From NCBI GenBank assembly GCA_022813675.1, contig CP063375.1, forward strand, positions 2,058,001 to 2,122,000: DNA of 64,000 nt. The letters are read 5' to 3'. Below are positions 1-64,000 of this stretch, piece after piece; positions within the stretch are counted from its first letter, which is position 1, and each line of letters opens with the position of its first letter. The notes under the pieces were generated by a model. The model searched no databases and was not told where the DNA came from. It worked only from the letters and a program-made list of their open reading frames with translations. The position numbers and the translations under genes were made by a program. The DNA is from Deferribacteraceae bacterium V6Fe1 (GTDB lineage: Bacteria; Chrysiogenota; Deferribacteres; Deferribacterales; Deferrivibrionaceae).

Positions 1-98
1 AGATATTGACATTTAATCAATATATCGGTGCATCAATAATTATTATTGCTATGCTTGTCAGTGAAGTAGGCAGTGCATTAATAAGGAGTAAGAGATGA
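1..98 (+). CDS. C-terminus of an EamA/DMT-family transporter (5' truncated by window)
   Basis: Only the last 31 codons are present, read in the frame starting at base 3 and ending at the TGA at 96-98. They encode a hydrophobic helix (TFNQYIGASIIIIAMLVSE) followed by a basic tail (LIRSKR), which is how EamA/DMT ten-helix exporters usually end. The stop overlaps the start of the next gene (ATGA, 95-98), and that gene is itself an EamA protein. I infer a translationally coupled tandem pair of DMT exporters, possibly a heteromer. Family assignment rests on a short fragment plus context. Confidence 0.55.
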   Translation, partial: ILTFNQYIGASIIIIAMLVSEVGSALIRSKR

Positions 99-976
99 AA
101 CTGAAAATCTTTTTTATACTATTGTCAGGTGTTATCTCAATATCCTTTGCTGCAATTTTTGTGAGATTTTGTGACGATGTACCCCCTCTTATGATTGCAA
201 CATACAGGCTTATTTTTGCAAGTATAATAATTATCTCTATTTTTAAATTTAAACATTATACCATAAGCTCAATAACCAAAAAAGACTTTATTCTGTCAAT
301 AATATCCGGGGTAATACTTTCTGCCCATTTTTACACATGGTTTACCTCAATAAAACTTACCTCCATAGCAAGCAGCGTAGTATTAGTCACAACAAGCCCT
401 ATCTTTGTCGGCATTTTTTCATTTTTTTTATTAAAAGAAAAACAGAACATAAATATTATTGTAGGGATAGCATTGTCTATTATTGGGAGCACAATTTTAA
501 CAATGGGTGATATTAATATAAATAATGCATTGAGCTTTGACAAAAATGCTTTAATCGGAGATATTTTTGCCGTAATTGGTGCTATTGCTGCAGCGATATA
601 CATGATGATTGGGAGTAAAGTAAGAGAAAACCTTGACATAATACCTTACATAACAATAACATACACAGCCAGCGCTTTAACACTATTATTAATCTCAATT
701 TTGTCCGGACAAGTATTTATCGGATACAAGCCGTCTTCATACACTTTTATGTTTCTTTTAGCTATCATCCCTCAGCTGATTGGACATACATCGTTAAATT
801 GGGCTTTAAAACACCTCAAAAGCAGCATGGTTGCAATTGTCACTTTAGGTGAGCCGATTGGTGCTGCAATGCTTGGCTATCTTTTTTTTGGAGAAAAGAT
901 TGACAAATATCAATTTGTAGGAATAATTCTAATATTTATGGCAATACTTATAGCATCTAAAAAAGCTGCCAAATAA
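95..976 (+). CDS. EamA/DMT-family transporter
   Basis: This is a 293-residue integral membrane protein with about ten hydrophobic helices in two repeats of five, the fold and length of the drug/metabolite transporter superfamily. Typical features are the early pattern FVRFCDDVPPLMIATYRL, the repeat-end helix with VVLVTTSPIFVGIFSFFLLKE, and the second-half equivalent MVAIVTLGEPIGAAMLGYLFFGE, where the P/E at the end of helix 9 is characteristic. It would export (or import) a small metabolite across the inner membrane; the substrate cannot be read from sequence. The start ATG overlaps the stop of the preceding EamA gene. lgt follows 16 bases downstream, with a GGAG ribosome site. Confidence 0.85.
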   Translation: MKLKIFFILLSGVISISFAAIFVRFCDDVPPLMIATYRLIFASIIIISIFKFKHYTISSITKKDFILSIISGVILSAHFYTWFTSIKLTSIASSVVLVTTSPIFVGIFSFFLLKEKQNINIIVGIALSIIGSTILTMGDININNALSFDKNALIGDIFAVIGAIAAAIYMMIGSKVRENLDIIPYITITYTASALTLLLISILSGQVFIGYKPSSYTFMFLLAIIPQLIGHTSLNWALKHLKSSMVAIVTLGEPIGAAMLGYLFFGEKIDKYQFVGIILIFMAILIASKKAAK

Positions 977-992
977 ATAAGGAGCTTAGGTA

Positions 993-1946
993 ATGTTTCC
1001 GTATATTTTTAAAATAGGTAACTTTGAAATCCGTTATTACAGCCTTATGTATCTAATAGGAATATTACTTGCAATCTATTTTACCAAAAAAAAGGCTAAA
1101 AAATTGCACTATAACCCTGATGAAATAGAAAACATAATCCTTTTTACATTTATGGGGGGGATATTAGGGGCAAGAATCTATTATGTGCTATTAAAGTGGG
1201 AATTTTATAAGAATACACCTTTTGAAATATTGGCTGTATGGCACGGCGGTCTTGCAATACACGGCGGAATAATAGGCGGTTTTTTGACTCTACTTTTAAT
1301 CACAAAACTCAAGAAAATAAAATTACTCTTTCTCGGGGATTTAATTTTACCATTTTTGCTTTTAGCTCAAGGGATTGGAAGATTTGGGAATTTTGCCAAC
1401 GGTGAAGCCCACGGAGTCCCAACAATTACTCCGTTATCCATAATATTTTCCCTAAAAAACAAATTTCCCGAATTTTGGGCTACGGTATTAGCTACACTAA
1501 AGATAGAAAACAACCCGATATCTGTTTCTACCATAAAAGAGTTAATCGATAGCGGTAAAAAAATAACTGTCATATTTGAAAACAAAGCTTACGAATTAAA
1601 ATATTATGTGCCTTGGGGGATAAGTTTTCCTAAAAAATACTTCCCCCCTGCCTACCAAGATTTTGGAACACTTCCTGTTCACCCCACCTTTTTTTATGAA
1701 ATGATTTTAAACTTCATTGGGGCCGCTTTTTTAATAATATTGTGGAAAAATGATAAAAATCTTGGGGCGGGAAAAATCACTGGGCTTTACCTGATACTTT
1801 ACGGAATCATAAGAGGTTTTGTCACCACTTTCAGAGCAGATGATCTTATGATTGGAATTTTCAGAGCACCTCATTTGGCAAGTATGGCAATGGTAATTAT
1901 AGGAGCCATTATTCTATACAAAGGGGGAACAAGTGAAAACAGATAG
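993..1946 (+). CDS. lgt: Prolipoprotein diacylglyceryl transferase
   Basis: Lgt transfers a diacylglyceryl group from phosphatidylglycerol to the lipobox cysteine of prolipoproteins in the inner membrane. Visible family motifs are the HGG-rich block (WHGGLAIHGGIIGG), the Lgt signature GRFGNFANGEAHG (catalytic-region Arg/Asn/Glu) and HPTFFYE near the C-terminal helices. At 317 residues it is longer than the usual 260-280. The excess is a segment of about 60 residues between GVPT and PWGISFP, where most Lgt proteins pass directly from NGE..G.PT to PWG. It overlaps the next gene by 14 bases. Lipoproteins that would need this enzyme occur in the window (47487-48500). Confidence 0.95.
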   Translation: MFPYIFKIGNFEIRYYSLMYLIGILLAIYFTKKKAKKLHYNPDEIENIILFTFMGGILGARIYYVLLKWEFYKNTPFEILAVWHGGLAIHGGIIGGFLTLLLITKLKKIKLLFLGDLILPFLLLAQGIGRFGNFANGEAHGVPTITPLSIIFSLKNKFPEFWATVLATLKIENNPISVSTIKELIDSGKKITVIFENKAYELKYYVPWGISFPKKYFPPAYQDFGTLPVHPTFFYEMILNFIGAAFLIILWKNDKNLGAGKITGLYLILYGIIRGFVTTFRADDLMIGIFRAPHLASMAMVIIGAIILYKGGTSENR

Positions 1947-2490
1947 AGAAACCGCACTATCAGTTTTACAGGAATATACTAAATCCAATTCTCTTTTGAA
2001 ACATGCATTTGCTGTAGAGCAAGCGATGAAATCTTATGCCAAAAAGTTTGGTGAAGATACCGAAAAGTGGGGCTTTACCGGACTGCTGCACGATTTTGAT
2101 TATGAAATGTACCCAAGTATCGATGAACATCCTTCTAAGGGGGTGGAAATACTGAAGGAGAAAGGGGTAGATGAAGATATATTGCAAGCCATTTTAGGGC
2201 ATGCAGATTATACCAATACACCCAGAAACACACTTATGGCAAAAACACTTTTTGCAGTTGATGAACTTTGTGGTTTTTTAATGGCTTGTGGCTACGTAAG
2301 ACCTGACAAAAAAATATCAAATCTGGAAGTCAAAAGTGTTAAGAAAAAACTAAAAGACAAATCTTTTGCAAAAGGTGTCAACAGAGATGACATCGAAAAG
2401 GGGATTTTAGAACTCGGTATTGATAAAGATGAGCATATTAAGTTTGTTATCGATTCCCTGGCAGAAATTGAAGATATACTTATGGCATAA
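1933..2490 (+). CDS. HD-domain hydrolase
   Basis: A 185-residue HD-superfamily protein. Conserved metal-ligand positions are H33 (LLKHAFAVE), H53-D54 (GLLHDFDYE), the EHP motif around residue 64 and GHADY around residue 90. This is the arrangement of HDIG-type metal-dependent phosphohydrolases that are annotated as general HD hydrolases. The substrate, possibly a nucleotide or other phosphoester, is not identifiable. The start is GTG at 1933 preceded by AGGGGG, and it overlaps the end of lgt by 14 bases, so it is probably translationally coupled to lgt. The C-terminal 70 residues are helical and lysine-rich. Confidence 0.8.
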   Translation: MKTDRETALSVLQEYTKSNSLLKHAFAVEQAMKSYAKKFGEDTEKWGFTGLLHDFDYEMYPSIDEHPSKGVEILKEKGVDEDILQAILGHADYTNTPRNTLMAKTLFAVDELCGFLMACGYVRPDKKISNLEVKSVKKKLKDKSFAKGVNRDDIEKGILELGIDKDEHIKFVIDSLAEIEDILMA

Positions 2491-2515
2491 AATAATAATT
2501 TTTATGGAATATACA

Positions 2516-2544
2516 TTGAATTATAAATTACATTCTGATATTAT
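2516..2544 (+). promoter_or_regulatory. Putative sigma-70 promoter for the mre/rod operon
   Basis: TTGAAT at 2516-2521 and TATTAT at 2539-2544 are separated by 17 bases, in the 84-base gap between the HD-hydrolase gene and mreB. The predicted transcript starts about 25 bases before mreB, leaving room for the strong GGAGG ribosome site at 2565-2569. Read by eye only. Confidence 0.5.
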
Positions 2545-2562
2545 ATTTATTTAGAATTTTAA

Positions 2563-3597
<1,035 letters not shown>

Positions 3598-3604
3598 ATA
3601 ATTG

Positions 3605-4405
3605 ATGGTAAAAAAAAGATACCTTTTTCTGATATTAGCTTTCGTATCAGCCTTAATTATTGTACAAGTTAAAAACCCAAAGATTACCGGACCATTCAGA
3701 GGTATTTTGGGAAATATATTAAATCCAATTGTCTATACTTATTATGTTACCTCAAATTCAATAGGTAATTTAGTAAACAATTATATATTTCTCGTTAATG
3801 TAAAAAAAGAGAATGAGCTTTTAAAAAAAGAGCTGAACAATTACAAATTTGAAATAAGTATTTTGAAAGAAAAGCTAACAGATTACGAAAGACTAAAACA
3901 ACTTTTAGAATTTAAAGATGCTTATAATTTTGATACGGTGGCTTGTAATATAATTGGTAAAAACTTAACAGACTCACTTAGCTATTTTATTATCGATAAA
4001 GGGATGAAAGACAATATTAAGGTAAATGATACCATTGTCGGGCACACGGGGCTTGTAGGCAAAGTAGATGACGTATATATCAATTCATCTTTAGTCAAAG
4101 TTATACTTGATATAACAAATAATGTAAGTGTTATGAATTTTGAAACGCGGACTACCGGTATACTTAAAGGGGATGGCAAAGGTGGTATTTATGTAGATTA
4201 CTATGATAAATTGGAGCCCGTTCAAATAAACGACCTTTTCATAACGACCGGATTAGGTGGAGTTTATCCAAAAGGGATACCTGTTGGCACAGTAATTAAG
4301 ATAGAAGATTCTGAAAGTAATCTATTTCAAAAAATTATACTAAAGCCACTAATCAACTTTAATAAAATAGAAAACGCCCTTATTATAAAAAATGTTAAGA
4401 AATAA
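3605..4405 (+). CDS. mreC: Rod-shape-determining protein MreC
   Basis: MreC is a bitopic inner-membrane protein whose periplasmic coiled coil and beta-barrel domains activate PBP2/RodA. Seen here are one N-terminal membrane helix (YLFLILAFVSALIIVQV), a lysine/glutamate-rich coiled coil (KKENELLKKELNNYKFEI, roughly residues 65-100) and the conserved C-terminal beta domain with DKGMKDNIKVND and GLVGKV. Length 266 residues is typical. An ATG at 3605 is preceded directly by TTG at 3602; neither has a good ribosome site, and I chose ATG. The end overlaps mreD by 14 bases. Confidence 0.93.
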   Translation: MVKKRYLFLILAFVSALIIVQVKNPKITGPFRGILGNILNPIVYTYYVTSNSIGNLVNNYIFLVNVKKENELLKKELNNYKFEISILKEKLTDYERLKQLLEFKDAYNFDTVACNIIGKNLTDSLSYFIIDKGMKDNIKVNDTIVGHTGLVGKVDDVYINSSLVKVILDITNNVSVMNFETRTTGILKGDGKGGIYVDYYDKLEPVQINDLFITTGLGGVYPKGIPVGTVIKIEDSESNLFQKIILKPLINFNKIENALIIKNVKK

Positions 4406-4853
4406 ATATTTACAATATGCTACTTTATGTTTTATCGGTACTGTTGTATTTTTAATTTACAACCGTTTTGTGAAGCACTTTGATTTTTTAGTCATTTTTT
4501 TCTTACTTTATTTAACCACCGGGAAAAAATTTAAGGACTTTATCTATTACATATTTATTGGCGGTTTATTTTTTGACTACTTATATCCGAGCTATTTTGG
4601 CGTAGGTTTTTTTATATTTTATGTAATGTTTATATTTAAAAGTTTTTACGATAAATTTTTTACCAGCGAAAAAAGTCACAGCTACTTCCCTTTTATAATC
4701 ATATCAATTTTATTTTATAAATCTATACTTGTATTTTTCGTTATGAAGGCTCAAGATATGGAAATAATTAAATTGTTAATTTCGGCAGCCGTAGATTTAT
4801 CTATATATTACTTGGTAAACTTTTATTTAGTGAGGCAAGAAGTTGTTATTTAG
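4392..4853 (+). CDS. mreD: Rod-shape-determining protein MreD
   Basis: A 153-residue, very hydrophobic protein with about five membrane helices and few charged residues, lying between mreC and mrdA where mreD always sits. MreD is a small membrane component of the elongasome with low sequence conservation, so the assignment leans on position and topology, including a loop resembling the GLFFDYLYPSYFG element of the family. It overlaps mreC by 14 bases and the TTG start of mrdA by 11 bases. Confidence 0.85.
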   Translation: MLRNKYLQYATLCFIGTVVFLIYNRFVKHFDFLVIFFLLYLTTGKKFKDFIYYIFIGGLFFDYLYPSYFGVGFFIFYVMFIFKSFYDKFFTSEKSHSYFPFIIISILFYKSILVFFVMKAQDMEIIKLLISAAVDLSIYYLVNFYLVRQEVVI

Positions 4854-6657
4854 AAAGCTTGAAGACAAGATTAACTTAATTTACAACAAAAAGTCTGTAG
4901 TTTTTTTTGCGTTTTTACTTATCGGCTTTTTCATTATCTTTCTTAGACTACTTTATCTGCAAGTTATTAACTATGACAAATATAAAAAAATAGCAGACAA
5001 CAACAGAATAAGAGTTGTCAGAGTAAAAGCAGATCGCGGATTTATTTATGATAGAAATGATAATATTATTGTAAAAAATAAACCAAGCTATAACCTTTAT
5101 CTCGTAAGAGAAGATATTGAAGATAAAAATAATTTATTAAATTTAATAAACCAAAAGATACCTATCGATAGAGAATTAATAGAAAAAAGATTAAAAAAAG
5201 CATACTACTATCAAGAAGTTCTTGCATATAGAGGGTTAACTTTTGAAGAGTTGTCATATTTCAGTGAAAATATTGAAGACTTACAGGGGGTAAGTATAAA
5301 ACTTGACCCGGTAAGAGACTATCTGGATAGCACTTCAATGAGCCATATAATCGGATATCTTGGGGAAACTACAGAGCAGGATTTAAAAACAAAGCCAAAT
5401 TACTTCGGCGGGGACTTAATTGGCAAAACCGGTGTTGAATATTTTTATGAAGATATACTAAAGGGGAAAGACGGGAAAAAGTTTATTGAAGTAGACAGCT
5501 TGGGTCAAACTATAAATACCATAGAATTTCAGCCCCCGATTAACGGAAAATCTCTTAAGCTTTCAGTAGACTACAGGCTTCAAAAGTTTGCTCAAAAGCT
5601 TTTTGGGAATAAGCGCGGGTCTATAGTCGTTGAAGATGTTCAAACCGGTGAATTAATACTATTATTTTCTTCCCCCACATACGACCTTAATGATTTTGTA
5701 CCATATATCACACAAGAAAACTGGGACAAACTTATAAAGGATAACAAAAAACCGCTACTTAACAGGGCTATTGAAAGCCATTACCCGCCGGGCTCTATCT
5801 TTAAAATACTAATGGCACTTATAGGGCTAAAGGAAAAAGTCATTACCCCAAATACGGAATTTTTTTGTAATGGTAAACTTGAGTTTGGTAACTATGAATA
5901 CAAATGCTGGAAAACTGCAGGGCACGGAGATGTGGATTTAAAAAAGGCAATAGCTGAATCATGCGACGTATACTTTTATAATTTGGGGCTACAGTTGGGA
6001 ATAGATAAAATTTCAGAATATGCAAAGAGATTTAAATTGGGTGAATACACAAATGTAGATATACCTAATGAAAAAAGTGGGATATTCCCTAATAGAGATT
6101 GGAAAAAAAATGCTTTTAACCAAATATGGTTTCCAGGAGAAACAATTATAACTTCAATTGGTCAGGGGTATATCAGTGTAACCCCTATTCAATTGGTCAA
6201 TATGTTTGCGGGAATTTTCAACGGAGGAAAAATACTAAAACCTCATATTGTAAAGTCAATAATAGATGATAACGGAGAAACTTTAACCAAAACAGAAATC
6301 TACGACACTATTACAATTCCGGAAAAGATAAAAAAATCCATTCTCGAAGGGATGACGGAGGCGGTCTATGGCAGACACGGCACATCTTACAGGGCAAGGG
6401 TAGAATCAATATCCGTTGCAGGAAAAACAGGGACAGCACAAGTAGTCAGCCTTAAAAAAACCGAAAAATATGACGATGATAAAATTCCTGAAAAATATAG
6501 AGACCATTCTTGGTTTGCAGCGGTCTTCCCCGCACAACAACCTCAATACGCTCTCATTGCAATGGTTGAGCACGGAGGCTCGGGCAGCCAGAGTGCCGCA
6601 GCTCTTGCCGGTGCAATAATAAATAAAATGGTGGACTTAAATTATGTTTCAGATTGA
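4843..6657 (+). CDS. mrdA: Penicillin-binding protein 2 (peptidoglycan transpeptidase)
   Basis: PBP2 cross-links peptidoglycan during side-wall growth, working with RodA. The protein has 604 residues: one N-terminal membrane helix (about 18-40), the dimerisation domain with RGFIYDRN (class B PBP motif), and the transpeptidase domain. The three active-site motifs are SxxK in PPGSIFKI, SxD in ESCDVYFYN (SxD rather than SxN is usual in PBP2) and KTGTAQV. The start is TTG at 4843, supported by TGAGG upstream and by overlap with mreD; no ATG gives a full first helix. It overlaps rodA by 14 bases. Confidence 0.96.
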   Translation: MLFRKLEDKINLIYNKKSVVFFAFLLIGFFIIFLRLLYLQVINYDKYKKIADNNRIRVVRVKADRGFIYDRNDNIIVKNKPSYNLYLVREDIEDKNNLLNLINQKIPIDRELIEKRLKKAYYYQEVLAYRGLTFEELSYFSENIEDLQGVSIKLDPVRDYLDSTSMSHIIGYLGETTEQDLKTKPNYFGGDLIGKTGVEYFYEDILKGKDGKKFIEVDSLGQTINTIEFQPPINGKSLKLSVDYRLQKFAQKLFGNKRGSIVVEDVQTGELILLFSSPTYDLNDFVPYITQENWDKLIKDNKKPLLNRAIESHYPPGSIFKILMALIGLKEKVITPNTEFFCNGKLEFGNYEYKCWKTAGHGDVDLKKAIAESCDVYFYNLGLQLGIDKISEYAKRFKLGEYTNVDIPNEKSGIFPNRDWKKNAFNQIWFPGETIITSIGQGYISVTPIQLVNMFAGIFNGGKILKPHIVKSIIDDNGETLTKTEIYDTITIPEKIKKSILEGMTEAVYGRHGTSYRARVESISVAGKTGTAQVVSLKKTEKYDDDKIPEKYRDHSWFAAVFPAQQPQYALIAMVEHGGSGSQSAAALAGAIINKMVDLNYVSD

Positions 6658-7759
6658 TAAAAGACAGCTTAAAAACTTTGACGTCATATTGGTATTAATA
6701 ATTTTTTTAATTAATATATGTGGTATTTTAGCAATTTACAGCGCTTCGTATGATATGGCTGATGGGACATTTGATGCATATTACAAAAAACAGATACTAT
6801 GGTTTATCATAGGGATATTGACCTTTTTATTCTTTTCTGCAGTTAGCTATAAGAGATGGATAGAATACGCATATGTTTTATATGCATTGGGTATCATTCT
6901 TCTGATTCTCGTCTTAATAATAGGACATGTAGGTATGGGTGCCCAAAGATGGATAAATATCGGCGGTTTTAGACTACAACCTTCCGAAACATTTAAAATA
7001 ATATTTGTCATTATTTTAGCTTACAACTTTCGGGATTTATCCGAAAATAATCTGACACTTATTGATATCATAAAAAAGTCTTTAATTTTGTTCCCCCCTT
7101 TTCTACTTATTTTCTTACAACCAGACCTTGGCACAGCTGTAATATTTTTGGCCGTATGGGGTATGGTTTTACTATACAGAGGGGTTACAAAATGGACTTT
7201 TCTTATCAGTCTTTTCACATTTGTTTTAAGTATGCCGGTATTATGGTTTAACCTAAAAGAATACCAGAAAAACAGAGTACTCACTTTTTTAAATCCTGAA
7301 AGAGACCCTTTTGGAAGTGGCTACCATGTAATACAGTCTAAAGTCGCTATAGGCTCAGGAGGGATTTTTGGAAAAGGGTTTCTTCAAGGTACGCAAACTC
7401 ACTTAAAATTTTTACCTGAAAGACATACGGATTTTATATTTTCACTTATTAACGAAGAATTTGGACTAATTGGTGGCAGTATAATACTATTATTATTTAT
7501 CCTGCTAATATACAGAATTATTCAAAATGCCACTGAAACAAGTGAGCCAACGGCAAAAATACTTTGTATTGCTGTTGCTTCCGTTACATTCTTTCAAGTT
7601 TTTGTTAATTCAGCAATGACTGTATCATTAATGCCCGTGGTTGGAATACCTATGCCTTTCATAAGCTACGGGGGTTCATCAATGTTAACATTTATGGCAA
7701 TGATGGGTCTTGTTAATTCCGCAAAAATGAGAAAATTTAATTCCCCTTCGGAATATTAA
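6644..7759 (+). CDS. rodA: SEDS peptidoglycan glycosyltransferase RodA
   Basis: RodA polymerises lipid II into glycan strands as partner of PBP2. At 371 residues with about ten membrane helices it fits the SEDS family. Motifs seen are LQPSETFKI (family QPSE.K), the long periplasmic loop with GSGGIFGKGFLQGTQTH, PERHTDFIFSLINEEFG, which contains the catalytic-region Asp/Glu, and GIPMPFISYGGSSM near the end. It overlaps mrdA by 14 bases, so the five mre/mrd/rod genes are almost certainly one transcript. Confidence 0.96.
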   Translation: MFQIDKRQLKNFDVILVLIIFLINICGILAIYSASYDMADGTFDAYYKKQILWFIIGILTFLFFSAVSYKRWIEYAYVLYALGIILLILVLIIGHVGMGAQRWINIGGFRLQPSETFKIIFVIILAYNFRDLSENNLTLIDIIKKSLILFPPFLLIFLQPDLGTAVIFLAVWGMVLLYRGVTKWTFLISLFTFVLSMPVLWFNLKEYQKNRVLTFLNPERDPFGSGYHVIQSKVAIGSGGIFGKGFLQGTQTHLKFLPERHTDFIFSLINEEFGLIGGSIILLLFILLIYRIIQNATETSEPTAKILCIAVASVTFFQVFVNSAMTVSLMPVVGIPMPFISYGGSSMLTFMAMMGLVNSAKMRKFNSPSEY

Positions 7760-7779
7760 AAAATAATTAAGGACTATAT

Positions 7780-10158
7780 ATGGAATATTTAAAACTATTA
7801 AATGTCAACAAACCTCTGAGATATATTAACAATGAGTTTAACTCATACCATAAAAACGACCCCGATGCACTTAAGTTTTGCCTTATTTTCCCTGATGTTT
7901 ATGAAGTAGGTATGTCTCACTTGGGCATAAAAATACTATATGAACGCCTTAATCAGGAAAAAAATATTATTTGCGAAAGATTCTTTATGCCTTGGGTTGA
8001 TGCTCTTGATGAGTTTGGTAAAGAAATGTTTGTATCCCTTGAAAGCCAAACTCCTTTATCAAAATTTGACATAATAGGGTTTTCTTTACAGTATGAGCTT
8101 TCCTATACAAATGTGCTAAAAATATTATCTGAAAGTAATATACCTCTATTATCGGAGGATAGAAGTGAAAATTCTCCAATAGTCTTTGCAGGAGGACCTT
8201 GTGTGGTAAACCCTGCACCAATCGAAGAATTTATAGATGTATTTTTCATAGGTGAAATGGAAGAGGAACTGATAAAAGTTTTAAATGATATTAACGATAA
8301 AAAACTGACAAGAAGTGAAAAACTTGAGAAGATTAATAGATACGATTTTACTTACACACCGGCTCTCCAAAAAGACAAAGTGGTCAAAAAAAATATATAT
8401 AAAAATTTTCATAATGATTATACGGTAATAAAACCTGTTGTCCCCCTCATGCCAATTGTTCAGGACAGAGTAACAATTGAAATTTCAAGAGGTTGCACAA
8501 GAGGTTGCAGATTTTGTCAAGCGGGTATGATTTATAGGCCTTCAAGGGAAAGAAGTGTTTCTGATATTATAGAAAATGCCATTGAACAAATTAAGAATAC
8601 AGGCTACTTAGAAGTCTCCCTTTTGTCACTTTCCGCTGCTGACTACTCATGTCTTGAAGAACTTCTGATAAAACTTTCAGAAGCACTTTCAGATAATAAA
8701 GTTTCTCTAAGTCTTCCATCCATAAGAGCAGACAGGGTAAAAGATTATATTTTTCAAGAATTAAAAAAGGTAAGAAAGTCTGGATTCACAATTGCACCTG
8801 AAGCAGGAAGCCAAAGGATGCGAAATATAATTAATAAAAATTTGACAGAAGAAGAGATTATTGATGCGGTGGTTTGTGCTTCCAATAATGGTTTTAACGG
8901 TGCAAAGCTATACTTTATGATTGGCTTGCCATTTGAAACCGACGAAGATGTTTTGGAGATAGCAAACTTGGCCTTAAAAATAAAAAGAAAAGTAAGAAAA
9001 AGCTTTAACGTTACCGTATCCGTCTCTAACTTTGTTCCAAAACCTTTTACCCCGTTTCAGTGGTTTCCCCAAAATGGTATAGATGAAATTAAAAGGAAAC
9101 AGCGAATCATAAGCGAAGCCTTGCACAATTCTAAAATCAGATACAAATTTCACGACCCTTATCAAAGTATACTTGAAGGAGCAATATCCCGCGGTGACAG
9201 GAGGATGGGTAGGGTATTAAAAAATGCTTTAAATATCGGAAATATTTATGACGGTTGGTCAGAACATTTTAATTTTGACAATTGGCTCAAAAGTTTTGAA
9301 CAGGCTGGCTTAACTTTTGAAGAAACTGCAATGAAGTCATTTGATAAAGCTGATACTTTGCCATGGGATAATATTGATACCGGCGTTTCAAAAGAATTTT
9401 TATGGCAAGAATACGAAAAATCAAAATACGAAAAAACTACTGACGATTGCCGTGAAACAGACTGTAAAGGTTGCGGTATTTGCGACTTTAAAGAAATCAA
9501 AAACATCGATGCTATAAAATCATCCTTTAAACAAAAAGACAACTTAACAGGAGAAAAAGTATTTGAAAAGATTGCTTTTGTGTTCACTAAGAAAGATATC
9601 AGCTCACTATTTTCCGCAATAGACTTAAACAGAATCCTTTCCCAATCATTCAATATTGCCGGGATAGAGCTTGCCTACTCAAAGGGTTTTAACCCCCAAC
9701 CAAAGCTTAGCTACCTTTACCCTCTTCCCGTTGGAGTTGAAGGTGAAAATGAAATTTTACTTACTAAAATCAATACTGATAATTTAAACGAAAAGTTGCA
9801 AAAACTTAATGATATATTACCAAAGGGATTATATTTCAAAACATACTATAATGCAGACTCTATCAATCTTTCTGCCGACTTTATTGCGGAATATGAATTC
9901 GACAAATTGTCTTTTGATATAATCAAATCATATATAGATAAAAACCAGGCTTTTTATCAGAAAAAAGGTAAAAATGGAAATATGAAAGATATTAAACTGA
10001 TTGATTACCTTTTTGAAATTGGCGAAAATTATTTAAAATTGAAGGTTTCCAACCTCGGGACGTTTAATTTTGTTGAATTTTTTAAATATTTAAACTATAA
10101 TATTTCTAAAATTAAAATAACGCGCAAAAGTTTAACCCCTTTTGAAGAATTACTATAA
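7780..10158 (+). CDS. B12-binding radical SAM protein fused to a radical-SAM-linked (DUF2344) domain
   Basis: 792 residues in three parts. Residues 1-190 form a cobalamin-binding-like domain (FAGGPCVVNPAPIEEF). Residues 230-520 are a radical SAM barrel with the cluster motif CTRGCRFC and the downstream FTIAPEAGSQRMR element. Residues from about 590 form the domain often encoded by a separate adjacent gene (TIGR03936/DUF2344). This is the TIGR03960 + TIGR03936 fusion; its reaction is not established to my knowledge, though homologues often neighbour ribonuclease G or ribosomal protein genes. A linker cysteine cluster (C557, C562, C565, C568; Cx4Cx2Cx2C) could hold metal. It lies 20 bases after rodA. 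Confidence 0.9.
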   Translation: MEYLKLLNVNKPLRYINNEFNSYHKNDPDALKFCLIFPDVYEVGMSHLGIKILYERLNQEKNIICERFFMPWVDALDEFGKEMFVSLESQTPLSKFDIIGFSLQYELSYTNVLKILSESNIPLLSEDRSENSPIVFAGGPCVVNPAPIEEFIDVFFIGEMEEELIKVLNDINDKKLTRSEKLEKINRYDFTYTPALQKDKVVKKNIYKNFHNDYTVIKPVVPLMPIVQDRVTIEISRGCTRGCRFCQAGMIYRPSRERSVSDIIENAIEQIKNTGYLEVSLLSLSAADYSCLEELLIKLSEALSDNKVSLSLPSIRADRVKDYIFQELKKVRKSGFTIAPEAGSQRMRNIINKNLTEEEIIDAVVCASNNGFNGAKLYFMIGLPFETDEDVLEIANLALKIKRKVRKSFNVTVSVSNFVPKPFTPFQWFPQNGIDEIKRKQRIISEALHNSKIRYKFHDPYQSILEGAISRGDRRMGRVLKNALNIGNIYDGWSEHFNFDNWLKSFEQAGLTFEETAMKSFDKADTLPWDNIDTGVSKEFLWQEYEKSKYEKTTDDCRETDCKGCGICDFKEIKNIDAIKSSFKQKDNLTGEKVFEKIAFVFTKKDISSLFSAIDLNRILSQSFNIAGIELAYSKGFNPQPKLSYLYPLPVGVEGENEILLTKINTDNLNEKLQKLNDILPKGLYFKTYYNADSINLSADFIAEYEFDKLSFDIIKSYIDKNQAFYQKKGKNGNMKDIKLIDYLFEIGENYLKLKVSNLGTFNFVEFFKYLNYNISKIKITRKSLTPFEELL

Positions 10159-10176
10159 CTAATAGAGGAGAAGATT

Positions 10177-10584
10177 ATGTTTACTGAAAGGGCAATTGAG
10201 GCACTGAAAAAAGAAGGTTTTAAGATTACGAAGCCGAGAAAATGGATTGTTGAGTTTCTTGATAACAATACTTCACACCCGTCAGCAGTTGAGATTTACG
10301 AACAGCTCAGGTCAAAAGATAAAAGCTTCTCATTTGCTACAGTTTACAATACTCTTGACGTTTTGGTAAAATCAGGGGTTGTAAGGCAGATTTCTACAGA
10401 CCCTAAATGCAGTAGATTTGATCCAGATTTGACAAATCATGGCCATTTTTACTGCAAAAAATGTGGCAGTGTTCATGATATATTTGATATAAATATAGGC
10501 TTTTCGGGATTATTAGGTGAAGTAGAAGAATATCAGCTAAACCTTTTTGGCACATGTGAAAAATGTAAAAAAGGGGGTAATTGA
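10177..10584 (+). CDS. Fur-family metal/peroxide-responsive repressor
   Basis: 135 residues with the Fur layout: an N-terminal winged helix (KITKPRKWIVEFLDN, then FSFATVYNTLDVLVKSGVV as recognition region) and a C-terminal dimerisation domain with two CxxC zinc pairs (CKKC and CEKC) plus HGHFYC. The motif FDPDLTNHGHFYC is closer to PerR than to Fur, so peroxide sensing is likely but not proven. It overlaps by one base the start of a rubredoxin-like gene, which fits an oxidative-stress operon. The ribosome site GAGGAG precedes the ATG. Confidence 0.9.
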   Translation: MFTERAIEALKKEGFKITKPRKWIVEFLDNNTSHPSAVEIYEQLRSKDKSFSFATVYNTLDVLVKSGVVRQISTDPKCSRFDPDLTNHGHFYCKKCGSVHDIFDINIGFSGLLGEVEEYQLNLFGTCEKCKKGGN

Positions 10585-10691
10585 TGGCAGTATTTGCATG
10601 CTCAAAGTGCGGATATGAAAAAGAAGGTAGATGTAAACCAAAAAAGTGTCCTCAATGCGGAGAATCAGGGACTTTTGACAAAAAACAATAA
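10584..10691 (+). CDS. RCKP-type rubredoxin-like protein, 35 residues
   Basis: A tiny gene starting at the ATG that overlaps the Fur stop (TGATG) and ending at TAA 10689-10691. It encodes two CxxC pairs, CSKC near residue 6 and CPQC near residue 22, with the motif RCKPKKCPQCG between and around them. This is the signature of the RCKP-type rubredoxin-like domain family, a minimal zinc ribbon or rubredoxin knuckle. The ribosome site GGGGG lies 6-10 bases upstream. Coupling to a PerR-like repressor suggests a role in redox or peroxide handling, by analogy with rubredoxin/rubrerythrin operons; this is inference. A longer reading frame covering the same bases is rejected below. Confidence 0.82.
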   Translation: MAVFACSKCGYEKEGRCKPKKCPQCGESGTFDKKQ

Positions 10692-11475
10692 TTTAAACCT
10701 TTTCTTTGAGAAAATTTATCAAAAATACAGTGCTGAGAGCTATCTCAGCACTGACCCGATCATATTTCCCAAAACATATAGAGGTAACACAGAATATATA
10801 GCTTTTGTCTCCTCATTGTTTGCCTATGGGCAGGTAAAGTTAATTCAAAATTTTTTAAAAAATTTCTTTGAAGCATATGGCACAGAGTGCAAATCAAACC
10901 TCCTACCTAAAAAAAATATCTATTACAGATTTCAAACAGAAGAAGATATTTATCTCTTAGTAAAATTTCTAAATAAGATATACAAGGATTACGGTAGTAT
11001 CGAAGGATGTTTTTACAGTCTATCCGATAACATTGAAGAGAGTCTCAACAATTTTATTTTACTCGCTAAAGACTTTGGTAAAGAAAACAATGCCGGAACA
11101 GGATATTTTTTTCTATTTCCGACGTATGGAAGGTCAGCTTTAAAAAGGATGAGGATGTTTCTCAGATGGATGATAAGGGATACCGATATAGATTTCGGAT
11201 TATGGAAAAAATATAACAAATCAGAATTATTATATCCCCTTGACACGCACATTCTAAAATGTTCAAAAAAATTGCAAATAATTAGCTCCGAATCCGGTAC
11301 ACATAAAAACAGTTTGGCGATAACATCGTTTTTTAAAAAAATTGCACCAAATGACCCTCTAAAGTTTGACTTCCCTATCACAAGATTAGGCATAGTCAAT
11401 AAATGTATCTCTTCGGATTCAAGTAAGTGCTTAAACTGCGAATTTGTTAACTTATGTCCATTTGCCCAAAGATAA
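10675..11475 (+). CDS. TIGR02757/DUF2400 family protein
   Basis: 266 residues from a TTG start at 10675 with AGGG four bases upstream, overlapping the rubredoxin gene by 17 bases. Family landmarks are STDPIIFPKTYRG near the N-terminus, FVSSLFAYGQVKLI, FFFLFPTYGRSALKRMRMFL, RWMIRDTDIDFGLWKKY, PLDTHILKCSKKL and a closing cysteine cluster CLNCEFVNLC. The architecture resembles the HhH-GPD/endonuclease III fold, including a C-terminal cluster, but the molecular function of the family is not known to me. A longer frame exists back to 10594, but those extra residues lie over the rubredoxin gene and do not match the family. The stop abuts the stop of the convergent gene with no gap. Confidence 0.85.
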   Translation: MTKNNNLNLFFEKIYQKYSAESYLSTDPIIFPKTYRGNTEYIAFVSSLFAYGQVKLIQNFLKNFFEAYGTECKSNLLPKKNIYYRFQTEEDIYLLVKFLNKIYKDYGSIEGCFYSLSDNIEESLNNFILLAKDFGKENNAGTGYFFLFPTYGRSALKRMRMFLRWMIRDTDIDFGLWKKYNKSELLYPLDTHILKCSKKLQIISSESGTHKNSLAITSFFKKIAPNDPLKFDFPITRLGIVNKCISSDSSKCLNCEFVNLCPFAQR

Positions 11476-13350
11476 TCACATCTGCATAGCAATCTCTTTT
11501 AATAAGTCCCTCAAAACAGCACCGTCAGCACCCTTAGGCAATATTCTGACAAATTTAATATGTTGAGGTAAAACAGGCTCACCCAACTCCTCAATAATAA
11601 CTTCGTTTATTTCATCAATAATCAGACTATAGTTACTTTCATCTACATTTTTGTTCAAAACACAAAATGCTATCAGTGAATCACCCTTCTTTTCATCGTT
11701 TAATATGATAATCGCAGATTCTTTTATTAATTTATGTTTATTTATTGTCTCTTCTATCTGTTGAAGATTTATTCTCTTGCCTGCAACATGAACAATATCA
11801 TCAACCCTTCCAGATAAATAAAAATGACTTTCTTCGTCAAAACATCCTGCATCCCCTACCCTAAAAACATATTTTTCCTCAAAATACTTCCAAAATGTCT
11901 TGTAAAACAACTCTTCACCATGACATAATTTTGTACACATGGACATTAAAGGTTTTTCAATGGATACCAAACCTTTCTCATGTTGGTATTTAATTTTTGT
12001 TTTAGTTATACTGTCATAGATTGCAAGGTCTACCCCGGGGATGGGCTGTCCTACCGAATCTTTCTTAACCTTTGAAAAACCCGGCAATTGTGCCGCAACC
12101 GCTGAGCCAAGCTCTGTCACAGAATAAATATTTAAAACTGGAAGTTTATCTTTGCCAAGTTTTCTGTAAAGCCAATGAAGTACATCTTCTTCTATAGGCT
12201 CTCCACCAAGAAAAAAAAGTTCAAGACTATCGACCCGCTCAAAAATCCTTTTTTTCATATCTGCATTCATAAGTGCTTTAATAATCCTCGGGGACATATA
12301 GCACTTGTTGATATTGTATCTCTCTACAATACCATAAAAACGTCTGGCATTTTGCATCTGTATGGAGTCTTCAAACATCACCGAAGTGGCACCTGCCATT
12401 AACGGCCCGTAAATTTTATAGTTATGACTATTCATCCATGCAACATCAGTAGTATTCCAAATAGTATCCCCATCTTTAGGATCAAATATCAGCTTAAATG
12501 TAAAGTGTGCCCAGCCCAAAAATCCGGCAGCACTGTAAATTAGACCTTTTGGTTCTGGAAAGTGAGTGGTAGTAATCATAATAAACAGAGGGTCATCATG
12601 ATTTAATATAGTCGACTCCAAATTAACTGCTTCCTTAAAGTCCGTATCACTAAGCAGGTCGTGGTACCAAATATCTCTTAATGGCTTCATATGTACCTTT
12701 TTTGGAATTCGTTCCACCACAACCACATGTTTTGGTTGATGCTCAGCTATTTTTAATGCTGCATCGACCTTAGTTTTGATATCAAGTTCATTGCCTGTAA
12801 GACTATAATTGGCTGTTACTATCAGGCTCGGCCTACAATCATCTACCCTTTCAGCAAGTGCATCTGCAGAATAACTAAAATGAAAAAAAGCATGTATAGC
12901 TCCTATTCTGACACAAGCAAGCATGACAATAATTGCCTCAGGTATATTTGGTATGTAAAGTAACACCTTATCCCCTTTTTTTACCCCAAGCTTTTTAAAT
13001 GCATATGCAAGTTTTGATGCTTCAAATGCGAGAGATTGATAAGTGTATATTTTCTCGGTATAGTCAGACCCTCTCCAGATAACTGCGGCTTTATTTTTAT
13101 TTTTTGAATTTAGATGCTTTTCGATAATATTATAGAAAGGGTCAATCTTCCCCCCTTTGAAAAACTGATATCTTGGAGCTTTTGTATATTCAAACACCTC
13201 ACTATAAGGTTCAATCCATTCTAAAAAATTCTTACCAACATAGTCAGCGACTTCCATGTAAGGCTTTTCCATTAATTCTTGAATCTCTTCCGGTTGTAAG
13301 AAATCTCTTTTATAGTTTTTGTTTGCCTTAGTTATGCTTTCATAAATCAT
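11476..13350 (-). CDS. Acetyl-CoA-synthetase-like AMP-binding protein with degenerate active-site motifs
   Basis: 624 residues aligning along the whole of acetyl-CoA synthetase: GDKVLLYIPNIPEAIIVMLA, GAIHAFFHFSYSADALAERV, FKLIFDPKDGD, SGRVDDIVHVAGKRIN. Key motifs are altered. The ATP P-loop, normally YTSGSTGKPKG, reads ITTTHFPEPKG; the TWWQTE.G motif reads IYSVTELGS; and the C-terminal lysine motif PKTRSGK reads LPKGADGAV, so the catalytic lysine is missing. Classical acetate activation therefore looks unlikely. The start is taken at ATG 13350, eight bases after AGAGGT; an upstream ATG at 13386 lacks a ribosome site. It is divergent from the acetate-type symporter at 13812, hinting at a related, possibly regulatory or CoA-binding, role. 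Confidence 0.85.
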   Translation of the reverse strand: MIYESITKANKNYKRDFLQPEEIQELMEKPYMEVADYVGKNFLEWIEPYSEVFEYTKAPRYQFFKGGKIDPFYNIIEKHLNSKNKNKAAVIWRGSDYTEKIYTYQSLAFEASKLAYAFKKLGVKKGDKVLLYIPNIPEAIIVMLACVRIGAIHAFFHFSYSADALAERVDDCRPSLIVTANYSLTGNELDIKTKVDAALKIAEHQPKHVVVVERIPKKVHMKPLRDIWYHDLLSDTDFKEAVNLESTILNHDDPLFIMITTTHFPEPKGLIYSAAGFLGWAHFTFKLIFDPKDGDTIWNTTDVAWMNSHNYKIYGPLMAGATSVMFEDSIQMQNARRFYGIVERYNINKCYMSPRIIKALMNADMKKRIFERVDSLELFFLGGEPIEEDVLHWLYRKLGKDKLPVLNIYSVTELGSAVAAQLPGFSKVKKDSVGQPIPGVDLAIYDSITKTKIKYQHEKGLVSIEKPLMSMCTKLCHGEELFYKTFWKYFEEKYVFRVGDAGCFDEESHFYLSGRVDDIVHVAGKRINLQQIEETINKHKLIKESAIIILNDEKKGDSLIAFCVLNKNVDESNYSLIIDEINEVIIEELGEPVLPQHIKFVRILPKGADGAVLRDLLKEIAMQM

Positions 13351-13578
13351 ACCGCATACCTCTTTTGAAATTATCAGATGCAACATAATGTATTAATCAT
13401 TCATATTTATAATAGCACATAGGCTAAAAAAACAACAGAAAAATTTTCATAATTAAAATTAATCAAAATTATAATAAAAAAATGTTATACTTTTTATTTT
13501 TTTATTTAGCTATTTATATAACAATGTATTGAAAAAATACTAAAAAAAATACTATTATAACAATATTTTACTTACTTT

Positions 13579-13607
13579 AGTATACTGTATACAGTACACT
13601 GTATACT
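13579..13607. promoter_or_regulatory. Putative operator: palindromic CTGTATACAG with repeated half-motif
   Basis: In the divergent gap between the AMP-binding gene and the symporter operon, CTGTATACAG (13585-13594) is a perfect 10-base palindrome. CTGTATAC recurs at 13599-13606, and GTATAC occurs three times in 27 bases. The TGTATACA core resembles operators of GntR-type regulators (established knowledge of that family). It stands about 40 bases upstream of a putative -35 element at 13647. The regulator is not encoded next to it in this window. Confidence 0.5.
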
Positions 13608-13646
13608 TTATGTTTACTAAACTACAATTTTATTAAAATTTAATTA

Positions 13647-13673
13647 TTGACAGCAATAAAACATTATTATATT
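13647..13673 (+). promoter_or_regulatory. Putative promoter of the symporter operon
   Basis: A perfect TTGACA (13647-13652) is followed after 15 bases by TATATT (13668-13673). Spacing is slightly short for sigma-70. The predicted start near 13680 would give an untranslated leader of about 130 bases before the ATG at 13812. Confidence 0.4.
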
Positions 13674-13705
13674 AATAAAACAACTCAGGGGGTTTAAAAT
13701 ATAAT

Positions 13706-13800
13706 TTTTCACCTTGGAAGCAAAAAGTAAGGAGGTGATAAAACAAATAGGTCGGCAGGTGCTTTAAGGTAACTTGTTTGTTTTTTTAATAATTTTTAGA
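13706..13800 (+). promoter_or_regulatory. Structured 5' leader of the symporter operon (candidate)
   Basis: The leader contains an unusually perfect anti-16S sequence AAGGAGGTGAT at 13730-13740, far (over 70 bases) from the real ATG. The upstream TTCACC (about 13708-13713) can pair with GGTGA inside it. Further down AAACAAA (13742-13748) can pair with TTTGTTT, which is followed by a run of T (to about 13787), like a weak terminator. The actual gene has its own site GAGAGGTG at 13799-13806. No start codon sits at proper distance behind the first site apart from a GTG within it (10-codon peptide MIKQIGRQVL). I do not recognise a known riboswitch class. Confidence 0.3.
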
Positions 13801-13811
13801 GAGGTGTTTTT

Positions 13812-14072
13812 ATGGTCGATAAGGAAAGGCTCGAAGCCTACTGGAAAAAAAACTTAGGTCTAATTCGAAACATTTTAATCATCTGGTTTATATTTGGATA
13901 TGTTTTAACTATCCTTTTTGTTGAACCGCTGAACAATATTAAGTTAGGCGGTACCCCTCTTGGATTTTGGTTTGCTCATCAAGGCTCAATTTATGTTTTC
14001 GTAGCACTGATTTTTATCTACGCAAAACTTATTGGAAAAATTGACAAAGAATTCGACGTAGAAGAAGATTAA
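13812..14072 (+). CDS. DUF4212 sodium/solute symporter small subunit
   Basis: 86 residues with two membrane helices (NILIIWFIFGYVLTILFVE and GSIYVFVALIFIYAKLIG) joined by a loop containing GGTPLGFWFAHQGS, the hallmark of the DUF4212/TIGR03647 family. These small proteins are encoded directly before a large sodium:solute symporter subunit, as here (12-base gap with GGAGGGG ribosome site). The presumed role is assembly or function of the acetate-type permease in the inner membrane. Confidence 0.92.
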   Translation: MVDKERLEAYWKKNLGLIRNILIIWFIFGYVLTILFVEPLNNIKLGGTPLGFWFAHQGSIYVFVALIFIYAKLIGKIDKEFDVEED

Positions 14073-14084
14073 GGAGGGGACAAT

Positions 14085-15893
14085 ATGAGTTTACAACTTA
14101 CAACGTATATAATTGTCGGTTTAACATTTGCACTTTACATCGGTATTGCTATCTGGTCAAGAGCAGGCAGCACTAAAGAGTTTTATGTAGCAGGCGGTGG
14201 AGTTCACCCAATACTTAACGGTATGGCAACCGGTGCAGACTGGATGTCAGCAGCCTCTTTCATATCTATGGCAGGTCTTATCGCTTTCATGGGGTACGGC
14301 GGTGCAGTATTCTTGCTTGGTTGGACAGGCGGTTACGTTTTACTTGCTCTTTTACTCGCTCCTTATTTAAGAAAGTTTGGTAAATATACCGTGCCTGAAT
14401 TTTTTAAGACAAGATATTATTCTGACGGCGCGGCAATAGTTGCTGTTATATGCCTTCTTATCGCTTCAACCACTTACATTATTGGTCAGATGACCGGTGT
14501 TGGCGTTGCATTTTCAAGATTCTTGGGAGTTTCCAACAATCTTGGTGTTTTAATCGGTATGGCTATAGTTTTCGTATATGCTGTTTTTGGCGGAATGAAA
14601 GGTATTACTTATACTCAGGTTGCTCAGTATTGTGTTTTAATATTAGCTTACACTATTCCGGCAATTTTCATATCTTTACATTTGACAGGTAACCCTATTC
14701 CTCAATTTGGTCTTAGCTCAGGCTTTCAAGGTTCTGACATGTATCTCCTTGAAAAACTTGACCACATTGTAAAAGATCTTGGTTTTGCTTCATATATCGC
14801 AACTCCGAGATTAAGCAAGCTTAATATGTTTGTTTACACATTATCACTAATGATAGGTACAGCAGGCCTTCCTCACGTTATTATCAGATTCTTTACAGTG
14901 CCAAAGGTTAAAGATGCAAGAAGCTCAGCAGGTTGGGCACTTGTTTTCATAGCAATCCTTTACACTACTGCGCCTTCAGTTGCTGCAATGGCAAGATTAA
15001 ACCTTCACGCGACTGTTAACAAGGCTGTGCTCAAGGGCGGTGACGTATTTGCTCCTGAAGCAAGTATAAAGTTTGAAGAAAGACCAAAATGGATGCAGCG
15101 TTGGGAAGTTACAGGGCTATTAAAGTTTAGCGATAAAAACGGGGATGGCCGTATTCAATATTATAATGACAAGTCTAAAAATCAAGAGTTCTTAGCCAAA
15201 GCAGAAGCGGCAGGTTGGAAAGGGAATGAACTTTACGTCAATAACGATATTATGGTTCTTGCAAACCCTGAAATTGCAAAACTTCCTAACTGGGTAATCG
15301 GCCTTGTTGCAGCAGGTGGTCTTGCCGCTGCTCTTTCAACAGCTGCAGGTCTGTTGCTTGCAATATCATCAGCAATTTCACATGACCTTTTGAAAAACAT
15401 GTTTATGAAAGACTTATCCGAAAAAGGTGAACTTATGGCCGGTAGGATTGCAATGGTTTGTGCTATTGTAGTTGCAGGTTACCTTGGGATGAATCCACCT
15501 GATTTTGCTGCAGGTACTGTTGCTATCGCATTTGGTCTTGCTGCAAGCTCAATCTTCCCTGCTCTTATGATGGGAATTTTCAGCAAAACTATGAACAGGC
15601 AAGGTGCCATTGCTGGTATGATAGCTGGGATTGGTATCACAATGCTCTACGTTTTTGCACATAAAGGTATCTTCTTTATCAAAGGCACAGAGTTCTTAGG
15701 ACTTTTTGGAGGCAAACAAAACTTTTTCTTCGGAATAGAGCCAAATGCTTTTGGAACAATCGGAGCAATCGTAAACTTTATAGTAGCTTTTGCAGTTAAA
15801 AATATGACTGCACCTGTTCCACATGACATAGCTGAAATGGTAGAGAGTGTTCGCTATCCTAAAGGTGCCGGTGCTGCAGTTGCAGATCACTAA
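14085..15893 (+). CDS. Sodium:solute symporter, acetate-permease (ActP/VC_2705) type
   Basis: A 602-residue SSS-family permease with about 13 membrane helices. Typical are the start region STKEFYVAGGGVHPILNGMA, GADWMSAASFISMAG, YVLLALLLAPYLRKFGKYTVPEFF, and in the second half AAALSTAAGLLLAISSAISHDL, the sodium-site region. Residues about 325-390 form a hydrophilic insertion with DKNGDGRIQYYN, which has the spacing of an EF-hand calcium loop. The VC_2705 subfamily pairs with DUF4212 proteins and is generally annotated as cation acetate symporter; the substrate is inferred. Downstream genes include a cNMP/CBS/DUF294 protein often found with these symporters. Confidence 0.93.
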   Translation: MSLQLTTYIIVGLTFALYIGIAIWSRAGSTKEFYVAGGGVHPILNGMATGADWMSAASFISMAGLIAFMGYGGAVFLLGWTGGYVLLALLLAPYLRKFGKYTVPEFFKTRYYSDGAAIVAVICLLIASTTYIIGQMTGVGVAFSRFLGVSNNLGVLIGMAIVFVYAVFGGMKGITYTQVAQYCVLILAYTIPAIFISLHLTGNPIPQFGLSSGFQGSDMYLLEKLDHIVKDLGFASYIATPRLSKLNMFVYTLSLMIGTAGLPHVIIRFFTVPKVKDARSSAGWALVFIAILYTTAPSVAAMARLNLHATVNKAVLKGGDVFAPEASIKFEERPKWMQRWEVTGLLKFSDKNGDGRIQYYNDKSKNQEFLAKAEAAGWKGNELYVNNDIMVLANPEIAKLPNWVIGLVAAGGLAAALSTAAGLLLAISSAISHDLLKNMFMKDLSEKGELMAGRIAMVCAIVVAGYLGMNPPDFAAGTVAIAFGLAASSIFPALMMGIFSKTMNRQGAIAGMIAGIGITMLYVFAHKGIFFIKGTEFLGLFGGKQNFFFGIEPNAFGTIGAIVNFIVAFAVKNMTAPVPHDIAEMVESVRYPKGAGAAVADH

Positions 15894-15913
15894 AATATTT
15901 ACTAAGATATTTT

Positions 15914-15940
15914 AGGCCTCCTATCGGAGGCCTTTTTTTT
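15914..15940 (+). terminator. Rho-independent terminator of the symporter operon
   Basis: Perfect 8-base stem AGGCCTCC/GGAGGCCT (15914-15921 with 15926-15933), loop TATC, followed by eight T residues. It ends 47 bases after the symporter stop. Confidence 0.9.
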
Positions 15941-16007
15941 ATATTTAAATAGTTATTTTGGTTTGATTTTAAAATATCTTTGTTATAATAATACATATGA
16001 GGTGATT

Positions 16008-16370
16008 ATGGACAACTTAATTATCGATACAAACATTGCAGTTACTTGGATTTTATTTATTGCTCTTTTCCCTTTGGCTTTTATTTGGCTTAAAAATGCA
16101 TATACCGTCTTAATTAGAAAGGATTATTCAAATGTTGCACTTAAACGGGGCGAACCCCCAAAAAATCCAAAAAAGTGGGCGCCTTTTGTTGGACTTTTAA
16201 ATTTATGTGCAGGTATTGCCATAGTATGGGCAATTGCAGGTGTTTTATTTTTTGCCTACCCTTATCAGCAATGGACAGGCATTGCAGGAGTCACAATTTG
16301 GTTTAAAATATTTGGGGAATATATTATAAAAACACAGGCACATCCTTTTTTTAAAACAAAAAAAAATTAG
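16008..16370 (+). CDS. Small integral membrane protein of unknown function
   Basis: 120 residues from ATG 16008, which has GAGGTG at the right distance; an in-frame TTG at 15963 has none. Three hydrophobic segments are seen: VTWILFIALFPLAFIWL, the region LLNLCAGIAIVWAIAGVLFF, and a shorter one around WTGIAGVTIWFKIFG. A positively charged loop (KRGEPPKNPKKW) lies between helices 1 and 2. I do not recognise a named family. It lies between the symporter and the DUF294 signalling protein, 9 bases before the latter, so it probably belongs to the same acetate/organic-acid transport unit. Confidence 0.7.
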   Translation: MDNLIIDTNIAVTWILFIALFPLAFIWLKNAYTVLIRKDYSNVALKRGEPPKNPKKWAPFVGLLNLCAGIAIVWAIAGVLFFAYPYQQWTGIAGVTIWFKIFGEYIIKTQAHPFFKTKKN

Positions 16371-16379
16371 GTTAAACCC

Positions 16380-18302
16380 ATGAGAGCCGTACTTAATTAC
16401 CTTAGGTCTGTCGAACCTTTTAATGTAATATCTGAAGAGAATTATAAATTACTTGATGATAAATGTTTAATACAATCTTACGAAGAAAACACATTGATTT
16501 TTTCTCAAAAAGATGCACCTACGGGGTATTTGTATTTTATAAATAACGGACTTGTTGAAATTATATCTGAAACGGACGAAGGGGTTGAAATAACCGTTGA
16601 CTATAGAAGAAACGGTGATTTTTTTGGCTGGACACCTATATTTACGGATGGCGGTTATTCTGCTGGTGCCAGAGCGGCAGAAAAAACAGAATGCCTTTTA
16701 ATACCAAAAGATTTAATACTCGAATTAGCAAGAACATATCCTGAAATTACACGTTTTTTCAGTAAAGCTGTTTTTTCCAAAATCAGAAAGCTGTATCAAG
16801 ATGTAGTCAAATCACAATCATCTGACCCTATATTACAAATTGAAGCATACCCTTTCCAGAAGCAGGTAAGGGAAATCATGTCGTCTCCTGCCGAGACTTG
16901 CTCGGAAAACATTTCTGTGGGAGAAGTTGCCAAAATACTCACCATAAAAGGGATTGGCTCGGTTTTGGTCTGTGATGAAGATCAAAATCTAAAGGGAATT
17001 ATTACTGAAAGAGATCTTGTCACTAAGGTATTGGCAAGAGATATTGGGCAATGTTTGAGAGATTTAAAAGCTAAAGATATCATGACACCAAATCCCTTTT
17101 CTGTAACACCTGACACTTACATGTATGAGGCAGCTACCTTTATGCTAAGTCATAACATAAGACACCTGCCAGTATTAGATAACAACACCATTGCCGGTAT
17201 CGTAACCATTAGAGATTTAATGCGGTTTAGAAGTCAAAAAACAGTGCTTTTAATAGGCAAAACCAAAGAAGCCGCATCAATTGATGAACTAAAGTCAATT
17301 AAGGCAGAGATAGCTACAGTTGCCAAAGTGCTATTAATGGAAAATAGGTCACATGTGGAAACAATGGAAATTATTTCGTACATTCACCACAATATCATAC
17401 GCAGATGCTTTGAGATTGTTTTAAATGAAGCAATAAACAGCGGGTGCAAACTACCTGACATCAAATATTCTTTTATAATTATGGGCAGCGGAGGAAGACG
17501 AGAAATGCTTCTCGGCCCTGATCAGGATAACGGAATTATATTTGAAGATTATCCTGATGAACTTGAAGCAGAAGTCAGTAATTTTTTTGTTCCGTTTACT
17601 GAAAAATTAGTTCAAGCTCTTGACACAGTAGGCTACACGCTTTGCAACGGAAAGGTAATGGCCAACAATCCAATTTGGAGAGGCAAAATATCCGATTGGA
17701 AAAAGCGTGTCAGCAAATGGATAACTGTTCCTGAGCCTCAAAGAGTAAGGTTTTCTACAATATTCTTTGATCTTTATTCTCTAATAGGCGATTCCAAACT
17801 GTGTAGTGAGCTGAGAGAGCATATTTTTACCGAAATAAAAAAGAATTTAATTTTTCTTTATCAAATGATGGAGTTAGATTACAAACACAAAGTCCCTCTT
17901 GGTCTTTTAAACAGATTTATAACATCAAGTGAGGAAGAACATAAGGGAGAACTTTCCGTTAAAGAAAATGGCAGTATATTTATAGTAGACTGCATTAGAA
18001 TGTATTGCCTTGAACATGGGATACCATCTCAAAATACAATGGAAAGGCTTGACAAACTACACGCAATGAATATTTTCAACTCAACTACTGTAGACCATAT
18101 CAAGGCAGCTTTTGAATTTTTTACTTACATAAGATTAAAAAATGAGCTAAGGCTTATTGGTGAAAATAAAAAGCCAAGCCACTATCTTGACCCATATAGT
18201 CTTCCGAAGGATGAGCAGGAGGCATTAAAAGAGGCATTTAAGGTAGCGGACAAACTTCAAGACAGCACAAGGAGACACTTTGCAAGAATTGTAGGACTAT
18301 AA
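16380..18302 (+). CDS. cNMP-binding / CBS / DUF294 nucleotidyltransferase protein
   Basis: 640 residues. Residues 1-140 form a cyclic-nucleotide-binding-like domain (NGLVEIISETDEGVEITV, GDFFGW). Two CBS motifs occupy about 165-285 (GIITERDLVTKVLARD, GIVTIRDLMRFRSQK). A GlnD-like nucleotidyltransferase domain follows with GSGGRREMLLGPDQDNG (about 372-388), including the conserved GG and the DxD metal pair, and a DUF294 C-terminal helical domain completes it. It presumably senses nucleotides and modifies or controls a partner. Homologues are commonly encoded beside DUF4212/SSS symporters, so control of acetate transport is a reasonable inference. Confidence 0.88.
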   Translation: MRAVLNYLRSVEPFNVISEENYKLLDDKCLIQSYEENTLIFSQKDAPTGYLYFINNGLVEIISETDEGVEITVDYRRNGDFFGWTPIFTDGGYSAGARAAEKTECLLIPKDLILELARTYPEITRFFSKAVFSKIRKLYQDVVKSQSSDPILQIEAYPFQKQVREIMSSPAETCSENISVGEVAKILTIKGIGSVLVCDEDQNLKGIITERDLVTKVLARDIGQCLRDLKAKDIMTPNPFSVTPDTYMYEAATFMLSHNIRHLPVLDNNTIAGIVTIRDLMRFRSQKTVLLIGKTKEAASIDELKSIKAEIATVAKVLLMENRSHVETMEIISYIHHNIIRRCFEIVLNEAINSGCKLPDIKYSFIIMGSGGRREMLLGPDQDNGIIFEDYPDELEAEVSNFFVPFTEKLVQALDTVGYTLCNGKVMANNPIWRGKISDWKKRVSKWITVPEPQRVRFSTIFFDLYSLIGDSKLCSELREHIFTEIKKNLIFLYQMMELDYKHKVPLGLLNRFITSSEEEHKGELSVKENGSIFIVDCIRMYCLEHGIPSQNTMERLDKLHAMNIFNSTTVDHIKAAFEFFTYIRLKNELRLIGENKKPSHYLDPYSLPKDEQEALKEAFKVADKLQDSTRRHFARIVGL

Positions 18303-18395
18303 ACTCAATTTTACCATAACTAATACTTTACAATTTTGAAATATTGTTATATTTAAAACACAAAATAAATATTATTTATTGAAGGGAGAATAAAA

Positions 18396-18815
18396 ATGAA
18401 AGTAAAAGAGATTATGACAAAGAATGTTATCTCAATCAGAGACACACTACCAATTAAAGATGCCGTTATTATTCTAAGGAGAAATAAAATATCAGGAGCT
18501 CCTGTATTAGATGAAAGCGGTAAAGTTGTAGGTGTTTTTAGCGAATCAAACATTTTGGACAAGCTTCCGGATATTTTAGAAGAAGCTGATAAAATACCGA
18601 TGGTAGATGTTCAGGAGTTAACCTCACCTCCTGTCTCCACAGTAATGGGTAAGCCACCCATTGTTGTCAGAAGTGATGAGGATATAAGAAATGTTGCAAA
18701 AATATTTTTGGAAAAATATATCCACCGCGTGCCTGTTGTTGATGACGATAAACTTGTGGGGATAATTTCCCTTGGTGACGTTTTAAAGGCTTTTAGTGAG
18801 GTAAAGTTATGTTAA
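18396..18815 (+). CDS. CBS-domain-pair protein
   Basis: 139 residues made of two CBS repeats. The first contains VKEIMTKNVISIRDTLPIKDA and GVFSESNILDKLPDI; the second contains VSTVMGKPPIVVRSDEDI, HRVPVVDDDKLVGIISLGDV. Stand-alone CBS pairs bind adenine nucleotides and regulate a partner protein; the partner cannot be read from sequence. Its ATG follows a GGGAG ribosome site after a 93-base AT-rich gap in which I see no convincing promoter. It overlaps the DUF169 gene by 7 bases. Confidence 0.9.
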   Translation: MKVKEIMTKNVISIRDTLPIKDAVIILRRNKISGAPVLDESGKVVGVFSESNILDKLPDILEEADKIPMVDVQELTSPPVSTVMGKPPIVVRSDEDIRNVAKIFLEKYIHRVPVVDDDKLVGIISLGDVLKAFSEVKLC

Positions 18816-19558
18816 ACCTTTATGAATCCCTTAACAATTTTTTAAGACTTCAAACCATACCTGTCGGAGTAAACTTACTTAAAGATATGCCCAATGTAAA
18901 GGTAAGATTAAAAGATAGAAAAATAACCGTATGCCAACAAATAGCATATTCAAGATATTACGGGTGGTCAACCCTGATAACCAAAGATGATAGTTTTTGT
19001 GTCCTTGGGGCATCATGCACAGGCTTGATAAAACCTCCCAAAAGGGTGCTAAATGGGGAGGTAAATTGCAACATCTATCAAAAAGATATCGTTTCAGCAA
19101 AAAAAATGCAGGAAAATATGCCTCGTGTGTCTGAAGAGATAAAGTCGGTATTAACCTACCCCCTCAACAGGCCAATTGATGGTATTTCACCTGATGTAGT
19201 AGTTTTTTACTGCAACACCGCTCAAGCAATGAGAATGGTACAGGCATTTTTATATGAAAAAGGGGGGGAATTTAATTTTAATTCTTCAGGGGACGCAGGG
19301 GTATGTTCAAGGGCAGTTGCCGAAAGTTACATCAAAAGAAAACCTGTAATAGAAATCCCTTGCCTTGGTGATAGAAGATTTGCAATGGCACAAGACTTCG
19401 AGCTTGCCATTGGATTCCCATACAGCATGAAAGATGAAATCATAAAAGGGCTTGAAAGCACTCACAAAGCCGGAATAAGATACCCTATTCCGTTTCAAAT
19501 ACCTGACCTGTGTGATTTGCCCAAAACTTACACTACACTGCCGGAAGATTTAGATTAA
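18809..19558 (+). CDS. DUF169 family protein
   Basis: 249 residues. Landmarks of the family seen here are the opening LNNFLRLQTIPVGVNLL, CQQIAYSRYYGWS with the invariant cysteine and YGWS, CVLGASCTGLIKPP, and the C-terminal CLGDRRFAMAQDFELAIGFP. No signal peptide or membrane helix is present. The function of DUF169 is not known to me; conserved cysteines and presence in anaerobes suggest cofactor or redox involvement. It overlaps the CBS gene start-to-stop by 7 bases and overlaps the 3' end of the convergent endonuclease V gene by 9 bases. Confidence 0.85.
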   Translation: MLNLYESLNNFLRLQTIPVGVNLLKDMPNVKVRLKDRKITVCQQIAYSRYYGWSTLITKDDSFCVLGASCTGLIKPPKRVLNGEVNCNIYQKDIVSAKKMQENMPRVSEEIKSVLTYPLNRPIDGISPDVVVFYCNTAQAMRMVQAFLYEKGGEFNFNSSGDAGVCSRAVAESYIKRKPVIEIPCLGDRRFAMAQDFELAIGFPYSMKDEIIKGLESTHKAGIRYPIPFQIPDLCDLPKTYTTLPEDLD

Positions 19559-20194
19559 TTCACTACGCCTGAGTTTATTTGAATAGATATGTGCAATCCT
19601 TGTAGGCTCAGGTAATTTGTATTTGCCAACGTATTTCATAATAACTGTCAAAGATGAATTTATATCAATCAAATTACCTGGTGATACAAAAACAGGCCTG
19701 CACCCCTCTTTTATCCTAAGTACAGCCCCCACCTCTTTACCTTTATAATATAATATTGAATATGCCCCTTTTTTATCCGGTGGGACGTCATATTCACCAA
19801 CAAGTCTGTTTTTTGCACACCCGATTGTAGGAATTTTCAATACAATACCTAAGTGACTTGCAAGCCCAAGCCCTCTCGGATGAGCAACCCCTTGAGCATC
19901 ACAAATAATAATATCAGGCACATTTACTAATTTTTTAAAGGTATTCATAATCAAAGGCAATTCTCTAAACGAAAGTAACCCTGGGATATAAGGTAATTTA
20001 ACACCCATTTTATGAAACTTTGCCTCAACAATATTAAACATTTTATCCAAAACAACTATCGAACAAAAACCTATATTAGAATATCTATCAAACGAAACAT
20101 CAACCCCAGCAACAAGTTTGACATCATTTTCATATGGACAAATAACGAGTTTTTCTGCTAATCTTTTCTGTAGCTTAATTAAGTGTTCATACAT
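19550..20194 (-). CDS. nfi: Endonuclease V (deoxyinosine-specific)
   Basis: Endonuclease V cuts DNA 3' to hypoxanthine (deoxyinosine) and starts repair of deaminated adenine. The 214 residues from ATG 20194 match family length; a longer frame from 20308 would run into the divergent gene's start and adds non-family sequence. Motifs: GVDVSFD (first catalytic Asp), YIPGLLSFRELPLI (Glu and the wedge-region PYIP), IICDAQGVAHPRGLGLASHLG (second Asp), and GCAKNRLVGE. It is divergent from the patatin gene, with 44 bases between the start codons. Confidence 0.95.
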   Translation of the reverse strand: MYEHLIKLQKRLAEKLVICPYENDVKLVAGVDVSFDRYSNIGFCSIVVLDKMFNIVEAKFHKMGVKLPYIPGLLSFRELPLIMNTFKKLVNVPDIIICDAQGVAHPRGLGLASHLGIVLKIPTIGCAKNRLVGEYDVPPDKKGAYSILYYKGKEVGAVLRIKEGCRPVFVSPGNLIDINSSLTVIMKYVGKYKLPEPTRIAHIYSNKLRRSELI

Positions 20195-20238
20195 ACAAGC
20201 TTTATATGTTAAAACCAAAAAAATTGTAAGGATTTTAT

Positions 20239-21120
20239 ATGAAAATAGGTTTGGCTTTAGGTAGCGGTGCTGCGAGAGGGCTTGCCCATGTAGGAATATT
20301 AAAGGCATTTGAAGAAGAAGGTGTCAAACCTTACGCTATAACTGGGAGCAGTATGGGTGCTCTAATTGGTGGTATTTACGCATCCGGATATCCAATAGAA
20401 AAGATAGAGGAGTTTATATTAAATCTTGATTTTGGGGTTTTTAAAAATATTGTAGATTTTAAATTGTCAAAAGCCGGCATCGTAGATGGCAAAAAAATAG
20501 AAGATTTTTTGGAATCTGTAATTAACGAGAGGGAGATAAATAATCTCAAAATAAAATATGCGTGTGTCGCAACAGACTCGCTAACCGGCCTTGAAGTCAT
20601 CTTTAATAAAGGAGATTTAATTAAAGCTATCAGAGCAAGTATCTCATTCCCGGGGGTCTTTATCCCTGTCTACTATGACGGGATGTTTTTAATAGATGGT
20701 GGGGTCAAAAATCCTGTTCCAGCTGACATTTTACCTGAGGAATGCGACGTAAAAATTGCTGTGGACGTAGGCCCATTTGTTGTAAAAGACAAGCTCATAA
20801 AAAAATATTTTAAAAATCATCAAACCAAGACAAAGAAAAATATAAATGAGTCGTTTAATACCTTAATCAAACAGATATTTAACTTTAATAACGATGAGGA
20901 AATAAAATACCCTTCAATGTTAGAAACTTTAGTTCAAACAATTGCCATAATGCAAGAAAGTATTTATGAACACAAAATTAAATTTCAAAAAAATGTAATA
21001 GAAGTCAAACCTGACCTTGATGATTACAAACTAACTGATTTTACTAAGGCTAAAGAGATTCTTGAAATAGGATATAAAGAAGGTAAGAAAATTTTAAGGG
21101 AGGTAAATCTTGGACAATAA
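20239..21120 (+). CDS. Patatin-like phospholipase (RssA-type)
   Basis: 293 residues with the patatin catalytic dyad elements: oxyanion hole GSGAARGLAHVGIL (residues 7-20), nucleophile GSSMG (around 38-42) and Asp in DGGVKNPVP (around 154). Patatins hydrolyse acyl ester bonds of phospholipids. No signal peptide is present, so the enzyme is likely cytoplasmic or peripheral. The C-terminal third (lysine-rich around 185-215) is less conserved. It overlaps the TTG start of bioY by 11 bases. Confidence 0.9.
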   Translation: MKIGLALGSGAARGLAHVGILKAFEEEGVKPYAITGSSMGALIGGIYASGYPIEKIEEFILNLDFGVFKNIVDFKLSKAGIVDGKKIEDFLESVINEREINNLKIKYACVATDSLTGLEVIFNKGDLIKAIRASISFPGVFIPVYYDGMFLIDGGVKNPVPADILPEECDVKIAVDVGPFVVKDKLIKKYFKNHQTKTKKNINESFNTLIKQIFNFNNDEEIKYPSMLETLVQTIAIMQESIYEHKIKFQKNVIEVKPDLDDYKLTDFTKAKEILEIGYKEGKKILREVNLGQ

Positions 21121-21634
21121 AAAGATTGCATATGCGGGGATAACAACCGCACTAATGATTGTAAGCACTTTCATCAAAATCCCGTTTCAGCCGGTGCCAA
21201 TAACTTTGCAGCCATTTATAGTATTATTGATACCCATGATTTTTGGAGTAAAAATATCATTTATTGGAATATTTTTGTATCTTCTTTTAGGCTTGCTTGG
21301 GCTGCCCGTTTTTGCTAATGGCGGCGGATTGTCATACTTTCTGCAGCCGACATTTGGTTATTTGATTGGTTTTTTGTTTGCAGCAATACCTATCGGATTT
21401 TTATCACAAAAGATTGAAGGTTTTAAGGGGAAATTTATCGGCGGTCTTATCGGTCTTATTTTGATATACTCTCTTGGAGTATTGTATTTGTATTACAATA
21501 TAAATTTTATTCAAAACAAAGCTTTTGCACTATCGACTGCTTTGAAAGTCGGATTCCTTTTGCCCATTGGATTTGATTTTATTAAGCTGATAATTGCTTG
21601 TATAATAAGCAACAAAATTAACTTTAACAAATAA
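21110..21634 (+). CDS. bioY: Biotin transporter S component BioY
   Basis: BioY is the membrane substrate-capture component of an ECF-type biotin importer, able in some species to act without the ECF module. 174 residues, about six membrane helices, with family motifs IPFQPVPITLQPFIVLL, LLGLPVFANGGGLSYFLQP and TFGYLIGFLFAA. The start is TTG at 21110 with a strong AGGGAGG site. No ECF ATPase genes lie nearby. It overlaps the patatin gene by 11 bases, an unexpected pairing that I take as operon economy rather than function. Confidence 0.93.
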   Translation: MDNKKIAYAGITTALMIVSTFIKIPFQPVPITLQPFIVLLIPMIFGVKISFIGIFLYLLLGLLGLPVFANGGGLSYFLQPTFGYLIGFLFAAIPIGFLSQKIEGFKGKFIGGLIGLILIYSLGVLYLYYNINFIQNKAFALSTALKVGFLLPIGFDFIKLIIACIISNKINFNK

Positions 21635-21662
21635 AAAGGGAGTGCAGTTTTCTGCACTCCCT
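21632..21662 (-). terminator. Terminator between bioY and the malic enzyme gene
   Basis: Perfect 10-base stem GGGAGTGCAG/CTGCACTCCC with a TTTT loop (21638-21661). On the minus strand it is followed by five T residues, so it mainly ends the malic enzyme transcript; it may also slow readthrough from bioY. Confidence 0.85.
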
Positions 21663-21671
21663 ATAAACCCT

Positions 21672-23966
21672 CTATTTACACAATTTATCTCTATTTGCCT
21701 TTTTAAATTCTGCATCAACAACAGCGATTGCAGCCAGATTCACTATTTCATCCGAATCACTTCCTCTCTGAAGCACATGAACAGAATGACAAAAACCCTG
21801 CAAAATAGGTCCAATAGCTGTACCGTTTCCTAACCTGTAAAGCAACTTGTATGCAATGTTACCAGCTTCAAGATTTGGGAACACCAATACATTAGCATCA
21901 CCCTTTATGGCAGAAAATGGGAATGCTTCTTCAGCTATAGGCGGATATGTTGCGGTATCAGCTTGCATATCACCATCTATTACAAGTGAAGGGTCTTTCT
22001 CTTTAACAAGATTCATCGCTTCAGCCACCTTAACAGTCCTTGGTATCTTAACACTGCCAAAGTTAGTAAATGAAAGCATAGCAATTTTAGGCTCAATATC
22101 AAACTTTTTGCAAGTCTCAGCTGACTGAATAGCTATTTGTGAAAGTGCCTCAGCATCTGGCTCAATATTAACTGTAGTATCAGCACAAAGAACAAGTCTG
22201 TCTTTAAATACCATAAAATATGCACCGGAAGGAACTTTATACCCTTTTTTGAGAGGAACAGTTTCAAGGAGAGGTTTGATAGAATCACCATAGCTTCTTG
22301 AATAACCTGTTATTAAACAGTCTGCATCACCATTAAGAACCATCATAGAGCCAAAATAATTGAAAATTTTAACAAGTCTTCTTTCTGCCTCAATATATGT
22401 CATACCTTTTCTCTGTCTTAATTTAAACAAGTAGTCGGCATATTGAGACAACTTATTGGATTTCTCCGGATTGATTATCTCAATCCCTTCAAGACTAAGA
22501 TTATGTCTTTCAGCCTTCATTTTTATTATTTCTTCATTACCAAGAAGTATCGGAGTACCAATGCCCTCTTCAACAATTTTGTGTGCTGCAATAAGGACCT
22601 TATCATATTCCCCTTCAGGCATAACAATCCTCTTGGGAGTTTCTTTTGCTCTATTAATAATTTGTCTTGTAAATTCTTTGGCAACAGAAAGTCTTGATTC
22701 AAGATAAGATTTATATGCATCCCAATCTGTTATGGTAATCCTTGCTACACCAGAATCAATAGCAGCTTTGGCAACAGCAGGTGCTACCCTTGTGAGCGCT
22801 CTTGGGTCAAAAGGTTTTGGAATAATATAGTCTTTTCCAAACTCTATTTTTTTCAAACCATAAGCTTTACAAACTGACTCTGGCACCTCTTCTTTCGCCA
22901 ATTCAGCCAAAGCTTTTACCGCAGCAATTTTCATCTCTTCATTAATCTTTTTAGCCCTTACATCAAGAGCACCTCTAAATATGAAAGGGAATCCCAAAAC
23001 ATTATTAACCTGATTTGGATAATCAGAACGGCCTGTACCCATTATTGCATCCCCTCTTACCTCAGCTACCTCTTCAGGGGTAATTTCAGGGTCAGGGTTA
23101 GCCATAGCCAAAATAATCGGGTTTCTCGACATAGACTGAACCATCTTCTTGGTAACAGCACCCTTTACGGAAAGCCCTAAAAATACGTCTGCACCATCCA
23201 TAGCATCTTCAAGCGTCCTAAGATCAGTTTCAATGGCAAAGAGCTCTTTATACTTATTCATCCCTTCAGTTCTGCCCTTATAAACGACACCTTTGGTATC
23301 GCACAAAATAAGGTTCTCTTTTTTAACTCCCAAAGAAACAATAAGCTTTGCAATTGCTATTCCTGCAGCACCAGCACCATTAATAACTACCCTTATCTTA
23401 TCAATTTTTTTATTAACCAAATCCAAAGCATTCAACAATGCAGCTGCACAAATAATCGCGGTGCCATGCTGGTCGTCATGAAAAACAGGGATATTTAACT
23501 TATCTACCAATGTTTCCTCAATATAAAAGCAATCGGGAGCTTTAATATCTTCTAAGTTTATTCCGCCAAAAGTGGGCTCTAAAAGCTCGCAAGCTTTTAT
23601 AATATCATCAGGATTTTGAGAATTAAGCTCTATATCAAACACATCCACATCAGCAAATCTTTTGAAAAGAACCCCTTTCCCCTCCATTACCGGCTTGCCT
23701 GCCAAAGGCCCAATATTACCAAGACCTAATACAGCCGTACCATTTGACACAACTGCCACCAGGTTACCTTTGGCGGTGTATTCGTAAACTAGCTCAGGGT
23801 TCTGCTCTATTTCCAAGCATGGAAAAGCGACACCAGGGCTATAAGCCAATGAAAGATCTTTTTGGGTAAAACAAGGCTTTGTAGCTACGACTTCTATTTT
23901 ACCCTTTCGTCCCATTGAGTGGTATAAAAGTGCGTCCTCTTTAGTAAATTTTGATTTTTTTGACAT
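21672..23966 (-). CDS. maeB: NADP-dependent malic enzyme fused to a phosphotransacetylase-like domain
   Basis: Converts malate to pyruvate with reduction of NAD(P). The N-terminal 400 residues are malic enzyme ([46 protein letters not shown] site). The C-terminal half from about 430 is a phosphate-acetyltransferase-like domain ([36 protein letters not shown]), the architecture of MaeB, where it is regulatory (acetyl-CoA sensing). Length of 764 residues is typical. The start is ATG 23966, placed seven bases after GGAGG; an in-frame ATG at 23978 is part of that site. Links C4 acids with acetyl-CoA metabolism, consistent with the acetate genes upstream. Confidence 0.95.
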
Positions 23967-24555
23967 ATTGTCCTCCATTTTTTTGCATTAAGATAATAAA
24001 CTATAAATCAACTTTAATATGATGTAAACAGAAAATGCAAATAAAATTTAAATCACAAGTTCATTAAACATTGAATAGATAAAATCTATATTAGTCATTT
24101 TATTATTGAAAACATAAAATTTAACACCTTCTAATATTCCATATTAATTTCATATAAATCACTTAAAATAGATTTATTTTATCTCATAACTAGCTATAAA
24201 TAAATACTTATATACAATTTAAGACATATTTAATAGTTTAAAAATCAAATAAATGAATAACTTGATTTTACAACATTTTTATTTTTTATATATTTTTCCT
24301 ATCAAAAAGTATTAAAACATCAATTAGGGCTACCGTAGTTTAAAATAACGGTATAATTATGTAAAACAATATAAATTTTACATAGTTTAATCGGCCATAT
24401 TATTTTACATATAATTAAATTTTTTGAAAAACTTAGACATAAAAACCTATGAATCACTATTCATGCAAAATCAATCCATAAAATTACCAATTTAATATTT
24501 AAATTTAAGAGAAATTGTGTTAACCATTCTACCTAAAAAAAATTAAGGGGAAACT
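23967..24555. other. Long AT-rich intergenic region, no gene recognised
   Basis: About 590 bases between the divergent malic enzyme and purine permease genes with no credible reading frame or RNA gene. A small hairpin TACCGT/ACGGTA (24331-24336 with 24348-24353, 11-base loop) overlaps a TATAAT (24352-24357) that lacks a good -35. I looked for a purine riboswitch (GTTTCTACC, CCGTAAA cores) before the permease and did not find one. Presumably carries both promoters. Confidence 0.6.
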
Positions 24556-25854
24556 ATGTTAGAAAAATTGTTTAAATTAAAAGAAAACAATACTGACGTA
24601 AAAACTGAAATTATTGCAGGGATAACGACATTTATGACCATGGCTTATATTATTTTTGTAAACCCTGCAATCCTATCTAAAACCGGAATGGATTTCGGTG
24701 CAGTAATGATGGCAACGGTATTGGCTTCCGGATTTACCACCATCTTAATGGGGCTTTTGGTAAATTACCCCTTTGCACTTGCACCCGGAATGGGGCTAAA
24801 TGCATACTTTACATATACCGTAGTTATGCAGATGGGATACCCTTGGCAAACAGCTTTGGGTGCTGTATTTATTTCAGGGGTAATCTTTTTAGCGCTAACA
24901 TTTGCAAGGATAAGACAGATAATAGTTTATGCCATACCTGAAAACATTAAAATTGCAACAGCAGGCGGTATAGGTTTATTTATTACACTTATCGGCATGG
25001 AAGAGGCAAAAATAATTGTCGATAATCCTGCTACATTGGTTTCATTAGGAGATATTATGAGCCCTGTGCCGCTCATGACACTTCTTGGAGTCATAATAAT
25101 AGGAGCTTTGATGGCACGCAAAGTAAAAGGCTCAATATTAATAGGTATGCTCATAATATGGGTAATCGGACTTTTATTCGGACTTAGCACATTCAAAGGG
25201 ATAGTAGGTACACCTCCCGATATTTCTCCTGTATTTCTTCAATTAGACATAAGGGGTGCTCTTGATATAGGCATTTTCGGAATAATCTTCGCTTTTTTAT
25301 TTGTCGACCTTTTTGACACTACAGGGACACTCGTTGGGATAGCAAAACAAGGTGGCTTTATAAAAGAAAATAACGAATTCCCACGAGTAAACAGAGCTCT
25401 TACTGTTGACTCTATCGGGACTGTTGCAGGAAGTATGTTAGGTACATCAACTGTAACTACTTATATTGAAAGTGCATCAGGTATTGCTGCCGGTGGTAAA
25501 ACGGGGCTTACCGCCGTAGTTACCGGAATATTATTTTTACTGTCAATGTTTATCTCCCCTCTTGCCGAATCTATTCCAGTATTTGCAACCGCACCCGCAC
25601 TTATAATCGTAGGTGTATTAATGCTAAAATCTGTAACCACAATAGATTGGAATGACTTTACCGAAAGTCTTCCTGCATTTATCGTAATTGTTTCAATGCC
25701 TTTCACCTACAGCATTGCAACAGGAATATCATTAGGCTTTATCTTCTACCCTGTCATAAAACTTCTTGCCGGAAGACACAAGGAGGTCAGTATTCCGGTT
25801 TGGGTATTAGCAGTATTATTCATTTTAAGATTTATTTATCTTGGCGGAAATTAA
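24556..25854 (+). CDS. AzgA-type NCS2 purine permease (adenine/guanine/hypoxanthine)
   Basis: 432 residues, about 12-14 membrane helices. AzgA-family motifs are EIIAGITTFMTMAYIIFVNP at the start, ALAPGMGLNAYFTYTVV, VDLFDTTGTLVGIAKQGG in the middle, and TYIESASGIAAGGKTGLTAV, where substrate-contact Asp/Glu occur. These permeases import purine bases with protons. Ribosome site AAGGGG. The gene is monocistronic, ending at a strong terminator shared with the convergent transketolase gene. Confidence 0.93.
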   Translation: MLEKLFKLKENNTDVKTEIIAGITTFMTMAYIIFVNPAILSKTGMDFGAVMMATVLASGFTTILMGLLVNYPFALAPGMGLNAYFTYTVVMQMGYPWQTALGAVFISGVIFLALTFARIRQIIVYAIPENIKIATAGGIGLFITLIGMEEAKIIVDNPATLVSLGDIMSPVPLMTLLGVIIIGALMARKVKGSILIGMLIIWVIGLLFGLSTFKGIVGTPPDISPVFLQLDIRGALDIGIFGIIFAFLFVDLFDTTGTLVGIAKQGGFIKENNEFPRVNRALTVDSIGTVAGSMLGTSTVTTYIESASGIAAGGKTGLTAVVTGILFLLSMFISPLAESIPVFATAPALIIVGVLMLKSVTTIDWNDFTESLPAFIVIVSMPFTYSIATGISLGFIFYPVIKLLAGRHKEVSIPVWVLAVLFILRFIYLGGN

Positions 25855-25860
25855 ATAAAA

Positions 25861-25889
25861 AAAAGGGGGCAGATAAGCCTGCCCCTTTT
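25861..25889. terminator. Bidirectional terminator between purine permease and transketolase genes
   Basis: Stem GGGGCAG/CTGCCCC (25866-25872 with 25879-25885) flanked by AAAA and TTTT, giving an extended stem with T tracts on both strands. It abuts the transketolase stop codon at 25890. Confidence 0.85.
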
Positions 25890-27809
25890 CTATTTCAATA
25901 ATTCTTTTATAGATTCAGCAACACTTGCAGGGTCAATTTTAAGAAGCTTAAAGATTTCTTCAGGTTTTCCTGAATAAGCATAATTTGTAGGACCAAAAGT
26001 CTTCAACTTAAAAGACAGCCCATTCTCCATAGCTAAAAGAGATAATGTCGCGGCGACACCACTATATGACAAATGATCTTCATAAGTAAAAGCAAACCCG
26101 CTATCTAAATATTTTTTAATCTCGAAAATATCAAAGCTGAGTGGAGATGCAATATTTATAACGGCAAGCTCAATCCCGTCTTTCAAAAGTAGATCTCTTA
26201 CCTTCAAGGCGTAAGATGTCATTGTGCCATATGTAATCAGCGGATACTTACCATCCCTTACAATATCTATCTTACCATAAGAATATTCGTAATCTTCATC
26301 AAAATATACGCTACCATCTTCTTTCGTAATCACAGGAAGTTTTGACCTGCCCATAGCCACAAGATAGTTTCCGTATTCAGAAACCGCATATCTTACAAGC
26401 CTGTCGGTCTGATTAGGGTCGGCAGGCACCAACACTTTAAAATTAGGGATATTTCTCATTGTGCCGACATAATCTACGCACTGATGAGTTTTCCCGTCTT
26501 CTCCTACATCAATACCTACATGGGTAGTAACAACCTTCACGTTGCCATCATTTATATCCGTAAGCCTTTGTTGGTTATATGTTTCATCCACACCAAAAAC
26601 ACCAAAATCAGCAAATACGGCAACTACTCCATTTACACTTGCAGCTCCTGCAGCCACAGCAGTATGGTGCTCCTGAATACCGGATTGCACAAATCTTTCA
26701 GGAAACTCTTTCATCACCTTATCAAGCTTTACAGAACCAGCCAAATCGCAATCAAACGTAACTATAGGAGTAAATGATTTATCCGTAACTGAAAGATGCA
26801 CCAAATCCGCAATGGCATTTCCAAAAGCAGACCTGTTGTCAGTCTTTGTATCGGCAGAGTATACTTTTGGCATACCCTTGCCAATCTTAACACTGTTTCT
26901 GATAATTTTATGCTCATCTTTATTGTATACAAAACCTTTTCTTTTCTCTTCATATTTTTCGATATCATTTTCAACGCCCAGCTCTTTCAATGCGTCAGCC
27001 AGCTGCTCTTTTGACAAAGGTTTACCATGATAATCAGCTATATTTTCCATAAAAGATACGCCTTTGCCCATTACGGTATTTGCCAAAATCATAACCGGCC
27101 TGTCTATTGTTTGAGCTTTAGAAAAGGCATCGTAAATTTCATCAAAATTATGCCCGTCAATCTCAAGGACTACCCAACCATCTGCGATATATTCATCTTT
27201 TATGTTTTGAGGCATCACCTTGCCTATATCTCCGCTAATTTGAAGTCTGTTATAATCCACAACCGCTGTAATATTTTTTAGATTGTATTTGACAGCAAAC
27301 CTTCTTGCCTCACTTATCTGACCTTTCTGCTGCTCACCATCCCCCATAAATACGTAGATATTATAATCAAGATTATTTGCTCTTCCTGCAATTGCCATAC
27401 CGCACGCAGCTGAAAGCCCTTGCCCTAAATTACCTGTAGTCCACTCAACCCCTTTGACCATCCTTTCGATATGCCCTTCATAAATACTTCCTGCAAGCCT
27501 GAAATAAGCAATAGCATCATCAATATTAAAAAAACCGTTTCTACCAAGTGCAGAGTACACACCAGGAGAAGTGTGCCCGTGAGATACGACAACCCTATCT
27601 CTATCCAAAGCGTTAACATTGCCAGGATTAATATTGGCAAATTTGTAAACAGTAAGATACAAGTCGATAGATGACATTGAACCGCCGGGGTGCCCACTTG
27701 CAGCCAGTGTTGTCATTTTTAAAATATCACCTCTGCAAGTAGTAGCTAAATTTTCCAGGTATTTCTTATCTTCTGCGCTTAATTTACCGCTAAAACCTCT
27801 ATTGCTCAT
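25890..27809 (-). CDS. tkt: Transketolase
   Basis: Transfers two-carbon ketol units in the non-oxidative pentose phosphate pathway using thiamine diphosphate. A single 639-residue chain holds the N-terminal TPP domain (ASGHPGGSMSSIDLY, GDGEQQKGQISEARRFA, the TPP/metal motif), the pyrimidine domain (FVQSGIQEHHTAVAAGAASV) and the C-terminal domain. The usual TPP motif GDGE..EG has K in place of the second E, a tolerated position. The start is ATG 27809, nine bases after AGGGG; an in-frame ATG at 27851 lacks a ribosome site. It is divergent from the trmN6-like gene. Confidence 0.95.
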   Translation of the reverse strand: MSNRGFSGKLSAEDKKYLENLATTCRGDILKMTTLAASGHPGGSMSSIDLYLTVYKFANINPGNVNALDRDRVVVSHGHTSPGVYSALGRNGFFNIDDAIAYFRLAGSIYEGHIERMVKGVEWTTGNLGQGLSAACGMAIAGRANNLDYNIYVFMGDGEQQKGQISEARRFAVKYNLKNITAVVDYNRLQISGDIGKVMPQNIKDEYIADGWVVLEIDGHNFDEIYDAFSKAQTIDRPVMILANTVMGKGVSFMENIADYHGKPLSKEQLADALKELGVENDIEKYEEKRKGFVYNKDEHKIIRNSVKIGKGMPKVYSADTKTDNRSAFGNAIADLVHLSVTDKSFTPIVTFDCDLAGSVKLDKVMKEFPERFVQSGIQEHHTAVAAGAASVNGVVAVFADFGVFGVDETYNQQRLTDINDGNVKVVTTHVGIDVGEDGKTHQCVDYVGTMRNIPNFKVLVPADPNQTDRLVRYAVSEYGNYLVAMGRSKLPVITKEDGSVYFDEDYEYSYGKIDIVRDGKYPLITYGTMTSYALKVRDLLLKDGIELAVINIASPLSFDIFEIKKYLDSGFAFTYEDHLSYSGVAATLSLLAMENGLSFKLKTFGPTNYAYSGKPEEIFKLLKIDPASVAESIKELLK

Positions 27810-27933
27810 ACTTTCCCCTTGTGTTTTTGGCGAACTATACATTAAAAACAACCCAAGGTCAATATTTGTTAACCTCAGGCAGATTTGGAAATCGCAAAGT
27901 AACTTTAAGATAAGAAAAAAGGTAAAATTCCCC

Positions 27934-27961
27934 TTGTCATTTTTTGCCGATAATATAATAA
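27934..27961 (+). promoter_or_regulatory. Possible promoter with very short leader before the methyltransferase gene
   Basis: TTGTCA at 27934-27939 and TAATAA at 27956-27961 (16-base spacing), overlapping TATAAT at 27954-27959. The ATG is at 27969, so the predicted transcript would have only a few leader bases, and no ribosome site is visible. Weak evidence. Confidence 0.3.
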
Positions 27962-27968
27962 GTGTAGT

Positions 27969-28691
27969 ATGTTGGAAACTACAATAGATACAATTTTAAA
28001 TAAAGAGATAAAAGTTTGTCAGCCCAAAAATGGCTTTAGATTTTCTCTTGATTCTGTGTTACTTGCCAGATTTGTTGCAAAAAAGAAAGCTAAAAACATT
28101 ATCGATATCGGCTCTGGTAGCGGAATAATTGCCCTGCTTCTTCACAAACTACATAATTTTACAAATATAGATGCACTTGAATATCAGGAAAGTATGTATC
28201 ATTGTCTCAACAAAACAATAAAGCTCAACTTATGTGAAAATATAATAAACCCGCTAAATATTGACCTAAAACAATATAAACCTCACAAGAAATATAATAT
28301 AATGGTCTCAAATCCACCTTATCGTAAAAGCAGCAGCGGGCGAATATGCAACACTGTCGCTGAAAATATAGCAAGATTTGATGATGAGCTTGGAATTATC
28401 GATATTTTTAAATTTGCCAGAAGCTACCTTGAAAACTTAGGAAGTCTCTACATATCTTACGATGCTGATTTAACTGCTGAGCTTTTAGGAAATTGCAGAA
28501 AATTTAATCTTGAACCAAAAAGAATGCGATTTTTTCACCCGGATTCAGACAGGCCTGCACGCCTTGTCTTTGTGGAATTTAAAAAAGGGGCAAATATTGA
28601 ACTTATTGTAGAGCCACCCATATTTCAAAAAATTAATGGGCAAAAAAATGATAAATTTGATATACTCTTTACAGAGGAGGCAAATATATGA
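27969..28691 (+). CDS. tRNA1(Val) (adenine-37-N6)-methyltransferase-like protein
   Basis: 240 residues of Rossmann-fold SAM-dependent methyltransferase. Seen: QPKNGFRFSLDSVLLARFV (family opening), SAM motif DIGSGSGIIALLL (around 44-56), and catalytic NPPYRKSSSGR (around 116), the N6-adenine methylase signature of the TrmN6/YfiC group. It would methylate A37 of tRNA1(Val) or a related RNA base; the exact target is by homology only. It overlaps the thiamine-binding gene by 4 bases (ATGA). Confidence 0.85.
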   Translation: MLETTIDTILNKEIKVCQPKNGFRFSLDSVLLARFVAKKKAKNIIDIGSGSGIIALLLHKLHNFTNIDALEYQESMYHCLNKTIKLNLCENIINPLNIDLKQYKPHKKYNIMVSNPPYRKSSSGRICNTVAENIARFDDELGIIDIFKFARSYLENLGSLYISYDADLTAELLGNCRKFNLEPKRMRFFHPDSDRPARLVFVEFKKGANIELIVEPPIFQKINGQKNDKFDILFTEEANI

Positions 28692-28981
28692 AAGCGATGG
28701 CATATGTAAGCATTACTCCCCTTGATAAAGGCGAAAGTGTATCTCAATACGTATCAAAAGCTGTCAAAGTAATAAAAGAGAGCGGGCTTGAGTGGCAGCT
28801 TACTCCTATGGGGACCATTGTGGCAGGTGAAACCACCAAAGAGGTACTTAATGTAATCAACGATGCTGTTGAAGCACTTGAAGATTGCAACAGAATCTCT
28901 ATTTCGATTAAAATTGATTACAGAAAAAACAGAGAGGGGAAATTGACTGATAAAGTTGACTCAGTAATGAAAAAATTATGA
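28688..28981 (+). CDS. MTH1187/UPF0045 thiamine-binding protein
   Basis: 97 residues, the full length of this ferredoxin-like-fold family. Recognisable are AYVSITPLDKGESVSQYVSKAV, GLEWQLTPMGTIVAGET and a final helix. Family members bind thiamine or related pyrimidines and are proposed to chaperone or sense thiamine. Overlapping starts and stops (4 bases each) couple it to the methyltransferase upstream and the response regulator downstream, a surprising combination that may only reflect genome compaction. Confidence 0.85.
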   Translation: MKAMAYVSITPLDKGESVSQYVSKAVKVIKESGLEWQLTPMGTIVAGETTKEVLNVINDAVEALEDCNRISISIKIDYRKNREGKLTDKVDSVMKKL

Positions 28982-29619
28982 AAATATTAATTATCGAAGA
29001 CGATACCATATTAGCAGAATCTTTAAAGGATTATCTGCAAGATTTTTTTAGTGTCGATATCTGCTTTCCTGTGGATGAAAGCTTGTACTATCAACTGGAA
29101 AAATATGACATAATTCTGCTTGACTTGATGCTAAAAGATAAAAAAGGGGAGCATATCCTTAAAAATATCAGAAAGAAAAATATTAATATACCCGTAATAA
29201 TAATTACCGCAAAAGATGACATAGCTTCAAAAGAGGTATGTTTTAAGACAGGAGCAGATGACTATATCGTCAAACCTTTTGACCCTAAGGAGCTGATTTT
29301 ACGGATTGAAGCTTTGGCAAAAAGGGTTTACTGTGAAGATTGTGTAACCATCGGCAATGTTATAATAAATTTAAAAGAAAAAACACTCTACAGCGGTGAA
29401 ACAGAGGTCAATTTAACAAAAATTGAGTGGGAGCTTTTGTCCCTTTTGTTAAAATATAAAGGGGAAATAGTGGAGTTTGAAAAAATTCTTACCAATGTAT
29501 GGGGGGACAAGCCTGTCGGCACAGAGTCAGTTAGGACATATATTAAAAATTTAAGAAAAATACTGCCTGAAGATTCAATAATCACTTACAAAGGAAGGGG
29601 TTATAAATTAAAAATCTAA
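28978..29619 (+). CDS. OmpR-family response regulator
   Basis: 213 residues: receiver domain with acidic pair D8/D9, phospho-acceptor D49 (YDIILLDLMLKD), and the lysine in DYIVKPFDPKEL, then an OmpR/PhoB winged-helix DNA-binding domain (LTKIEWELLSLLLKYKGEIV, VRTYIKNLRKIL, YKGRGYKLKI). Normal residues for phosphorylation are all present. It is directly followed by, and overlaps, a histidine kinase frame. The next target-like genes downstream are the PilY1/minor pilin operon, so regulation of pilus assembly is a plausible inference. Confidence 0.93.
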   Translation: MKILIIEDDTILAESLKDYLQDFFSVDICFPVDESLYYQLEKYDIILLDLMLKDKKGEHILKNIRKKNINIPVIIITAKDDIASKEVCFKTGADDYIVKPFDPKELILRIEALAKRVYCEDCVTIGNVIINLKEKTLYSGETEVNLTKIEWELLSLLLKYKGEIVEFEKILTNVWGDKPVGTESVRTYIKNLRKILPEDSIITYKGRGYKLKI

Positions 29620-30572
29620 GATTTGAATTAAAATTTTTTATTTTCCTGATTATTGTAATATCAATAGGTCTTTCAATGATTAATATTATATTTATTCAGG
29701 CATTCAAGACTCAGGCTGAGGAAAATCTAAAAAAAGAGATTACCCTTTATCAAAAGATGATACAGAATAAAATAAAAATAGATCTCCCCGATTATATGAG
29801 AATCACGGACAAAACCTTCGGACAAGAAAAATATATTCTATTTGAAATCAAAAAACCCAATTACTTTTATGTCAAATCCACATACATTAGGGACTTAGTA
29901 AAAGACAAACTATTTTTAATGCTGTATTGGGATATGATAATAATCTTCTCTGTCGCCCTGCTCTATTATCTCACAATTTACCGGGCTATTGACAGGGAAA
30001 AACAATACCTTAAAACCATGGAGACTGCTTTTCTCGTATTTTCTCACAAGCTTAGAAACTATCTTGCATCAGCCAAAATAAATCTTGAGCTGATTAAAAA
30101 AGGTAGACACGAACCTATTGAAAGGCTAATATCTTCACACCTTTTGCTTGAAAGTGACCTTAACAACATATTAAAAATTACAGAAAAGTTAAACACAAAG
30201 TCATTTCAAAAACAAAATCTGAATATCAAAGAAATCATACATTCGATTATCCTTGAGCTTCAAATTTCAGACAAGTTTGATGTAAAAATAAGAGGCAGAG
30301 ATTTTTATGTAAAAGGGCTAAAAAATGATATCTACAACAGCCTTTACCTTATATTTGACAATATCATAAAGTACGGACTTAAAAAGATATTTATAAAATT
30401 TGTCATGTTTAAAGGGAAAAAGTATGTTATAATTGTCAATGATGTAAACCCTGACATAAAATCAGCCGGGCTTGGAGTAGGCCTGACTGTAGCTGAGAAG
30501 TTAATGCAAAAAAACGGCTTTAGATTAAGCTGGAAAGGGGATAAAAATTTTTGGGTGAAAATAAAATTTTAA
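29607..30572 (+). CDS. Sensor histidine kinase, probably with a non-standard ATT start
   Basis: The family-like N-terminus (x)KNLRFELKFFIFLIIVIS with the first membrane helix needs a start upstream of ATG 29676. The frame is closed by a stop at 29604-29606, and the only placeable initiator is ATT at 29607, six bases after GGAAGGGG. Starting at 29676 would cut the first helix. Topology: helix about 8-28, a short 70-residue periplasmic sensor, helix about 105-130, H-box FSHKLRNYLA (H147), N-box FDNIIKYG, and G-box GLGVGLTVAEKLMQ. The usual DxGxG is replaced by NDVNPDI, so ATP binding may be atypical. It overlaps the response regulator by 13 bases. About 321 residues. Confidence 0.8.
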   Translation: MKNLRFELKFFIFLIIVISIGLSMINIIFIQAFKTQAEENLKKEITLYQKMIQNKIKIDLPDYMRITDKTFGQEKYILFEIKKPNYFYVKSTYIRDLVKDKLFLMLYWDMIIIFSVALLYYLTIYRAIDREKQYLKTMETAFLVFSHKLRNYLASAKINLELIKKGRHEPIERLISSHLLLESDLNNILKITEKLNTKSFQKQNLNIKEIIHSIILELQISDKFDVKIRGRDFYVKGLKNDIYNSLYLIFDNIIKYGLKKIFIKFVMFKGKKYVIIVNDVNPDIKSAGLGVGLTVAEKLMQKNGFRLSWKGDKNFWVKIKF

Positions 30573-30633
30573 ATTTTCACGATTTTTTTATGGACATGTA
30601 TTAAGATTTTATGAAAAGCATTGGGGGTTTCAT

Positions 30634-30921
30634 ATGATTAAAAAATATTTTATTATACTTATAGCTTTTGTCTTCATATTAGGAATAGACAGAGGGCATA
30701 GATATCTAACTGGTATAGTTGAATCCATTGACTCTACGAAAATCGTATTAAATGAAAAAGAATATTATTTTACCAAAAACACTAGAGTGCTTAGGAGATA
30801 CAAAATTGGCAGAGCATTCCATGAAACAAAGCACTCACTAAGAAGTATCAGAGCAGGAGACAAGGTTACATTAAAACTCATTGCCAATGATATTCTTGAA
30901 ATAGTAGAGGAGGACAACTAA
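30634..30921 (+). CDS. Small exported protein of unknown function preceding PilY1
   Basis: 95 residues. An N-terminal hydrophobic stretch (YFIILIAFVFILGI) is a signal peptide or anchor, followed by a compact beta-rich domain with TGIVESIDSTKIVLN, GD around residue 79 (RAGDKVTLKL) and an acidic end. The pattern resembles small OB-like or SH3-like domains that read G.V..I....I.L......., but I cannot name the family. It ends one base before the PilY1 start and so is almost certainly co-translated with it; a PilY1-associated periplasmic function is likely. Confidence 0.7.
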   Translation: MIKKYFIILIAFVFILGIDRGHRYLTGIVESIDSTKIVLNEKEYYFTKNTRVLRRYKIGRAFHETKHSLRSIRAGDKVTLKLIANDILEIVEEDN

Positions 30922-30922
30922 A

Positions 30923-33900
30923 ATGAAAAAATTGACTCTAACTATATTTTTTACTTTGATAACCTTAACTACTGCCTTTGCAAGTATGCAAAATTACTGC
31001 TCGACACCACCTTTTATAACATCAAAAATACCTCCTCTTGTAATGCTTGTAATGGGGAAAGACCATAAATTATATTACGAAGCATATAATGATGCCTCAG
31101 ATCTTGACAGAGATGGGACTCTTGATATCGGATACAAGCACAATCTTGATTACTATGGGTATTTTGACTCTTACAAATGCTACAAATATAATAGCTCAGG
31201 GGGATATTTTTACCCAGTAAGCACTACTGCTGACAAATACTGCACAACAGGTAATAATGAATGGAGTGGTAATTTCTTAAATTGGATGACCATGTCAAGA
31301 ATGGATGTATTAAGAAAAGTATTGTATGGTGGGTACAGGTCAACTGATACCACGACTGAAACAATTCTCGAAGGGACTTATATCCCTCAAGATGCACATA
31401 GTTGGGGGAAAGAATACACCGGAACAGATTCCAGTAAGCTAACACCTTATACTGACCCTTCCTCTGGCGCCGTATGCACATTGCCTTCCAATAATGCGAC
31501 ATGGGACCAAAATGATAAAATTCTACTTGTCTATTATGATGATGATAAAAGTGGAGTAGATGGAAATAACCATGATGATCTTGTCAACTCTTATAGTGTA
31601 TTAGATTATTCACGTCATGAGTATGTTGATAATATTAACTTTGCAAGCTCAAACCGTATTAATACAGGCAACTATTTCTTTGTAACAAGATTAAATGTAA
31701 GTTCTGAAAGTGCAGGAAGTTGGGAGTTTGCAATAGATGGTGATGATGGAGTAGAAGTTGAAGTTGATGGAACAGTGGTGGCAGCATATTATGGTGGACA
31801 CGGATTTTGTAATTGTAATAACCACAATGGGTCTATTAATCTTGCAGCAGGAGTTCATACAGTAATAGTCAGGCTCAGGGAAAACACTGGAGAGGATGGT
31901 GCAACACTGTATTTCAAAAATCCAAAAACATCAACAACTTGGAGAGAATTTACAAAAGATAATTTAAAACAATATAAAAAAAATACCTTAGTTGCTCCAT
32001 ACATAGATAATACTTGCAGAGTAAAAGTAACCTCCTTTATTAATACTGGCATACCCGGAAAAGCAGGTGACGGGAATCTCGATTTAGATAATGATTCTAT
32101 CAAAGAAACTGTTGGTGGCGCTTCAGGAGGTAGAAATTTATTTTGTATGACTTCCACTTCTGCCGACACACCACACAAGATAAGAGTCCTGACAAACAGA
32201 CAAAACAGAATTTGGGAATGGGCGTCCAAAGAAAGGCCAGTATGTGATAATTCACTTGGCACGCCTACTGAATTTTATGTAAGGGTGAAAGTATGTGATG
32301 AAACAGTTGGGCTTGAAGATAACTGTAAACAGTATGGATCAAGCTATAAACCTGTGGGACTGCTTCAAAAATATGGAGCAAGTGACGGTTCAAAAGTATG
32401 CACTCAATCGCTATCACCCTGTACTAATGATGCAAGTTGTGGGACAGGAGAAGGGGTATGTGTTGAAAAAAGTGCCATTTATTTTGGACTTTTAACCGGC
32501 TCCTACGGTAAAAACCTAAGTGGTGGAGTAGTCAGGAAACTTTTTGGGCCCATTGATAACGAACTTGACATAACAAACGGTATTATTCAAAGTGTTTCAT
32601 CTACAAAAGGCAGTATTATTAATACAATAAATAATCTTAACGTAAGGGGATTTGATTATAGTAACCATACTTATTCAAGTTGCGGATGGATTACTGATGG
32701 TCCGATTGACGAATCAGACGATTGTGTTATGTGGGGAAATCCATTAGCAGAAATAATGTACGAAGCAGTGAGATATATGGCAGGAAAAGGCTCCCCTACA
32801 TCTGACTATAATGTAGATGATGCAAATCTTCCAGAGCCTACTTGGGATAAACCTTATGATACGTATCCTGTATGCTCAAAACCTTTTATTATAGCAATAA
32901 GTGATGTGAATAGCAGCTATGATGCGGACCAAATACCTGGAAGTAAATATAATACTTATAGTGGTGACTTAACTGACTTTGATGTGGGAAGTGAAACAGC
33001 TTCTATAAGCACAAATGAGTCAATTAACGGAGACTACTTCATAGGAGTTGCTGGTACAAATACAGACTTTTTATGCTCTGCAAAAACAGTTTCTACGCTT
33101 GCCGAAGTGCTTGGCATATGCCCGGAAGAGCCTACAAAAGGTGGATCTTATTATTCCGCCGGTGTGGCACTATATGCAAAAACAAAATTTTCATCAAACT
33201 TTGACAATTCTACTACAGTGCCATCTGAGATTACTACCTACTCAGTAGCCCTTGCATCCCCGATTCCAAATATTGAGATTGATACTGACAATGACGGTAA
33301 TACTGATGTAACCCTTACCCCTCTAGGTAAATCGGTAAGTGGCTGTTATGGTGTTTATAATAGTTGCGCAGCTAAAACTACTTTATCTTACGATAATTCT
33401 TCAGGATTAACTATTACTAATGCATCTACAGGTGCTTTCTGCCCTACTAATCAGATTGTTGACGTATATCTTGACTATATTAATCCTAATGAAGGACAAT
33501 TTAGTATCAACTTTGAAGACGTAGAGCAAGGTGCTGACCATGATATGGATGCAATAGTTAAATATGAGTATACTGTTAATGATAATGGCACAATAACTGT
33601 AACATTAAACTCTAACTATGCTTCAGGTTGTATAGATCAAGCAATGGGGTTTTCAATTAGCGGAACAACAGAAGATGGTGTTTACCTTGCAGTAAGAGAT
33701 GCTGATTCTTCAATTTCTGACGAAGACACACCATCAGTAGTTAGCGATATGCCTACCAGCTGGAGTAAAACTTTTACTGTAAATACAAGTATTGCTGCCG
33801 CAAAAAACTTAAAAGATCCATTATGGTATGTAGCTAAATATGGAGGATTTAATGATTATAATGGCGATGGACTCCCAAGCTCTGATAGTGAGTGGGATGC

Positions 33901-36205
33901 CGATGGTGACGGCGTGCCAGATAAATACTTCTATGTTGTAAACCCTCTAAAGCTTGAACAAGAGCTTGATAAAGTGTTTAAAAATATTCTGAAAGAAACT
34001 TCCTCCGGTACCTCTATTTCAGTTCTTTCTGAACGTAAAAAACAAGGTTCTATAATTAGTCAAGCAGTTTTTTATCCATCAAAAGATTTTGATAACACAA
34101 GTCTTGATTGGACAGGGCAGTTATTTTCATATTGGTTTTATAATACACTAACGGCTCAAAATATTAGGGAAGATACAAATGAAAATAAATATTTAGATGT
34201 TTGTTCCGGTAGTAGTTATGGAGTAGATAATATATTAGATTTTCAGGTAAACAATGCCGGAGATTTACAAATAGATAAATATGACAGTAATTGTATTGAT
34301 GGAACACCTGACAATAAAACTGGTACAATTGATAAGCTTGACGATATTAAATACTTATGGGAAGCTGGAGAAAAATTAAAACAAAGATCATATGATAACA
34401 GGACAATTTACACGGTTGCTGATAACAATTCTGCTCTTGTAGAATTTACAACTACCAATAGTACTGAATTTGTTGACTATTTAGGTACAGCTACATATAC
34501 TGGTTCTTCAACTGCGTTTCCAAAAAATATTAGCGCTGATGATTTAATTGACTATGTCAGAGGTAACGATATTTCAGGATGTAGAAATAGAGATACCGGA
34601 AATGGAATATGGAAGCTTGGTGATATTGTATATTCGACTCCACAAATAACAGAATATGCTGACTATGCTATGGTATTTACCGGCTCAAATGATGGTATGC
34701 TCCACGCTTTTAGAGCAGGAAAAATTTCAGCAAGTGGTCTTGGGCCCTACCAGGTTGCAAAACTTTGTAACAGTAGCGGAGACTGTAACTTCGATGAGCT
34801 CGGTAAAGAAGAGTGGGCATTTATTCCTAAAAATGCGTTGCCATATTTAAGATATTTGGCTGACCCAGATTATTGCCATGTGTATTCTGTTGACCTTGCT
34901 CCTTATATAGTTGAGCTTGATACAGACAACAATGATATTATTGATAAAAGAATTTTAATTGGCGGGATGAGATTTGGCGGTGGGGTTGCAGGTTGCACTG
35001 ATACAGACGACGGTGAGGACACTGATGATTGTGTTAACCCGCCTAAAGATACATGCTCAGATTTAGATGCAGACAACTGTACAGGTAGATCTTCATACTT
35101 TGCGCTTGATATTACAGACCCTAAGTCGCCAAAGTTCTTATGGGAGTTTACTGATAAATATCTTGGATTTAGTTATTCTGGCCCTGCTTTCATTCAGAGA
35201 AATGGAATTAGCTATGTAATGTTTCTCTCTGGACCTACTGACTACGATGGACAAGCTGGACAAGATCTTAGGATGTATGTGCTAACCCTTGATTCAAACT
35301 ATAAAATTTCTGCTGTCAATAAATTTGATGGTAATGGAAGTGGTGATTGGATCAAAGTAAATAACTTTACTGACGCTAATAATGCTTTTGGTGGAAGACT
35401 ATTTACCAATGGTGTTGATTATAACAATGATGGTAATACGGACGCAGTATTTTTCGGTATAAACCAAAAAAATGGTACTTCATGGCAGGGAAACTTATAT
35501 ATGTTATATATTAATAACGATAACCCAGCAAATTGGCATGTAGAAAAAATATTTAATAATGGTACCGGTGTAGTTACTTCAAAAGTAGAATATATGAAAT
35601 GCTTTGATAATGACTATATTTACTTTGGAACAGGGAGATGGTTTTATAAAGGTGATGATATGGGGCAAAATGTAAATGATACCGAAGAGCTTTACGGCGT
35701 TAGAGTTACAGGTTGTCTTGACGATGGTAATTGTAGTATTAATTCTGCAAAAAATACCAACGATTCCTGCACTGAGCTTGGGAGTAACAATTCAGTTTGG
35801 GCATACAAAATTGATCTTGACCCAAAATCAGGCAGTTATGGCAAAGAAAGGTTAATTTCCGACCCTGCAGTAACTAATGATTTGAATATAGTTTTCTACT
35901 CTACTACTGAACCATCAACAAATGTTTGTGACTTTGGAGGCCGTTCAAGGATTTGGGGAATTAACTGTGCTACGGGCGGAAGTATTTTCGAAGGGTGTCC
36001 AGATGGAAGTTATACCCCTGAAGAGTTTAACCAAACTTTATATTTACAACTTTCCAAAGGTAATATAGAAGACATAACCAAAGGTACTTTTAATAATGGC
36101 AAAACTACTGATTGGTATAAAGGTATTACACCTGAGACACCACCTATATTGCCACCTCCGTACTCTGGTAAAAAAGGTAAGATACTGTTATGGATAGAAA
36201 AATAA
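30923..36205 (+). CDS. PilY1-like type IV pilus tip/biogenesis protein
   Basis: 1760 residues with signal peptide (LTLTIFFTLITLTTAFA). Opening TPPFITSKIPPLVMLVMGKDH and DLDRDGTLDIGYKHNLDYYGYF match large PilY1 proteins. A PA14-like insertion lies at about 248-338 (WEFAIDGDDGVEVEVDG, AGVHTVIVRLREN). The C-terminal PilY1 beta-propeller runs from about 1230, with GNGIWKLGDIVYSTPQ and MVFTGSNDGMLHAFRAG. Several DxDxDG-type calcium loops occur (about 787, 978-1000, 1333, 1500). PilY1 primes pilus assembly with minor pilins and mediates adhesion. Rich in cysteine pairs, consistent with export. Its stop overlaps the next pilin start (TAATG). Confidence 0.92.
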   Translation: MKKLTLTIFFTLITLTTAFASMQNYCSTPPFITSKIPPLVMLVMGKDHKLYYEAYNDASDLDRDGTLDIGYKHNLDYYGYFDSYKCYKYNSSGGYFYPVSTTADKYCTTGNNEWSGNFLNWMTMSRMDVLRKVLYGGYRSTDTTTETILEGTYIPQDAHSWGKEYTGTDSSKLTPYTDPSSGAVCTLPSNNATWDQNDKILLVYYDDDKSGVDGNNHDDLVNSYSVLDYSRHEYVDNINFASSNRINTGNYFFVTRLNVSSESAGSWEFAIDGDDGVEVEVDGTVVAAYYGGHGFCNCNNHNGSINLAAGVHTVIVRLRENTGEDGATLYFKNPKTSTTWREFTKDNLKQYKKNTLVAPYIDNTCRVKVTSFINTGIPGKAGDGNLDLDNDSIKETVGGASGGRNLFCMTSTSADTPHKIRVLTNRQNRIWEWASKERPVCDNSLGTPTEFYVRVKVCDETVGLEDNCKQYGSSYKPVGLLQKYGASDGSKVCTQSLSPCTNDASCGTGEGVCVEKSAIYFGLLTGSYGKNLSGGVVRKLFGPIDNELDITNGIIQSVSSTKGSIINTINNLNVRGFDYSNHTYSSCGWITDGPIDESDDCVMWGNPLAEIMYEAVRYMAGKGSPTSDYNVDDANLPEPTWDKPYDTYPVCSKPFIIAISDVNSSYDADQIPGSKYNTYSGDLTDFDVGSETASISTNESINGDYFIGVAGTNTDFLCSAKTVSTLAEVLGICPEEPTKGGSYYSAGVALYAKTKFSSNFDNSTTVPSEITTYSVALASPIPNIEIDTDNDGNTDVTLTPLGKSVSGCYGVYNSCAAKTTLSYDNSSGLTITNASTGAFCPTNQIVDVYLDYINPNEGQFSINFEDVEQGADHDMDAIVKYEYTVNDNGTITVTLNSNYASGCIDQAMGFSISGTTEDGVYLAVRDADSSISDEDTPSVVSDMPTSWSKTFTVNTSIAAAKNLKDPLWYVAKYGGFNDYNGDGLPSSDSEWDADGDGVPDKYFYVVNPLKLEQELDKVFKNILKETSSGTSISVLSERKKQGSIISQAVFYPSKDFDNTSLDWTGQLFSYWFYNTLTAQNIREDTNENKYLDVCSGSSYGVDNILDFQVNNAGDLQIDKYDSNCIDGTPDNKTGTIDKLDDIKYLWEAGEKLKQRSYDNRTIYTVADNNSALVEFTTTNSTEFVDYLGTATYTGSSTAFPKNISADDLIDYVRGNDISGCRNRDTGNGIWKLGDIVYSTPQITEYADYAMVFTGSNDGMLHAFRAGKISASGLGPYQVAKLCNSSGDCNFDELGKEEWAFIPKNALPYLRYLADPDYCHVYSVDLAPYIVELDTDNNDIIDKRILIGGMRFGGGVAGCTDTDDGEDTDDCVNPPKDTCSDLDADNCTGRSSYFALDITDPKSPKFLWEFTDKYLGFSYSGPAFIQRNGISYVMFLSGPTDYDGQAGQDLRMYVLTLDSNYKISAVNKFDGNGSGDWIKVNNFTDANNAFGGRLFTNGVDYNNDGNTDAVFFGINQKNGTSWQGNLYMLYINNDNPANWHVEKIFNNGTGVVTSKVEYMKCFDNDYIYFGTGRWFYKGDDMGQNVNDTEELYGVRVTGCLDDGNCSINSAKNTNDSCTELGSNNSVWAYKIDLDPKSGSYGKERLISDPAVTNDLNIVFYSTTEPSTNVCDFGGRSRIWGINCATGGSIFEGCPDGSYTPEEFNQTLYLQLSKGNIEDITKGTFNNGKTTDWYKGITPETPPILPPPYSGKKGKILLWIEK

Positions 36206-36645
36206 TGAATAAAAAGGGAATTACACTTATTGAGCTTATGGTTACAATAACGGTTATGGCGGTGCTTATCGCCATAGCCATTCCATCTTTTAATAAATGG
36301 CTGAGCAAGTATCAAATTGAAGCCGACACAAAAGATATTTATGCTTTAATACAAGATGCAAGAGCAAAGGCATTTTCTCAAAAAGAAGATATTACAATAG
36401 TAGTCAATGCCAACACTACCACTGTAAAAAAATCTGATGGGTCTGTAATAAGTTCAATTAGTACAAAAACCAGCTTTAAAAGTAATACAATTAACATAAC
36501 TAAACGAGGAATAATCTCTGGAGGCAGTAGCATATTACCTACTACAGTTTCAGGGTTAAACCCTCAATATAATTGTATAGCAATATCAGACTTGAGAGCA
36601 AGGCTCGGTTATTCAAGTGATGGGAGTAATTGTAATGCAAAATAA
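36205..36645 (+). CDS. FimT/GspH-like minor pilin
   Basis: 146 residues with a class III prepilin leader: MNKKG then ITLIELMVTITVMAVLIA, predicted to be cut by PilD between G5 and I6, with the conserved Glu five residues later. The globular part contains a GspH-like pattern (DARAKAFSQKEDITIVV). I chose ATG 36205, which overlaps the PilY1 stop, because the upstream ATG at 36190 would give an overlong leader. It would be part of the priming complex at the pilus tip. Confidence 0.88.
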   Translation: MNKKGITLIELMVTITVMAVLIAIAIPSFNKWLSKYQIEADTKDIYALIQDARAKAFSQKEDITIVVNANTTTVKKSDGSVISSISTKTSFKSNTINITKRGIISGGSSILPTTVSGLNPQYNCIAISDLRARLGYSSDGSNCNAK

Positions 36646-37033
36646 TAAACCCGGATTTACTCTTATAGAAGTTTTAGTGTCACTTACAATTTTTGCTGTA
36701 GCGCTTCTTGGAATGCTTGGTGCAATAATAAATATCAAAGAGATAAATACCAGAAATATTATTAGAGATGAAGCCATAAAAGCTTCTCAGGAAATTTTCA
36801 ATGATTTGAGAAATTCAGCCTATACAGGTATTGGAAATATAGGCTCAACCCCATGTGATCCCAATGATAACTCCTCAAATTTTACAAGACAGCTTAGGAA
36901 TTTTAATATATTATTTGGAAGGACCGATAATGTTGCTGTCAGTGGGAATATGAAGCAGGTAGATATGACTCTTTGCTGGGACTACAAAGGTAAGAGATAT
37001 GAATACAAGACTTCGACACTTATAAGGGAATAA
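36635..37033 (+). CDS. PilV-like minor pilin
   Basis: 132 residues from ATG 36635 (GGGAG eight bases upstream). The prepilin motif is NKPG then FTLIEVLVSLTIFAVALLGM, typical of PilV, followed by the usual IKEINTRNIIRDEAIKASQE helix and a short globular part ending CWDYKGKRYEYKT. Earlier in-frame GTG/ATG codons at 36617-36622 would lengthen the leader and overlap FimT more. It overlaps FimT by 11 bases and sits one base before pilW. Confidence 0.87.
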   Translation: MQNNKPGFTLIEVLVSLTIFAVALLGMLGAIINIKEINTRNIIRDEAIKASQEIFNDLRNSAYTGIGNIGSTPCDPNDNSSNFTRQLRNFNILFGRTDNVAVSGNMKQVDMTLCWDYKGKRYEYKTSTLIRE

Positions 37034-37034
37034 T

Positions 37035-37979
37035 ATGATGAAAATTAATAAAGGTGTTACAATTATTGAATTGTTGGTAACTATGCTAATATTAGGAATT
37101 ACCCTTTCGGCAGTGTATTTGACCTATATTAGCGTGCTTACAGACTTTAAAAAACAAACCAAATTAACAGAAACTCAAATAGAAAAAGGACTCGGATTAG
37201 AAATTTTAAGACTTGACTTAGAGCATTTAGGATATGGAATAGCCTCTGATACAAATGATAAAGCTATTGAATATGACGGCACAACACTTACTATCAGAAG
37301 CACTATAAATAGCACTAACCAAGATACTTTTGGCTATGCTATAGTTGATTGTACGGCAGGCAGTAATTCAACTTATAGACTTGACCAAGTAGTTGAAATT
37401 TCAGCTGACGATAACGTCACAAAAACTAGAGATTTTGTAGTAATAAACTTAGATAACTTTACTTTCGTGGAAAATAGACCAAATCTTAACTTAAAAACTA
37501 CACAGCTGTATACCCCTTGCACAGATAATGCTACATTTATGATATTTCCATATGATAATGCTACTTCAGGCTGCACCGGTCAATTTTGCAATAAGATTTC
37601 TTACGAGTTAAGTACAACTCAACCTTTGGACACCTGTAATCCAAACACAAAAAATCTCTTAAGAAAGGTAGGTAGCTCTGCTGGGATGCCTATTATAAAC
37701 TGTGTAGCAGACTTCAAAGCTAGGTTTCATTTGGATAACAACAGTGATGGTATTCCTGATGGTAATCAAACTACATTATCTATTAATAATTCAGACATGA
37801 ACAAGTTAAAGCTTATTGATATTTATCTTTTAATACAGGAAGGACAAAGAGATAAAAATTATACATCGCCAAATTCTTACAGTATGGACGGAATCACCTT
37901 TAGCTTACCTGCAGGTTATGAAAACTATAGATGGAAAATAGCTAAGATATCAGTTACTCCACACATATATGGTGAATAA
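37035..37979 (+). CDS. PilW-like minor pilin
   Basis: 314 residues, the size of PilW. Prepilin leader MMKINKG then VTIIELLVTMLILGITLSAV. The globular part includes GLGLEILRLDLEHLGYGIA, characteristic of PilW N-terminal helices, four or more cysteines that may form disulphides, and a DNNSDGIPDGNQT loop with calcium-binding character (residues about 234-246). It follows PilV by one base and precedes PilX by one base. Confidence 0.87.
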   Translation: MMKINKGVTIIELLVTMLILGITLSAVYLTYISVLTDFKKQTKLTETQIEKGLGLEILRLDLEHLGYGIASDTNDKAIEYDGTTLTIRSTINSTNQDTFGYAIVDCTAGSNSTYRLDQVVEISADDNVTKTRDFVVINLDNFTFVENRPNLNLKTTQLYTPCTDNATFMIFPYDNATSGCTGQFCNKISYELSTTQPLDTCNPNTKNLLRKVGSSAGMPIINCVADFKARFHLDNNSDGIPDGNQTTLSINNSDMNKLKLIDIYLLIQEGQRDKNYTSPNSYSMDGITFSLPAGYENYRWKIAKISVTPHIYGE

Positions 37980-37980
37980 T

Positions 37981-38427
37981 ATGAAAAAAAATAACAAAGG
38001 TATGGCCTTAATTACTACAATAATATTAAGTGCAATAGCACTTCTTTTAGTAGGCACCGTATATTACCTGCTAAATTCCGGGACAAAAATTTCAGGAGTT
38101 CAGGCTAGGTATACCACCGCATTGGAGGCATCAAAGGGTGCATCCGAATACATTATGAGCTTAATACTTGATAAGTTTGATAATATATCTTCTGAAGAGA
38201 TATCTTGCTCAAGTATGACTGAATGCAATGGATATACAGGTAACTGCATAAATTTACCATCTAAAGGCTACAACTCTTTAGGTGGATTTAACATTTGTGC
38301 CAAAGTTCTTGATAGTAAATTTTTTCCAGATAAAGATTTGGTAATTTATAGTGTAGAAGTTAGAGCATTAAACCCCAACAACACTGATGAAAAATCTATT
38401 ATTCAATTTGTTTATCAGGTAGAATAA
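37981..38427 (+). CDS. PilX-like minor pilin
   Basis: 148 residues with MKKNNKG then MALITTIILSAIALLLVGTV, the PilX_N pattern (leader glycine, then MALI and no Glu5). Absence of Glu at +5 is usual in PilX/GspK-type tip pilins. The globular domain carries four cysteines (CSSMTEC, C after YTGN, NICAKV). Start at ATG 37981, one base after the PilW stop. It is last in the PilY1 operon and converges with the proline dehydrogenase gene. Confidence 0.85.
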   Translation: MKKNNKGMALITTIILSAIALLLVGTVYYLLNSGTKISGVQARYTTALEASKGASEYIMSLILDKFDNISSEEISCSSMTECNGYTGNCINLPSKGYNSLGGFNICAKVLDSKFFPDKDLVIYSVEVRALNPNNTDEKSIIQFVYQVE

Positions 38428-38429
38428 GG

Positions 38430-38456
38430 CAGGGTAAAGCAAAAAGCCTTACCCTG
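38430..38456. terminator. Hairpin between the pilus operon and proline genes
   Basis: Stem CAGGGTAA/TTACCCTG (38430-38437 with 38449-38456) with an inner GC/GC extension. No strong T tract on either strand, so it may be a weak bidirectional terminator. Confidence 0.55.
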
Positions 38457-38464
38457 TCTATCTC

Positions 38465-39364
38465 TCACATCCCCAAAAACTGCTTCAATGCGTGTCTTGC
38501 TATATTTGGATTTTCTTTAAGTCTTCTTCTTGAGTATGGAAGCCAGTCTTTACCAAACGGAACATATACCCTAAGTTTGTGCCCACCGGAAACTATTATC
38601 TCTCTAAGCTCTTCATCCACACCAAGAAGCATCTGAAACTCATACTCATCCCTTTTTAGCCCATATTTTTCAATAAGCCTCAATGCCTCAAACACAAGTT
38701 TCTCGTCATGAGTCGCAATACCTACATAAGCTTTTTTCTGAAAAAGCTTCTCAAGAGAGTAAATATAATTTTGGTTTACTATATATGGATCTTTATAGGC
38801 AAGTTTTCTCGGCTCATTGTAAATCCCTTTACAAAGCCTGAAATTAAGAAGCCCGTCAGACAAATTTTCTATATCTTTAGGAGTCCTTCTTAAATAAGCT
38901 TGCAACACTGTCCCCACATGGCCTGCAAACTCTTCTCTTAACCTTCTAAAAAATTCTAATGTATCATCTGTGCAGGGCGTGTCTTCCATATCAATCCTAA
39001 CAAAGTTATTCAATTCTTTTGCATGAGCAACTATCTCTTTGATATTTTCAAATGCAAACTCTTTGTCAAGATTCAAGCCCATTTGAGTAGGTTTAAGAGA
39101 TAAATTTGCATCAAGCCCTTCTTTTGCAATAACATCAAGTATTTTGATACATTCATTTTTATAAAATATTGCTTCCTCTTTTGTGCTTATAAACTCACCC
39201 AATACATCAATTGTTGCCATCATACCCTTTTTGTTTAAGTCGTGAGTAACTTTAACAGCATCGTAAAGGGTAGGCCCTGCTATATAGCTCTTTGCAAAAA
39301 TGCTAACTATAGGTGCAGGAATATACATTATTGTTTTAGATACTAAAAAGTTAAAAATGCCCAT
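38465..39364 (-). CDS. Proline dehydrogenase
   Basis: FAD enzyme oxidising proline to pyrroline-5-carboxylate, with electrons passed to quinone. 299 residues, the short monofunctional form. Motifs: GPTLYDAVKVTHDLNKKG, VRIDMEDTPCTDDTLEFF, FRLCKGIYNEPRKLAYKD (equivalent of RLVKGAYWE), YVGIATHDEKLV, EFQMLLGV, and the C-terminal YVPFGKDWLPYSRRRLKENP, where the two arginines bind the proline carboxylate. It lies 7 bases downstream of the P5C dehydrogenase gene, forming a two-gene proline-to-glutamate pathway. Confidence 0.95.
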   Translation of the reverse strand: MGIFNFLVSKTIMYIPAPIVSIFAKSYIAGPTLYDAVKVTHDLNKKGMMATIDVLGEFISTKEEAIFYKNECIKILDVIAKEGLDANLSLKPTQMGLNLDKEFAFENIKEIVAHAKELNNFVRIDMEDTPCTDDTLEFFRRLREEFAGHVGTVLQAYLRRTPKDIENLSDGLLNFRLCKGIYNEPRKLAYKDPYIVNQNYIYSLEKLFQKKAYVGIATHDEKLVFEALRLIEKYGLKRDEYEFQMLLGVDEELREIIVSGGHKLRVYVPFGKDWLPYSRRRLKENPNIARHALKQFLGM

Positions 39365-39371
39365 ATATCAC

Positions 39372-41009
39372 CTACTTCATAAAAGGATATTCGAAAGATT
39401 CAGGAGCATTAAATGTTTCTTTAATAGCCCTTGTGGAAACCCATCTTATAAGATTTAAGTAGCTTCCTGCTTTATCATTTGTACCGGAAGCCCTACCGCC
39501 GCCAAACGGCTGCTGACCCACAACTGCACCTGTAGGTTTGTCATTGATATAGAAGTTACCTGCGGCATGTTCAAGCTTTTTCATCGCTTTTGCCACAAAC
39601 TCTCTGTCATTTGCAAATACGGCACCTGTAAGCCCGTACATAGAAGTAGTGTCGCAAAGCTCCAATGCCTCATCAACTTTTTCATCTTCATAAACATATG
39701 CAGTCAATACAGGTCCGAATATTTCTTCTTCCATAGTTTTGAATTTGGGGTCTTTTGCAAGGATAAATGTAGGTTCAATAAAGTAACCTTTTGACTTGTC
39801 ATAATTGCCACCAATCAAAACTTCGGCATCTTTTGATTTCTTAGCATACTCAATGTATTCTACAATATTATCAAAAGCTGACTCATCAATAACTGCGTTA
39901 AAGAAATTGCTGAAATCCTCTACTCCACCCATCTTAATCCTTGAAACATCAGCTTTAAACAATTCAAAAAATTCGTTATAAATAGATTTTGGAATATATA
40001 TCCTTGATGCAGCAGAACATTTCTGTCCTTGATACTCATAAGCTCCTCTGATTGCCGCAGTAACAAGCTTTTTTAAATCAGCACTGTTATGAGCAAAAAT
40101 AAAGTCTTTTCCGCCTGTCTCACCAACAATTCTCGGATATGATCTATACTTTGCAATATTTTCCCCGATAGTCTTCCACATATTTTGAAATACTGCTGTA
40201 CTTCCCGTAAAATGAACACCCGCAAAATGTTCACTTTTTAAAACAATATCGCCCACCATTGAACCTCTTCCAGGTATAAAGTTAATTACACCGTCAGGTA
40301 GACCTGCTTCCTTTAAAATCTTCATAAAGAAATAAGGCGCGTAAACTGCACTTGATGCTGGCTTCCAAAGCACAACATTGCCCATAATTGCAGGAGAAGT
40401 AGGCAAATTACCACCTATTGCTGTAAAATTAAATGGTGTAACGGCAAATATAAAACCTTCAAGAGGTCTGTACTGCACATAATTCCATATACCTTTCGGA
40501 CTGTATATCGGTTGGTCTTTGTAAATTTGTTGAGCGTAATAGCAATTAAATCTTAAAAAATCGATAAGCTCGCAAGCCGAGTCGATTTCAGCCTGATAAG
40601 GATTTTTACTAATAGAAAGCATTGTGGCAGCATTCATAATGTATCTGTATTTTGTTGATAATAGCTCAGCAGCCTTCAAAAATATACTTATCCTATCCTG
40701 CCAAGCCATTTCCTGCCATTTTTTCCAAGCCTTTTGAGACTCTTCAATTGCAAGTTTAATCTCTTCTTCTCCGGCCAAATGATATTCAGCCAACACATGC
40801 TGATGGTCATGAGGACAAACAACTTTTGCTGTTTTACCTGTTTTTATTTCTTTACCACCAATTATTAGAGGTATTTCTATTTTTTGTGATCTAAGCTCAT
40901 TTATAGCTTGAATTAGCTTCTCCCTCTCAGGTGAGCCAGGAGCATAATCATAGACCTTTTCGTTTTCCGGAAAAGGGATGTTTACTATGGAATTGTTATA
41001 GTTGTTCAT
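39372..41009 (-). CDS. L-glutamate gamma-semialdehyde (P5C) dehydrogenase
   Basis: 545 residues of the aldehyde dehydrogenase superfamily, PruA/RocA type. Seen: FAVTPFNFTAIGGNLPTSPA (NAD site), GETGGKDFIFAHNSAD (catalytic Glu region), YEYQGQKCSAASRIYIP with the catalytic Cys, EEIFGPVLTAYVY and the C-terminal GAVVGQQPFGGGRASGTNDKAG. It converts glutamate semialdehyde to glutamate with NAD+. Upstream gene of the two-gene proline operon; produces glutamate that could interact with the glutamate synthase genes at 57898-63495. Ribosome site AGGAGAGG. Confidence 0.95.
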   Translation of the reverse strand: MNNYNNSIVNIPFPENEKVYDYAPGSPEREKLIQAINELRSQKIEIPLIIGGKEIKTGKTAKVVCPHDHQHVLAEYHLAGEEEIKLAIEESQKAWKKWQEMAWQDRISIFLKAAELLSTKYRYIMNAATMLSISKNPYQAEIDSACELIDFLRFNCYYAQQIYKDQPIYSPKGIWNYVQYRPLEGFIFAVTPFNFTAIGGNLPTSPAIMGNVVLWKPASSAVYAPYFFMKILKEAGLPDGVINFIPGRGSMVGDIVLKSEHFAGVHFTGSTAVFQNMWKTIGENIAKYRSYPRIVGETGGKDFIFAHNSADLKKLVTAAIRGAYEYQGQKCSAASRIYIPKSIYNEFFELFKADVSRIKMGGVEDFSNFFNAVIDESAFDNIVEYIEYAKKSKDAEVLIGGNYDKSKGYFIEPTFILAKDPKFKTMEEEIFGPVLTAYVYEDEKVDEALELCDTTSMYGLTGAVFANDREFVAKAMKKLEHAAGNFYINDKPTGAVVGQQPFGGGRASGTNDKAGSYLNLIRWVSTRAIKETFNAPESFEYPFMK

Positions 41010-41090
41010 AAAGCACCTCTCCTATTTTTTTATAATCTTTGTTCAATGTATTATATTTTAATACTAATTTCAAAATAATGAACAGTCAAC

Positions 41091-41124
41091 ATAAAAAAAT
41101 GCAGGATACAAAAATGTATCCTGC
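41091..41124 (-). terminator. Terminator of the liv operon
   Basis: Perfect 10-base stem GCAGGATACA/TGTATCCTGC with AAAA loop (41101-41124). On the minus strand it is followed by a run of seven T residues, directly after livF. Confidence 0.9.
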
Positions 41125-41130
41125 CGTGTA

Positions 41131-41838
41131 TTAGTGACCGCCTAAATATGCGCTCTTTACTTCATCATTGTTCAACAATGCTTTCGCATCATCTTCCAGT
41201 ATAATCTTACCGGTCTCCATTACATAGCCTCTATGAGCTATTGAAAGAGCCATGTGAGCATTTTGCTCAACAAGCATTATTGTTGTCCCTTTTTTATTAA
41301 TATCAACAATAATTTTGAAGATATTTTGAACAATAATTGGAGCAAGGCCAAGGGATGGTTCATCAAGTAGTAATAGAGCAGGTTTTGACATCAATGCTCT
41401 ACCAATAGCAAGCATCTGCTGCTCACCTCCAGAAAGAGTACCACCTAACTGCTTTTCGCGCTCTTTCAGTCTTGGAAATAGGTTATATACCATTTCCAAA
41501 TCTTTTACGACCTCAAGCTTGTCATTTCTAAGATAGGCACCCATCATAAGATTTTCTTTTACTGTCAGTAATGGGAATATCTGCCTGCCTTCTGGTACCT
41601 GTATCAGACCTTCAGCAACAATTTTATCAGTGGGCCATTTAGTAATATCATGATTCATATACTCTATTGTACCGGCTACAGGCTTTAAAATACCTGAAAT
41701 AGTGTTTAGAGTAGTTGTCTTACCGGCACCGTTGGCACCAATTATCGCAACAATCTCCCCCTCTTTTACATGAATATCTATACCTTTTAATGCTTCTATA
41801 TGTCCATATTTAGTATGTATTTTATGCAGTTTCAGCAT
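41131..41838 (-). CDS. livF: Branched-chain amino acid ABC transporter ATP-binding protein LivF
   Basis: About 235 residues. Walker A GANGAGKTTTLNTISG, signature LSGGEQQMLAIGRALM, Walker B LLLLDEPSLGLAP and switch His in VEQNAHMAL are intact. LivF is one of two ATPases driving uptake of branched-chain or related amino acids. Two ATGs (41841, 41838) and a TTG precede it; GAGG spacing favours 41838. It overlaps the end of livG by 17 bases. Confidence 0.95.
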   Translation of the reverse strand: MLKLHKIHTKYGHIEALKGIDIHVKEGEIVAIIGANGAGKTTTLNTISGILKPVAGTIEYMNHDITKWPTDKIVAEGLIQVPEGRQIFPLLTVKENLMMGAYLRNDKLEVVKDLEMVYNLFPRLKEREKQLGGTLSGGEQQMLAIGRALMSKPALLLLDEPSLGLAPIIVQNIFKIIVDINKKGTTIMLVEQNAHMALSIAHRGYVMETGKIILEDDAKALLNNDEVKSAYLGGH

Positions 41839-42610
41839 CATCAACCTCTTTTCCTAAGTATGCTTCAATTACTCTTTTATTAGCTCTAATCTCTTCAGGC
41901 AACCCTTCAGCAATAAGCTGACCATGGTCAAAAACAATAATTCTGTCAGAAATACCCATAACAAGCTTCATATCATGCTCAATTAAGAATATAGTTTTGC
42001 TTAAATCTTTTCTAATTTTTCTTATTAAGTTCATTAATTCTTCTGTTTCTTGTGGATTCATTCCTGCAGCAGGCTCATCAAGAAGCAATAACTCGGCATC
42101 AGTTGCCATAGCCCTTGCTATCTCAAGCTTTCTCTGCTTACCATATGGAAGATTTTGGGCTTGTTCATTCTTCTCGCCAAGTAAGCCCATATAATCTAAA
42201 AGCTCTTCAGCTTTTTTTACACACGCCTTTGATTCAAACCTGTATCTTGGCAATTTAAATACAGATTCCAGTAAATTTGTTTTTCTTCTACAATGCATTG
42301 CAAGCAATATATTATCCAAAACAGTTAACTGTGCAAAGAGCCTGATATTTTGGAATGTCCTTGCAATACCTAAAGCAGTAACCTTATAAGGCTTTAATAC
42401 ATTTAAATTTTCACCTTTAAATGTTACAGTGCCAAATGTCGGAGTGTATACTCCGGTAATTACATTAAAAACAGTTGTTTTCCCAGCACCATTAGGCCCA
42501 ATCAAGCTTAGAATCTCCCCCTGCTTTATATCAAAACTTACATTATCTACGGCTTTCAAACCACCAAAATGCATTGACACTTTATCTACTTTCAAAATAG
42601 CTTCACTCAT
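41822..42610 (-). CDS. livG: Branched-chain amino acid ABC transporter ATP-binding protein LivG
   Basis: 262 residues with Walker A GPNGAGKTTVFNVITG, Walker B LLLLDEPAAGMNPQE and switch His LIEHDMKLVM. The signature is LPYGKQRKLEIARAMA, the slightly unusual form typical of LivG. The C-terminal helix extension (EIRANKRVIEAYLG) is a LivG hallmark. Nine bases separate it from livM. Confidence 0.95.
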   Translation of the reverse strand: MSEAILKVDKVSMHFGGLKAVDNVSFDIKQGEILSLIGPNGAGKTTVFNVITGVYTPTFGTVTFKGENLNVLKPYKVTALGIARTFQNIRLFAQLTVLDNILLAMHCRRKTNLLESVFKLPRYRFESKACVKKAEELLDYMGLLGEKNEQAQNLPYGKQRKLEIARAMATDAELLLLDEPAAGMNPQETEELMNLIRKIRKDLSKTIFLIEHDMKLVMGISDRIIVFDHGQLIAEGLPEEIRANKRVIEAYLGKEVDDAETA

Positions 42611-42619
42611 ATCAGCACC

Positions 42620-43462
42620 TTACACATTAACCTTAATTTTACCGAAAAGCCCTTGAGGCCTGAATACCATCATAAGTATCAAAACAATACCGTATGTAAC
42701 CATCCTGTATTCAGATGCAAATCTCAAAATTTCAGGCACCGTACTCAAAACGATACTTCCAAAAACAGCCCCTGTAATACTGCCCATTCCGCCTAAAACA
42801 AGCATACAAAGCTGCTCTATTGATTTCATAAACCCAAAGTCTATCGGATTAATATATGACAAGAAGTGTGCATACAATGCGCCACCAAGCCCTGCAAATG
42901 CCGAACCGATAGTAAAAGACAGTACTTTATATTTTGATATATTAACACCCATCATTTCAGCAGCAATCTCATCCTCTCTGATGCTCCTAATAGCAAGACC
43001 GTGTCTTGATTTTTCGAGTCTGTACATAAAAAATATAGTAAAAACCACAAAGAATGCGGTAATTGCCAAATTTGTCGAAGGGGGGATACCATATATACCA
43101 AGTGCTCCGCCAAGGTAAGGGGTATTCAAGATTACAACTCTTACAATCTCACCAAATCCAAGAGTTGCGATTGCGAGATAATCTCCTCTGAGCCTAAGAA
43201 TAGGCACACCTAACAATGCACCAAAAAGTGCACCAAAACCTGTACCTGCAAGCAGTGACACTATAAAAGGAGCGCCAAGCTTAATTGATATAATAGAAGA
43301 TGAATAGGCACCAATACTCATAAATGCGGCATGCCCCAATGAAAGCTGCCCGGTAACACCAGTTATGAGGTTAAGTCCTAAGACCATGATAATATTAATT
43401 CCTGTGATTGTAGCAACCTGTATGATATAATCATTAAAAAGATAATTTAATATTGAATCCAT
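42620..43462 (-). CDS. livM: Branched-chain amino acid ABC transporter permease LivM
   Basis: About 280 residues and eight or more membrane helices. Typical motifs are GVTGQLSLGHAAFMSIGAY, RLRGDYLAIATLGFGEI, SIREDEIAAEMMGVNISKYK (the coupling helix facing the ATPase) and GGMGSITGAVFGS. ATG 43462 has AGGTG upstream; GTG at 43471 is an alternative three codons earlier. Pairs with LivH to form the channel. Confidence 0.95.
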   Translation of the reverse strand: MDSILNYLFNDYIIQVATITGINIIMVLGLNLITGVTGQLSLGHAAFMSIGAYSSSIISIKLGAPFIVSLLAGTGFGALFGALLGVPILRLRGDYLAIATLGFGEIVRVVILNTPYLGGALGIYGIPPSTNLAITAFFVVFTIFFMYRLEKSRHGLAIRSIREDEIAAEMMGVNISKYKVLSFTIGSAFAGLGGALYAHFLSYINPIDFGFMKSIEQLCMLVLGGMGSITGAVFGSIVLSTVPEILRFASEYRMVTYGIVLILMMVFRPQGLFGKIKVNV

Positions 43463-43471
43463 CGTAAGCAC

Positions 43472-44353
43472 CTACACTTTTTCTTTAGTTGCCTTACCAA
43501 ATAGTCCGGAAGGCTTCACAATAAGGATAAAAATCAATATTCCAAAAGCAATTGCATCTCTAAATGAAGGGGAGATAAATGCTACCCCCATAACCTCGGC
43601 AAGTCCTAAAACAAGACCGCCGACCATAGCACCCGGAATACTTCCAATGCCGCCCAAAACTGCAGCAACAAATGCTTTAAGACCAAAGAGTAAACCCATT
43701 AAAGGGTCAACCGCTCTATAATATGTACCGACAAGCACACCTGCTGCAGCTGCCAAAGATGAGCCTATCGCAAATGTAAACGAAATAACCTTATCAGAGT
43801 TAATCCCCATTAGGCGCGCAGTTGTCATATTTTGAGATACGGCACGCATCGCAACACCCATTTTTGTATTGTGAACTATATAATAAAGCCCGAACATAAG
43901 GGCAATTGAAACCAAAATTATAAAAATCTGCAGAAAAGAGATTGTAATACCACCAATTACAAAATTTATTTCAGGAAATATTTGCGGATATGCCTCTCTT
44001 TGAGGCCCATTTATCAAAACAACTAAATTAGAGATAAATATAGAAGCACCGATTGCACTGATAAGAGCAGAAATCCGTGAAGAATTTCTTACAGGCTTGT
44101 AAGCCACTTTTTCAACTAAAACACCAAGTATAGCAGTAAGTGCCATAGCGACAACTATAACAACTATAAAATTACTTGTTAACTGAGTAGCAACAATAAG
44201 CCCAATAAAAGCACCAACCATATAAATATCGCCATGCGCGAAGTTAATAAGCTTAATAATACCATAAACCATAGTATATCCAAGGGCTATCAGAGAATAA
44301 ATACTCCCAACCGTTATTCCGTTTAGGAGCTGCTTGAGTATTATTTCTAACAC
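43472..44353 (-). CDS. livH: Branched-chain amino acid ABC transporter permease LivH
   Basis: 293 residues, about eight membrane helices. Typical motifs: LLNGITVGSIYSLIALGYTM, INFAHGDIYMVGAFIG, MRAVSQNMTTARLMGINSDK (coupling helix) and LGGIGSIPGAMVGGLVLG. Second gene of the operon after livJ, from which it is separated by a 57-base gap containing a hairpin that probably lowers its transcript level relative to the binding protein. Confidence 0.95.
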   Translation of the reverse strand: MLEIILKQLLNGITVGSIYSLIALGYTMVYGIIKLINFAHGDIYMVGAFIGLIVATQLTSNFIVVIVVAMALTAILGVLVEKVAYKPVRNSSRISALISAIGASIFISNLVVLINGPQREAYPQIFPEINFVIGGITISFLQIFIILVSIALMFGLYYIVHNTKMGVAMRAVSQNMTTARLMGINSDKVISFTFAIGSSLAAAAGVLVGTYYRAVDPLMGLLFGLKAFVAAVLGGIGSIPGAMVGGLVLGLAEVMGVAFISPSFRDAIAFGILIFILIVKPSGLFGKATKEKV

Positions 44354-44380
44354 GATTCCTCCTTTATAAGGTAAATAGAA

Positions 44381-44403
44381 AGTGGTGGGTTATCCCCACC
44401 ACT
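44381..44403 (-). terminator. Intercistronic hairpin between livJ and livH
   Basis: Perfect 9-base stem AGTGGTGGG/CCCACCACT with a 5-base loop lying just after the livJ stop. No long T tract follows, so I read it as a transcript-stabilising or attenuating element that keeps binding-protein mRNA in excess, a common arrangement in ABC importers. Confidence 0.7.
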
Positions 44404-44410
44404 CATAATA

Positions 44411-45550
44411 TTATTCGTTAAGAAGCTTAAAGTAATAAGTACCGTCAGCTTTCTTGTCAACAGCCTGGATAAAAGGTTTCTTAACAGCGTTACCTTCTTT
44501 GTCAAATTTCATTTGACCACTAACACCGTCAAAACCAGGAATATTTGCAAGAGCATCTCTCATAGCAGTTCTTTGTTTAGCATCAGCACAATTAGTAACT
44601 TTTGCATCTTTCATTGCATTAGCAAGAAGATAAACTGCATCGTAACCCTGAGCAGAGAACATGTCTGCCCCGCCTCTTGTTTCCATCTTTTTAACAAATT
44701 CCTGTACTTTTTTAGCTTTAGCTTCAGGTGAGAAACCTGCATACACAATTGACCCAAGAGCAGCATCTTTAGCCACATCCCAAAGGTCTGGAGCAAGAAG
44801 TCCGTCACCGCCAACGATTGGCACATTAAGACCTTGCTTTCTTGCTTCAAGAAGGATTAATGAACCTTCCGGATAGTAACCGCTAAAGATTATAGCCTGA
44901 GGATTGTGTGGCTTAATACCTGTAATCTGAGCTGAAAAATCTGTGTCACCATCAGAAATAGTTTGCTCAACAACAATATTACCGCCAAAATCTTTTACAG
45001 CTTTCTTAAAGATTGCAGAAAGACCTACACTGTAGTCATTATTTACAGAAGTAATTAAAGCAAAGTTTTTCCAACCAAATTTATCCATTATAAACTTGAT
45101 AGTAGCAGGTCCACCGTCGCTATCAAGAAGAGTATCTCTAAATACGAAAGGTTTGTTGTCTGTTACACCCTTAGCAGTAGCACCTGCGGAAATTAAAACA
45201 GTTTTTGCTCTGTCAGCAATTGGCCCGATAACAAATGTAGCCCCTGAAGTAGGCTCACCAATAATACCACACGCCTTATCCTTATTAATAAGTCTCTGAG
45301 TAGCGTTTGCTGCTTCAGCCTTGTCACCACGGCTATCATAATTGATCAACTTGATAGTTTTACCATTAACTCCACCTGCTGCATTAATCTCATCAACTGC
45401 AAGCTTTGCACCTGACAAAGTCTTTTGTCCGTAAACTGCCAAGTTTCCGGTTTCAGGTCCCTGAATACCGATTACAAGCTCCCCTGCTGCAAAAGCAAAA
45501 GTTGCAAGCATAAAAACTGCGGCTAAACTAAGTAAGCCAATTTTTCTCAT
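44411..45550 (-). CDS. livJ: Branched-chain amino acid ABC transporter substrate-binding protein
   Basis: 379 residues: signal peptide (IGLLSLAAVFMLATFAFA, cleavage after AFA) then a type I periplasmic binding fold. Characteristic are VIGIQGPETGNLAVYGQKTL, LINYDSRGDKAEAANA, GIIGEPTSGATFVIGPIA and FSAQGYDAVYLLANAM. No lipobox, so a soluble periplasmic protein. It captures leucine/isoleucine/valine or a related amino acid; specificity is not decidable here. First gene of livJHMGF, ribosome site AAGGAGG. Confidence 0.94.
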   Translation of the reverse strand: MRKIGLLSLAAVFMLATFAFAAGELVIGIQGPETGNLAVYGQKTLSGAKLAVDEINAAGGVNGKTIKLINYDSRGDKAEAANATQRLINKDKACGIIGEPTSGATFVIGPIADRAKTVLISAGATAKGVTDNKPFVFRDTLLDSDGGPATIKFIMDKFGWKNFALITSVNNDYSVGLSAIFKKAVKDFGGNIVVEQTISDGDTDFSAQITGIKPHNPQAIIFSGYYPEGSLILLEARKQGLNVPIVGGDGLLAPDLWDVAKDAALGSIVYAGFSPEAKAKKVQEFVKKMETRGGADMFSAQGYDAVYLLANAMKDAKVTNCADAKQRTAMRDALANIPGFDGVSGQMKFDKEGNAVKKPFIQAVDKKADGTYYFKLLNE

Positions 45551-45593
45551 AAATCCTCCTTGTAGAAATTTTAGTTTAAAATCCTGAACTTTA

Positions 45594-45622
45594 ACTCTAT
45601 TCTAAACCACTCTATTTGTCAA
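45594..45622 (-). promoter_or_regulatory. Putative sigma-70 promoter of the liv operon
   Basis: On the minus strand TTGACA (plus 45617-45622) and TAGAGT (plus 45594-45599) are 17 bases apart, 44 bases or more upstream of livJ. It lies in the 226-base divergent gap shared with the XRE-cupin regulator. Confidence 0.5.
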
Positions 45623-45740
45623 ACATTTTTTTATTATTGATTAAAGTTAATATTTCGTAACACATTGGTAATATAAAACTTACTTTTTTTCAGTAAAATT
45701 ATGGAAATATTCAAGCATACTTTATTTAGTTAAAATTCCC

Positions 45741-45769
45741 TTGACTAATTAATTTTTGTTTAATATAAT
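45741..45769 (+). promoter_or_regulatory. Strong sigma-70 promoter giving a leaderless regulator mRNA
   Basis: TTGACT (45741-45746), 17-base spacer, consensus TATAAT (45764-45769). The expected transcription start is at about 45776-45777, which is the A of the ATG of the regulator gene. No ribosome site is present upstream of that ATG. Confidence 0.65.
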
Positions 45770-45776
45770 GAACTCC

Positions 45777-46322
45777 ATGAGCTTGGGTAAAAAGATTCAA
45801 AAACTAAGAAAAGAGAAGAAACTTACATTGCGGCAACTAAGTAAAGAATCAGGTTGCTCACTTGGTTTTTTGTCTCAGGTTGAAAGGGATTTGGTCTCCC
45901 CTACAATTGCATCCCTAAAAAAGATTTCTGACGCACTTGACGTAAATGTAATCCATTTTTTTGACGACTCTATCAGCAGCCAAAGAGTTGTTGTCAGAAA
46001 AAACGAAAGAAATAAGATGGTAAACCCCAAGTCTAAAGTAACATATGAGCTACTCCGCCCCCAGTTTTCAGAAACAGAGCTTGAGGCTTTATTTATGCAT
46101 CTTGAGCCTGGTGCATACAGCGGTAATGAATCCCATACTCATAACGGCGAAGAATTTGTAATCGTACTGAAGGGTAAATTAGAAATTCAAGTTAACAACG
46201 AAATTTTTATTTTGGAAGAAGGGGATTCTGCAGTGTATAAATCAAATCACCCACATAGCTGGAGAAACCCTACCAATAAAGTAACAGAAGTGCTTTGGGT
46301 AAACCACCCACCTACATTTTGA
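45777..46322 (+). CDS. XRE-family regulator with C-terminal cupin domain
   Basis: 181 residues: helix-turn-helix at about 8-60 (LGKKIQKLRKEKKLTLRQLS, GFLSQVERDLVSPTIASL) and a cupin at about 110-178 with ESHTHNGEEFVIVLKGKLEI and SNHPHSWRNP. Such regulators (PuuR/SutR-like) sense small molecules, often amines or amino acids, through the cupin barrel. It is divergent from livJHMGF, so it probably controls that operon. Upstream in-frame TTG (45756) and ATG (45768) codons lie on or before the -10 box, so ATG 45777 is the probable start. Converges with mltC; stops are 2 bases apart. Confidence 0.9.
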   Translation: MSLGKKIQKLRKEKKLTLRQLSKESGCSLGFLSQVERDLVSPTIASLKKISDALDVNVIHFFDDSISSQRVVVRKNERNKMVNPKSKVTYELLRPQFSETELEALFMHLEPGAYSGNESHTHNGEEFVIVLKGKLEIQVNNEIFILEEGDSAVYKSNHPHSWRNPTNKVTEVLWVNHPPTF

Positions 46323-46324
46323 CG

Positions 46325-47485
46325 TTAAAATGCAGCTTCGTAAACCTTTATTTTATCCAATACCTTATCAAGATATCTTTTGGTTTCATTATAAGGAAGA
46401 CTTCTCTTCAATGTCCTATACACATCATCCGGACTCATTCTGTTAACCACATTAACTGCAGCAGAAATATTATAGCTTCCCACAAACGCCTTTGCAACAT
46501 TGCCAGAGCCTGTATTATACGCTGCTATACTGCAATAGAGCCTGCTTGTTGGATTTTTTATACCTTTGAGATAGGAATAATATAAAATCCTAAAATAAGC
46601 TGCACCAATTTTTATATTATTATCGGGATTGTAAAGATATGATGGTGCCAATATCTTCTCTTTACCGAACAAAAACTTTGTAGCATCTGCACCCGCCGTT
46701 CTTGGAACAATTTGCATCAAACCATATGCAGGAACATAAGACTTGGCTAACGGATTAAAATAACTTTCATTGTGAATTATTGAAAAAATAACTTCCGGCT
46801 GAATTCTGTGAGCACCGGCATAGTTAAAAACATATTTTTTAACAAAATTTACTTTCTCTTTTAAGTCCTTGTTGGGTAGATTTATTTCCACTTGCAAAAT
46901 CTTTGTACCTTTATCTTCAACTGTTTTAATATCAGAACTCTTTATAGCTTCTTTAATTTTTTCAATATCCGTTTTTTGGGTGATATAAGGTGAAAGCACA
47001 TTTACTTTAGGGATATCACCCGTGACAACAATATTTGACTTCTTACTCAATCTTCTTTCCACATTTTTTGATACTTGGTCCCGTTCAAATGCGGTCACAA
47101 GATTCTCATTAATTGTATCCTCAACTAATTCTTGTACTTTACTTATATTAGAAGTTTCATCAGATAAGTTATCAACCTTTACCTCTACAATTAGCCTGTC
47201 ATTTTCATAATCAACTATTTTTCTACTTTTCTTATCCTGAGAATATTCAACAAAAATTTTGTTATTTGAAATTTTCAAATCGCTCCAATATGCGCCAATC
47301 TCTTTTTTATAGTTTTGTAATTCTTCATCCAAGATTCTCTTATAGTTTTCAAACTCTTCATCCAATTGCTTTTTATAACTATCAAACTCACCCAAAAAAT
47401 TATCTTTAAACTGCTCAAATTCGTCAGCTTGCACACTTGTAAATACAAACAGACAAGCCAAAATTAAAAACAATAGTTTTTTCAC
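46325..47485 (-). CDS. MltC-family lytic murein transglycosylase with N-terminal hendecad coiled coil
   Basis: 386 residues. Signal peptide MKKLLFLILACLFVFTSVQA, then four 11-residue repeats at 22-65 (EFEQFKDNFLG, EFDSYKKQLDE, EFENYKRILDE, ELQNYKKEIGA), an MltC N-terminal (DUF3393-like) domain (YSQDKKSRKIVDYENDRLIV), and a C-terminal SLT domain with catalytic Glu in IHNESYFNPLAKS, YGLMQIVP, AAYNTGSGNV and MSPDDVYRTL. It cleaves peptidoglycan glycan strands to 1,6-anhydro ends. GTG 47485 has GAGG six bases upstream. Unlike E. coli MltC, the best cleavage site is signal peptidase I (VQA), so probably periplasmic. Last gene of a five-gene envelope cluster. Confidence 0.88.
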   Translation of the reverse strand: MKKLLFLILACLFVFTSVQADEFEQFKDNFLGEFDSYKKQLDEEFENYKRILDEELQNYKKEIGAYWSDLKISNNKIFVEYSQDKKSRKIVDYENDRLIVEVKVDNLSDETSNISKVQELVEDTINENLVTAFERDQVSKNVERRLSKKSNIVVTGDIPKVNVLSPYITQKTDIEKIKEAIKSSDIKTVEDKGTKILQVEINLPNKDLKEKVNFVKKYVFNYAGAHRIQPEVIFSIIHNESYFNPLAKSYVPAYGLMQIVPRTAGADATKFLFGKEKILAPSYLYNPDNNIKIGAAYFRILYYSYLKGIKNPTSRLYCSIAAYNTGSGNVAKAFVGSYNISAAVNVVNRMSPDDVYRTLKRSLPYNETKRYLDKVLDKIKVYEAAF

Positions 47486-47486
47486 A

Positions 47487-47879
47487 CTATTCCTCACACA
47501 TTAAAACAAAAAGCTCTTCTTTGTAAGGGTCAAGCCATATCTCTTTGATTTTGGCGCTAACAGTTTGCCCTTTGGTTGTTTGAACACTATACACCATCAT
47601 CTTAGAATTAGCTGAGTTAGAGCTTCCATACATAAGATGCTCCACATCAACATTTACAGATACATTCTTCTGTCTTGCTATCCCCTCTATTGCTCTTGAA
47701 ATTGCCAAAGCCCTTTGATAAGGCTTCCCTCTAATATGCGGAAGTGAGCTTCCTACATAACAAATCCCATTTGAAGAAGGGACATTAAAAATCCAGTCGG
47801 GATACTGTGACTTTTGAACACCCTGTTGATTATTTGCACACCCAACAATAAACATCAAAACAATAACCCAATATTTCAT
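47487..47879 (-). CDS. Small LPP20-like lipoprotein
   Basis: 130 residues. N-terminal lipobox IVGC at residues 11-14 makes it a lipoprotein. The body has the LPP20-type pattern YPDWIFNVPSSNGICYVGSS followed by a helix ALAISRAIEGIARQ and a beta strand SVNVDVE, comparable with the protein at 47931 and with that at 49961. Function unknown; LPP20-fold proteins of other bacteria are outer-membrane associated and linked to flagella (FlgO/FlgP-like) or surface assembly. It ends one base before the mltC start and is separated from the next upstream gene by a terminator-like hairpin. Confidence 0.8.
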   Translation of the reverse strand: MKYWVIVLMFIVGCANNQQGVQKSQYPDWIFNVPSSNGICYVGSSLPHIRGKPYQRALAISRAIEGIARQKNVSVNVDVEHLMYGSSNSANSKMMVYSVQTTKGQTVSAKIKEIWLDPYKEELFVLMCEE

Positions 47880-47902
47880 ACCTCACACCCCAAAAATAAA
47901 TA

Positions 47903-47924
47903 TGCGGCAAGAAAACTTGCCGCA
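47903..47924 (-). terminator. Terminator-like hairpin inside the envelope cluster
   Basis: Perfect 9-base stem TGCGGCAAG/CTTGCCGCA with a 4-base loop; on the minus strand it is followed by a T-rich stretch (TATTTATTTTT). It lies after the LPP20 lipoprotein gene and before the small lipoprotein gene, so it may terminate or attenuate the cluster, making the last two genes less expressed. Confidence 0.7.
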
Positions 47925-47930
47925 CATAAA

Positions 47931-48500
47931 TTACTTGCTAAATTCTTTCTGTATTTCAGCATCAAGCTCATCTTGGGCTTTTTTAGCCAAGAATTGCTGC
48001 CACAAAGCCTGCTCATTCTTCAAGCTGGATTTAACACTGTCAGCTACTGACTTTTGAACAACTTGCGGGTCTAAAACTACAAGCACGTAGTACTCATTAC
48101 ATGGAGAAATCCATACATTTTTAGCCTTTGAACCTTCAAGTGTCTGGTTGGCAACCTGTTTAGAAACATTTGCAGATACCTTATCAACTGTCTCAGCATC
48201 CCCTACTCCGGTTACCTGAGTAAAGTTTTTAAACATGTTTTTCACTTTTACGCTTAAAGTTCTTGCCATTTCATCTCTTGCATTAGCAATTGCTTCGGTC
48301 CTTGCAAATTGAAGACCTGCTGCACCGATTTTTGCTGCACCAAGTCCGGTAAGACCACCCTCCATTGTCGGATCAATTACCCAAGCAGGAGCACCTTCAA
48401 GGCATGGGTTTTTCAATGGCTCAGGCCCTTTCTTAGCACAGCCTGAAAACATAAAGATTCCCACTAACACTACCAAAACCAAATACAAAGTTTTTCTCAT
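47931..48500 (-). CDS. LPP20 family lipoprotein
   Basis: 189 residues, signal peptide ending in lipobox FSGC (residues 18-21). Core: GAPAWVIDPTMEGGLTGLGA, then the A-x3-A helix FARTEAIANARDEMARTL and VKVKNMF, diagnostic of the LPP20 fold; C-terminal part rich in K/E with a predicted helix (LWQQFLAKKAQDELDAEIQ). Two cysteines (NPCLEGAPAW and SPCNEYYV) may form a disulphide. The function is not established; the neighbourhood (lytic transglycosylase, transglutaminase-like protein) points to cell-envelope assembly. Ribosome site AGGAGGTAGG. Confidence 0.87.
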   Translation of the reverse strand: MRKTLYLVLVVLVGIFMFSGCAKKGPEPLKNPCLEGAPAWVIDPTMEGGLTGLGAAKIGAAGLQFARTEAIANARDEMARTLSVKVKNMFKNFTQVTGVGDAETVDKVSANVSKQVANQTLEGSKAKNVWISPCNEYYVLVVLDPQVVQKSVADSVKSSLKNEQALWQQFLAKKAQDELDAEIQKEFSK

Positions 48501-48528
48501 ACCTACCTCCTTTTGTTTTCCCTAAAAT

Positions 48529-49971
48529 CTATTTTACTACTTTAGGTCTATACTTGGCAACAATAGGCATTGTCATACCTATGTTTGCATTAATATATGT
48601 GGGGTCAGCTACATAATATTTCTTGTTATTATATATCACATAATCACCGTCAATGTCATCTTTTAATTGTATTGCGGTAGCTACGTGACCGGGATAATCA
48701 AGCAGCACAACATCCAAGCCTAAAATATTTTTTACTAAATAATAATACAAAATCGACCTGTCTTCGCAATCTGAATAAGGATAGAAAATAGTCTCATCCG
48801 GGACAAAATATTTTTCATATCCAAACTGTTCTATATCTGTTTTGTAAGCAAATGCCGTCTGGACAAATCTCAATATTATATTTGCCGCTTCAGCAACCGG
48901 TCTACCTTTTACTATTTTAGATAGTTCTTCAGCCAACGTATAGGCTGTTTTTTGTGATACACCTGAATCTTCATATACATTGAGCTCAGTCTGAGGAAAT
49001 AACTTATAAAAGTTAACATAACTATTATCATACACCAAGTTTATATTGTATTTTTCTCCACTATTGGTAAACGTAAGATGCTTTACTCCATAATTTTGTG
49101 GTAACAAAGGCTTTTCTGCATCAATTTTCAAAACAGATTTACTGCCAGGGTAAGTCCCATCATAAGTTTTAATAGTTTTTAAAAATACCCTTGTTTCAAG
49201 AGTGTCAACAGCGTAATATTTTTTACCCTCAAGCACAAAATATGTCACACCGAATATCTTTTTATCGGATGGGACAAGAAGATAAATTTTGTTACCATCT
49301 ATACCTACTCTGACATCATATCCTAACTTGGCAAGAACAAACCAAGATAAAAGATTAGCCCTATTAAAGTCATTATTGCATATACTAAGAGAAGCCGACT
49401 TGACAAACACAACAGTCCCCCAGTCACCCAAATTAAGAGACTTAACAGCACCTTTGACAGACTCTATTAATACACTAAAATCACTTTTGGAGGCCTTTTC
49501 CCAAAATTTTGCAATTTCATCATTACTAACGCCATTCAAATAGTCACTCACCATATTTTTATCATATTTTAACGTCACTTCTGCTCCGTAAAAATTAAAC
49601 TTATGGGAGATACCTTTGTCTTCGACTACAACAGGAGGCACAACCACTTCGACCGGCTTCTCCACTACAACAGGTGGCTTTATCTTTTCAGGGATAACGG
49701 CTTCTTCAGATGGTTTTTTAACAGCAAGAGGCTGTTGCTCCTCAATTTTAGGAATAGTTACGGGTTTTGGAGTCTCATCCTGCGGAATACCCTTGAACAT
49801 CTGATAGTCTTTCCACTCTTTCTGTAAAAATTCGGTAAACTCTCTATCCCGCTCTTCTTTAAACTGATTATACTCACTCATCTGCTGATTCAAATACTTC
49901 ATAAATTCAGAATCAACAGCCAACAACGTGCTGCCAAACAGCATAATTAATATTAAAATTTTACTTTTCAT
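48529..49971 (-). CDS. Transglutaminase-like envelope protein with N-terminal hendecad repeats
   Basis: 480 residues from ATG 49971 (GAGGA about ten bases upstream). Signal peptide to about 18, then four 11-residue units at 22-65 (EFMKYLNQQMS, EYNQFKEERDR, EFTEFLQKEWK, DYQMFKGIPQD), a proline/valine-rich linker at 70-120 (repeated PxPVVVEKP motif), a middle domain, and a C-terminal transglutaminase-like core: Cys in PYSDCEDRSILYYYL, His in YPGHVATAI, Asp in YVADPTYI. The triad suggests peptidase or transamidase activity on a periplasmic target. I know no named family that combines these parts. It overlaps the gene upstream by 11 bases. Confidence 0.75.
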   Translation of the reverse strand: MKSKILILIMLFGSTLLAVDSEFMKYLNQQMSEYNQFKEERDREFTEFLQKEWKDYQMFKGIPQDETPKPVTIPKIEEQQPLAVKKPSEEAVIPEKIKPPVVVEKPVEVVVPPVVVEDKGISHKFNFYGAEVTLKYDKNMVSDYLNGVSNDEIAKFWEKASKSDFSVLIESVKGAVKSLNLGDWGTVVFVKSASLSICNNDFNRANLLSWFVLAKLGYDVRVGIDGNKIYLLVPSDKKIFGVTYFVLEGKKYYAVDTLETRVFLKTIKTYDGTYPGSKSVLKIDAEKPLLPQNYGVKHLTFTNSGEKYNINLVYDNSYVNFYKLFPQTELNVYEDSGVSQKTAYTLAEELSKIVKGRPVAEAANIILRFVQTAFAYKTDIEQFGYEKYFVPDETIFYPYSDCEDRSILYYYLVKNILGLDVVLLDYPGHVATAIQLKDDIDGDYVIYNNKKYYVADPTYINANIGMTMPIVAKYRPKVVK

Positions 49972-50473
49972 TTTCCAATTCCTCAAAGGCACCTTTTGAC
50001 CTTTTAATTGACAAAGTCTTTTTCAGCTCATCTACTCTTATTTCTTCAAACTTCAGAAGTTTTTCTCTGTCGACACATACCCTTGCAAAAGCTATATTTG
50101 ACTTCTTATTATACTCTATGTTTTTAAAGTTTACATTTTTTAAAATAAAGATTTCATAACTTTTATCTTTTAGAAATGTTTCAAGAAACCCTTTCTCGGC
50201 ATCCGTAGCATTTTTAATATTTTCATTAACAGCAACTACTAATATATCCCCAACCCTTTTCTTAAGAATCGTCAAAGATTTTTCCTTAGCAATATCTACC
50301 GATGCCAAACTGCCATATTCATAACTGCTTGAACAAATCTCATGTTTTGTCTCTTTCATATACCAAGATGGTGCCCCATCTATTGAAATGTCAGAGCTGT
50401 TTAAAATCTGCCCAAATATAAAACTTGTTAAAGTTTTAACAAGTGACAACGCAATAGCGTCAAAACCTATCAT
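49961..50473 (-). CDS. LPP20-like protein, first gene of the envelope cluster
   Basis: 170 residues from ATG 50473. Hydrophobic N-terminus (IALSLVKTLTSFIFG) without lipobox, so exported or anchored. The core GAPSWYMKETKHEICSSSYE plus helix SVDIAKEKSLTILKKRVGDIL parallels LPP20 proteins in this cluster. The C-terminal half contains the strand pair FILKNVNFKNIEYNKKSN and a charged tail. No ribosome site precedes ATG 50473, but a promoter is placed so that the mRNA would begin at or next to the ATG. An earlier in-frame start at 50509 lies upstream of that promoter. Confidence 0.65.
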   Translation of the reverse strand: MIGFDAIALSLVKTLTSFIFGQILNSSDISIDGAPSWYMKETKHEICSSSYEYGSLASVDIAKEKSLTILKKRVGDILVVAVNENIKNATDAEKGFLETFLKDKSYEIFILKNVNFKNIEYNKKSNIAFARVCVDREKLLKFEEIRVDELKKTLSIKRSKGAFEELENEK

Positions 50474-50478
50474 ACTAA

Positions 50479-50506
50479 ATTCTAACACACTTTTTTGCCG
50501 AATCAA
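50479..50506 (-). promoter_or_regulatory. Putative promoter of the envelope cluster with leaderless start
   Basis: On the minus strand TTGATT (plus 50501-50506) and TAGAAT (plus 50479-50484), spacing 16. The expected start point is within 1-2 bases of the ATG at 50473. Confidence 0.4.
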
Positions 50507-50570
50507 CAAAAATAATTAATATTTTTCGGAAATAAATATAGACGAAACTAATATGTATTATAAAATTTCT

Positions 50571-50599
50571 TTGACTTTTAATAAATTCTAATTTAAAAT
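50571..50599 (+). promoter_or_regulatory. Putative sigma-70 promoter of the triheme cytochrome gene
   Basis: TTGACT (50571-50576), 17-base spacer, TAAAAT (50594-50599), then a strong AGGAGG ribosome site at 50613-50618 before ATG 50626. Confidence 0.6.
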
Positions 50600-50625
50600 C
50601 CAAAAAAATTTTAAGGAGGTTGTCC

Positions 50626-50973
50626 ATGAAAAAAATTTTAGCATTAATCGCAGTCTTGTCTTTCGCATTGGTTGTTTTTGCTGCAGAAAAAGGGCCTGAA
50701 ACAATCGATCTTTCAAAAGCATTTAACGTTGAAAAAACCACAAAAAAGCCGGTTGCATTCCCACATGCATTCCACCAAACAAAAAACGAATGTACCGAAT
50801 GTCACATGAGTGCTGAAGGCGGAAAAGCTCTAAAAAATATTAATACCGGTGCACAGCTTGAAGTTGGCACAGTAAAAGGAACAAGCAATAATGTTCACAA
50901 AGAGTTTTGCTGGGCTTGCCACAAAGCGAAGAAGGTTAAAAGCGGAACATCTTGTAATAAGTGTCACAAATAG
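50626..50973 (+). CDS. Triheme c-type cytochrome (c7/PpcA-like)
   Basis: 115 residues with signal peptide (LALIAVLSFALVVFAA) and three heme-binding CxxCH sites: CTECH, CWACH and CNKCH. Additional histidines for axial ligation lie in FPHAFHQ and NNVHKEF. Three hemes and the FPHxxH start match the cytochrome c7 family of periplasmic electron carriers, of which PpcA in metal-reducing bacteria is the known example. It would shuttle electrons between inner-membrane quinol oxidation and periplasmic or outer-membrane reductases. Monocistronic: own promoter and terminator. A TTG six bases upstream is not needed. Confidence 0.9.
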   Translation: MKKILALIAVLSFALVVFAAEKGPETIDLSKAFNVEKTTKKPVAFPHAFHQTKNECTECHMSAEGGKALKNINTGAQLEVGTVKGTSNNVHKEFCWACHKAKKVKSGTSCNKCHK

Positions 50974-50974
50974 C

Positions 50975-51001
50975 AAAGCGGCCTTAGAGCCGCTTTTTTT
51001 T
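50975..51001 (+). terminator. Rho-independent terminator after the triheme cytochrome gene
   Basis: Stem AGCGGC/GCCGCT (50977-50982 with 50989-50994), 6-base loop, then eight T. The T run overlaps the stop of the convergent gene at 51000. Confidence 0.88.
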
Positions 51002-51479
51002 ATTTCATAACCTCATCAATGATTTCAATCTGTCTCTTAAAAGCAGGCTCATCAACCCACTCACATGCCTTTTCAAGCAGCTCCTTTGCACTTTTCAAAT
51101 ACGACTCGTTATTTTTACCATCTTTATTATACTCCTCTAAAAAAGTTACCGCTTTATTACAAATAGAATAAGCAAGACTTCTTATCTGCTTTGCTTTATC
51201 AATCTTCATTGCCAACCTAATAAAAAAGGAAGTTAACAATAAATATAACAACCAGATCCAAATATTAAATCTTAAGCTGACAAGATAAAATGTAGCCACA
51301 ACCACCAAAGTAGTAACAATTGCAACACTGATACCGGGGGAACCAATAAAATACGTGGGGATATTCTTACCATCCTCATATTTATAATATTTAAAAGGCC
51401 TAAAACTTCCCCCTCTCTTATGCTCTTTTTCAGCAATCTTACTAAACTGCCTAAGCTCTTCAAGAATCTCTATCTTCAT
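51000..51479 (-). CDS. Hypothetical protein with two membrane helices
   Basis: 159 residues. A charged N-terminal section (FSKIAEKEHKRGGSFRPFKYYK) precedes two adjacent hydrophobic helices (ISVAIVTTLVVVATFYLVSL and IWIWLLYLLLTSFFIRLAMK, about 70-110), and the C-terminus is a soluble helical part (SYLKSAKELLEKACEW) resembling a short TPR-like or coiled segment. I do not recognise a family. It is alone on the minus strand between the triheme cytochrome and Hsp20 genes. Confidence 0.65.
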   Translation of the reverse strand: MKIEILEELRQFSKIAEKEHKRGGSFRPFKYYKYEDGKNIPTYFIGSPGISVAIVTTLVVVATFYLVSLRFNIWIWLLYLLLTSFFIRLAMKIDKAKQIRSLAYSICNKAVTFLEEYNKDGKNNESYLKSAKELLEKACEWVDEPAFKRQIEIIDEVMK

Positions 51480-51574
51480 TATTACCTACCTATTTTTTCC
51501 GCAATAATACATAATATTTAAATCTTAAACAAGGTATTTTTTTGCAAAATTTGACTTAATAACAATAAAAAAAC

Positions 51575-51602
51575 TTGACAAATAGAGACTCATATATATT
51601 TT
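51575..51602 (+). promoter_or_regulatory. Putative promoter of hsp20
   Basis: TTGACA (51575-51580) with TATTTT (51597-51602) after 16 bases, followed by an AGGAGGTG ribosome site at 51629-51636. No CIRCE-type inverted repeat was seen. Confidence 0.4.
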
Positions 51603-51638
51603 AATAAATGTAAAAAATATCTTTTCAGGAGGTGCGAT

Positions 51639-52088
51639 ATGTTAGAAAGATGGAGAAAAAAAAGCGTATCACCCCTCAGAGATGTATTTGACCTTCAAGA
51701 AGAGGTAAACAGACTATTTGATGACTTCTTCCTCCCAAGTGCTCAAGTAAGGGATTTCCCATTTATGCCTCATGTCGATATTTCGGAAAATAACAACCAA
51801 ATTAAGGTAAAAGCAGACCTTCCTGGCGTAACTGAAAAGGATATTGAGCTGACTCTTGAAAACAATATCCTCACTATTAAAGGCAAGAGAGAGGAAGAAA
51901 AAGAAACAAAAGAGGACAATTACTACAGCAGAGAAAGAGTTTACGGTACATTCATGAGGCAAGTTCAAATACCTAAGAGAGTTAACGCCGATAGCGTAAA
52001 AGCTAAATTTAAAAATGGTGTTCTTGAAGTAGTAATGGATAAGGCCGAAGAAGAAAAGTCTAAAAAGATTGCCATTCAAGCTGAATAA
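51639..52088 (+). CDS. Hsp20/alpha-crystallin small heat-shock protein
   Basis: 149 residues. The alpha-crystallin domain spans about 40-140: MPHVDISENNNQIKVKADLP, GVTEKDIELTLENNILTIKG, and the end motif ANSVKAKFKNGVLEV-like (ADSVKAKFKNGVLEVVM). C-terminal KKIAIQ gives the I-x-I anchoring motif. ATP-independent chaperone that holds unfolding proteins. It stands alone with its own promoter and terminator. Confidence 0.95.
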   Translation: MLERWRKKSVSPLRDVFDLQEEVNRLFDDFFLPSAQVRDFPFMPHVDISENNNQIKVKADLPGVTEKDIELTLENNILTIKGKREEEKETKEDNYYSRERVYGTFMRQVQIPKRVNADSVKAKFKNGVLEVVMDKAEEEKSKKIAIQAE

Positions 52089-52115
52089 AGAGCGGGGCAA
52101 TTTCCCCGCTCTTTT
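52089..52115 (+). terminator. Terminator of hsp20
   Basis: Perfect 9-base stem AGAGCGGGG/CCCCGCTCT (52089-52097 with 52104-52112), followed by TTTT. Confidence 0.88.
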
Positions 52116-52141
52116 ATTTAGAATCATTCTATAAAATCCTA

Positions 52142-52170
52142 TTGACAAAGTATAATATACCCAATAAAAT
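52142..52170 (+). promoter_or_regulatory. Putative sigma-70 promoter of the cytochrome oxidase operon
   Basis: TTGACA (52142-52147), exact 17-base spacer, TAAAAT (52165-52170), about 30 bases before the first gene, which has an AGGAGG ribosome site at 52190-52195. Confidence 0.6.
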
Positions 52171-52199
52171 TTATTATATCAATTTAGTTAGGAGGCTTT

Positions 52200-52499
52200 A
52201 TGAAAGTCTTGTATTTTTTAACCCTTGTTTCAATTATGGTATTTTTTAGCTTTAACGGCTTTGCTAACGAATCTCTTTACAAAAGCTGCAAAGGTTGCCA
52301 CGGAGATGATGGAAGCAAAAATGCACTTGGAGTCAGTAACCCTCTCAAAGGACAATCAAAAGAAGAAATAATACAAAAATTAAACGGATATAAAGATGGG
52401 ACTTACGGAGGGGCAAAAAAGAGCACAATGGCAAGTCAGGCTAAAAGATTAACTGATGCAGATATTAATAGTTTGGCCGAATACATATCTAAATTTTAA
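52200..52499 (+). CDS. Monoheme class I cytochrome c
   Basis: 99 residues: signal peptide (FLTLVSIMVFFSFNGFA), heme site CKGCHGDDG at about residue 31, and the Met axial ligand region STMASQAKRLTDADINSLAEYI. Similar to small cytochromes c553. It is the first gene of the oxidase operon, with its stop codon immediately followed by the ATG of the SCO gene, so it is likely an electron donor to the oxidase. Confidence 0.92.
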   Translation: MKVLYFLTLVSIMVFFSFNGFANESLYKSCKGCHGDDGSKNALGVSNPLKGQSKEEIIQKLNGYKDGTYGGAKKSTMASQAKRLTDADINSLAEYISKF

Positions 52500-53279
52500 A
52501 TGAAAAAAAGTTTAATTTGTCTGCTTTTTTTTATTTTGATGTTTAATGGGGTCTCTTACCCCGATGAACGGAAGGATGTCGGTATTGTTGAGCATCTTGG
52601 CACATACATCCCTGACGATATTTACTTTTTGGATTCTAATGGGAAAAAGGTAAACATAAAAGAGATTGTAAAAAAAGCACCGACTGTCATTGCGCCGGTA
52701 TATTTTACCTGCCCAAATGTATGCAATATTCTTCAAAGCACGTTATCCAACATTATCCCTGATGTTAAACTTACTCCAGGAAAAGATTACCAAATATTAT
52801 CAGTAAGTTTTGACGAACATGATACCCCAGAAATAGCTGCGAAGAAAAAAAATAATTATATGGCAATTTTAAAAGAATTTCCCGATGACTCTTGGAAGTT
52901 TTTGACCGGTAATAAAGAAAATATTGATAACTTTATGAACTCTATTGGTTTTAAATTTAAAAGGGATGGTAAAGATTTTATTCATAGTGTCGCCCTTATT
53001 GTTTTGGCGCCGGATGGAAAAATCGTCAGATATATATATGGGATGAGAATACTCCCCTTCGACTTGACAATGGCAATAGTAGAGGCTCAGCAAGGTAAAG
53101 TCGGATTCTCCGTAAAGCGAGTACTTAGCTACTGCTTTAGTTATGATCCAAACGGGAAAAAATATGTTTTTAATGTAATGAAAGTATCTGCTACAATTAT
53201 TTTAGCAGGCATTGTTACACTATTTTTAGTTTTAACATTAACAGGCAAAAGAAAATCTACACGAGGCAAAGATGGATAA
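52500..53279 (+). CDS. SCO1/SenC family copper-delivery protein
   Basis: 259 residues. Signal peptide or N-terminal anchor, then a thioredoxin-like domain with the copper CxxxC in YFTCPNVCNILQ (around 72-76) and His in FIHSVALIVLAPDGK. A C-terminal membrane helix (ATIILAGIVTLFLVLTLTG) is present, an arrangement seen in oxidase-operon SCO proteins. It would insert copper into CuA of subunit II, encoded further down. It directly follows the cytochrome c gene and overlaps subunit I by 8 bases. Confidence 0.93.
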   Translation: MKKSLICLLFFILMFNGVSYPDERKDVGIVEHLGTYIPDDIYFLDSNGKKVNIKEIVKKAPTVIAPVYFTCPNVCNILQSTLSNIIPDVKLTPGKDYQILSVSFDEHDTPEIAAKKKNNYMAILKEFPDDSWKFLTGNKENIDNFMNSIGFKFKRDGKDFIHSVALIVLAPDGKIVRYIYGMRILPFDLTMAIVEAQQGKVGFSVKRVLSYCFSYDPNGKKYVFNVMKVSATIILAGIVTLFLVLTLTGKRKSTRGKDG

Positions 53280-54897
53280 AAACAGCGAAGTAATCCCTTT
53301 TTTAAATGACAATAAATATCCGGGGATATTTGGATGGATATTTTCGACAGACCATAAAAAGATAGGTCTGTTGTATATGTACTCAACCTTAATACTCTTT
53401 ATAATTGGTGTTATAATCGGTTTACTGATAAGGATTGAGCTTATTGCACCCGGGAAAACTATTGTTGATCCTCAAACCTACAATGCATTTTTCACCGTTC
53501 ATGGTGTAATAATGATATTTCTATTTGTAATACCAAGTATACCGGCCGCTTTTGGCAATCTTTTTCTGCCCATACAAATCGGTGCTGAAGATGTTGCATT
53601 CCCGAAGTTAAACCTTTTTTCATGGTGGCTTTACATAATCGGACTTATTCTAATCCTATTTTCCCTTTTTACCGGGAAAGGTGCTCCTGATACGGGATGG
53701 ACATTCTATGTCCCTTTTAGTGAATTTACTACAACAAATGTCAGTGTTGCCGTAATCGGTGTTTTTATATTAGGATTCTCTTCAATTCTAACAGGCCTTA
53801 ATTTTATTACAACTGTGCACAGACTAAGAATGCCAGAAATGAAATGGATGAAAATGCCTCTTTTTGTCTGGGCACTCTATGCAACAGCATGGATTCAAGT
53901 GCTTGCTACCCCTATTTTGGGGATAACGGTTCTGCTTATTTTTGTTGAACGAATGTTTGGAATAGGTCTCTTTGACCCTGCAAAAGGGGGGGACCCTATT
54001 TTATATCAACATTTATTCTGGATTTACTCTCACCCTGCCGTTTATATCATGGTAGTGCCCGCAATGGGAGTAATAACAGAAATTATTCCGGTTTTTGCCA
54101 GAAAACATATTTTTGGATACAAAGCAATTGCATTTTCATCACTTGCAATTGCATTTGCAGGTTCCCTTGTGTGGGCTCACCATATGTACACAAGCGGAAT
54201 GAGCGATACAGCTGTAATAATTTTCTCATTTTTAACTTTTATTGTAGCAATCCCGACTGCAATAAAAGTATTTAACTGGGTAGCCACACTTTACAAAGGC
54301 TCCATTATAGTGGAGCCCCCACTCTTATTTGCCCTTTCTTTTATTTTTCTTTTTTCCATAGGCGGTCTTACAGGGCTAATTTTAGGAGCTGCCGGAACCG
54401 ATATTCATGTACACGACACATATTTTGTAGTCGGGCATTTTCACTATACAATATTTGGCGGTACAGGTTTCGGATTTTTTGGAGCTATGCACTACTGGTT
54501 TCCTAAAATTTATGGCAGAATGTACAATAAAAGGATTGCTACCATAGCATGGGCCCTTTTGTTTATCGGTTTTAATATCCTTTATTTTCCAATGCTTGTG
54601 ATAGGGATGATGGGAATGCCAAGAAGATATTATGACTATCTTCCACAATATCATACCGGACATATCATATCTACCGTTGGCTCATGGATTCTTGCAGTTG
54701 GCTTAATTATAATGTTTTATAACTTATTTAAAAGTATCAAACATGGTGAAAAAGTAGGTAAAAATCCATGGGAAGCTGCAACACTTGAGTGGACTACTCC
54801 GTCACCACCACCTACTCTCAACTTTGTCAGTGAACCAAAACTAACAAGAGGACCTTATGACTATAAAGGGGTAGAAGAAGATGAGCAATATTCATAA
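53272..54897 (+). CDS. coxA: Cytochrome c oxidase subunit I, A2-type heme-copper oxidase
   Basis: 541 residues, 12 membrane helices. Heme and CuB ligands are in FFTVHGVIMIFLF, IYSHPAVYIMVVP (His-Tyr crosslink), AHHMYTSGM and HDTYFVVGHFHYTIFGG. The Glu of A1-type oxidases (HPEVY) is replaced by Ala in YSHPAVY, the YS signature of A2-type oxidases (caa3 class). Catalyses reduction of oxygen to water with proton pumping. Overlaps SCO and subunit III genes. Confidence 0.96.
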   Translation: MDKNSEVIPFLNDNKYPGIFGWIFSTDHKKIGLLYMYSTLILFIIGVIIGLLIRIELIAPGKTIVDPQTYNAFFTVHGVIMIFLFVIPSIPAAFGNLFLPIQIGAEDVAFPKLNLFSWWLYIIGLILILFSLFTGKGAPDTGWTFYVPFSEFTTTNVSVAVIGVFILGFSSILTGLNFITTVHRLRMPEMKWMKMPLFVWALYATAWIQVLATPILGITVLLIFVERMFGIGLFDPAKGGDPILYQHLFWIYSHPAVYIMVVPAMGVITEIIPVFARKHIFGYKAIAFSSLAIAFAGSLVWAHHMYTSGMSDTAVIIFSFLTFIVAIPTAIKVFNWVATLYKGSIIVEPPLLFALSFIFLFSIGGLTGLILGAAGTDIHVHDTYFVVGHFHYTIFGGTGFGFFGAMHYWFPKIYGRMYNKRIATIAWALLFIGFNILYFPMLVIGMMGMPRRYYDYLPQYHTGHIISTVGSWILAVGLIIMFYNLFKSIKHGEKVGKNPWEAATLEWTTPSPPPTLNFVSEPKLTRGPYDYKGVEEDEQYS

Positions 54898-55480
54898 AGA
54901 TTATTTAGGCTCAAAATTTGGAATGTGGCTGTTTCTCTTTACAGAAATACTGCTCTTCGGTGGATTATTTATCTTATACAGTATCTATTTACACAAATAT
55001 CCTACTGAATTTCACTTGGCTGGAAAAGAACTAAATGTATATTTCGGTGGTGGAAATACTGTGGCTCTTGTGACAAGCAGCCTTTTTATGGCGATGTCAA
55101 TTTCGGCCATCCAAAAAGATGATAAAAAATTAGCCATTACCTTTTTATCCATTACATTGGCTCTTGCATTTGTATTTTTAACAAACAAATATTTTGAGTG
55201 GGGTGCTAAATTTCACCACGGGATATATCCGGATTCCCCTGCTCTTTTGGAAAGGCCTAAAGGGGAGATTATATTTTTCGGACTATATTTTGTAATGACA
55301 GGGCTTCATGGAATACATGTTATAATTGGAGCGATAATAATTATCTATACCCTTTTTATGCTCAAATATGAAAAGGTTAATAAAGATGATTTTGTACTGC
55401 TTGAAAATGCCGGTCTATACTGGCATTTGGTAGATTTAATATGGATATATCTCTTCCCGCTATTTTATTTAATCTTATAG
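54881..55480 (+). CDS. coxC: Cytochrome c oxidase subunit III
   Basis: 199 residues with five membrane helices, the short bacterial form lacking the first two helices. Motifs: GMWLFLFTEILLFGGLFILY, FFGLYFVMTGLHGIHVIIG and the C-terminal YWHLVDLIWIYLFPLFYL. Overlaps coxA by 17 bases and precedes subunit IV by 9 bases. Confidence 0.94.
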   Translation: MSNIHKDYLGSKFGMWLFLFTEILLFGGLFILYSIYLHKYPTEFHLAGKELNVYFGGGNTVALVTSSLFMAMSISAIQKDDKKLAITFLSITLALAFVFLTNKYFEWGAKFHHGIYPDSPALLERPKGEIIFFGLYFVMTGLHGIHVIIGAIIIIYTLFMLKYEKVNKDDFVLLENAGLYWHLVDLIWIYLFPLFYLIL

Positions 55481-55489
55481 GAGAAGATA

Positions 55490-55774
55490 ATGAGTACTGA
55501 AAGCAAACATATTGTCAGTTACAAAACATTTATAATTGTCTGGGCTCTTTTGCTTTTTCTTACCGCCGTTACCGTATGGGTTGCTCAAATCAATCTCGGT
55601 TTTTTAAATGTAGTAGCAGCTTTAGCTGTAGCTACAACAAAAGCTTGTATTGTTATACTTTTTTTCATGCATCTGAAATACGAAAACAAATTATTTAAAA
55701 TATCTGTTTTTATGACCTTTTTAGTATTGGCATTGTTTATAGGTTTTACATTCTTTGATGTTGCATACAGATAG
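55490..55774 (+). CDS. Cytochrome c oxidase subunit IV (COX4_pro type)
   Basis: 94 residues, three membrane helices. Contains TKACIVILFFMHLKYENKLF, the conserved segment of the small prokaryotic subunit IV. It stabilises subunits I and III. Located between subunit III and subunit II genes. Confidence 0.92.
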   Translation: MSTESKHIVSYKTFIIVWALLLFLTAVTVWVAQINLGFLNVVAALAVATTKACIVILFFMHLKYENKLFKISVFMTFLVLALFIGFTFFDVAYR

Positions 55775-55789
55775 CTTAAGGAGAATATA

Positions 55790-56998
55790 ATGTATCCATT
55801 AGTGAGTGCTGTAAATAAGGTGGACTTTGCCTTTATATTAATTTATTCCATCGCCGTAATTGTGCTTTTGGGTATCACTTTTGCCATGGTTTACTTTTTA
55901 TTCAAATACAATAAAAAAAGGCATCCTGAACCGGCAGATATAAAAGGGAATTTATTTGCGGAGATATTATGGACAGTTATACCTACAATAATATTTATGG
56001 GAATGTTTTTTGTAGGATGGGACAGTTTTGTAGCTTTAAGGACAGTGCCGAAAAACGCTATAGAAATAACAGTTGAAGGTAAAATGTGGTCTTGGAAATT
56101 TACATACCCAAACGGCAAAGTGGACAAAGAGCTTTACGTCCCATTAAATACGCCCGTAAAGCTCAACATTACCTCAGCTGATGTTATACATAGTTTTTAT
56201 GTCCCTGCTTACAGAATAAAAATTGACGCCGTGCCTGGGCTTACCACTTATGCGTGGTTTAACCCGGATAAAAAAGGGGATTATGATATTTTATGCGCTG
56301 AATATTGCGGGGTAAGGCACGCTTACATGCTTTCAAAAGTCCACGTTGTTGACAAAGAAGATTATGCCAAATTTATAAGTGGTAAAAAAGAAAAAACTGT
56401 AAATGTTACTTTGCCTGAACTTCTTGATAAATATGGTTGTTCAGATTGCCATAGCCTTAACGGTGAAGTTTTGGTAGGTCCTCCTCTTAACGATATAAAT
56501 GGGAGAAAAACAATTGTAACAAACAATGGAAGTGAAAAAGAAATAACCGCTGATGATAAATATATCAGAGACTCTATACTTCATCCCGCAAAAGATATTG
56601 TAAAGGGTTTTGAAAATATAATGCCCCCTTATGATGGTGAGATACCTGAAAGTGACTTGAACACATTAATAAATCTAATGATAGACCAAAAAAATGACAT
56701 ATCAAATATTGAAATCGGCAAAAAGTTAGTAGAAGATGAAGGGTGCACCGGTTGCCATTCCTCTGACGGCTCGATAATTGCCGCTCCATCTTTTAAAAAC
56801 CTCTACAACGGCAAAAAGCAAGTGATAAAAGACGGTAAAGAATATACCGTTACAGTAGATGACGAATATATCTATGTTTCCATAAAATATCCGGAAAGGG
56901 AAGTCGTAAAAGATTTCGATTCGATAATGCCGCCGTTTGACTATCTTACTGATGAACAAATCAAAGCAATTACAGAGTATATCAAGTCACTCAAATAG
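55790..56998 (+). CDS. coxB: Cytochrome c oxidase subunit II with two tandem cytochrome c domains
   Basis: 402 residues: two membrane helices (to about 85), a CuA domain with ligands in CAEYCGVRHAYM and upstream DVIHSFYVP, then two cytochrome c domains. Heme 1: CSDCH at about 221, Met in NIMPPYDGE. Heme 2: CTGCH at about 321, Met in SIMPPFDY. The two domains share layout and wording (KxxITxDDKYIRDSI against YTVTVDDEYIYVSI), indicating tandem duplication. Most caa3 subunits have one heme. It is encoded after subunits I, III and IV. Confidence 0.95.
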   Translation: MYPLVSAVNKVDFAFILIYSIAVIVLLGITFAMVYFLFKYNKKRHPEPADIKGNLFAEILWTVIPTIIFMGMFFVGWDSFVALRTVPKNAIEITVEGKMWSWKFTYPNGKVDKELYVPLNTPVKLNITSADVIHSFYVPAYRIKIDAVPGLTTYAWFNPDKKGDYDILCAEYCGVRHAYMLSKVHVVDKEDYAKFISGKKEKTVNVTLPELLDKYGCSDCHSLNGEVLVGPPLNDINGRKTIVTNNGSEKEITADDKYIRDSILHPAKDIVKGFENIMPPYDGEIPESDLNTLINLMIDQKNDISNIEIGKKLVEDEGCTGCHSSDGSIIAAPSFKNLYNGKKQVIKDGKEYTVTVDDEYIYVSIKYPEREVVKDFDSIMPPFDYLTDEQIKAITEYIKSLK

Positions 56999-57848
56999 AC
57001 CTCAGAAAATTTCTGAGGTCTTACTTAACACTTTTAAACTCATTAGATTAAATATCTCGCTAATGGTAACAATATCGGCTTACTTTGGTTTTCTCCTTTC
57101 GGATAAAAAGCATACACCACAGCTATTTATAGTCTTATTCGCAGTAATGATTCATAGTTTTGGCACATCAATGCTTAATCAATATCAGGAAATTGAGTTT
57201 GATAAAAAAATGGAAAGGACAAAAAATAGACCACTTGCTAAAAGTATGTTTAATCCCAAAAGTGCACTTTATTTAGGCATCATACTTATTTTATTATCTT
57301 TTATCATTCCTCTTACAATTAATAAAAAATTTATTTTTCTTATGCTGTTAGATAACTTTATCATCTACAACTGCATATACACTCCTCTCAAGAAAAAGAC
57401 ATCTTTTGCACTTCTTATAGGTTCTATTTGCGGAGCCATTCCTCCAGTGATTGGGTGGTTAGTCGGAAATGATTATTTAAGTCTGAAAATTTTATTGGTG
57501 GCAACCGCATTTTATATGTGGCAAGTGCCCCACTTTTTATTTTTAACGGAAAAATACAAAAATGAATATAAAAAGGCCGGTTTTAGAATATTAATAAATG
57601 AAACAAGTGCAAAAAAGTATAATATTATCCTTACGACATGGCTTATAAGTTATTTTTTAGTCCTTGCAAATACTGCTATTATCATTCTTGGGCAAGGTAT
57701 TTTATCTGATATTTTAATTTCTCTTGAAACTATACTTATTTTGATGCTTGTTATACAAAACAATAATCCTGCCCAAAAATTCCGCATTATCAACATTTCA
57801 ATCATGGTATTAATAATTTTTTATATAATAAAAACAATAGCACTCTGA
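56952..57848 (+). CDS. ctaB: Protoheme IX farnesyltransferase
   Basis: Converts heme B to heme O, needed for A-type oxidase. About 298 residues, nine membrane helices; conserved NQYQEIEFDKKMERTKNRPL (prenyltransferase aspartate-rich loop), YTPLKKKTSFALLIGSICGA and MWQVPHFLFL. The start is uncertain: the first good homology is at TFKLIRLNIS (57030 onward) but no ATG, GTG or TTG lies between there and 56952, inside coxB. ATG 56952 would give a 47-base overlap with coxB and a hydrophilic 25-residue N-terminus across an inverted repeat. Confidence 0.9.
   Translation: MNKSKQLQSISSHSNRPQKISEVLLNTFKLIRLNISLMVTISAYFGFLLSDKKHTPQLFIVLFAVMIHSFGTSMLNQYQEIEFDKKMERTKNRPLAKSMFNPKSALYLGIILILLSFIIPLTINKKFIFLMLLDNFIIYNCIYTPLKKKTSFALLIGSICGAIPPVIGWLVGNDYLSLKILLVATAFYMWQVPHFLFLTEKYKNEYKKAGFRILINETSAKKYNIILTTWLISYFLVLANTAIIILGQGILSDILISLETILILMLVIQNNNPAQKFRIINISIMVLIIFYIIKTIAL
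56998..57020. repeat. Perfect inverted repeat spanning the coxB stop / ctaB start region
   Basis: GACCTCAGAAA and TTTCTGAGGTC are exact inverted arms of 11 bases with one central base. It starts at the last base of the coxB stop. Realistic folding gives an 8-base GC-rich stem with a 7-base loop. No T run follows, so an RNA structure limiting ctaB translation or stabilising coxB mRNA is more likely than a simple terminator. Confidence 0.7.
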
Positions 57849-57865
57849 AAAGAATTGGAAAAAGT

Positions 57866-57895
57866 GTTTGGCAGACAGCAAAGTGTCCGCCAAAC
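57866..57895. terminator. Hairpin between ctaB and the glutamate synthase operon
   Basis: GTTTGGC/GCCAAAC (57866-57872 with 57889-57895), extended inward by GACA/TGTC with one mismatch, in the 49-base gap between convergent stops. On the minus strand a TTTTT follows within two bases, so it probably ends the glutamate synthase operon. Confidence 0.7.
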
Positions 57896-57897
57896 CT

Positions 57898-60603
57898 TTA
57901 ATTTACGGGTATTATCTTACAAAAATCGTTTAATATATATTCGGGATCCTTTTCAAAAAGCTCACCAAAAACCTGCAGCTTTTTATTATAACTTTTGTCG
58001 ATATCTATGAATAAGAACACATCAAGAAAATCCTTTATCTCTTTCATTAAAAATTTCTTATCCTCATCACTTAGATAGTCTATTTTTTTAACACCTACTC
58101 CCAGCTGCTCATCCTTAATTTTACCTCTTATATATGCAGCACCTGCTGTCATCCCACTACATATATAATAGCCCATAGGGTATTCGTGATTTACAACATT
58201 TAAAACAATCCCAATCCCCCCTTGGGCATATTCCATAAAATAATCACCCATCCCTTTCTCTTCGCCAAGCCCAAATATGGCAACAGGCGGCTTTCTGTTT
58301 GTCAGCTTTTCTTCAAAGGTCTTTATAAATTTATTCCAACCAAGCGTGCTTAATTTTGCCTTTCTTTTTTGATATTTAAACCTTAAATCCTTTAAAATCT
58401 CGTCTTTTGTATAATTTTCATATCTTTCAAGATTTAGCTTTCTCCACTCTTCAGGCACACCTGCCTTCATTAGTAATAGGTTTCTTACTCCGCCACTTTT
58501 TGCAACTCTAAAAGTGCCACTCACAGCATATGCGGCAAACAGGTCACTTACATGCCCTGCAATATTTATCTCTTTAGGGTTTGATGTATTGGCAACCCCT
58601 ACGTGGGTATTTGCAGGAATTGACGTTTTAAAAGTATGGTTTGGTATCACATTAATTTTTACATTATCCACAAAAGCAAAACAGTGGTTGCCTACCAAGC
58701 CTCTTACTGTAATTTCTTCACACTTGACTCCAGTCCCTATCGTCCTCTGCCCCACCACATTGTCAATAAAAAACTTTTTGACACCTTTTTTAACCGCTTC
58801 TTTCATCAACAAATTTAAACTTACACTATCAATTTTATCTACCCCAACATCTATGGTTAATGAGTCCCCTTGAATGTTCTTTAATGTATTTTCAAAAAAT
58901 TCCTTATTTTCATTAATTCTTTGTTCAAATGTCTTAAATATCTTATGTTCCCTCTCCTTGACAGAGGCATCCGGTATCTGCTTATCTATTTCATGTTTCC
59001 CAAATGTTTCAAATAGTAGCGGGTCATTACCATGATATCTAAATCTTCTAGCTCCAACCACGTCGGCGTGGTGACTCATACCAAGCCCTGCGGCAAGCCC
59101 TTCCATATCCTTAACAAAAGATTTAACCATAGAAACTATAAAATTGCTCCCCATTTCAGGGTCAATCCTGCTTCCGTATTTTCTTGACGTTATACCCCAT
59201 GCACATTGACCTGTATGGCATCTCTGACAAAGTGTACAACCCAAAGGATGCAACGTTCTCATCCCCATTCCTACAAAATCAGCACCAGCCAGTAAAACCA
59301 AAAAAGCATGAAAACTATCCAATACACCGCCTTCAGCAATAATCGAAATATTTTCCCTTAATCCTTCCTTTCTGAGAGCCAAATCTGCAATGTGAGTCAA
59401 ATATACCACATTTAAGCCTTTATTTTGCAAATCTACCAAATGAGCCGCACCTGTAGAGCCATCCCCTGCTTTGATTGTAATATAATCAAAACCTGCCTTT
59501 GCAAGTGCAACAGCTATTTCAGGAAAATTCCACGCTGTACCGTAAACATCCGCACCAATAAGTTTTTCTTCACCCAAAAGCGCCCTTAATGACTCTACCC
59601 TCATAGGGAGCTCCTCAATAGAATATTGTAAATGCTGTGGATTGGGAGCTGTCAGATTTCTTAAAGCTTCAACACATCTAAGAAGAGCAATCTCTAAATC
59701 ATTTTTTTTGGATTGAAGATGTCCGCCTTTACCTTTTTTGGCATCCTGCCCGTATTTCATACTGATTCCAGCAAACTTATCAAGCTCAACCCAAGGGCCA
59801 TAACCACCTGAGCCAAATTGTAAAATACAATATTTTGATGCAGACATCATATCCGGATGCACGTACCCTTCACCGGTGAAAAAAGGTCTGCCAAGTTTTA
59901 TACTGGCCATCAGTCTTGCCAAAAATGCTTCGTGACTGTTTGAGCCATAACTCATATGGCAGTCGAAAATAGGTGTATTACATAAAAATTTAGCCTTTCT
60001 TTTACCTAAATATACATTATCAAGTTTACCCGCATATTCATGTAAATGGTCTCTTTGAGGGCTTAATATCTCCGCTGCATCTATTATCCAATCGGTATAA
60101 AGCTTTGATTCAGACCTTCCCAAATGTGCACTGCTAACAGTTGATCTTTCATCTGCTCTATTTAAAATATTATTAATAACCTCAGCATTTGATAATTTGA
60201 CACCTATATCGTGATAATCAGGATTATTAAAAACTTTGATAGCCCTTTGAGGACACATTTTAACACACCGCTTGCAATTGCAACACTCATCAGGATTAAT
60301 CCAGAGAATCTTCTCGACCAAATTGATTTTATCAGTCTCATCAGGAAGCACTCTATTTCCGTCAAAATCATAATAGACGGTTTCCATCTCAAAAACACCT
60401 GTCAGACTATCAGGCTTTTTTAGATTATGTGTACAGGCTTCTACACATCTGGCACAATGTACACAGCCTCTTCCCGGCTCTTCCTCTTCACTTGTGACTT
60501 TTACCCAATACTTTGCACCGGTTGCATAAATACCTGTCCTATCAGGCTCTACATATTTTATACTTCTTTTAACTCTTAACTCTATTTTACTGTCAAGCTT
60601 CAT
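57898..60603 (-). CDS. Glutamate synthase, FMN/iron-sulfur synthase subunit
   Basis: 901 residues. An N-terminal pair of [4Fe-4S] motifs (CVHCARCVEAC and CCNCKRCVKMCP, residues about 43-130), the FMN-binding synthase barrel (FGSGGYGPWVELDKFAGISM, IIAEGGVLDSFHAFLVLLAG, GCTLCQRCHTGQCAWG for the Fe-S cluster), then a GXGXG-like domain (RTIGTGVKCEEITVRGLVGN, INIAGHVSDLFAAYAVSG) and a 150-residue tail. Glutamine-derived ammonia plus 2-oxoglutarate gives glutamate. The N-terminal glutaminase domain of classic GltB is encoded separately just upstream, the archaeal-type arrangement. Overlaps that gene by 11 bases. Confidence 0.9.
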   Translation of the reverse strand: MKLDSKIELRVKRSIKYVEPDRTGIYATGAKYWVKVTSEEEEPGRGCVHCARCVEACTHNLKKPDSLTGVFEMETVYYDFDGNRVLPDETDKINLVEKILWINPDECCNCKRCVKMCPQRAIKVFNNPDYHDIGVKLSNAEVINNILNRADERSTVSSAHLGRSESKLYTDWIIDAAEILSPQRDHLHEYAGKLDNVYLGKRKAKFLCNTPIFDCHMSYGSNSHEAFLARLMASIKLGRPFFTGEGYVHPDMMSASKYCILQFGSGGYGPWVELDKFAGISMKYGQDAKKGKGGHLQSKKNDLEIALLRCVEALRNLTAPNPQHLQYSIEELPMRVESLRALLGEEKLIGADVYGTAWNFPEIAVALAKAGFDYITIKAGDGSTGAAHLVDLQNKGLNVVYLTHIADLALRKEGLRENISIIAEGGVLDSFHAFLVLLAGADFVGMGMRTLHPLGCTLCQRCHTGQCAWGITSRKYGSRIDPEMGSNFIVSMVKSFVKDMEGLAAGLGMSHHADVVGARRFRYHGNDPLLFETFGKHEIDKQIPDASVKEREHKIFKTFEQRINENKEFFENTLKNIQGDSLTIDVGVDKIDSVSLNLLMKEAVKKGVKKFFIDNVVGQRTIGTGVKCEEITVRGLVGNHCFAFVDNVKINVIPNHTFKTSIPANTHVGVANTSNPKEINIAGHVSDLFAAYAVSGTFRVAKSGGVRNLLLMKAGVPEEWRKLNLERYENYTKDEILKDLRFKYQKRKAKLSTLGWNKFIKTFEEKLTNRKPPVAIFGLGEEKGMGDYFMEYAQGGIGIVLNVVNHEYPMGYYICSGMTAGAAYIRGKIKDEQLGVGVKKIDYLSDEDKKFLMKEIKDFLDVFLFIDIDKSYNKKLQVFGELFEKDPEYILNDFCKIIPVN

Positions 60604-61786
60604 CCCACTTCCACCTATAATCTAATTTTTTCACTTCTTTTCCTTCTATTTTAAATGCCACAACTTTACCTGCATCAGGGTCATAAACACTTGCAAGCTC
60701 TTCCTCCATAAAATAAGCTGCCGAAAGGATTGCTCTCTGCTCACTCCCCAAAAGAGCAACTTTATCATTATAACCAAGACTAAAAGACCTCAGATGGTCT
60801 CTGTCAGTAAAACCAAGCAAAACATCTCCAACAAGCACAATTGCAGTAGCAGGCCCGGACATTTTCATTCGCTTTAGTATTGGATCATTTATAATCTCAA
60901 AATACCTTTTTCTTTGACTGTCACTTAGTGAAACAAGCTCTTGTGGAAACTTTCTACTTATTACCCACTCAATTTCTTCAATAGTATAACCTTTTCTTAA
61001 TAGGTAATCTGTTTGCAAAAAAATTGCCTCTGAGTCAGTCCCCACATGAAGATTTATACCAAGCTGCTCTAAGGCTATTGCGTTAGATTTGTCACTTGAC
61101 AGGTGACCGTTATGCACACCTGCAATCTCTCCAACAGAAATCGGTTGTGGTCCCCACCAAAGACCGCGACCACTACTTGTCGGCCATCTGAGATGAATCA
61201 GACAAGCTTCATAATACTCATCCTCATACTTATGCAAATCATAAATTTTAATAGTATCGGTAAGCTCAAAGGCAGTCAAAAAAGTACCATTCTCTTTTGA
61301 ACTTGAAAAAATCCTTGCATCATGCATAAAATCTTTATTGAACTTTGAAACATGCTTCATAATATATTTGTAATCATTGTCAATTCTCTCCCTGTACATC
61401 ATCTCATCTATTGTAGGCGGAGTCACATAGTACCTTTTGATGATTGGCAAATCATATTCGTAGTAGTATTTCCTTGCCACCAAGTCTTGAGACTCAAGAA
61501 TATGCACACCCCAACTGTTTATTACATTCTCAAGCTCACTAACCTTATACTGATCACGATACATGATATGAAAAACATAAAAACTGTTGTCTTTATATAT
61601 ACCTTTTAAAGTTACACCTGCGCCTGTCCTCCCTCTGTATTGCAAACACATGGCACTCTTTAAAAGTGCATTCAAACTAAATTCCCCCGCAGCTGCCAAT
61701 AGACCGCAGGCACCTTTGGGCAACCCTTCCTCTCCACCTGAAAAGGTATTTATATCCATAGGTTTATAATTTTTAATATCATTCAT
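60593..61786 (-). CDS. Glutamate synthase glutamine amidotransferase (class II) subunit
   Basis: 397 residues. Class II (Ntn) amidotransferase: presumed catalytic Cys27 in GACGLLAAAG, followed by CLQYRGRTGAGV, HLRWPTSSGRGLWWG, and AGVHNGHLSSDKS, then HVGTDSEAIFL. It releases ammonia from glutamine for the synthase subunit. The nucleophile is preceded by 26 residues, so a cleaved pro-sequence, as known for GltB, is expected. No membrane segment. It lies between the gltD-like gene (2-base gap) and the synthase gene (11-base overlap). Confidence 0.88.
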   Translation of the reverse strand: MNDIKNYKPMDINTFSGGEEGLPKGACGLLAAAGEFSLNALLKSAMCLQYRGRTGAGVTLKGIYKDNSFYVFHIMYRDQYKVSELENVINSWGVHILESQDLVARKYYYEYDLPIIKRYYVTPPTIDEMMYRERIDNDYKYIMKHVSKFNKDFMHDARIFSSSKENGTFLTAFELTDTIKIYDLHKYEDEYYEACLIHLRWPTSSGRGLWWGPQPISVGEIAGVHNGHLSSDKSNAIALEQLGINLHVGTDSEAIFLQTDYLLRKGYTIEEIEWVISRKFPQELVSLSDSQRKRYFEIINDPILKRMKMSGPATAIVLVGDVLLGFTDRDHLRSFSLGYNDKVALLGSEQRAILSAAYFMEEELASVYDPDAGKVVAFKIEGKEVKKLDYRWKWDEA

Positions 61787-61788
61787 TG

Positions 61789-63495
61789 TTATTCCTCTTC
61801 CCTAAGTTTACTGTACTCAACATATTGAGATAAAATATATTTTTCAAATTTACTCTCATCACTTATAACACTAAGTGCTGACCTTGGGCATGCCTCCACG
61901 CTTTTAAAGGAGTGTGAGGAAATATTTTCTTTTATATACATATAATAAGCCGTATCTTTTTCAGGACTCCACTCTTTAAACTTTTTAATCAGGCTATTAT
62001 TACTGTAAAAATAGCACCAATCGCACTGAATACATATTCCGCAATAGAAGCACCTTTTAGCCATTAAAACAGCTACATCTTTATCTACGGTCTTAACAAT
62101 TTCATTAAAGTTTCTTTTCCGCTCCTCAAACGTAATATTTTCCTCAATCATTCTACCCGTCTTTTGAAAATATTTTGTATTTATATCTTCATAAAAAGCA
62201 ATTTCTCGGTTGATATCTTTTTCAAGCTCTTCTCCTAAAAAATTCCTAACTGCCTCCACAGTCTTTTGTGCTGAACCTACCGCTCGCACAACCATGCCGG
62301 TAGGAGTGGCAGCACCCATAGCTGCATCGCCGCAAATAAACACCTTATCTCTCAAGTCTTCAGGCAAATCAGGACAATTAAGTCGAGGAAATTCATTTAC
62401 AAAACTGTCCCCGACAAATGACAAGTCAGGTTTATCACCTACTGCCATAACTATTTTGTCAAAGATAAATTCATTATACTTGTCTTTTATGGGTATCGGC
62501 TTTGAGCGACCGCTTTCATCAACAGGGCCAAGCTTCATAACCTGGCAGATTAACCTTAAACCTTCCCTTACTTTTTCTATTTTTATTGGCTGATTCAGAA
62601 AATAAAATTGCACCCCTTCCCTTTTACTTTCTTCCACCTCGCCAGGATGTGCAGTCATCTCACCTATTGTCCTTCTGTAAATAATACTTGGAAGAGCACC
62701 TAATCTCACGGAACATCTTGCCACATCAAACGCAGTATAGCCTCCGCCGATCACACCTATCTTTTCATTTTCTTGAATATTTAATTTATCTGACTCGCCG
62801 AAATTTATAAGCCTTAAAAACTCAATTCCGTTATAAATATTATCTAAATACTCACCATCTATGTTTAATTTCCCTGGATATTGCGCCCCGGTAGCAACAA
62901 TGACAGCATCGGACTCCTCAACAATATTTACAAATTTACTCTTATCTATATGCTGGTTGAGAATTATTTCCACTCCGGCTTCCCTTATAAAATTCAGCTC
63001 TTTTTCAAAAATTTCTCTCGGATACCTATATGCCGGAATACCTTCGATCAACAGCCCACCCGGCTTGGAGTGTTTTTCATATATAACTACCCTATACCCG
63101 TTTATTGCCAAAAAATAGCCTGCAGAAAGACCTGACGGACCTGATCCGATTATTGAAATTAATTTATTTTTACTGTCAGATTTTAAAATTGGCTTTAAAT
63201 TGTTCTCATACCCCCAATCGGCTACAAACCTTTCAAGAGCTTTGATGTCCACCGGCTCGTCAAATTTTGCCCTGTTGCAGGCTGTCTCGCAAGGATGGTC
63301 ACAAAATCTTCCGCACCCTGCGGAAAAAGGGTTTGTCTCTTTTAACACATAAAATGCATCCTCAACTCTTTCTTGAGACAATAAATACAGAAACCGAGGG
63401 ATATCGTTTTTAGCCGGGCAACCGGAGTTCCCTAAGTGATCTTTAGAATAACAAGGACTTTTTTTATTGATGTAAATTGGATATAACCTTTTCAA
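61789..63495 (-). CDS. GltD-like NAD(P)H/FAD oxidoreductase, glutamate synthase beta subunit
   Basis: 568 residues. N-terminal Fe-S region with GNSGCPAKNDIPRFL and GCGRFCDHPCETACNR; FAD site IIGSGPSGLSAGYFLA; EKHSKPGGLLIEGIPAYRYP; NAD(P) site VIGGGYTAFDVAR; and FICGDAAMGAATPTGMVVRA. It feeds electrons from NAD(P)H to the synthase. The C-terminal segment (about 478-550), which in relatives is a two-cluster ferredoxin, retains CFYCGICIQCDWC but has lost several later cysteines. Start is TTG 63495 with GGAGGCG seven bases upstream; no ATG is available. First gene of the operon. Confidence 0.9.
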   Translation of the reverse strand: MKRLYPIYINKKSPCYSKDHLGNSGCPAKNDIPRFLYLLSQERVEDAFYVLKETNPFSAGCGRFCDHPCETACNRAKFDEPVDIKALERFVADWGYENNLKPILKSDSKNKLISIIGSGPSGLSAGYFLAINGYRVVIYEKHSKPGGLLIEGIPAYRYPREIFEKELNFIREAGVEIILNQHIDKSKFVNIVEESDAVIVATGAQYPGKLNIDGEYLDNIYNGIEFLRLINFGESDKLNIQENEKIGVIGGGYTAFDVARCSVRLGALPSIIYRRTIGEMTAHPGEVEESKREGVQFYFLNQPIKIEKVREGLRLICQVMKLGPVDESGRSKPIPIKDKYNEFIFDKIVMAVGDKPDLSFVGDSFVNEFPRLNCPDLPEDLRDKVFICGDAAMGAATPTGMVVRAVGSAQKTVEAVRNFLGEELEKDINREIAFYEDINTKYFQKTGRMIEENITFEERKRNFNEIVKTVDKDVAVLMAKRCFYCGICIQCDWCYFYSNNSLIKKFKEWSPEKDTAYYMYIKENISSHSFKSVEACPRSALSVISDESKFEKYILSQYVEYSKLREEE

Positions 63496-63525
63496 GACTC
63501 GCCTCCGTATAAGCTTGCTACTTCA

Positions 63526-63553
63526 ATTATACACTTTCTTTATAATATTTCAA
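63526..63553 (-). promoter_or_regulatory. Putative sigma-70 promoter of the glutamate synthase operon
   Basis: On the minus strand TTGAAA (plus 63548-63553), 16-base spacer, consensus TATAAT (plus 63526-63531), about 30 bases before the TTG start. Confidence 0.6.
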
Positions 63554-63614
63554 AATAAAAATTATTAACTTTTAGAAAAATATTTTTACCAAATGAATAT
63601 GGAAGTTGACAAAA

Positions 63615-63637
63615 AAGGGGGGCAATACGCCCCCCTT
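63615..63637 (-). terminator. Terminator of the universal stress protein gene
   Basis: Stem GGGGGGC/GCCCCCC (63617-63623 with 63629-63635) with a 5-base loop, followed on the minus strand by six T residues. It lies 18 bases after the stress-protein stop. Confidence 0.88.
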
Positions 63638-63654
63638 AGGACTACATTATATTT

Positions 63655-64000
63655 TTATAAATCTCTTACAACAAAAACCGATTTTTTTGACCTTCTTACA
63701 ACCTTTTCAGTTGTACTGCCAAAAAACACATCTTCAAAAAAGCTTTTTGTATGAGAAGCAATTACAATCAAATCAACATCAAGCTCTTTTTCTGTCCTCA
63801 ATACTTCATAATACGGCTCACCAAACTTTACTACTGTTTCAACTTCAATATTTTTGTCACCAAGGACTTTTTCAATCTGTTTTTTAAAAAGTTCTTCCGT
63901 ATCAGTTACAAGTCTTTTTTTAAGGTCTTTGGAAGCCCTCTCACCCAAATAACTATGAACGATACTGGACTCTTCAGGTATAGCATGCAACAAAATAATT
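63655..64000 (-). CDS. Universal stress protein UspA family (5' end beyond window)
   Basis: The reading frame continues past the window edge: residues IILLHAIPEESS precede the first in-window ATG, as expected after the first beta strand and helix of a Usp domain. The remaining part shows VVKFGEPYYEVLRT, VDLIVIASHTKSFFEDVFFG and STTEKVVRRSKKSVFVV. The usual ATP-binding G-x2-G-x9-G-S/T pattern is altered (SHTKSFFEDVFFGSTTEKV lacks the first glycine pair), so it may be a non-ATP-binding member. Function in stress survival is by family. Confidence 0.88.
   Translation of the reverse strand, partial: IILLHAIPEESSIVHSYLGERASKDLKKRLVTDTEELFKKQIEKVLGDKNIEVETVVKFGEPYYEVLRTEKELDVDLIVIASHTKSFFEDVFFGSTTEKVVRRSKKSVFVVRDL

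Follow-up and report, generated by a model that had tools for sequence, protein, structure and literature searches.

A shared 11-residue aromatic repeat suggests a common docking tag on two envelope enzymes encoded with LPP20-type proteins in a Deferribacteraceae bacterium

In a 64,000-nucleotide stretch of the genome of Deferribacteraceae bacterium V6Fe1 (the window), a tight operon of five genes encodes three LPP20-type proteins (N1, LPP20a and sLPP), a transglutaminase-like protein (TGL) and an MltC-type lytic transglycosylase. An 11-residue aromatic repeat directly follows the signal peptide in both TGL and MltC, and the same repeat lies at the C-terminus of a FecR-domain protein whose gene is located about 21 kb beyond the window. 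The sharing of this repeat by both enzymes, together with its near-exclusivity in the genome, points to a docking tag that both would use in an undescribed complex for envelope remodelling. An earlier note on this DNA had proposed the five genes as an envelope module and had not mentioned the repeat; we consider the repeat shared by the three proteins more informative than the module idea itself.

All five ORFs of the consecutive same-strand series described earlier were recovered at their positions on the minus strand (Table 1). They are separated by gaps of 28 and 51 nt or overlap, by 11 nt between sLPP and MltC and by up to 32 nt between N1 and TGL, whose translation may instead start at an ATG at 49971. 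Between LPP20a and sLPP, a pattern scan picked out a terminator-like hairpin that could possibly lower expression of sLPP and MltC. The products had been described as five exported proteins, a description that stands for all but N1: it lacks both a lipobox and a classical signal peptide, and its N-terminus offers just a conserved helix (residues 2-25 of its model).

Table 1. Features of the operon, with positions counted from the first nucleotide of the window
Feature	Coordinates	Strand	Basis
N1: LPP20-fold protein, conserved N-terminal helix, no lipobox	49961..50473	-	ORF; conservation in 19 members of the order; structure model similar in fold to Lpp20
TGL: periplasmic protein of LapG/transglutaminase fold, Cys-His-Asp triad	48529..49992	-	ORF, homologue alignments, model and structure match
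11-residue aromatic repeat of TGL, mature N-terminus	49789..49905	-	Profile match E 1.3e-13
LPP20a: LPP20 lipoprotein with lipobox	47931..48500	-	Pfam LPP20 E 7.8e-15; profile against 5ok8 E 2.9e-5
sLPP: small LPP20-like lipoprotein with lipobox	47487..47879	-	hhalign probability 96.8 to LPP20; conserved
MltC-type lytic transglycosylase, catalytic Glu E244	46325..47497	-	Pfam SLT, NCBIfam MltC; profile against solved MltC E 7e-51
11-residue aromatic repeat of MltC, mature N-terminus	47276..47419	-	Profile match E 9.6e-13
Terminator-like hairpin between LPP20a and sLPP	47900..47927	-	Pattern scan only

The three LPP20-like paralogues proposed earlier are each recognized by a different kind of comparison. 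LPP20a is a clear LPP20 lipoprotein, scoring 55.5 bits against a cut-off of 25.9 for Pfam LPP20 (PF02169), and its profile matches the solved structure of H. pylori Lpp20 (5ok8). Neither sLPP nor N1 matches any Pfam family at E up to 1, nor does either reach the PF02169 cut-off. Profile-profile comparison with hhalign relates sLPP to LPP20 (E 2.2e-10; probability in Table 1), while the corresponding match for N1 is weak (probability 15.7). A structure model of N1 (pLDDT 79.6, built from only 2 sequences) matches 5ok8 better than any other PDB entry (Foldseek probability 0.99, E 4e-3; VIA Z 9.0, rmsd 2.6 over 97 residues), with Tip-alpha next at 5.5. On this model N1 has the predicted Lpp20/SHS2-like fold, and its relation to LPP20 is settled by fold and not by sequence.

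The assignment of the last gene to the MltC family was upheld. It matches Pfam SLT (E 2.6e-24), and the NCBIfam MltC model spans residues 43-387, nearly end to end (E 1.5e-42), with a score of 146 bits that lies below the equivalog cut-off of 375. Judged by sequence, the protein is a full-length but divergent MltC relative and not an equivalog. Its catalytic residue E244 is invariant among relatives. It shares the catalytic and middle domains of E. coli-type MltC in a full-length match but differs at its N-terminus, where there is no clear lipobox (an atypical ILAC lies within a type I signal peptide, and relatives outside the genus have no lipobox). The match to the solved MltC begins downstream of the 11-residue repeat and does not include it.

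The earlier description of TGL as a transglutaminase-like protein with Cys-His-Asp is confirmed: the triad (C409, H436 and D463 in the 487-aa ORF) is invariant in 18 homologues and again in 48. The modelled C-terminal domain is of the LapG/transglutaminase type, and among solved structures it comes nearest to LapG (Z 9.9 and 9.1; match probability 1.00); fold and triad place TGL in the transglutaminase-like superfamily. TGL differs from LapG and other bacterial transglutaminase-like cysteine proteinases (BTLCP) in about 300 extra N-terminal residues and in its neighbours. Its sole Pfam signal is DUF553 (E 0.0093, below that family's cut-off), and a PDB sequence search gave chance-level matches only.

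Positions 1 and 4 of the repeat unit are recurrently aromatic. When the complete 2.36-Mb genome was searched with a repeat profile, exactly three proteins matched, namely TGL, MltC and the FecR-like protein. Across the order Deferribacterales, the repeat was found in all 22 members that have TGL and in none of the 23 that do not; nearly all matches in a set of 30 genomes drawn mostly from other phyla, and again in 195 gammaproteobacterial genomes, were to TGL, MltC or FecR-like proteins. TGL and MltC are not related over their whole length; the alignment between them is limited to the N-terminal signal and repeat. A strict dependence of the repeat on TGL was rejected in Gammaproteobacteria, where five repeat-bearing MltC proteins occur in genomes that lack TGL.

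We compared 48 gammaproteobacterial MltC genes with respect to repeat, neighbours and lipobox. An LPP20-family neighbour was present for 10 of the 15 with the repeat, leaving five without, and for 0 of the 33 that lack it; a lipobox was present in 0/15 and 10/33, respectively. Placed on a tree, the association of repeat and LPP20 neighbour in MltC involves about six changes with only two well-supported pairs and is not significant; the independent pairs run in the expected direction or are uninformative, and none runs in the opposite one. One reading of these data is that the repeat is a new periplasmic address tag, an alternative to direct lipidation by which unrelated envelope enzymes and a FecR-like protein would, in several phyla, be sorted to assemblies of LPP20-fold lipoproteins. 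We regard this broad claim as possible but somewhat unlikely.

The idea that the five genes form a module holds up against the two refuting conditions set in the earlier note: they cluster across families and phyla, and N1 and sLPP resemble LPP20. All five are clustered in two families of the order, and fewer elsewhere. Of 26 gammaproteobacterial loci, 25 have TGL beside an LPP20 gene, an arrangement that also occurs in other phyla. In Desulfobacterota and part of the Gammaproteobacteria the cluster extends to MltC. Neighbours of TGL in Calditrichota and a few further lineages include LpoB and a TPR lipoprotein. Adhesin, secretion and flagellar genes were absent from the conserved neighbourhoods. 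As the earlier note had supposed, searches of open literature turned up no description of a system that combines LPP20, TGL and MltC.

From the observed clustering, the families and folds of the parts, the repeat, its near-exclusivity and its co-distribution with TGL in the order, we infer physical docking of the enzymes, their localization, activities and substrates as follows. The operon would encode a cell-wall remodelling module organized by outer-membrane lipoproteins, in which LPP20-fold proteins form a scaffold, LPP20a and sLPP being lipidated and N1 held by its N-terminal helix; LPP20b, a lipidated protein encoded elsewhere, may add to it. MltC and TGL would be recruited to this scaffold through the repeat at their mature N-termini, MltC to cut glycan strands and TGL to cleave or create amide or isopeptide linkages in stem peptides or in proteins of the envelope. 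A third client would be the FecR-domain protein, possibly with a structural or sensing role. On this reading, periplasmic enzymes tagged with the repeat would be kept at the outer membrane by LPP20-type lipoproteins and there remodel the wall locally; it is tentative, and we give it slightly less than an even chance. Several results run against it: the small number of independent changes behind the MltC association, the repeat-bearing MltC that lack TGL or an LPP20 neighbour, the separation of TGL from LPP20 genes in Cloacimonadota and from all module genes but N1 in one family of the order, and the packed part of the repeat in the TGL model. The shared repeat offers a concrete, testable hypothesis for how LPP20 lipoproteins could choose enzyme clients. 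If it is true, cell-wall enzymes can be placed at the outer membrane in trans and not by a lipid anchor of their own.

The proposed principle has parallels. Outer-membrane lipoproteins such as NlpI or LpoA/LpoB position or activate periplasmic wall enzymes; the module described here would do likewise with another fold, other clients and the repeat as a proposed address tag. A precedent for the chemistry proposed for TGL is provided by the pseudomurein endoisopeptidases PeiW and PeiP, which act on wall cross-links with a transglutaminase-like fold (Z 7.5-7.7, tied with many other transglutaminase-fold entries); the organisms and substrate differ. LPP20-family proteins are widespread, including the antigenic Lpp20 of H. 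pylori and FlgP in flagellar discs; here they are linked to a lytic transglycosylase and to a large, apparently undescribed family of LapG-fold enzymes that occurs in many phyla. Lipoprotein operons of Campylobacter and Helicobacter (Cj0089-Cj0090-Cj0091; HP0018, with the LpoB homologue HP1457 and Lpp20, HP1456) likewise involve LPP20-family, LpoB-like and TPR lipoproteins, and a wall-remodelling role has been proposed for them (PMC11394524). No TGL, MltC or shared repeat has been described with those operons, however, and the window locus lacks LpoB and the TPR lipoprotein.

There are several other possibilities for these observations. The genes could simply be co-regulated for envelope maintenance, with MltC, TGL and LPP20 each acting alone and the repeat, a generic coiled coil or a spacer, serving to hold catalytic domains off the membrane or wall. 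Coiled coils are common, TGL has an LPP20 neighbour in 0 of 24 cases in Cloacimonadota, and one family of the order carries TGL and N1 apart from the remaining genes. Yet with a generic coiled coil the profile matches would not be confined to three proteins of a complete genome and, elsewhere, almost wholly to TGL, MltC and FecR-like proteins, and we consider this explanation unlikely.

Alternatively, the repeat could be an amphipathic helix that binds the membrane surface or wall directly in place of a lipid anchor, the LPP20 proteins not being its receptor. Repeats of 11 residues bind membrane surfaces in apolipoproteins and synucleins, and both the recurring aromatics and the lack of a lipobox in every repeat-bearing MltC of the gammaproteobacterial sample fit such a role. 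Direct lipid binding does not predict that LPP20 genes specifically adjoin repeat-bearing MltC, however, and in the TGL model part of the repeat is broken and confidently packed and does not form one free coiled coil. We judge this possibility rather unlikely.

A third possibility is that TGL is a LapG-like protease acting in the release or maturation of a surface protein, with the lipoproteins and MltC serving export of that protein. LapG is its nearest structural match, and BTLCP proteins control surface features, for example the capsule of Caulobacter (HvyA; PMC4241560). Against this, the conserved neighbourhoods hold no adhesin or secretion genes, and TGL has no match to the Pfam LapG/BTLCP family at E up to 1. 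We find the protease explanation improbable.

The suggested coupling to a surface structure was not borne out, the genes flanking the module being housekeeping genes. A role for the module as an accessory of the flagellum, comparable to the FlgP basal disc, is very improbable, for although FlgP shares the SHS2-like fold with Lpp20 (PMC12222027) and the genome has the flagellar L-ring gene flgH, two relatives that lack flgH keep TGL and LPP20a, 21 of the 23 members of the order without TGL have flgH, and the conserved neighbourhoods contain no flagellar genes. Membership in a FlgP-type basal disc, with occurrence tied to flagella, does not agree with this distribution of flgH. In the two genomes without flgH, sLPP and MltC have been lost from the cluster, a weak link of that half of the operon to flagella.

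The five consecutive same-strand genes proposed in the earlier note were all found as ORFs and are transcribed in the order N1 (an LPP20-fold protein), TGL (a LapG/transglutaminase-fold protein), LPP20a (an LPP20 lipoprotein), sLPP (a small LPP20-like lipoprotein) and MltC (an MltC-type lytic transglycosylase). Apart from spacers of 28 and 51 nt the ORFs overlap, an arrangement as in an operon; the interval between LPP20a and sLPP holds a terminator-like hairpin. Pfam and NCBIfam assign LPP20a to LPP20 and the last gene to SLT/MltC. Lipoboxes were read from the sequences of LPP20a and sLPP and a signal peptide from that of TGL, while N1 has neither in its sequence, only a conserved N-terminal helix. 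A literature search found no paper describing a TGL, LPP20 and MltC combination.

Positions of the module and related features in the window, or in other loci of the same genome
Feature	Position	Remark
Five-gene module	46325-50473	five ORFs, same strand
TGL start codon (GTG)	49992	487-aa ORF
RAxxAFxELDxE-like motif, N1	~49961-50010	C-terminus
RAxxAFxELDxE-like motif, LPP20a	~47931-47990	C-terminus
RAxxAFxELDxE-like motif, LPP20b	L159:6064-6699 (whole gene)	N-terminus
Repeat-bearing FecR-domain protein	L159:8834-9547	close to LPP20b, ~21-24 kb before window start
Third LPP20-like protein of this genome	L160:4012-5412	466 aa, weak LPP20 match near N-terminus
Conserved protein	51000-51479	159 aa, 84% identical in genus relative, no Pfam/NCBIfam match

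The claim of three LPP20-like proteins holds at differing levels of evidence: LPP20a by Pfam, sLPP at the profile level (hhalign probability 96.8) and N1 by fold, sequence comparison having given no recognizable LPP20 relationship for the latter. In the AF2 model of N1 (pLDDT 79.6, built from two sequences) the elements run strand-helix-strand-strand, as in the SHS2-like fold that FlgP and Lpp20 reportedly have in common (PMC12222027). Among solved structures H. pylori Lpp20 matches the model best (Foldseek probability 0.99; Z 9.0, 97 residues aligned at rmsd 2.6), with the runner-up at Z 5.5.

TGL has no good Pfam family. Its model is confident (pLDDT 89.6, pTM 0.87), and LapG is the best structure match of the C-terminal domain (~residues 315-480 of the model; Z 9.9 and 9.1), followed by TglA, eukaryotic transglutaminases and pseudomurein endoisopeptidases (Z 7.5-7.7). 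The triad C409, H436 and D463 is invariant in two alignments of 18 and 48 homologues, where the same residues are numbered 408/435/462 in one and 402/429/456 in the other. At least 575 TGL-related stretches occur in the GTDB species set, spanning Gammaproteobacteria, Cloacimonadota, Calditrichota, Bacteroidota and others. Three Bacteroidota ORFs (L093, L119, L123) are ~880 aa long, which suggests a fused extra domain.

Mature TGL and mature MltC both start with an 11-residue repeat (F-x-x-Y-x(6)-E), and their profile alignment is confined to the N-terminal signal-and-repeat segments. The same repeat ends a FecR-domain protein (Pfam E 3.7e-15), whose gene lies outside the window near that of a second lipidated LPP20 protein, LPP20b; in one family, four genomes have this FecR gene next to the module, and in another it adjoins the LPP20a-MltC cluster. 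All six aromatic positions of a simple pattern are present in 67/100 TGL, 14/18 MltC and 12/13 FecR-like proteins, scores expected of the families from which pattern and profile were derived; what is informative is that other proteins hardly ever match (9 of 1212 other ORFs do for the pattern). The repeat profile has exactly three matches in this genome, namely TGL, MltC and the FecR-like protein. Within the order Deferribacterales it matches 22 of 45 members, exactly those with TGL, and the 23 members lacking TGL give no match. This co-distribution tracks a few families rather than 22 independent events; the third repeat-bearing ORF was checked individually in part of these genomes. TGL also made up most of the matches in 30 genomes drawn largely from other phyla; the remaining matches, where checked, were MltC or FecR-like, unlinked ones included, except for a single near-threshold match by a GrpE-like gene. 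Across 195 gammaproteobacterial genomes, 20/21 matches were TGL or MltC ORFs.

As a test able to fail, we took all 48 MltC-family matches in these 195 genomes with ~5 kb on each side and counted an MltC as repeat-bearing at 5 or 6 of 6 positions. An LPP20-family neighbor accompanied 10/15 repeat-bearing MltC genes versus 0/33 of those without the repeat (Fisher p 4.6e-7), or 7/12 versus 3/36 (p 9e-4) when the set was split by profile score instead. Lipoboxes were found in 0/15 repeat-bearing and 10/33 other MltC genes. Mapped onto a catalytic-region tree, the repeat requires ~6 changes. No more than two independent pairs have good support; they usually point the expected way but are too few for significance. 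Since five repeat-bearing MltC genes lie in genomes without TGL, the repeat may have been tied to LPP20 for longer, or more widely, than to TGL.

Most likely, the module works in wall remodeling by MltC and TGL held by LPP20 lipoproteins. Outer-membrane LPP20-fold lipoproteins would dock the repeat-carrying periplasmic enzymes, MltC would cut glycan strands, and TGL would cleave or form an amide or isopeptide linkage on peptides of the wall or on proteins attached to it, so that the two jointly bring about local wall remodeling; the FecR-like protein is a possible sensing or stabilizing part. The data show the families, folds, catalytic residues, gene clustering and repeat; docking, localization and enzyme reactions are inferred. 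The main rivals are that the repeat itself binds membrane or wall directly, or that the genes are merely co-regulated and form no complex.

The clustering, whose conservation the earlier note had proposed to check, is kept in families of the order and, in part, in other phyla. All five genes occur in unchanged order in two families (the cluster of genome G001 being interrupted by a contig end), and a third has four genes (G018) or TGL-LPP20a alone (G004, G011). The fourth combines LPP20a-sLPP-MltC with LPP20b in one cluster, with TGL and N1 elsewhere; its solitary TGL (L039, L041-L048) immediately follows xseA and greA-like genes. Of 79 loci in named genomes of other phyla, 40 have an LPP20-family gene ≤1.5 kb from TGL, with 25/26 in Gammaproteobacteria and 0/24 in Cloacimonadota; given a few LPP20 genes in each genome, we estimate a chance expectation of ~1 locus per 100 or fewer. 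MltC joins the TGL cluster in Desulfobacterota (L060) and in two gammaproteobacterial loci (L098, L111). In Calditrichota and others LpoB and a TPR lipoprotein adjoin TGL, recalling Campylobacter/Helicobacter lipoprotein operons (PMC11394524).

The suggested coupling to a surface structure is not indicated, since the stable neighbors are module or housekeeping genes. A flagellar role of the module is not supported, as flagella (marker flgH, the L-ring gene) and module are dissociated in both directions among order members. In the two genomes without flgH, sLPP and MltC are also gone from the cluster, so this half of the module may have a flagellar link.

A second short motif, ~RAxxAFxELDxE, recurs at differing ends of this group's LPP20-fold proteins. 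The pattern, designed only after sight of its instances, has 14 matches, all in these families, and may be another docking peptide. In Cloacimonadota, a gene for a PBP1A-like penicillin-binding protein precedes TGL by two genes and a glycosyltransferase gene also lies ahead of it, while the vicinity lacks LPP20 genes (L067, L068, L071, L073, L080, L092, L106, L110 and similar). In many Gammaproteobacteria, LPP20-TGL stably follows cytochrome c maturation genes and a DsbA-like gene (L054, L057, L059, L061, L063, L084, L085, L100, L104).
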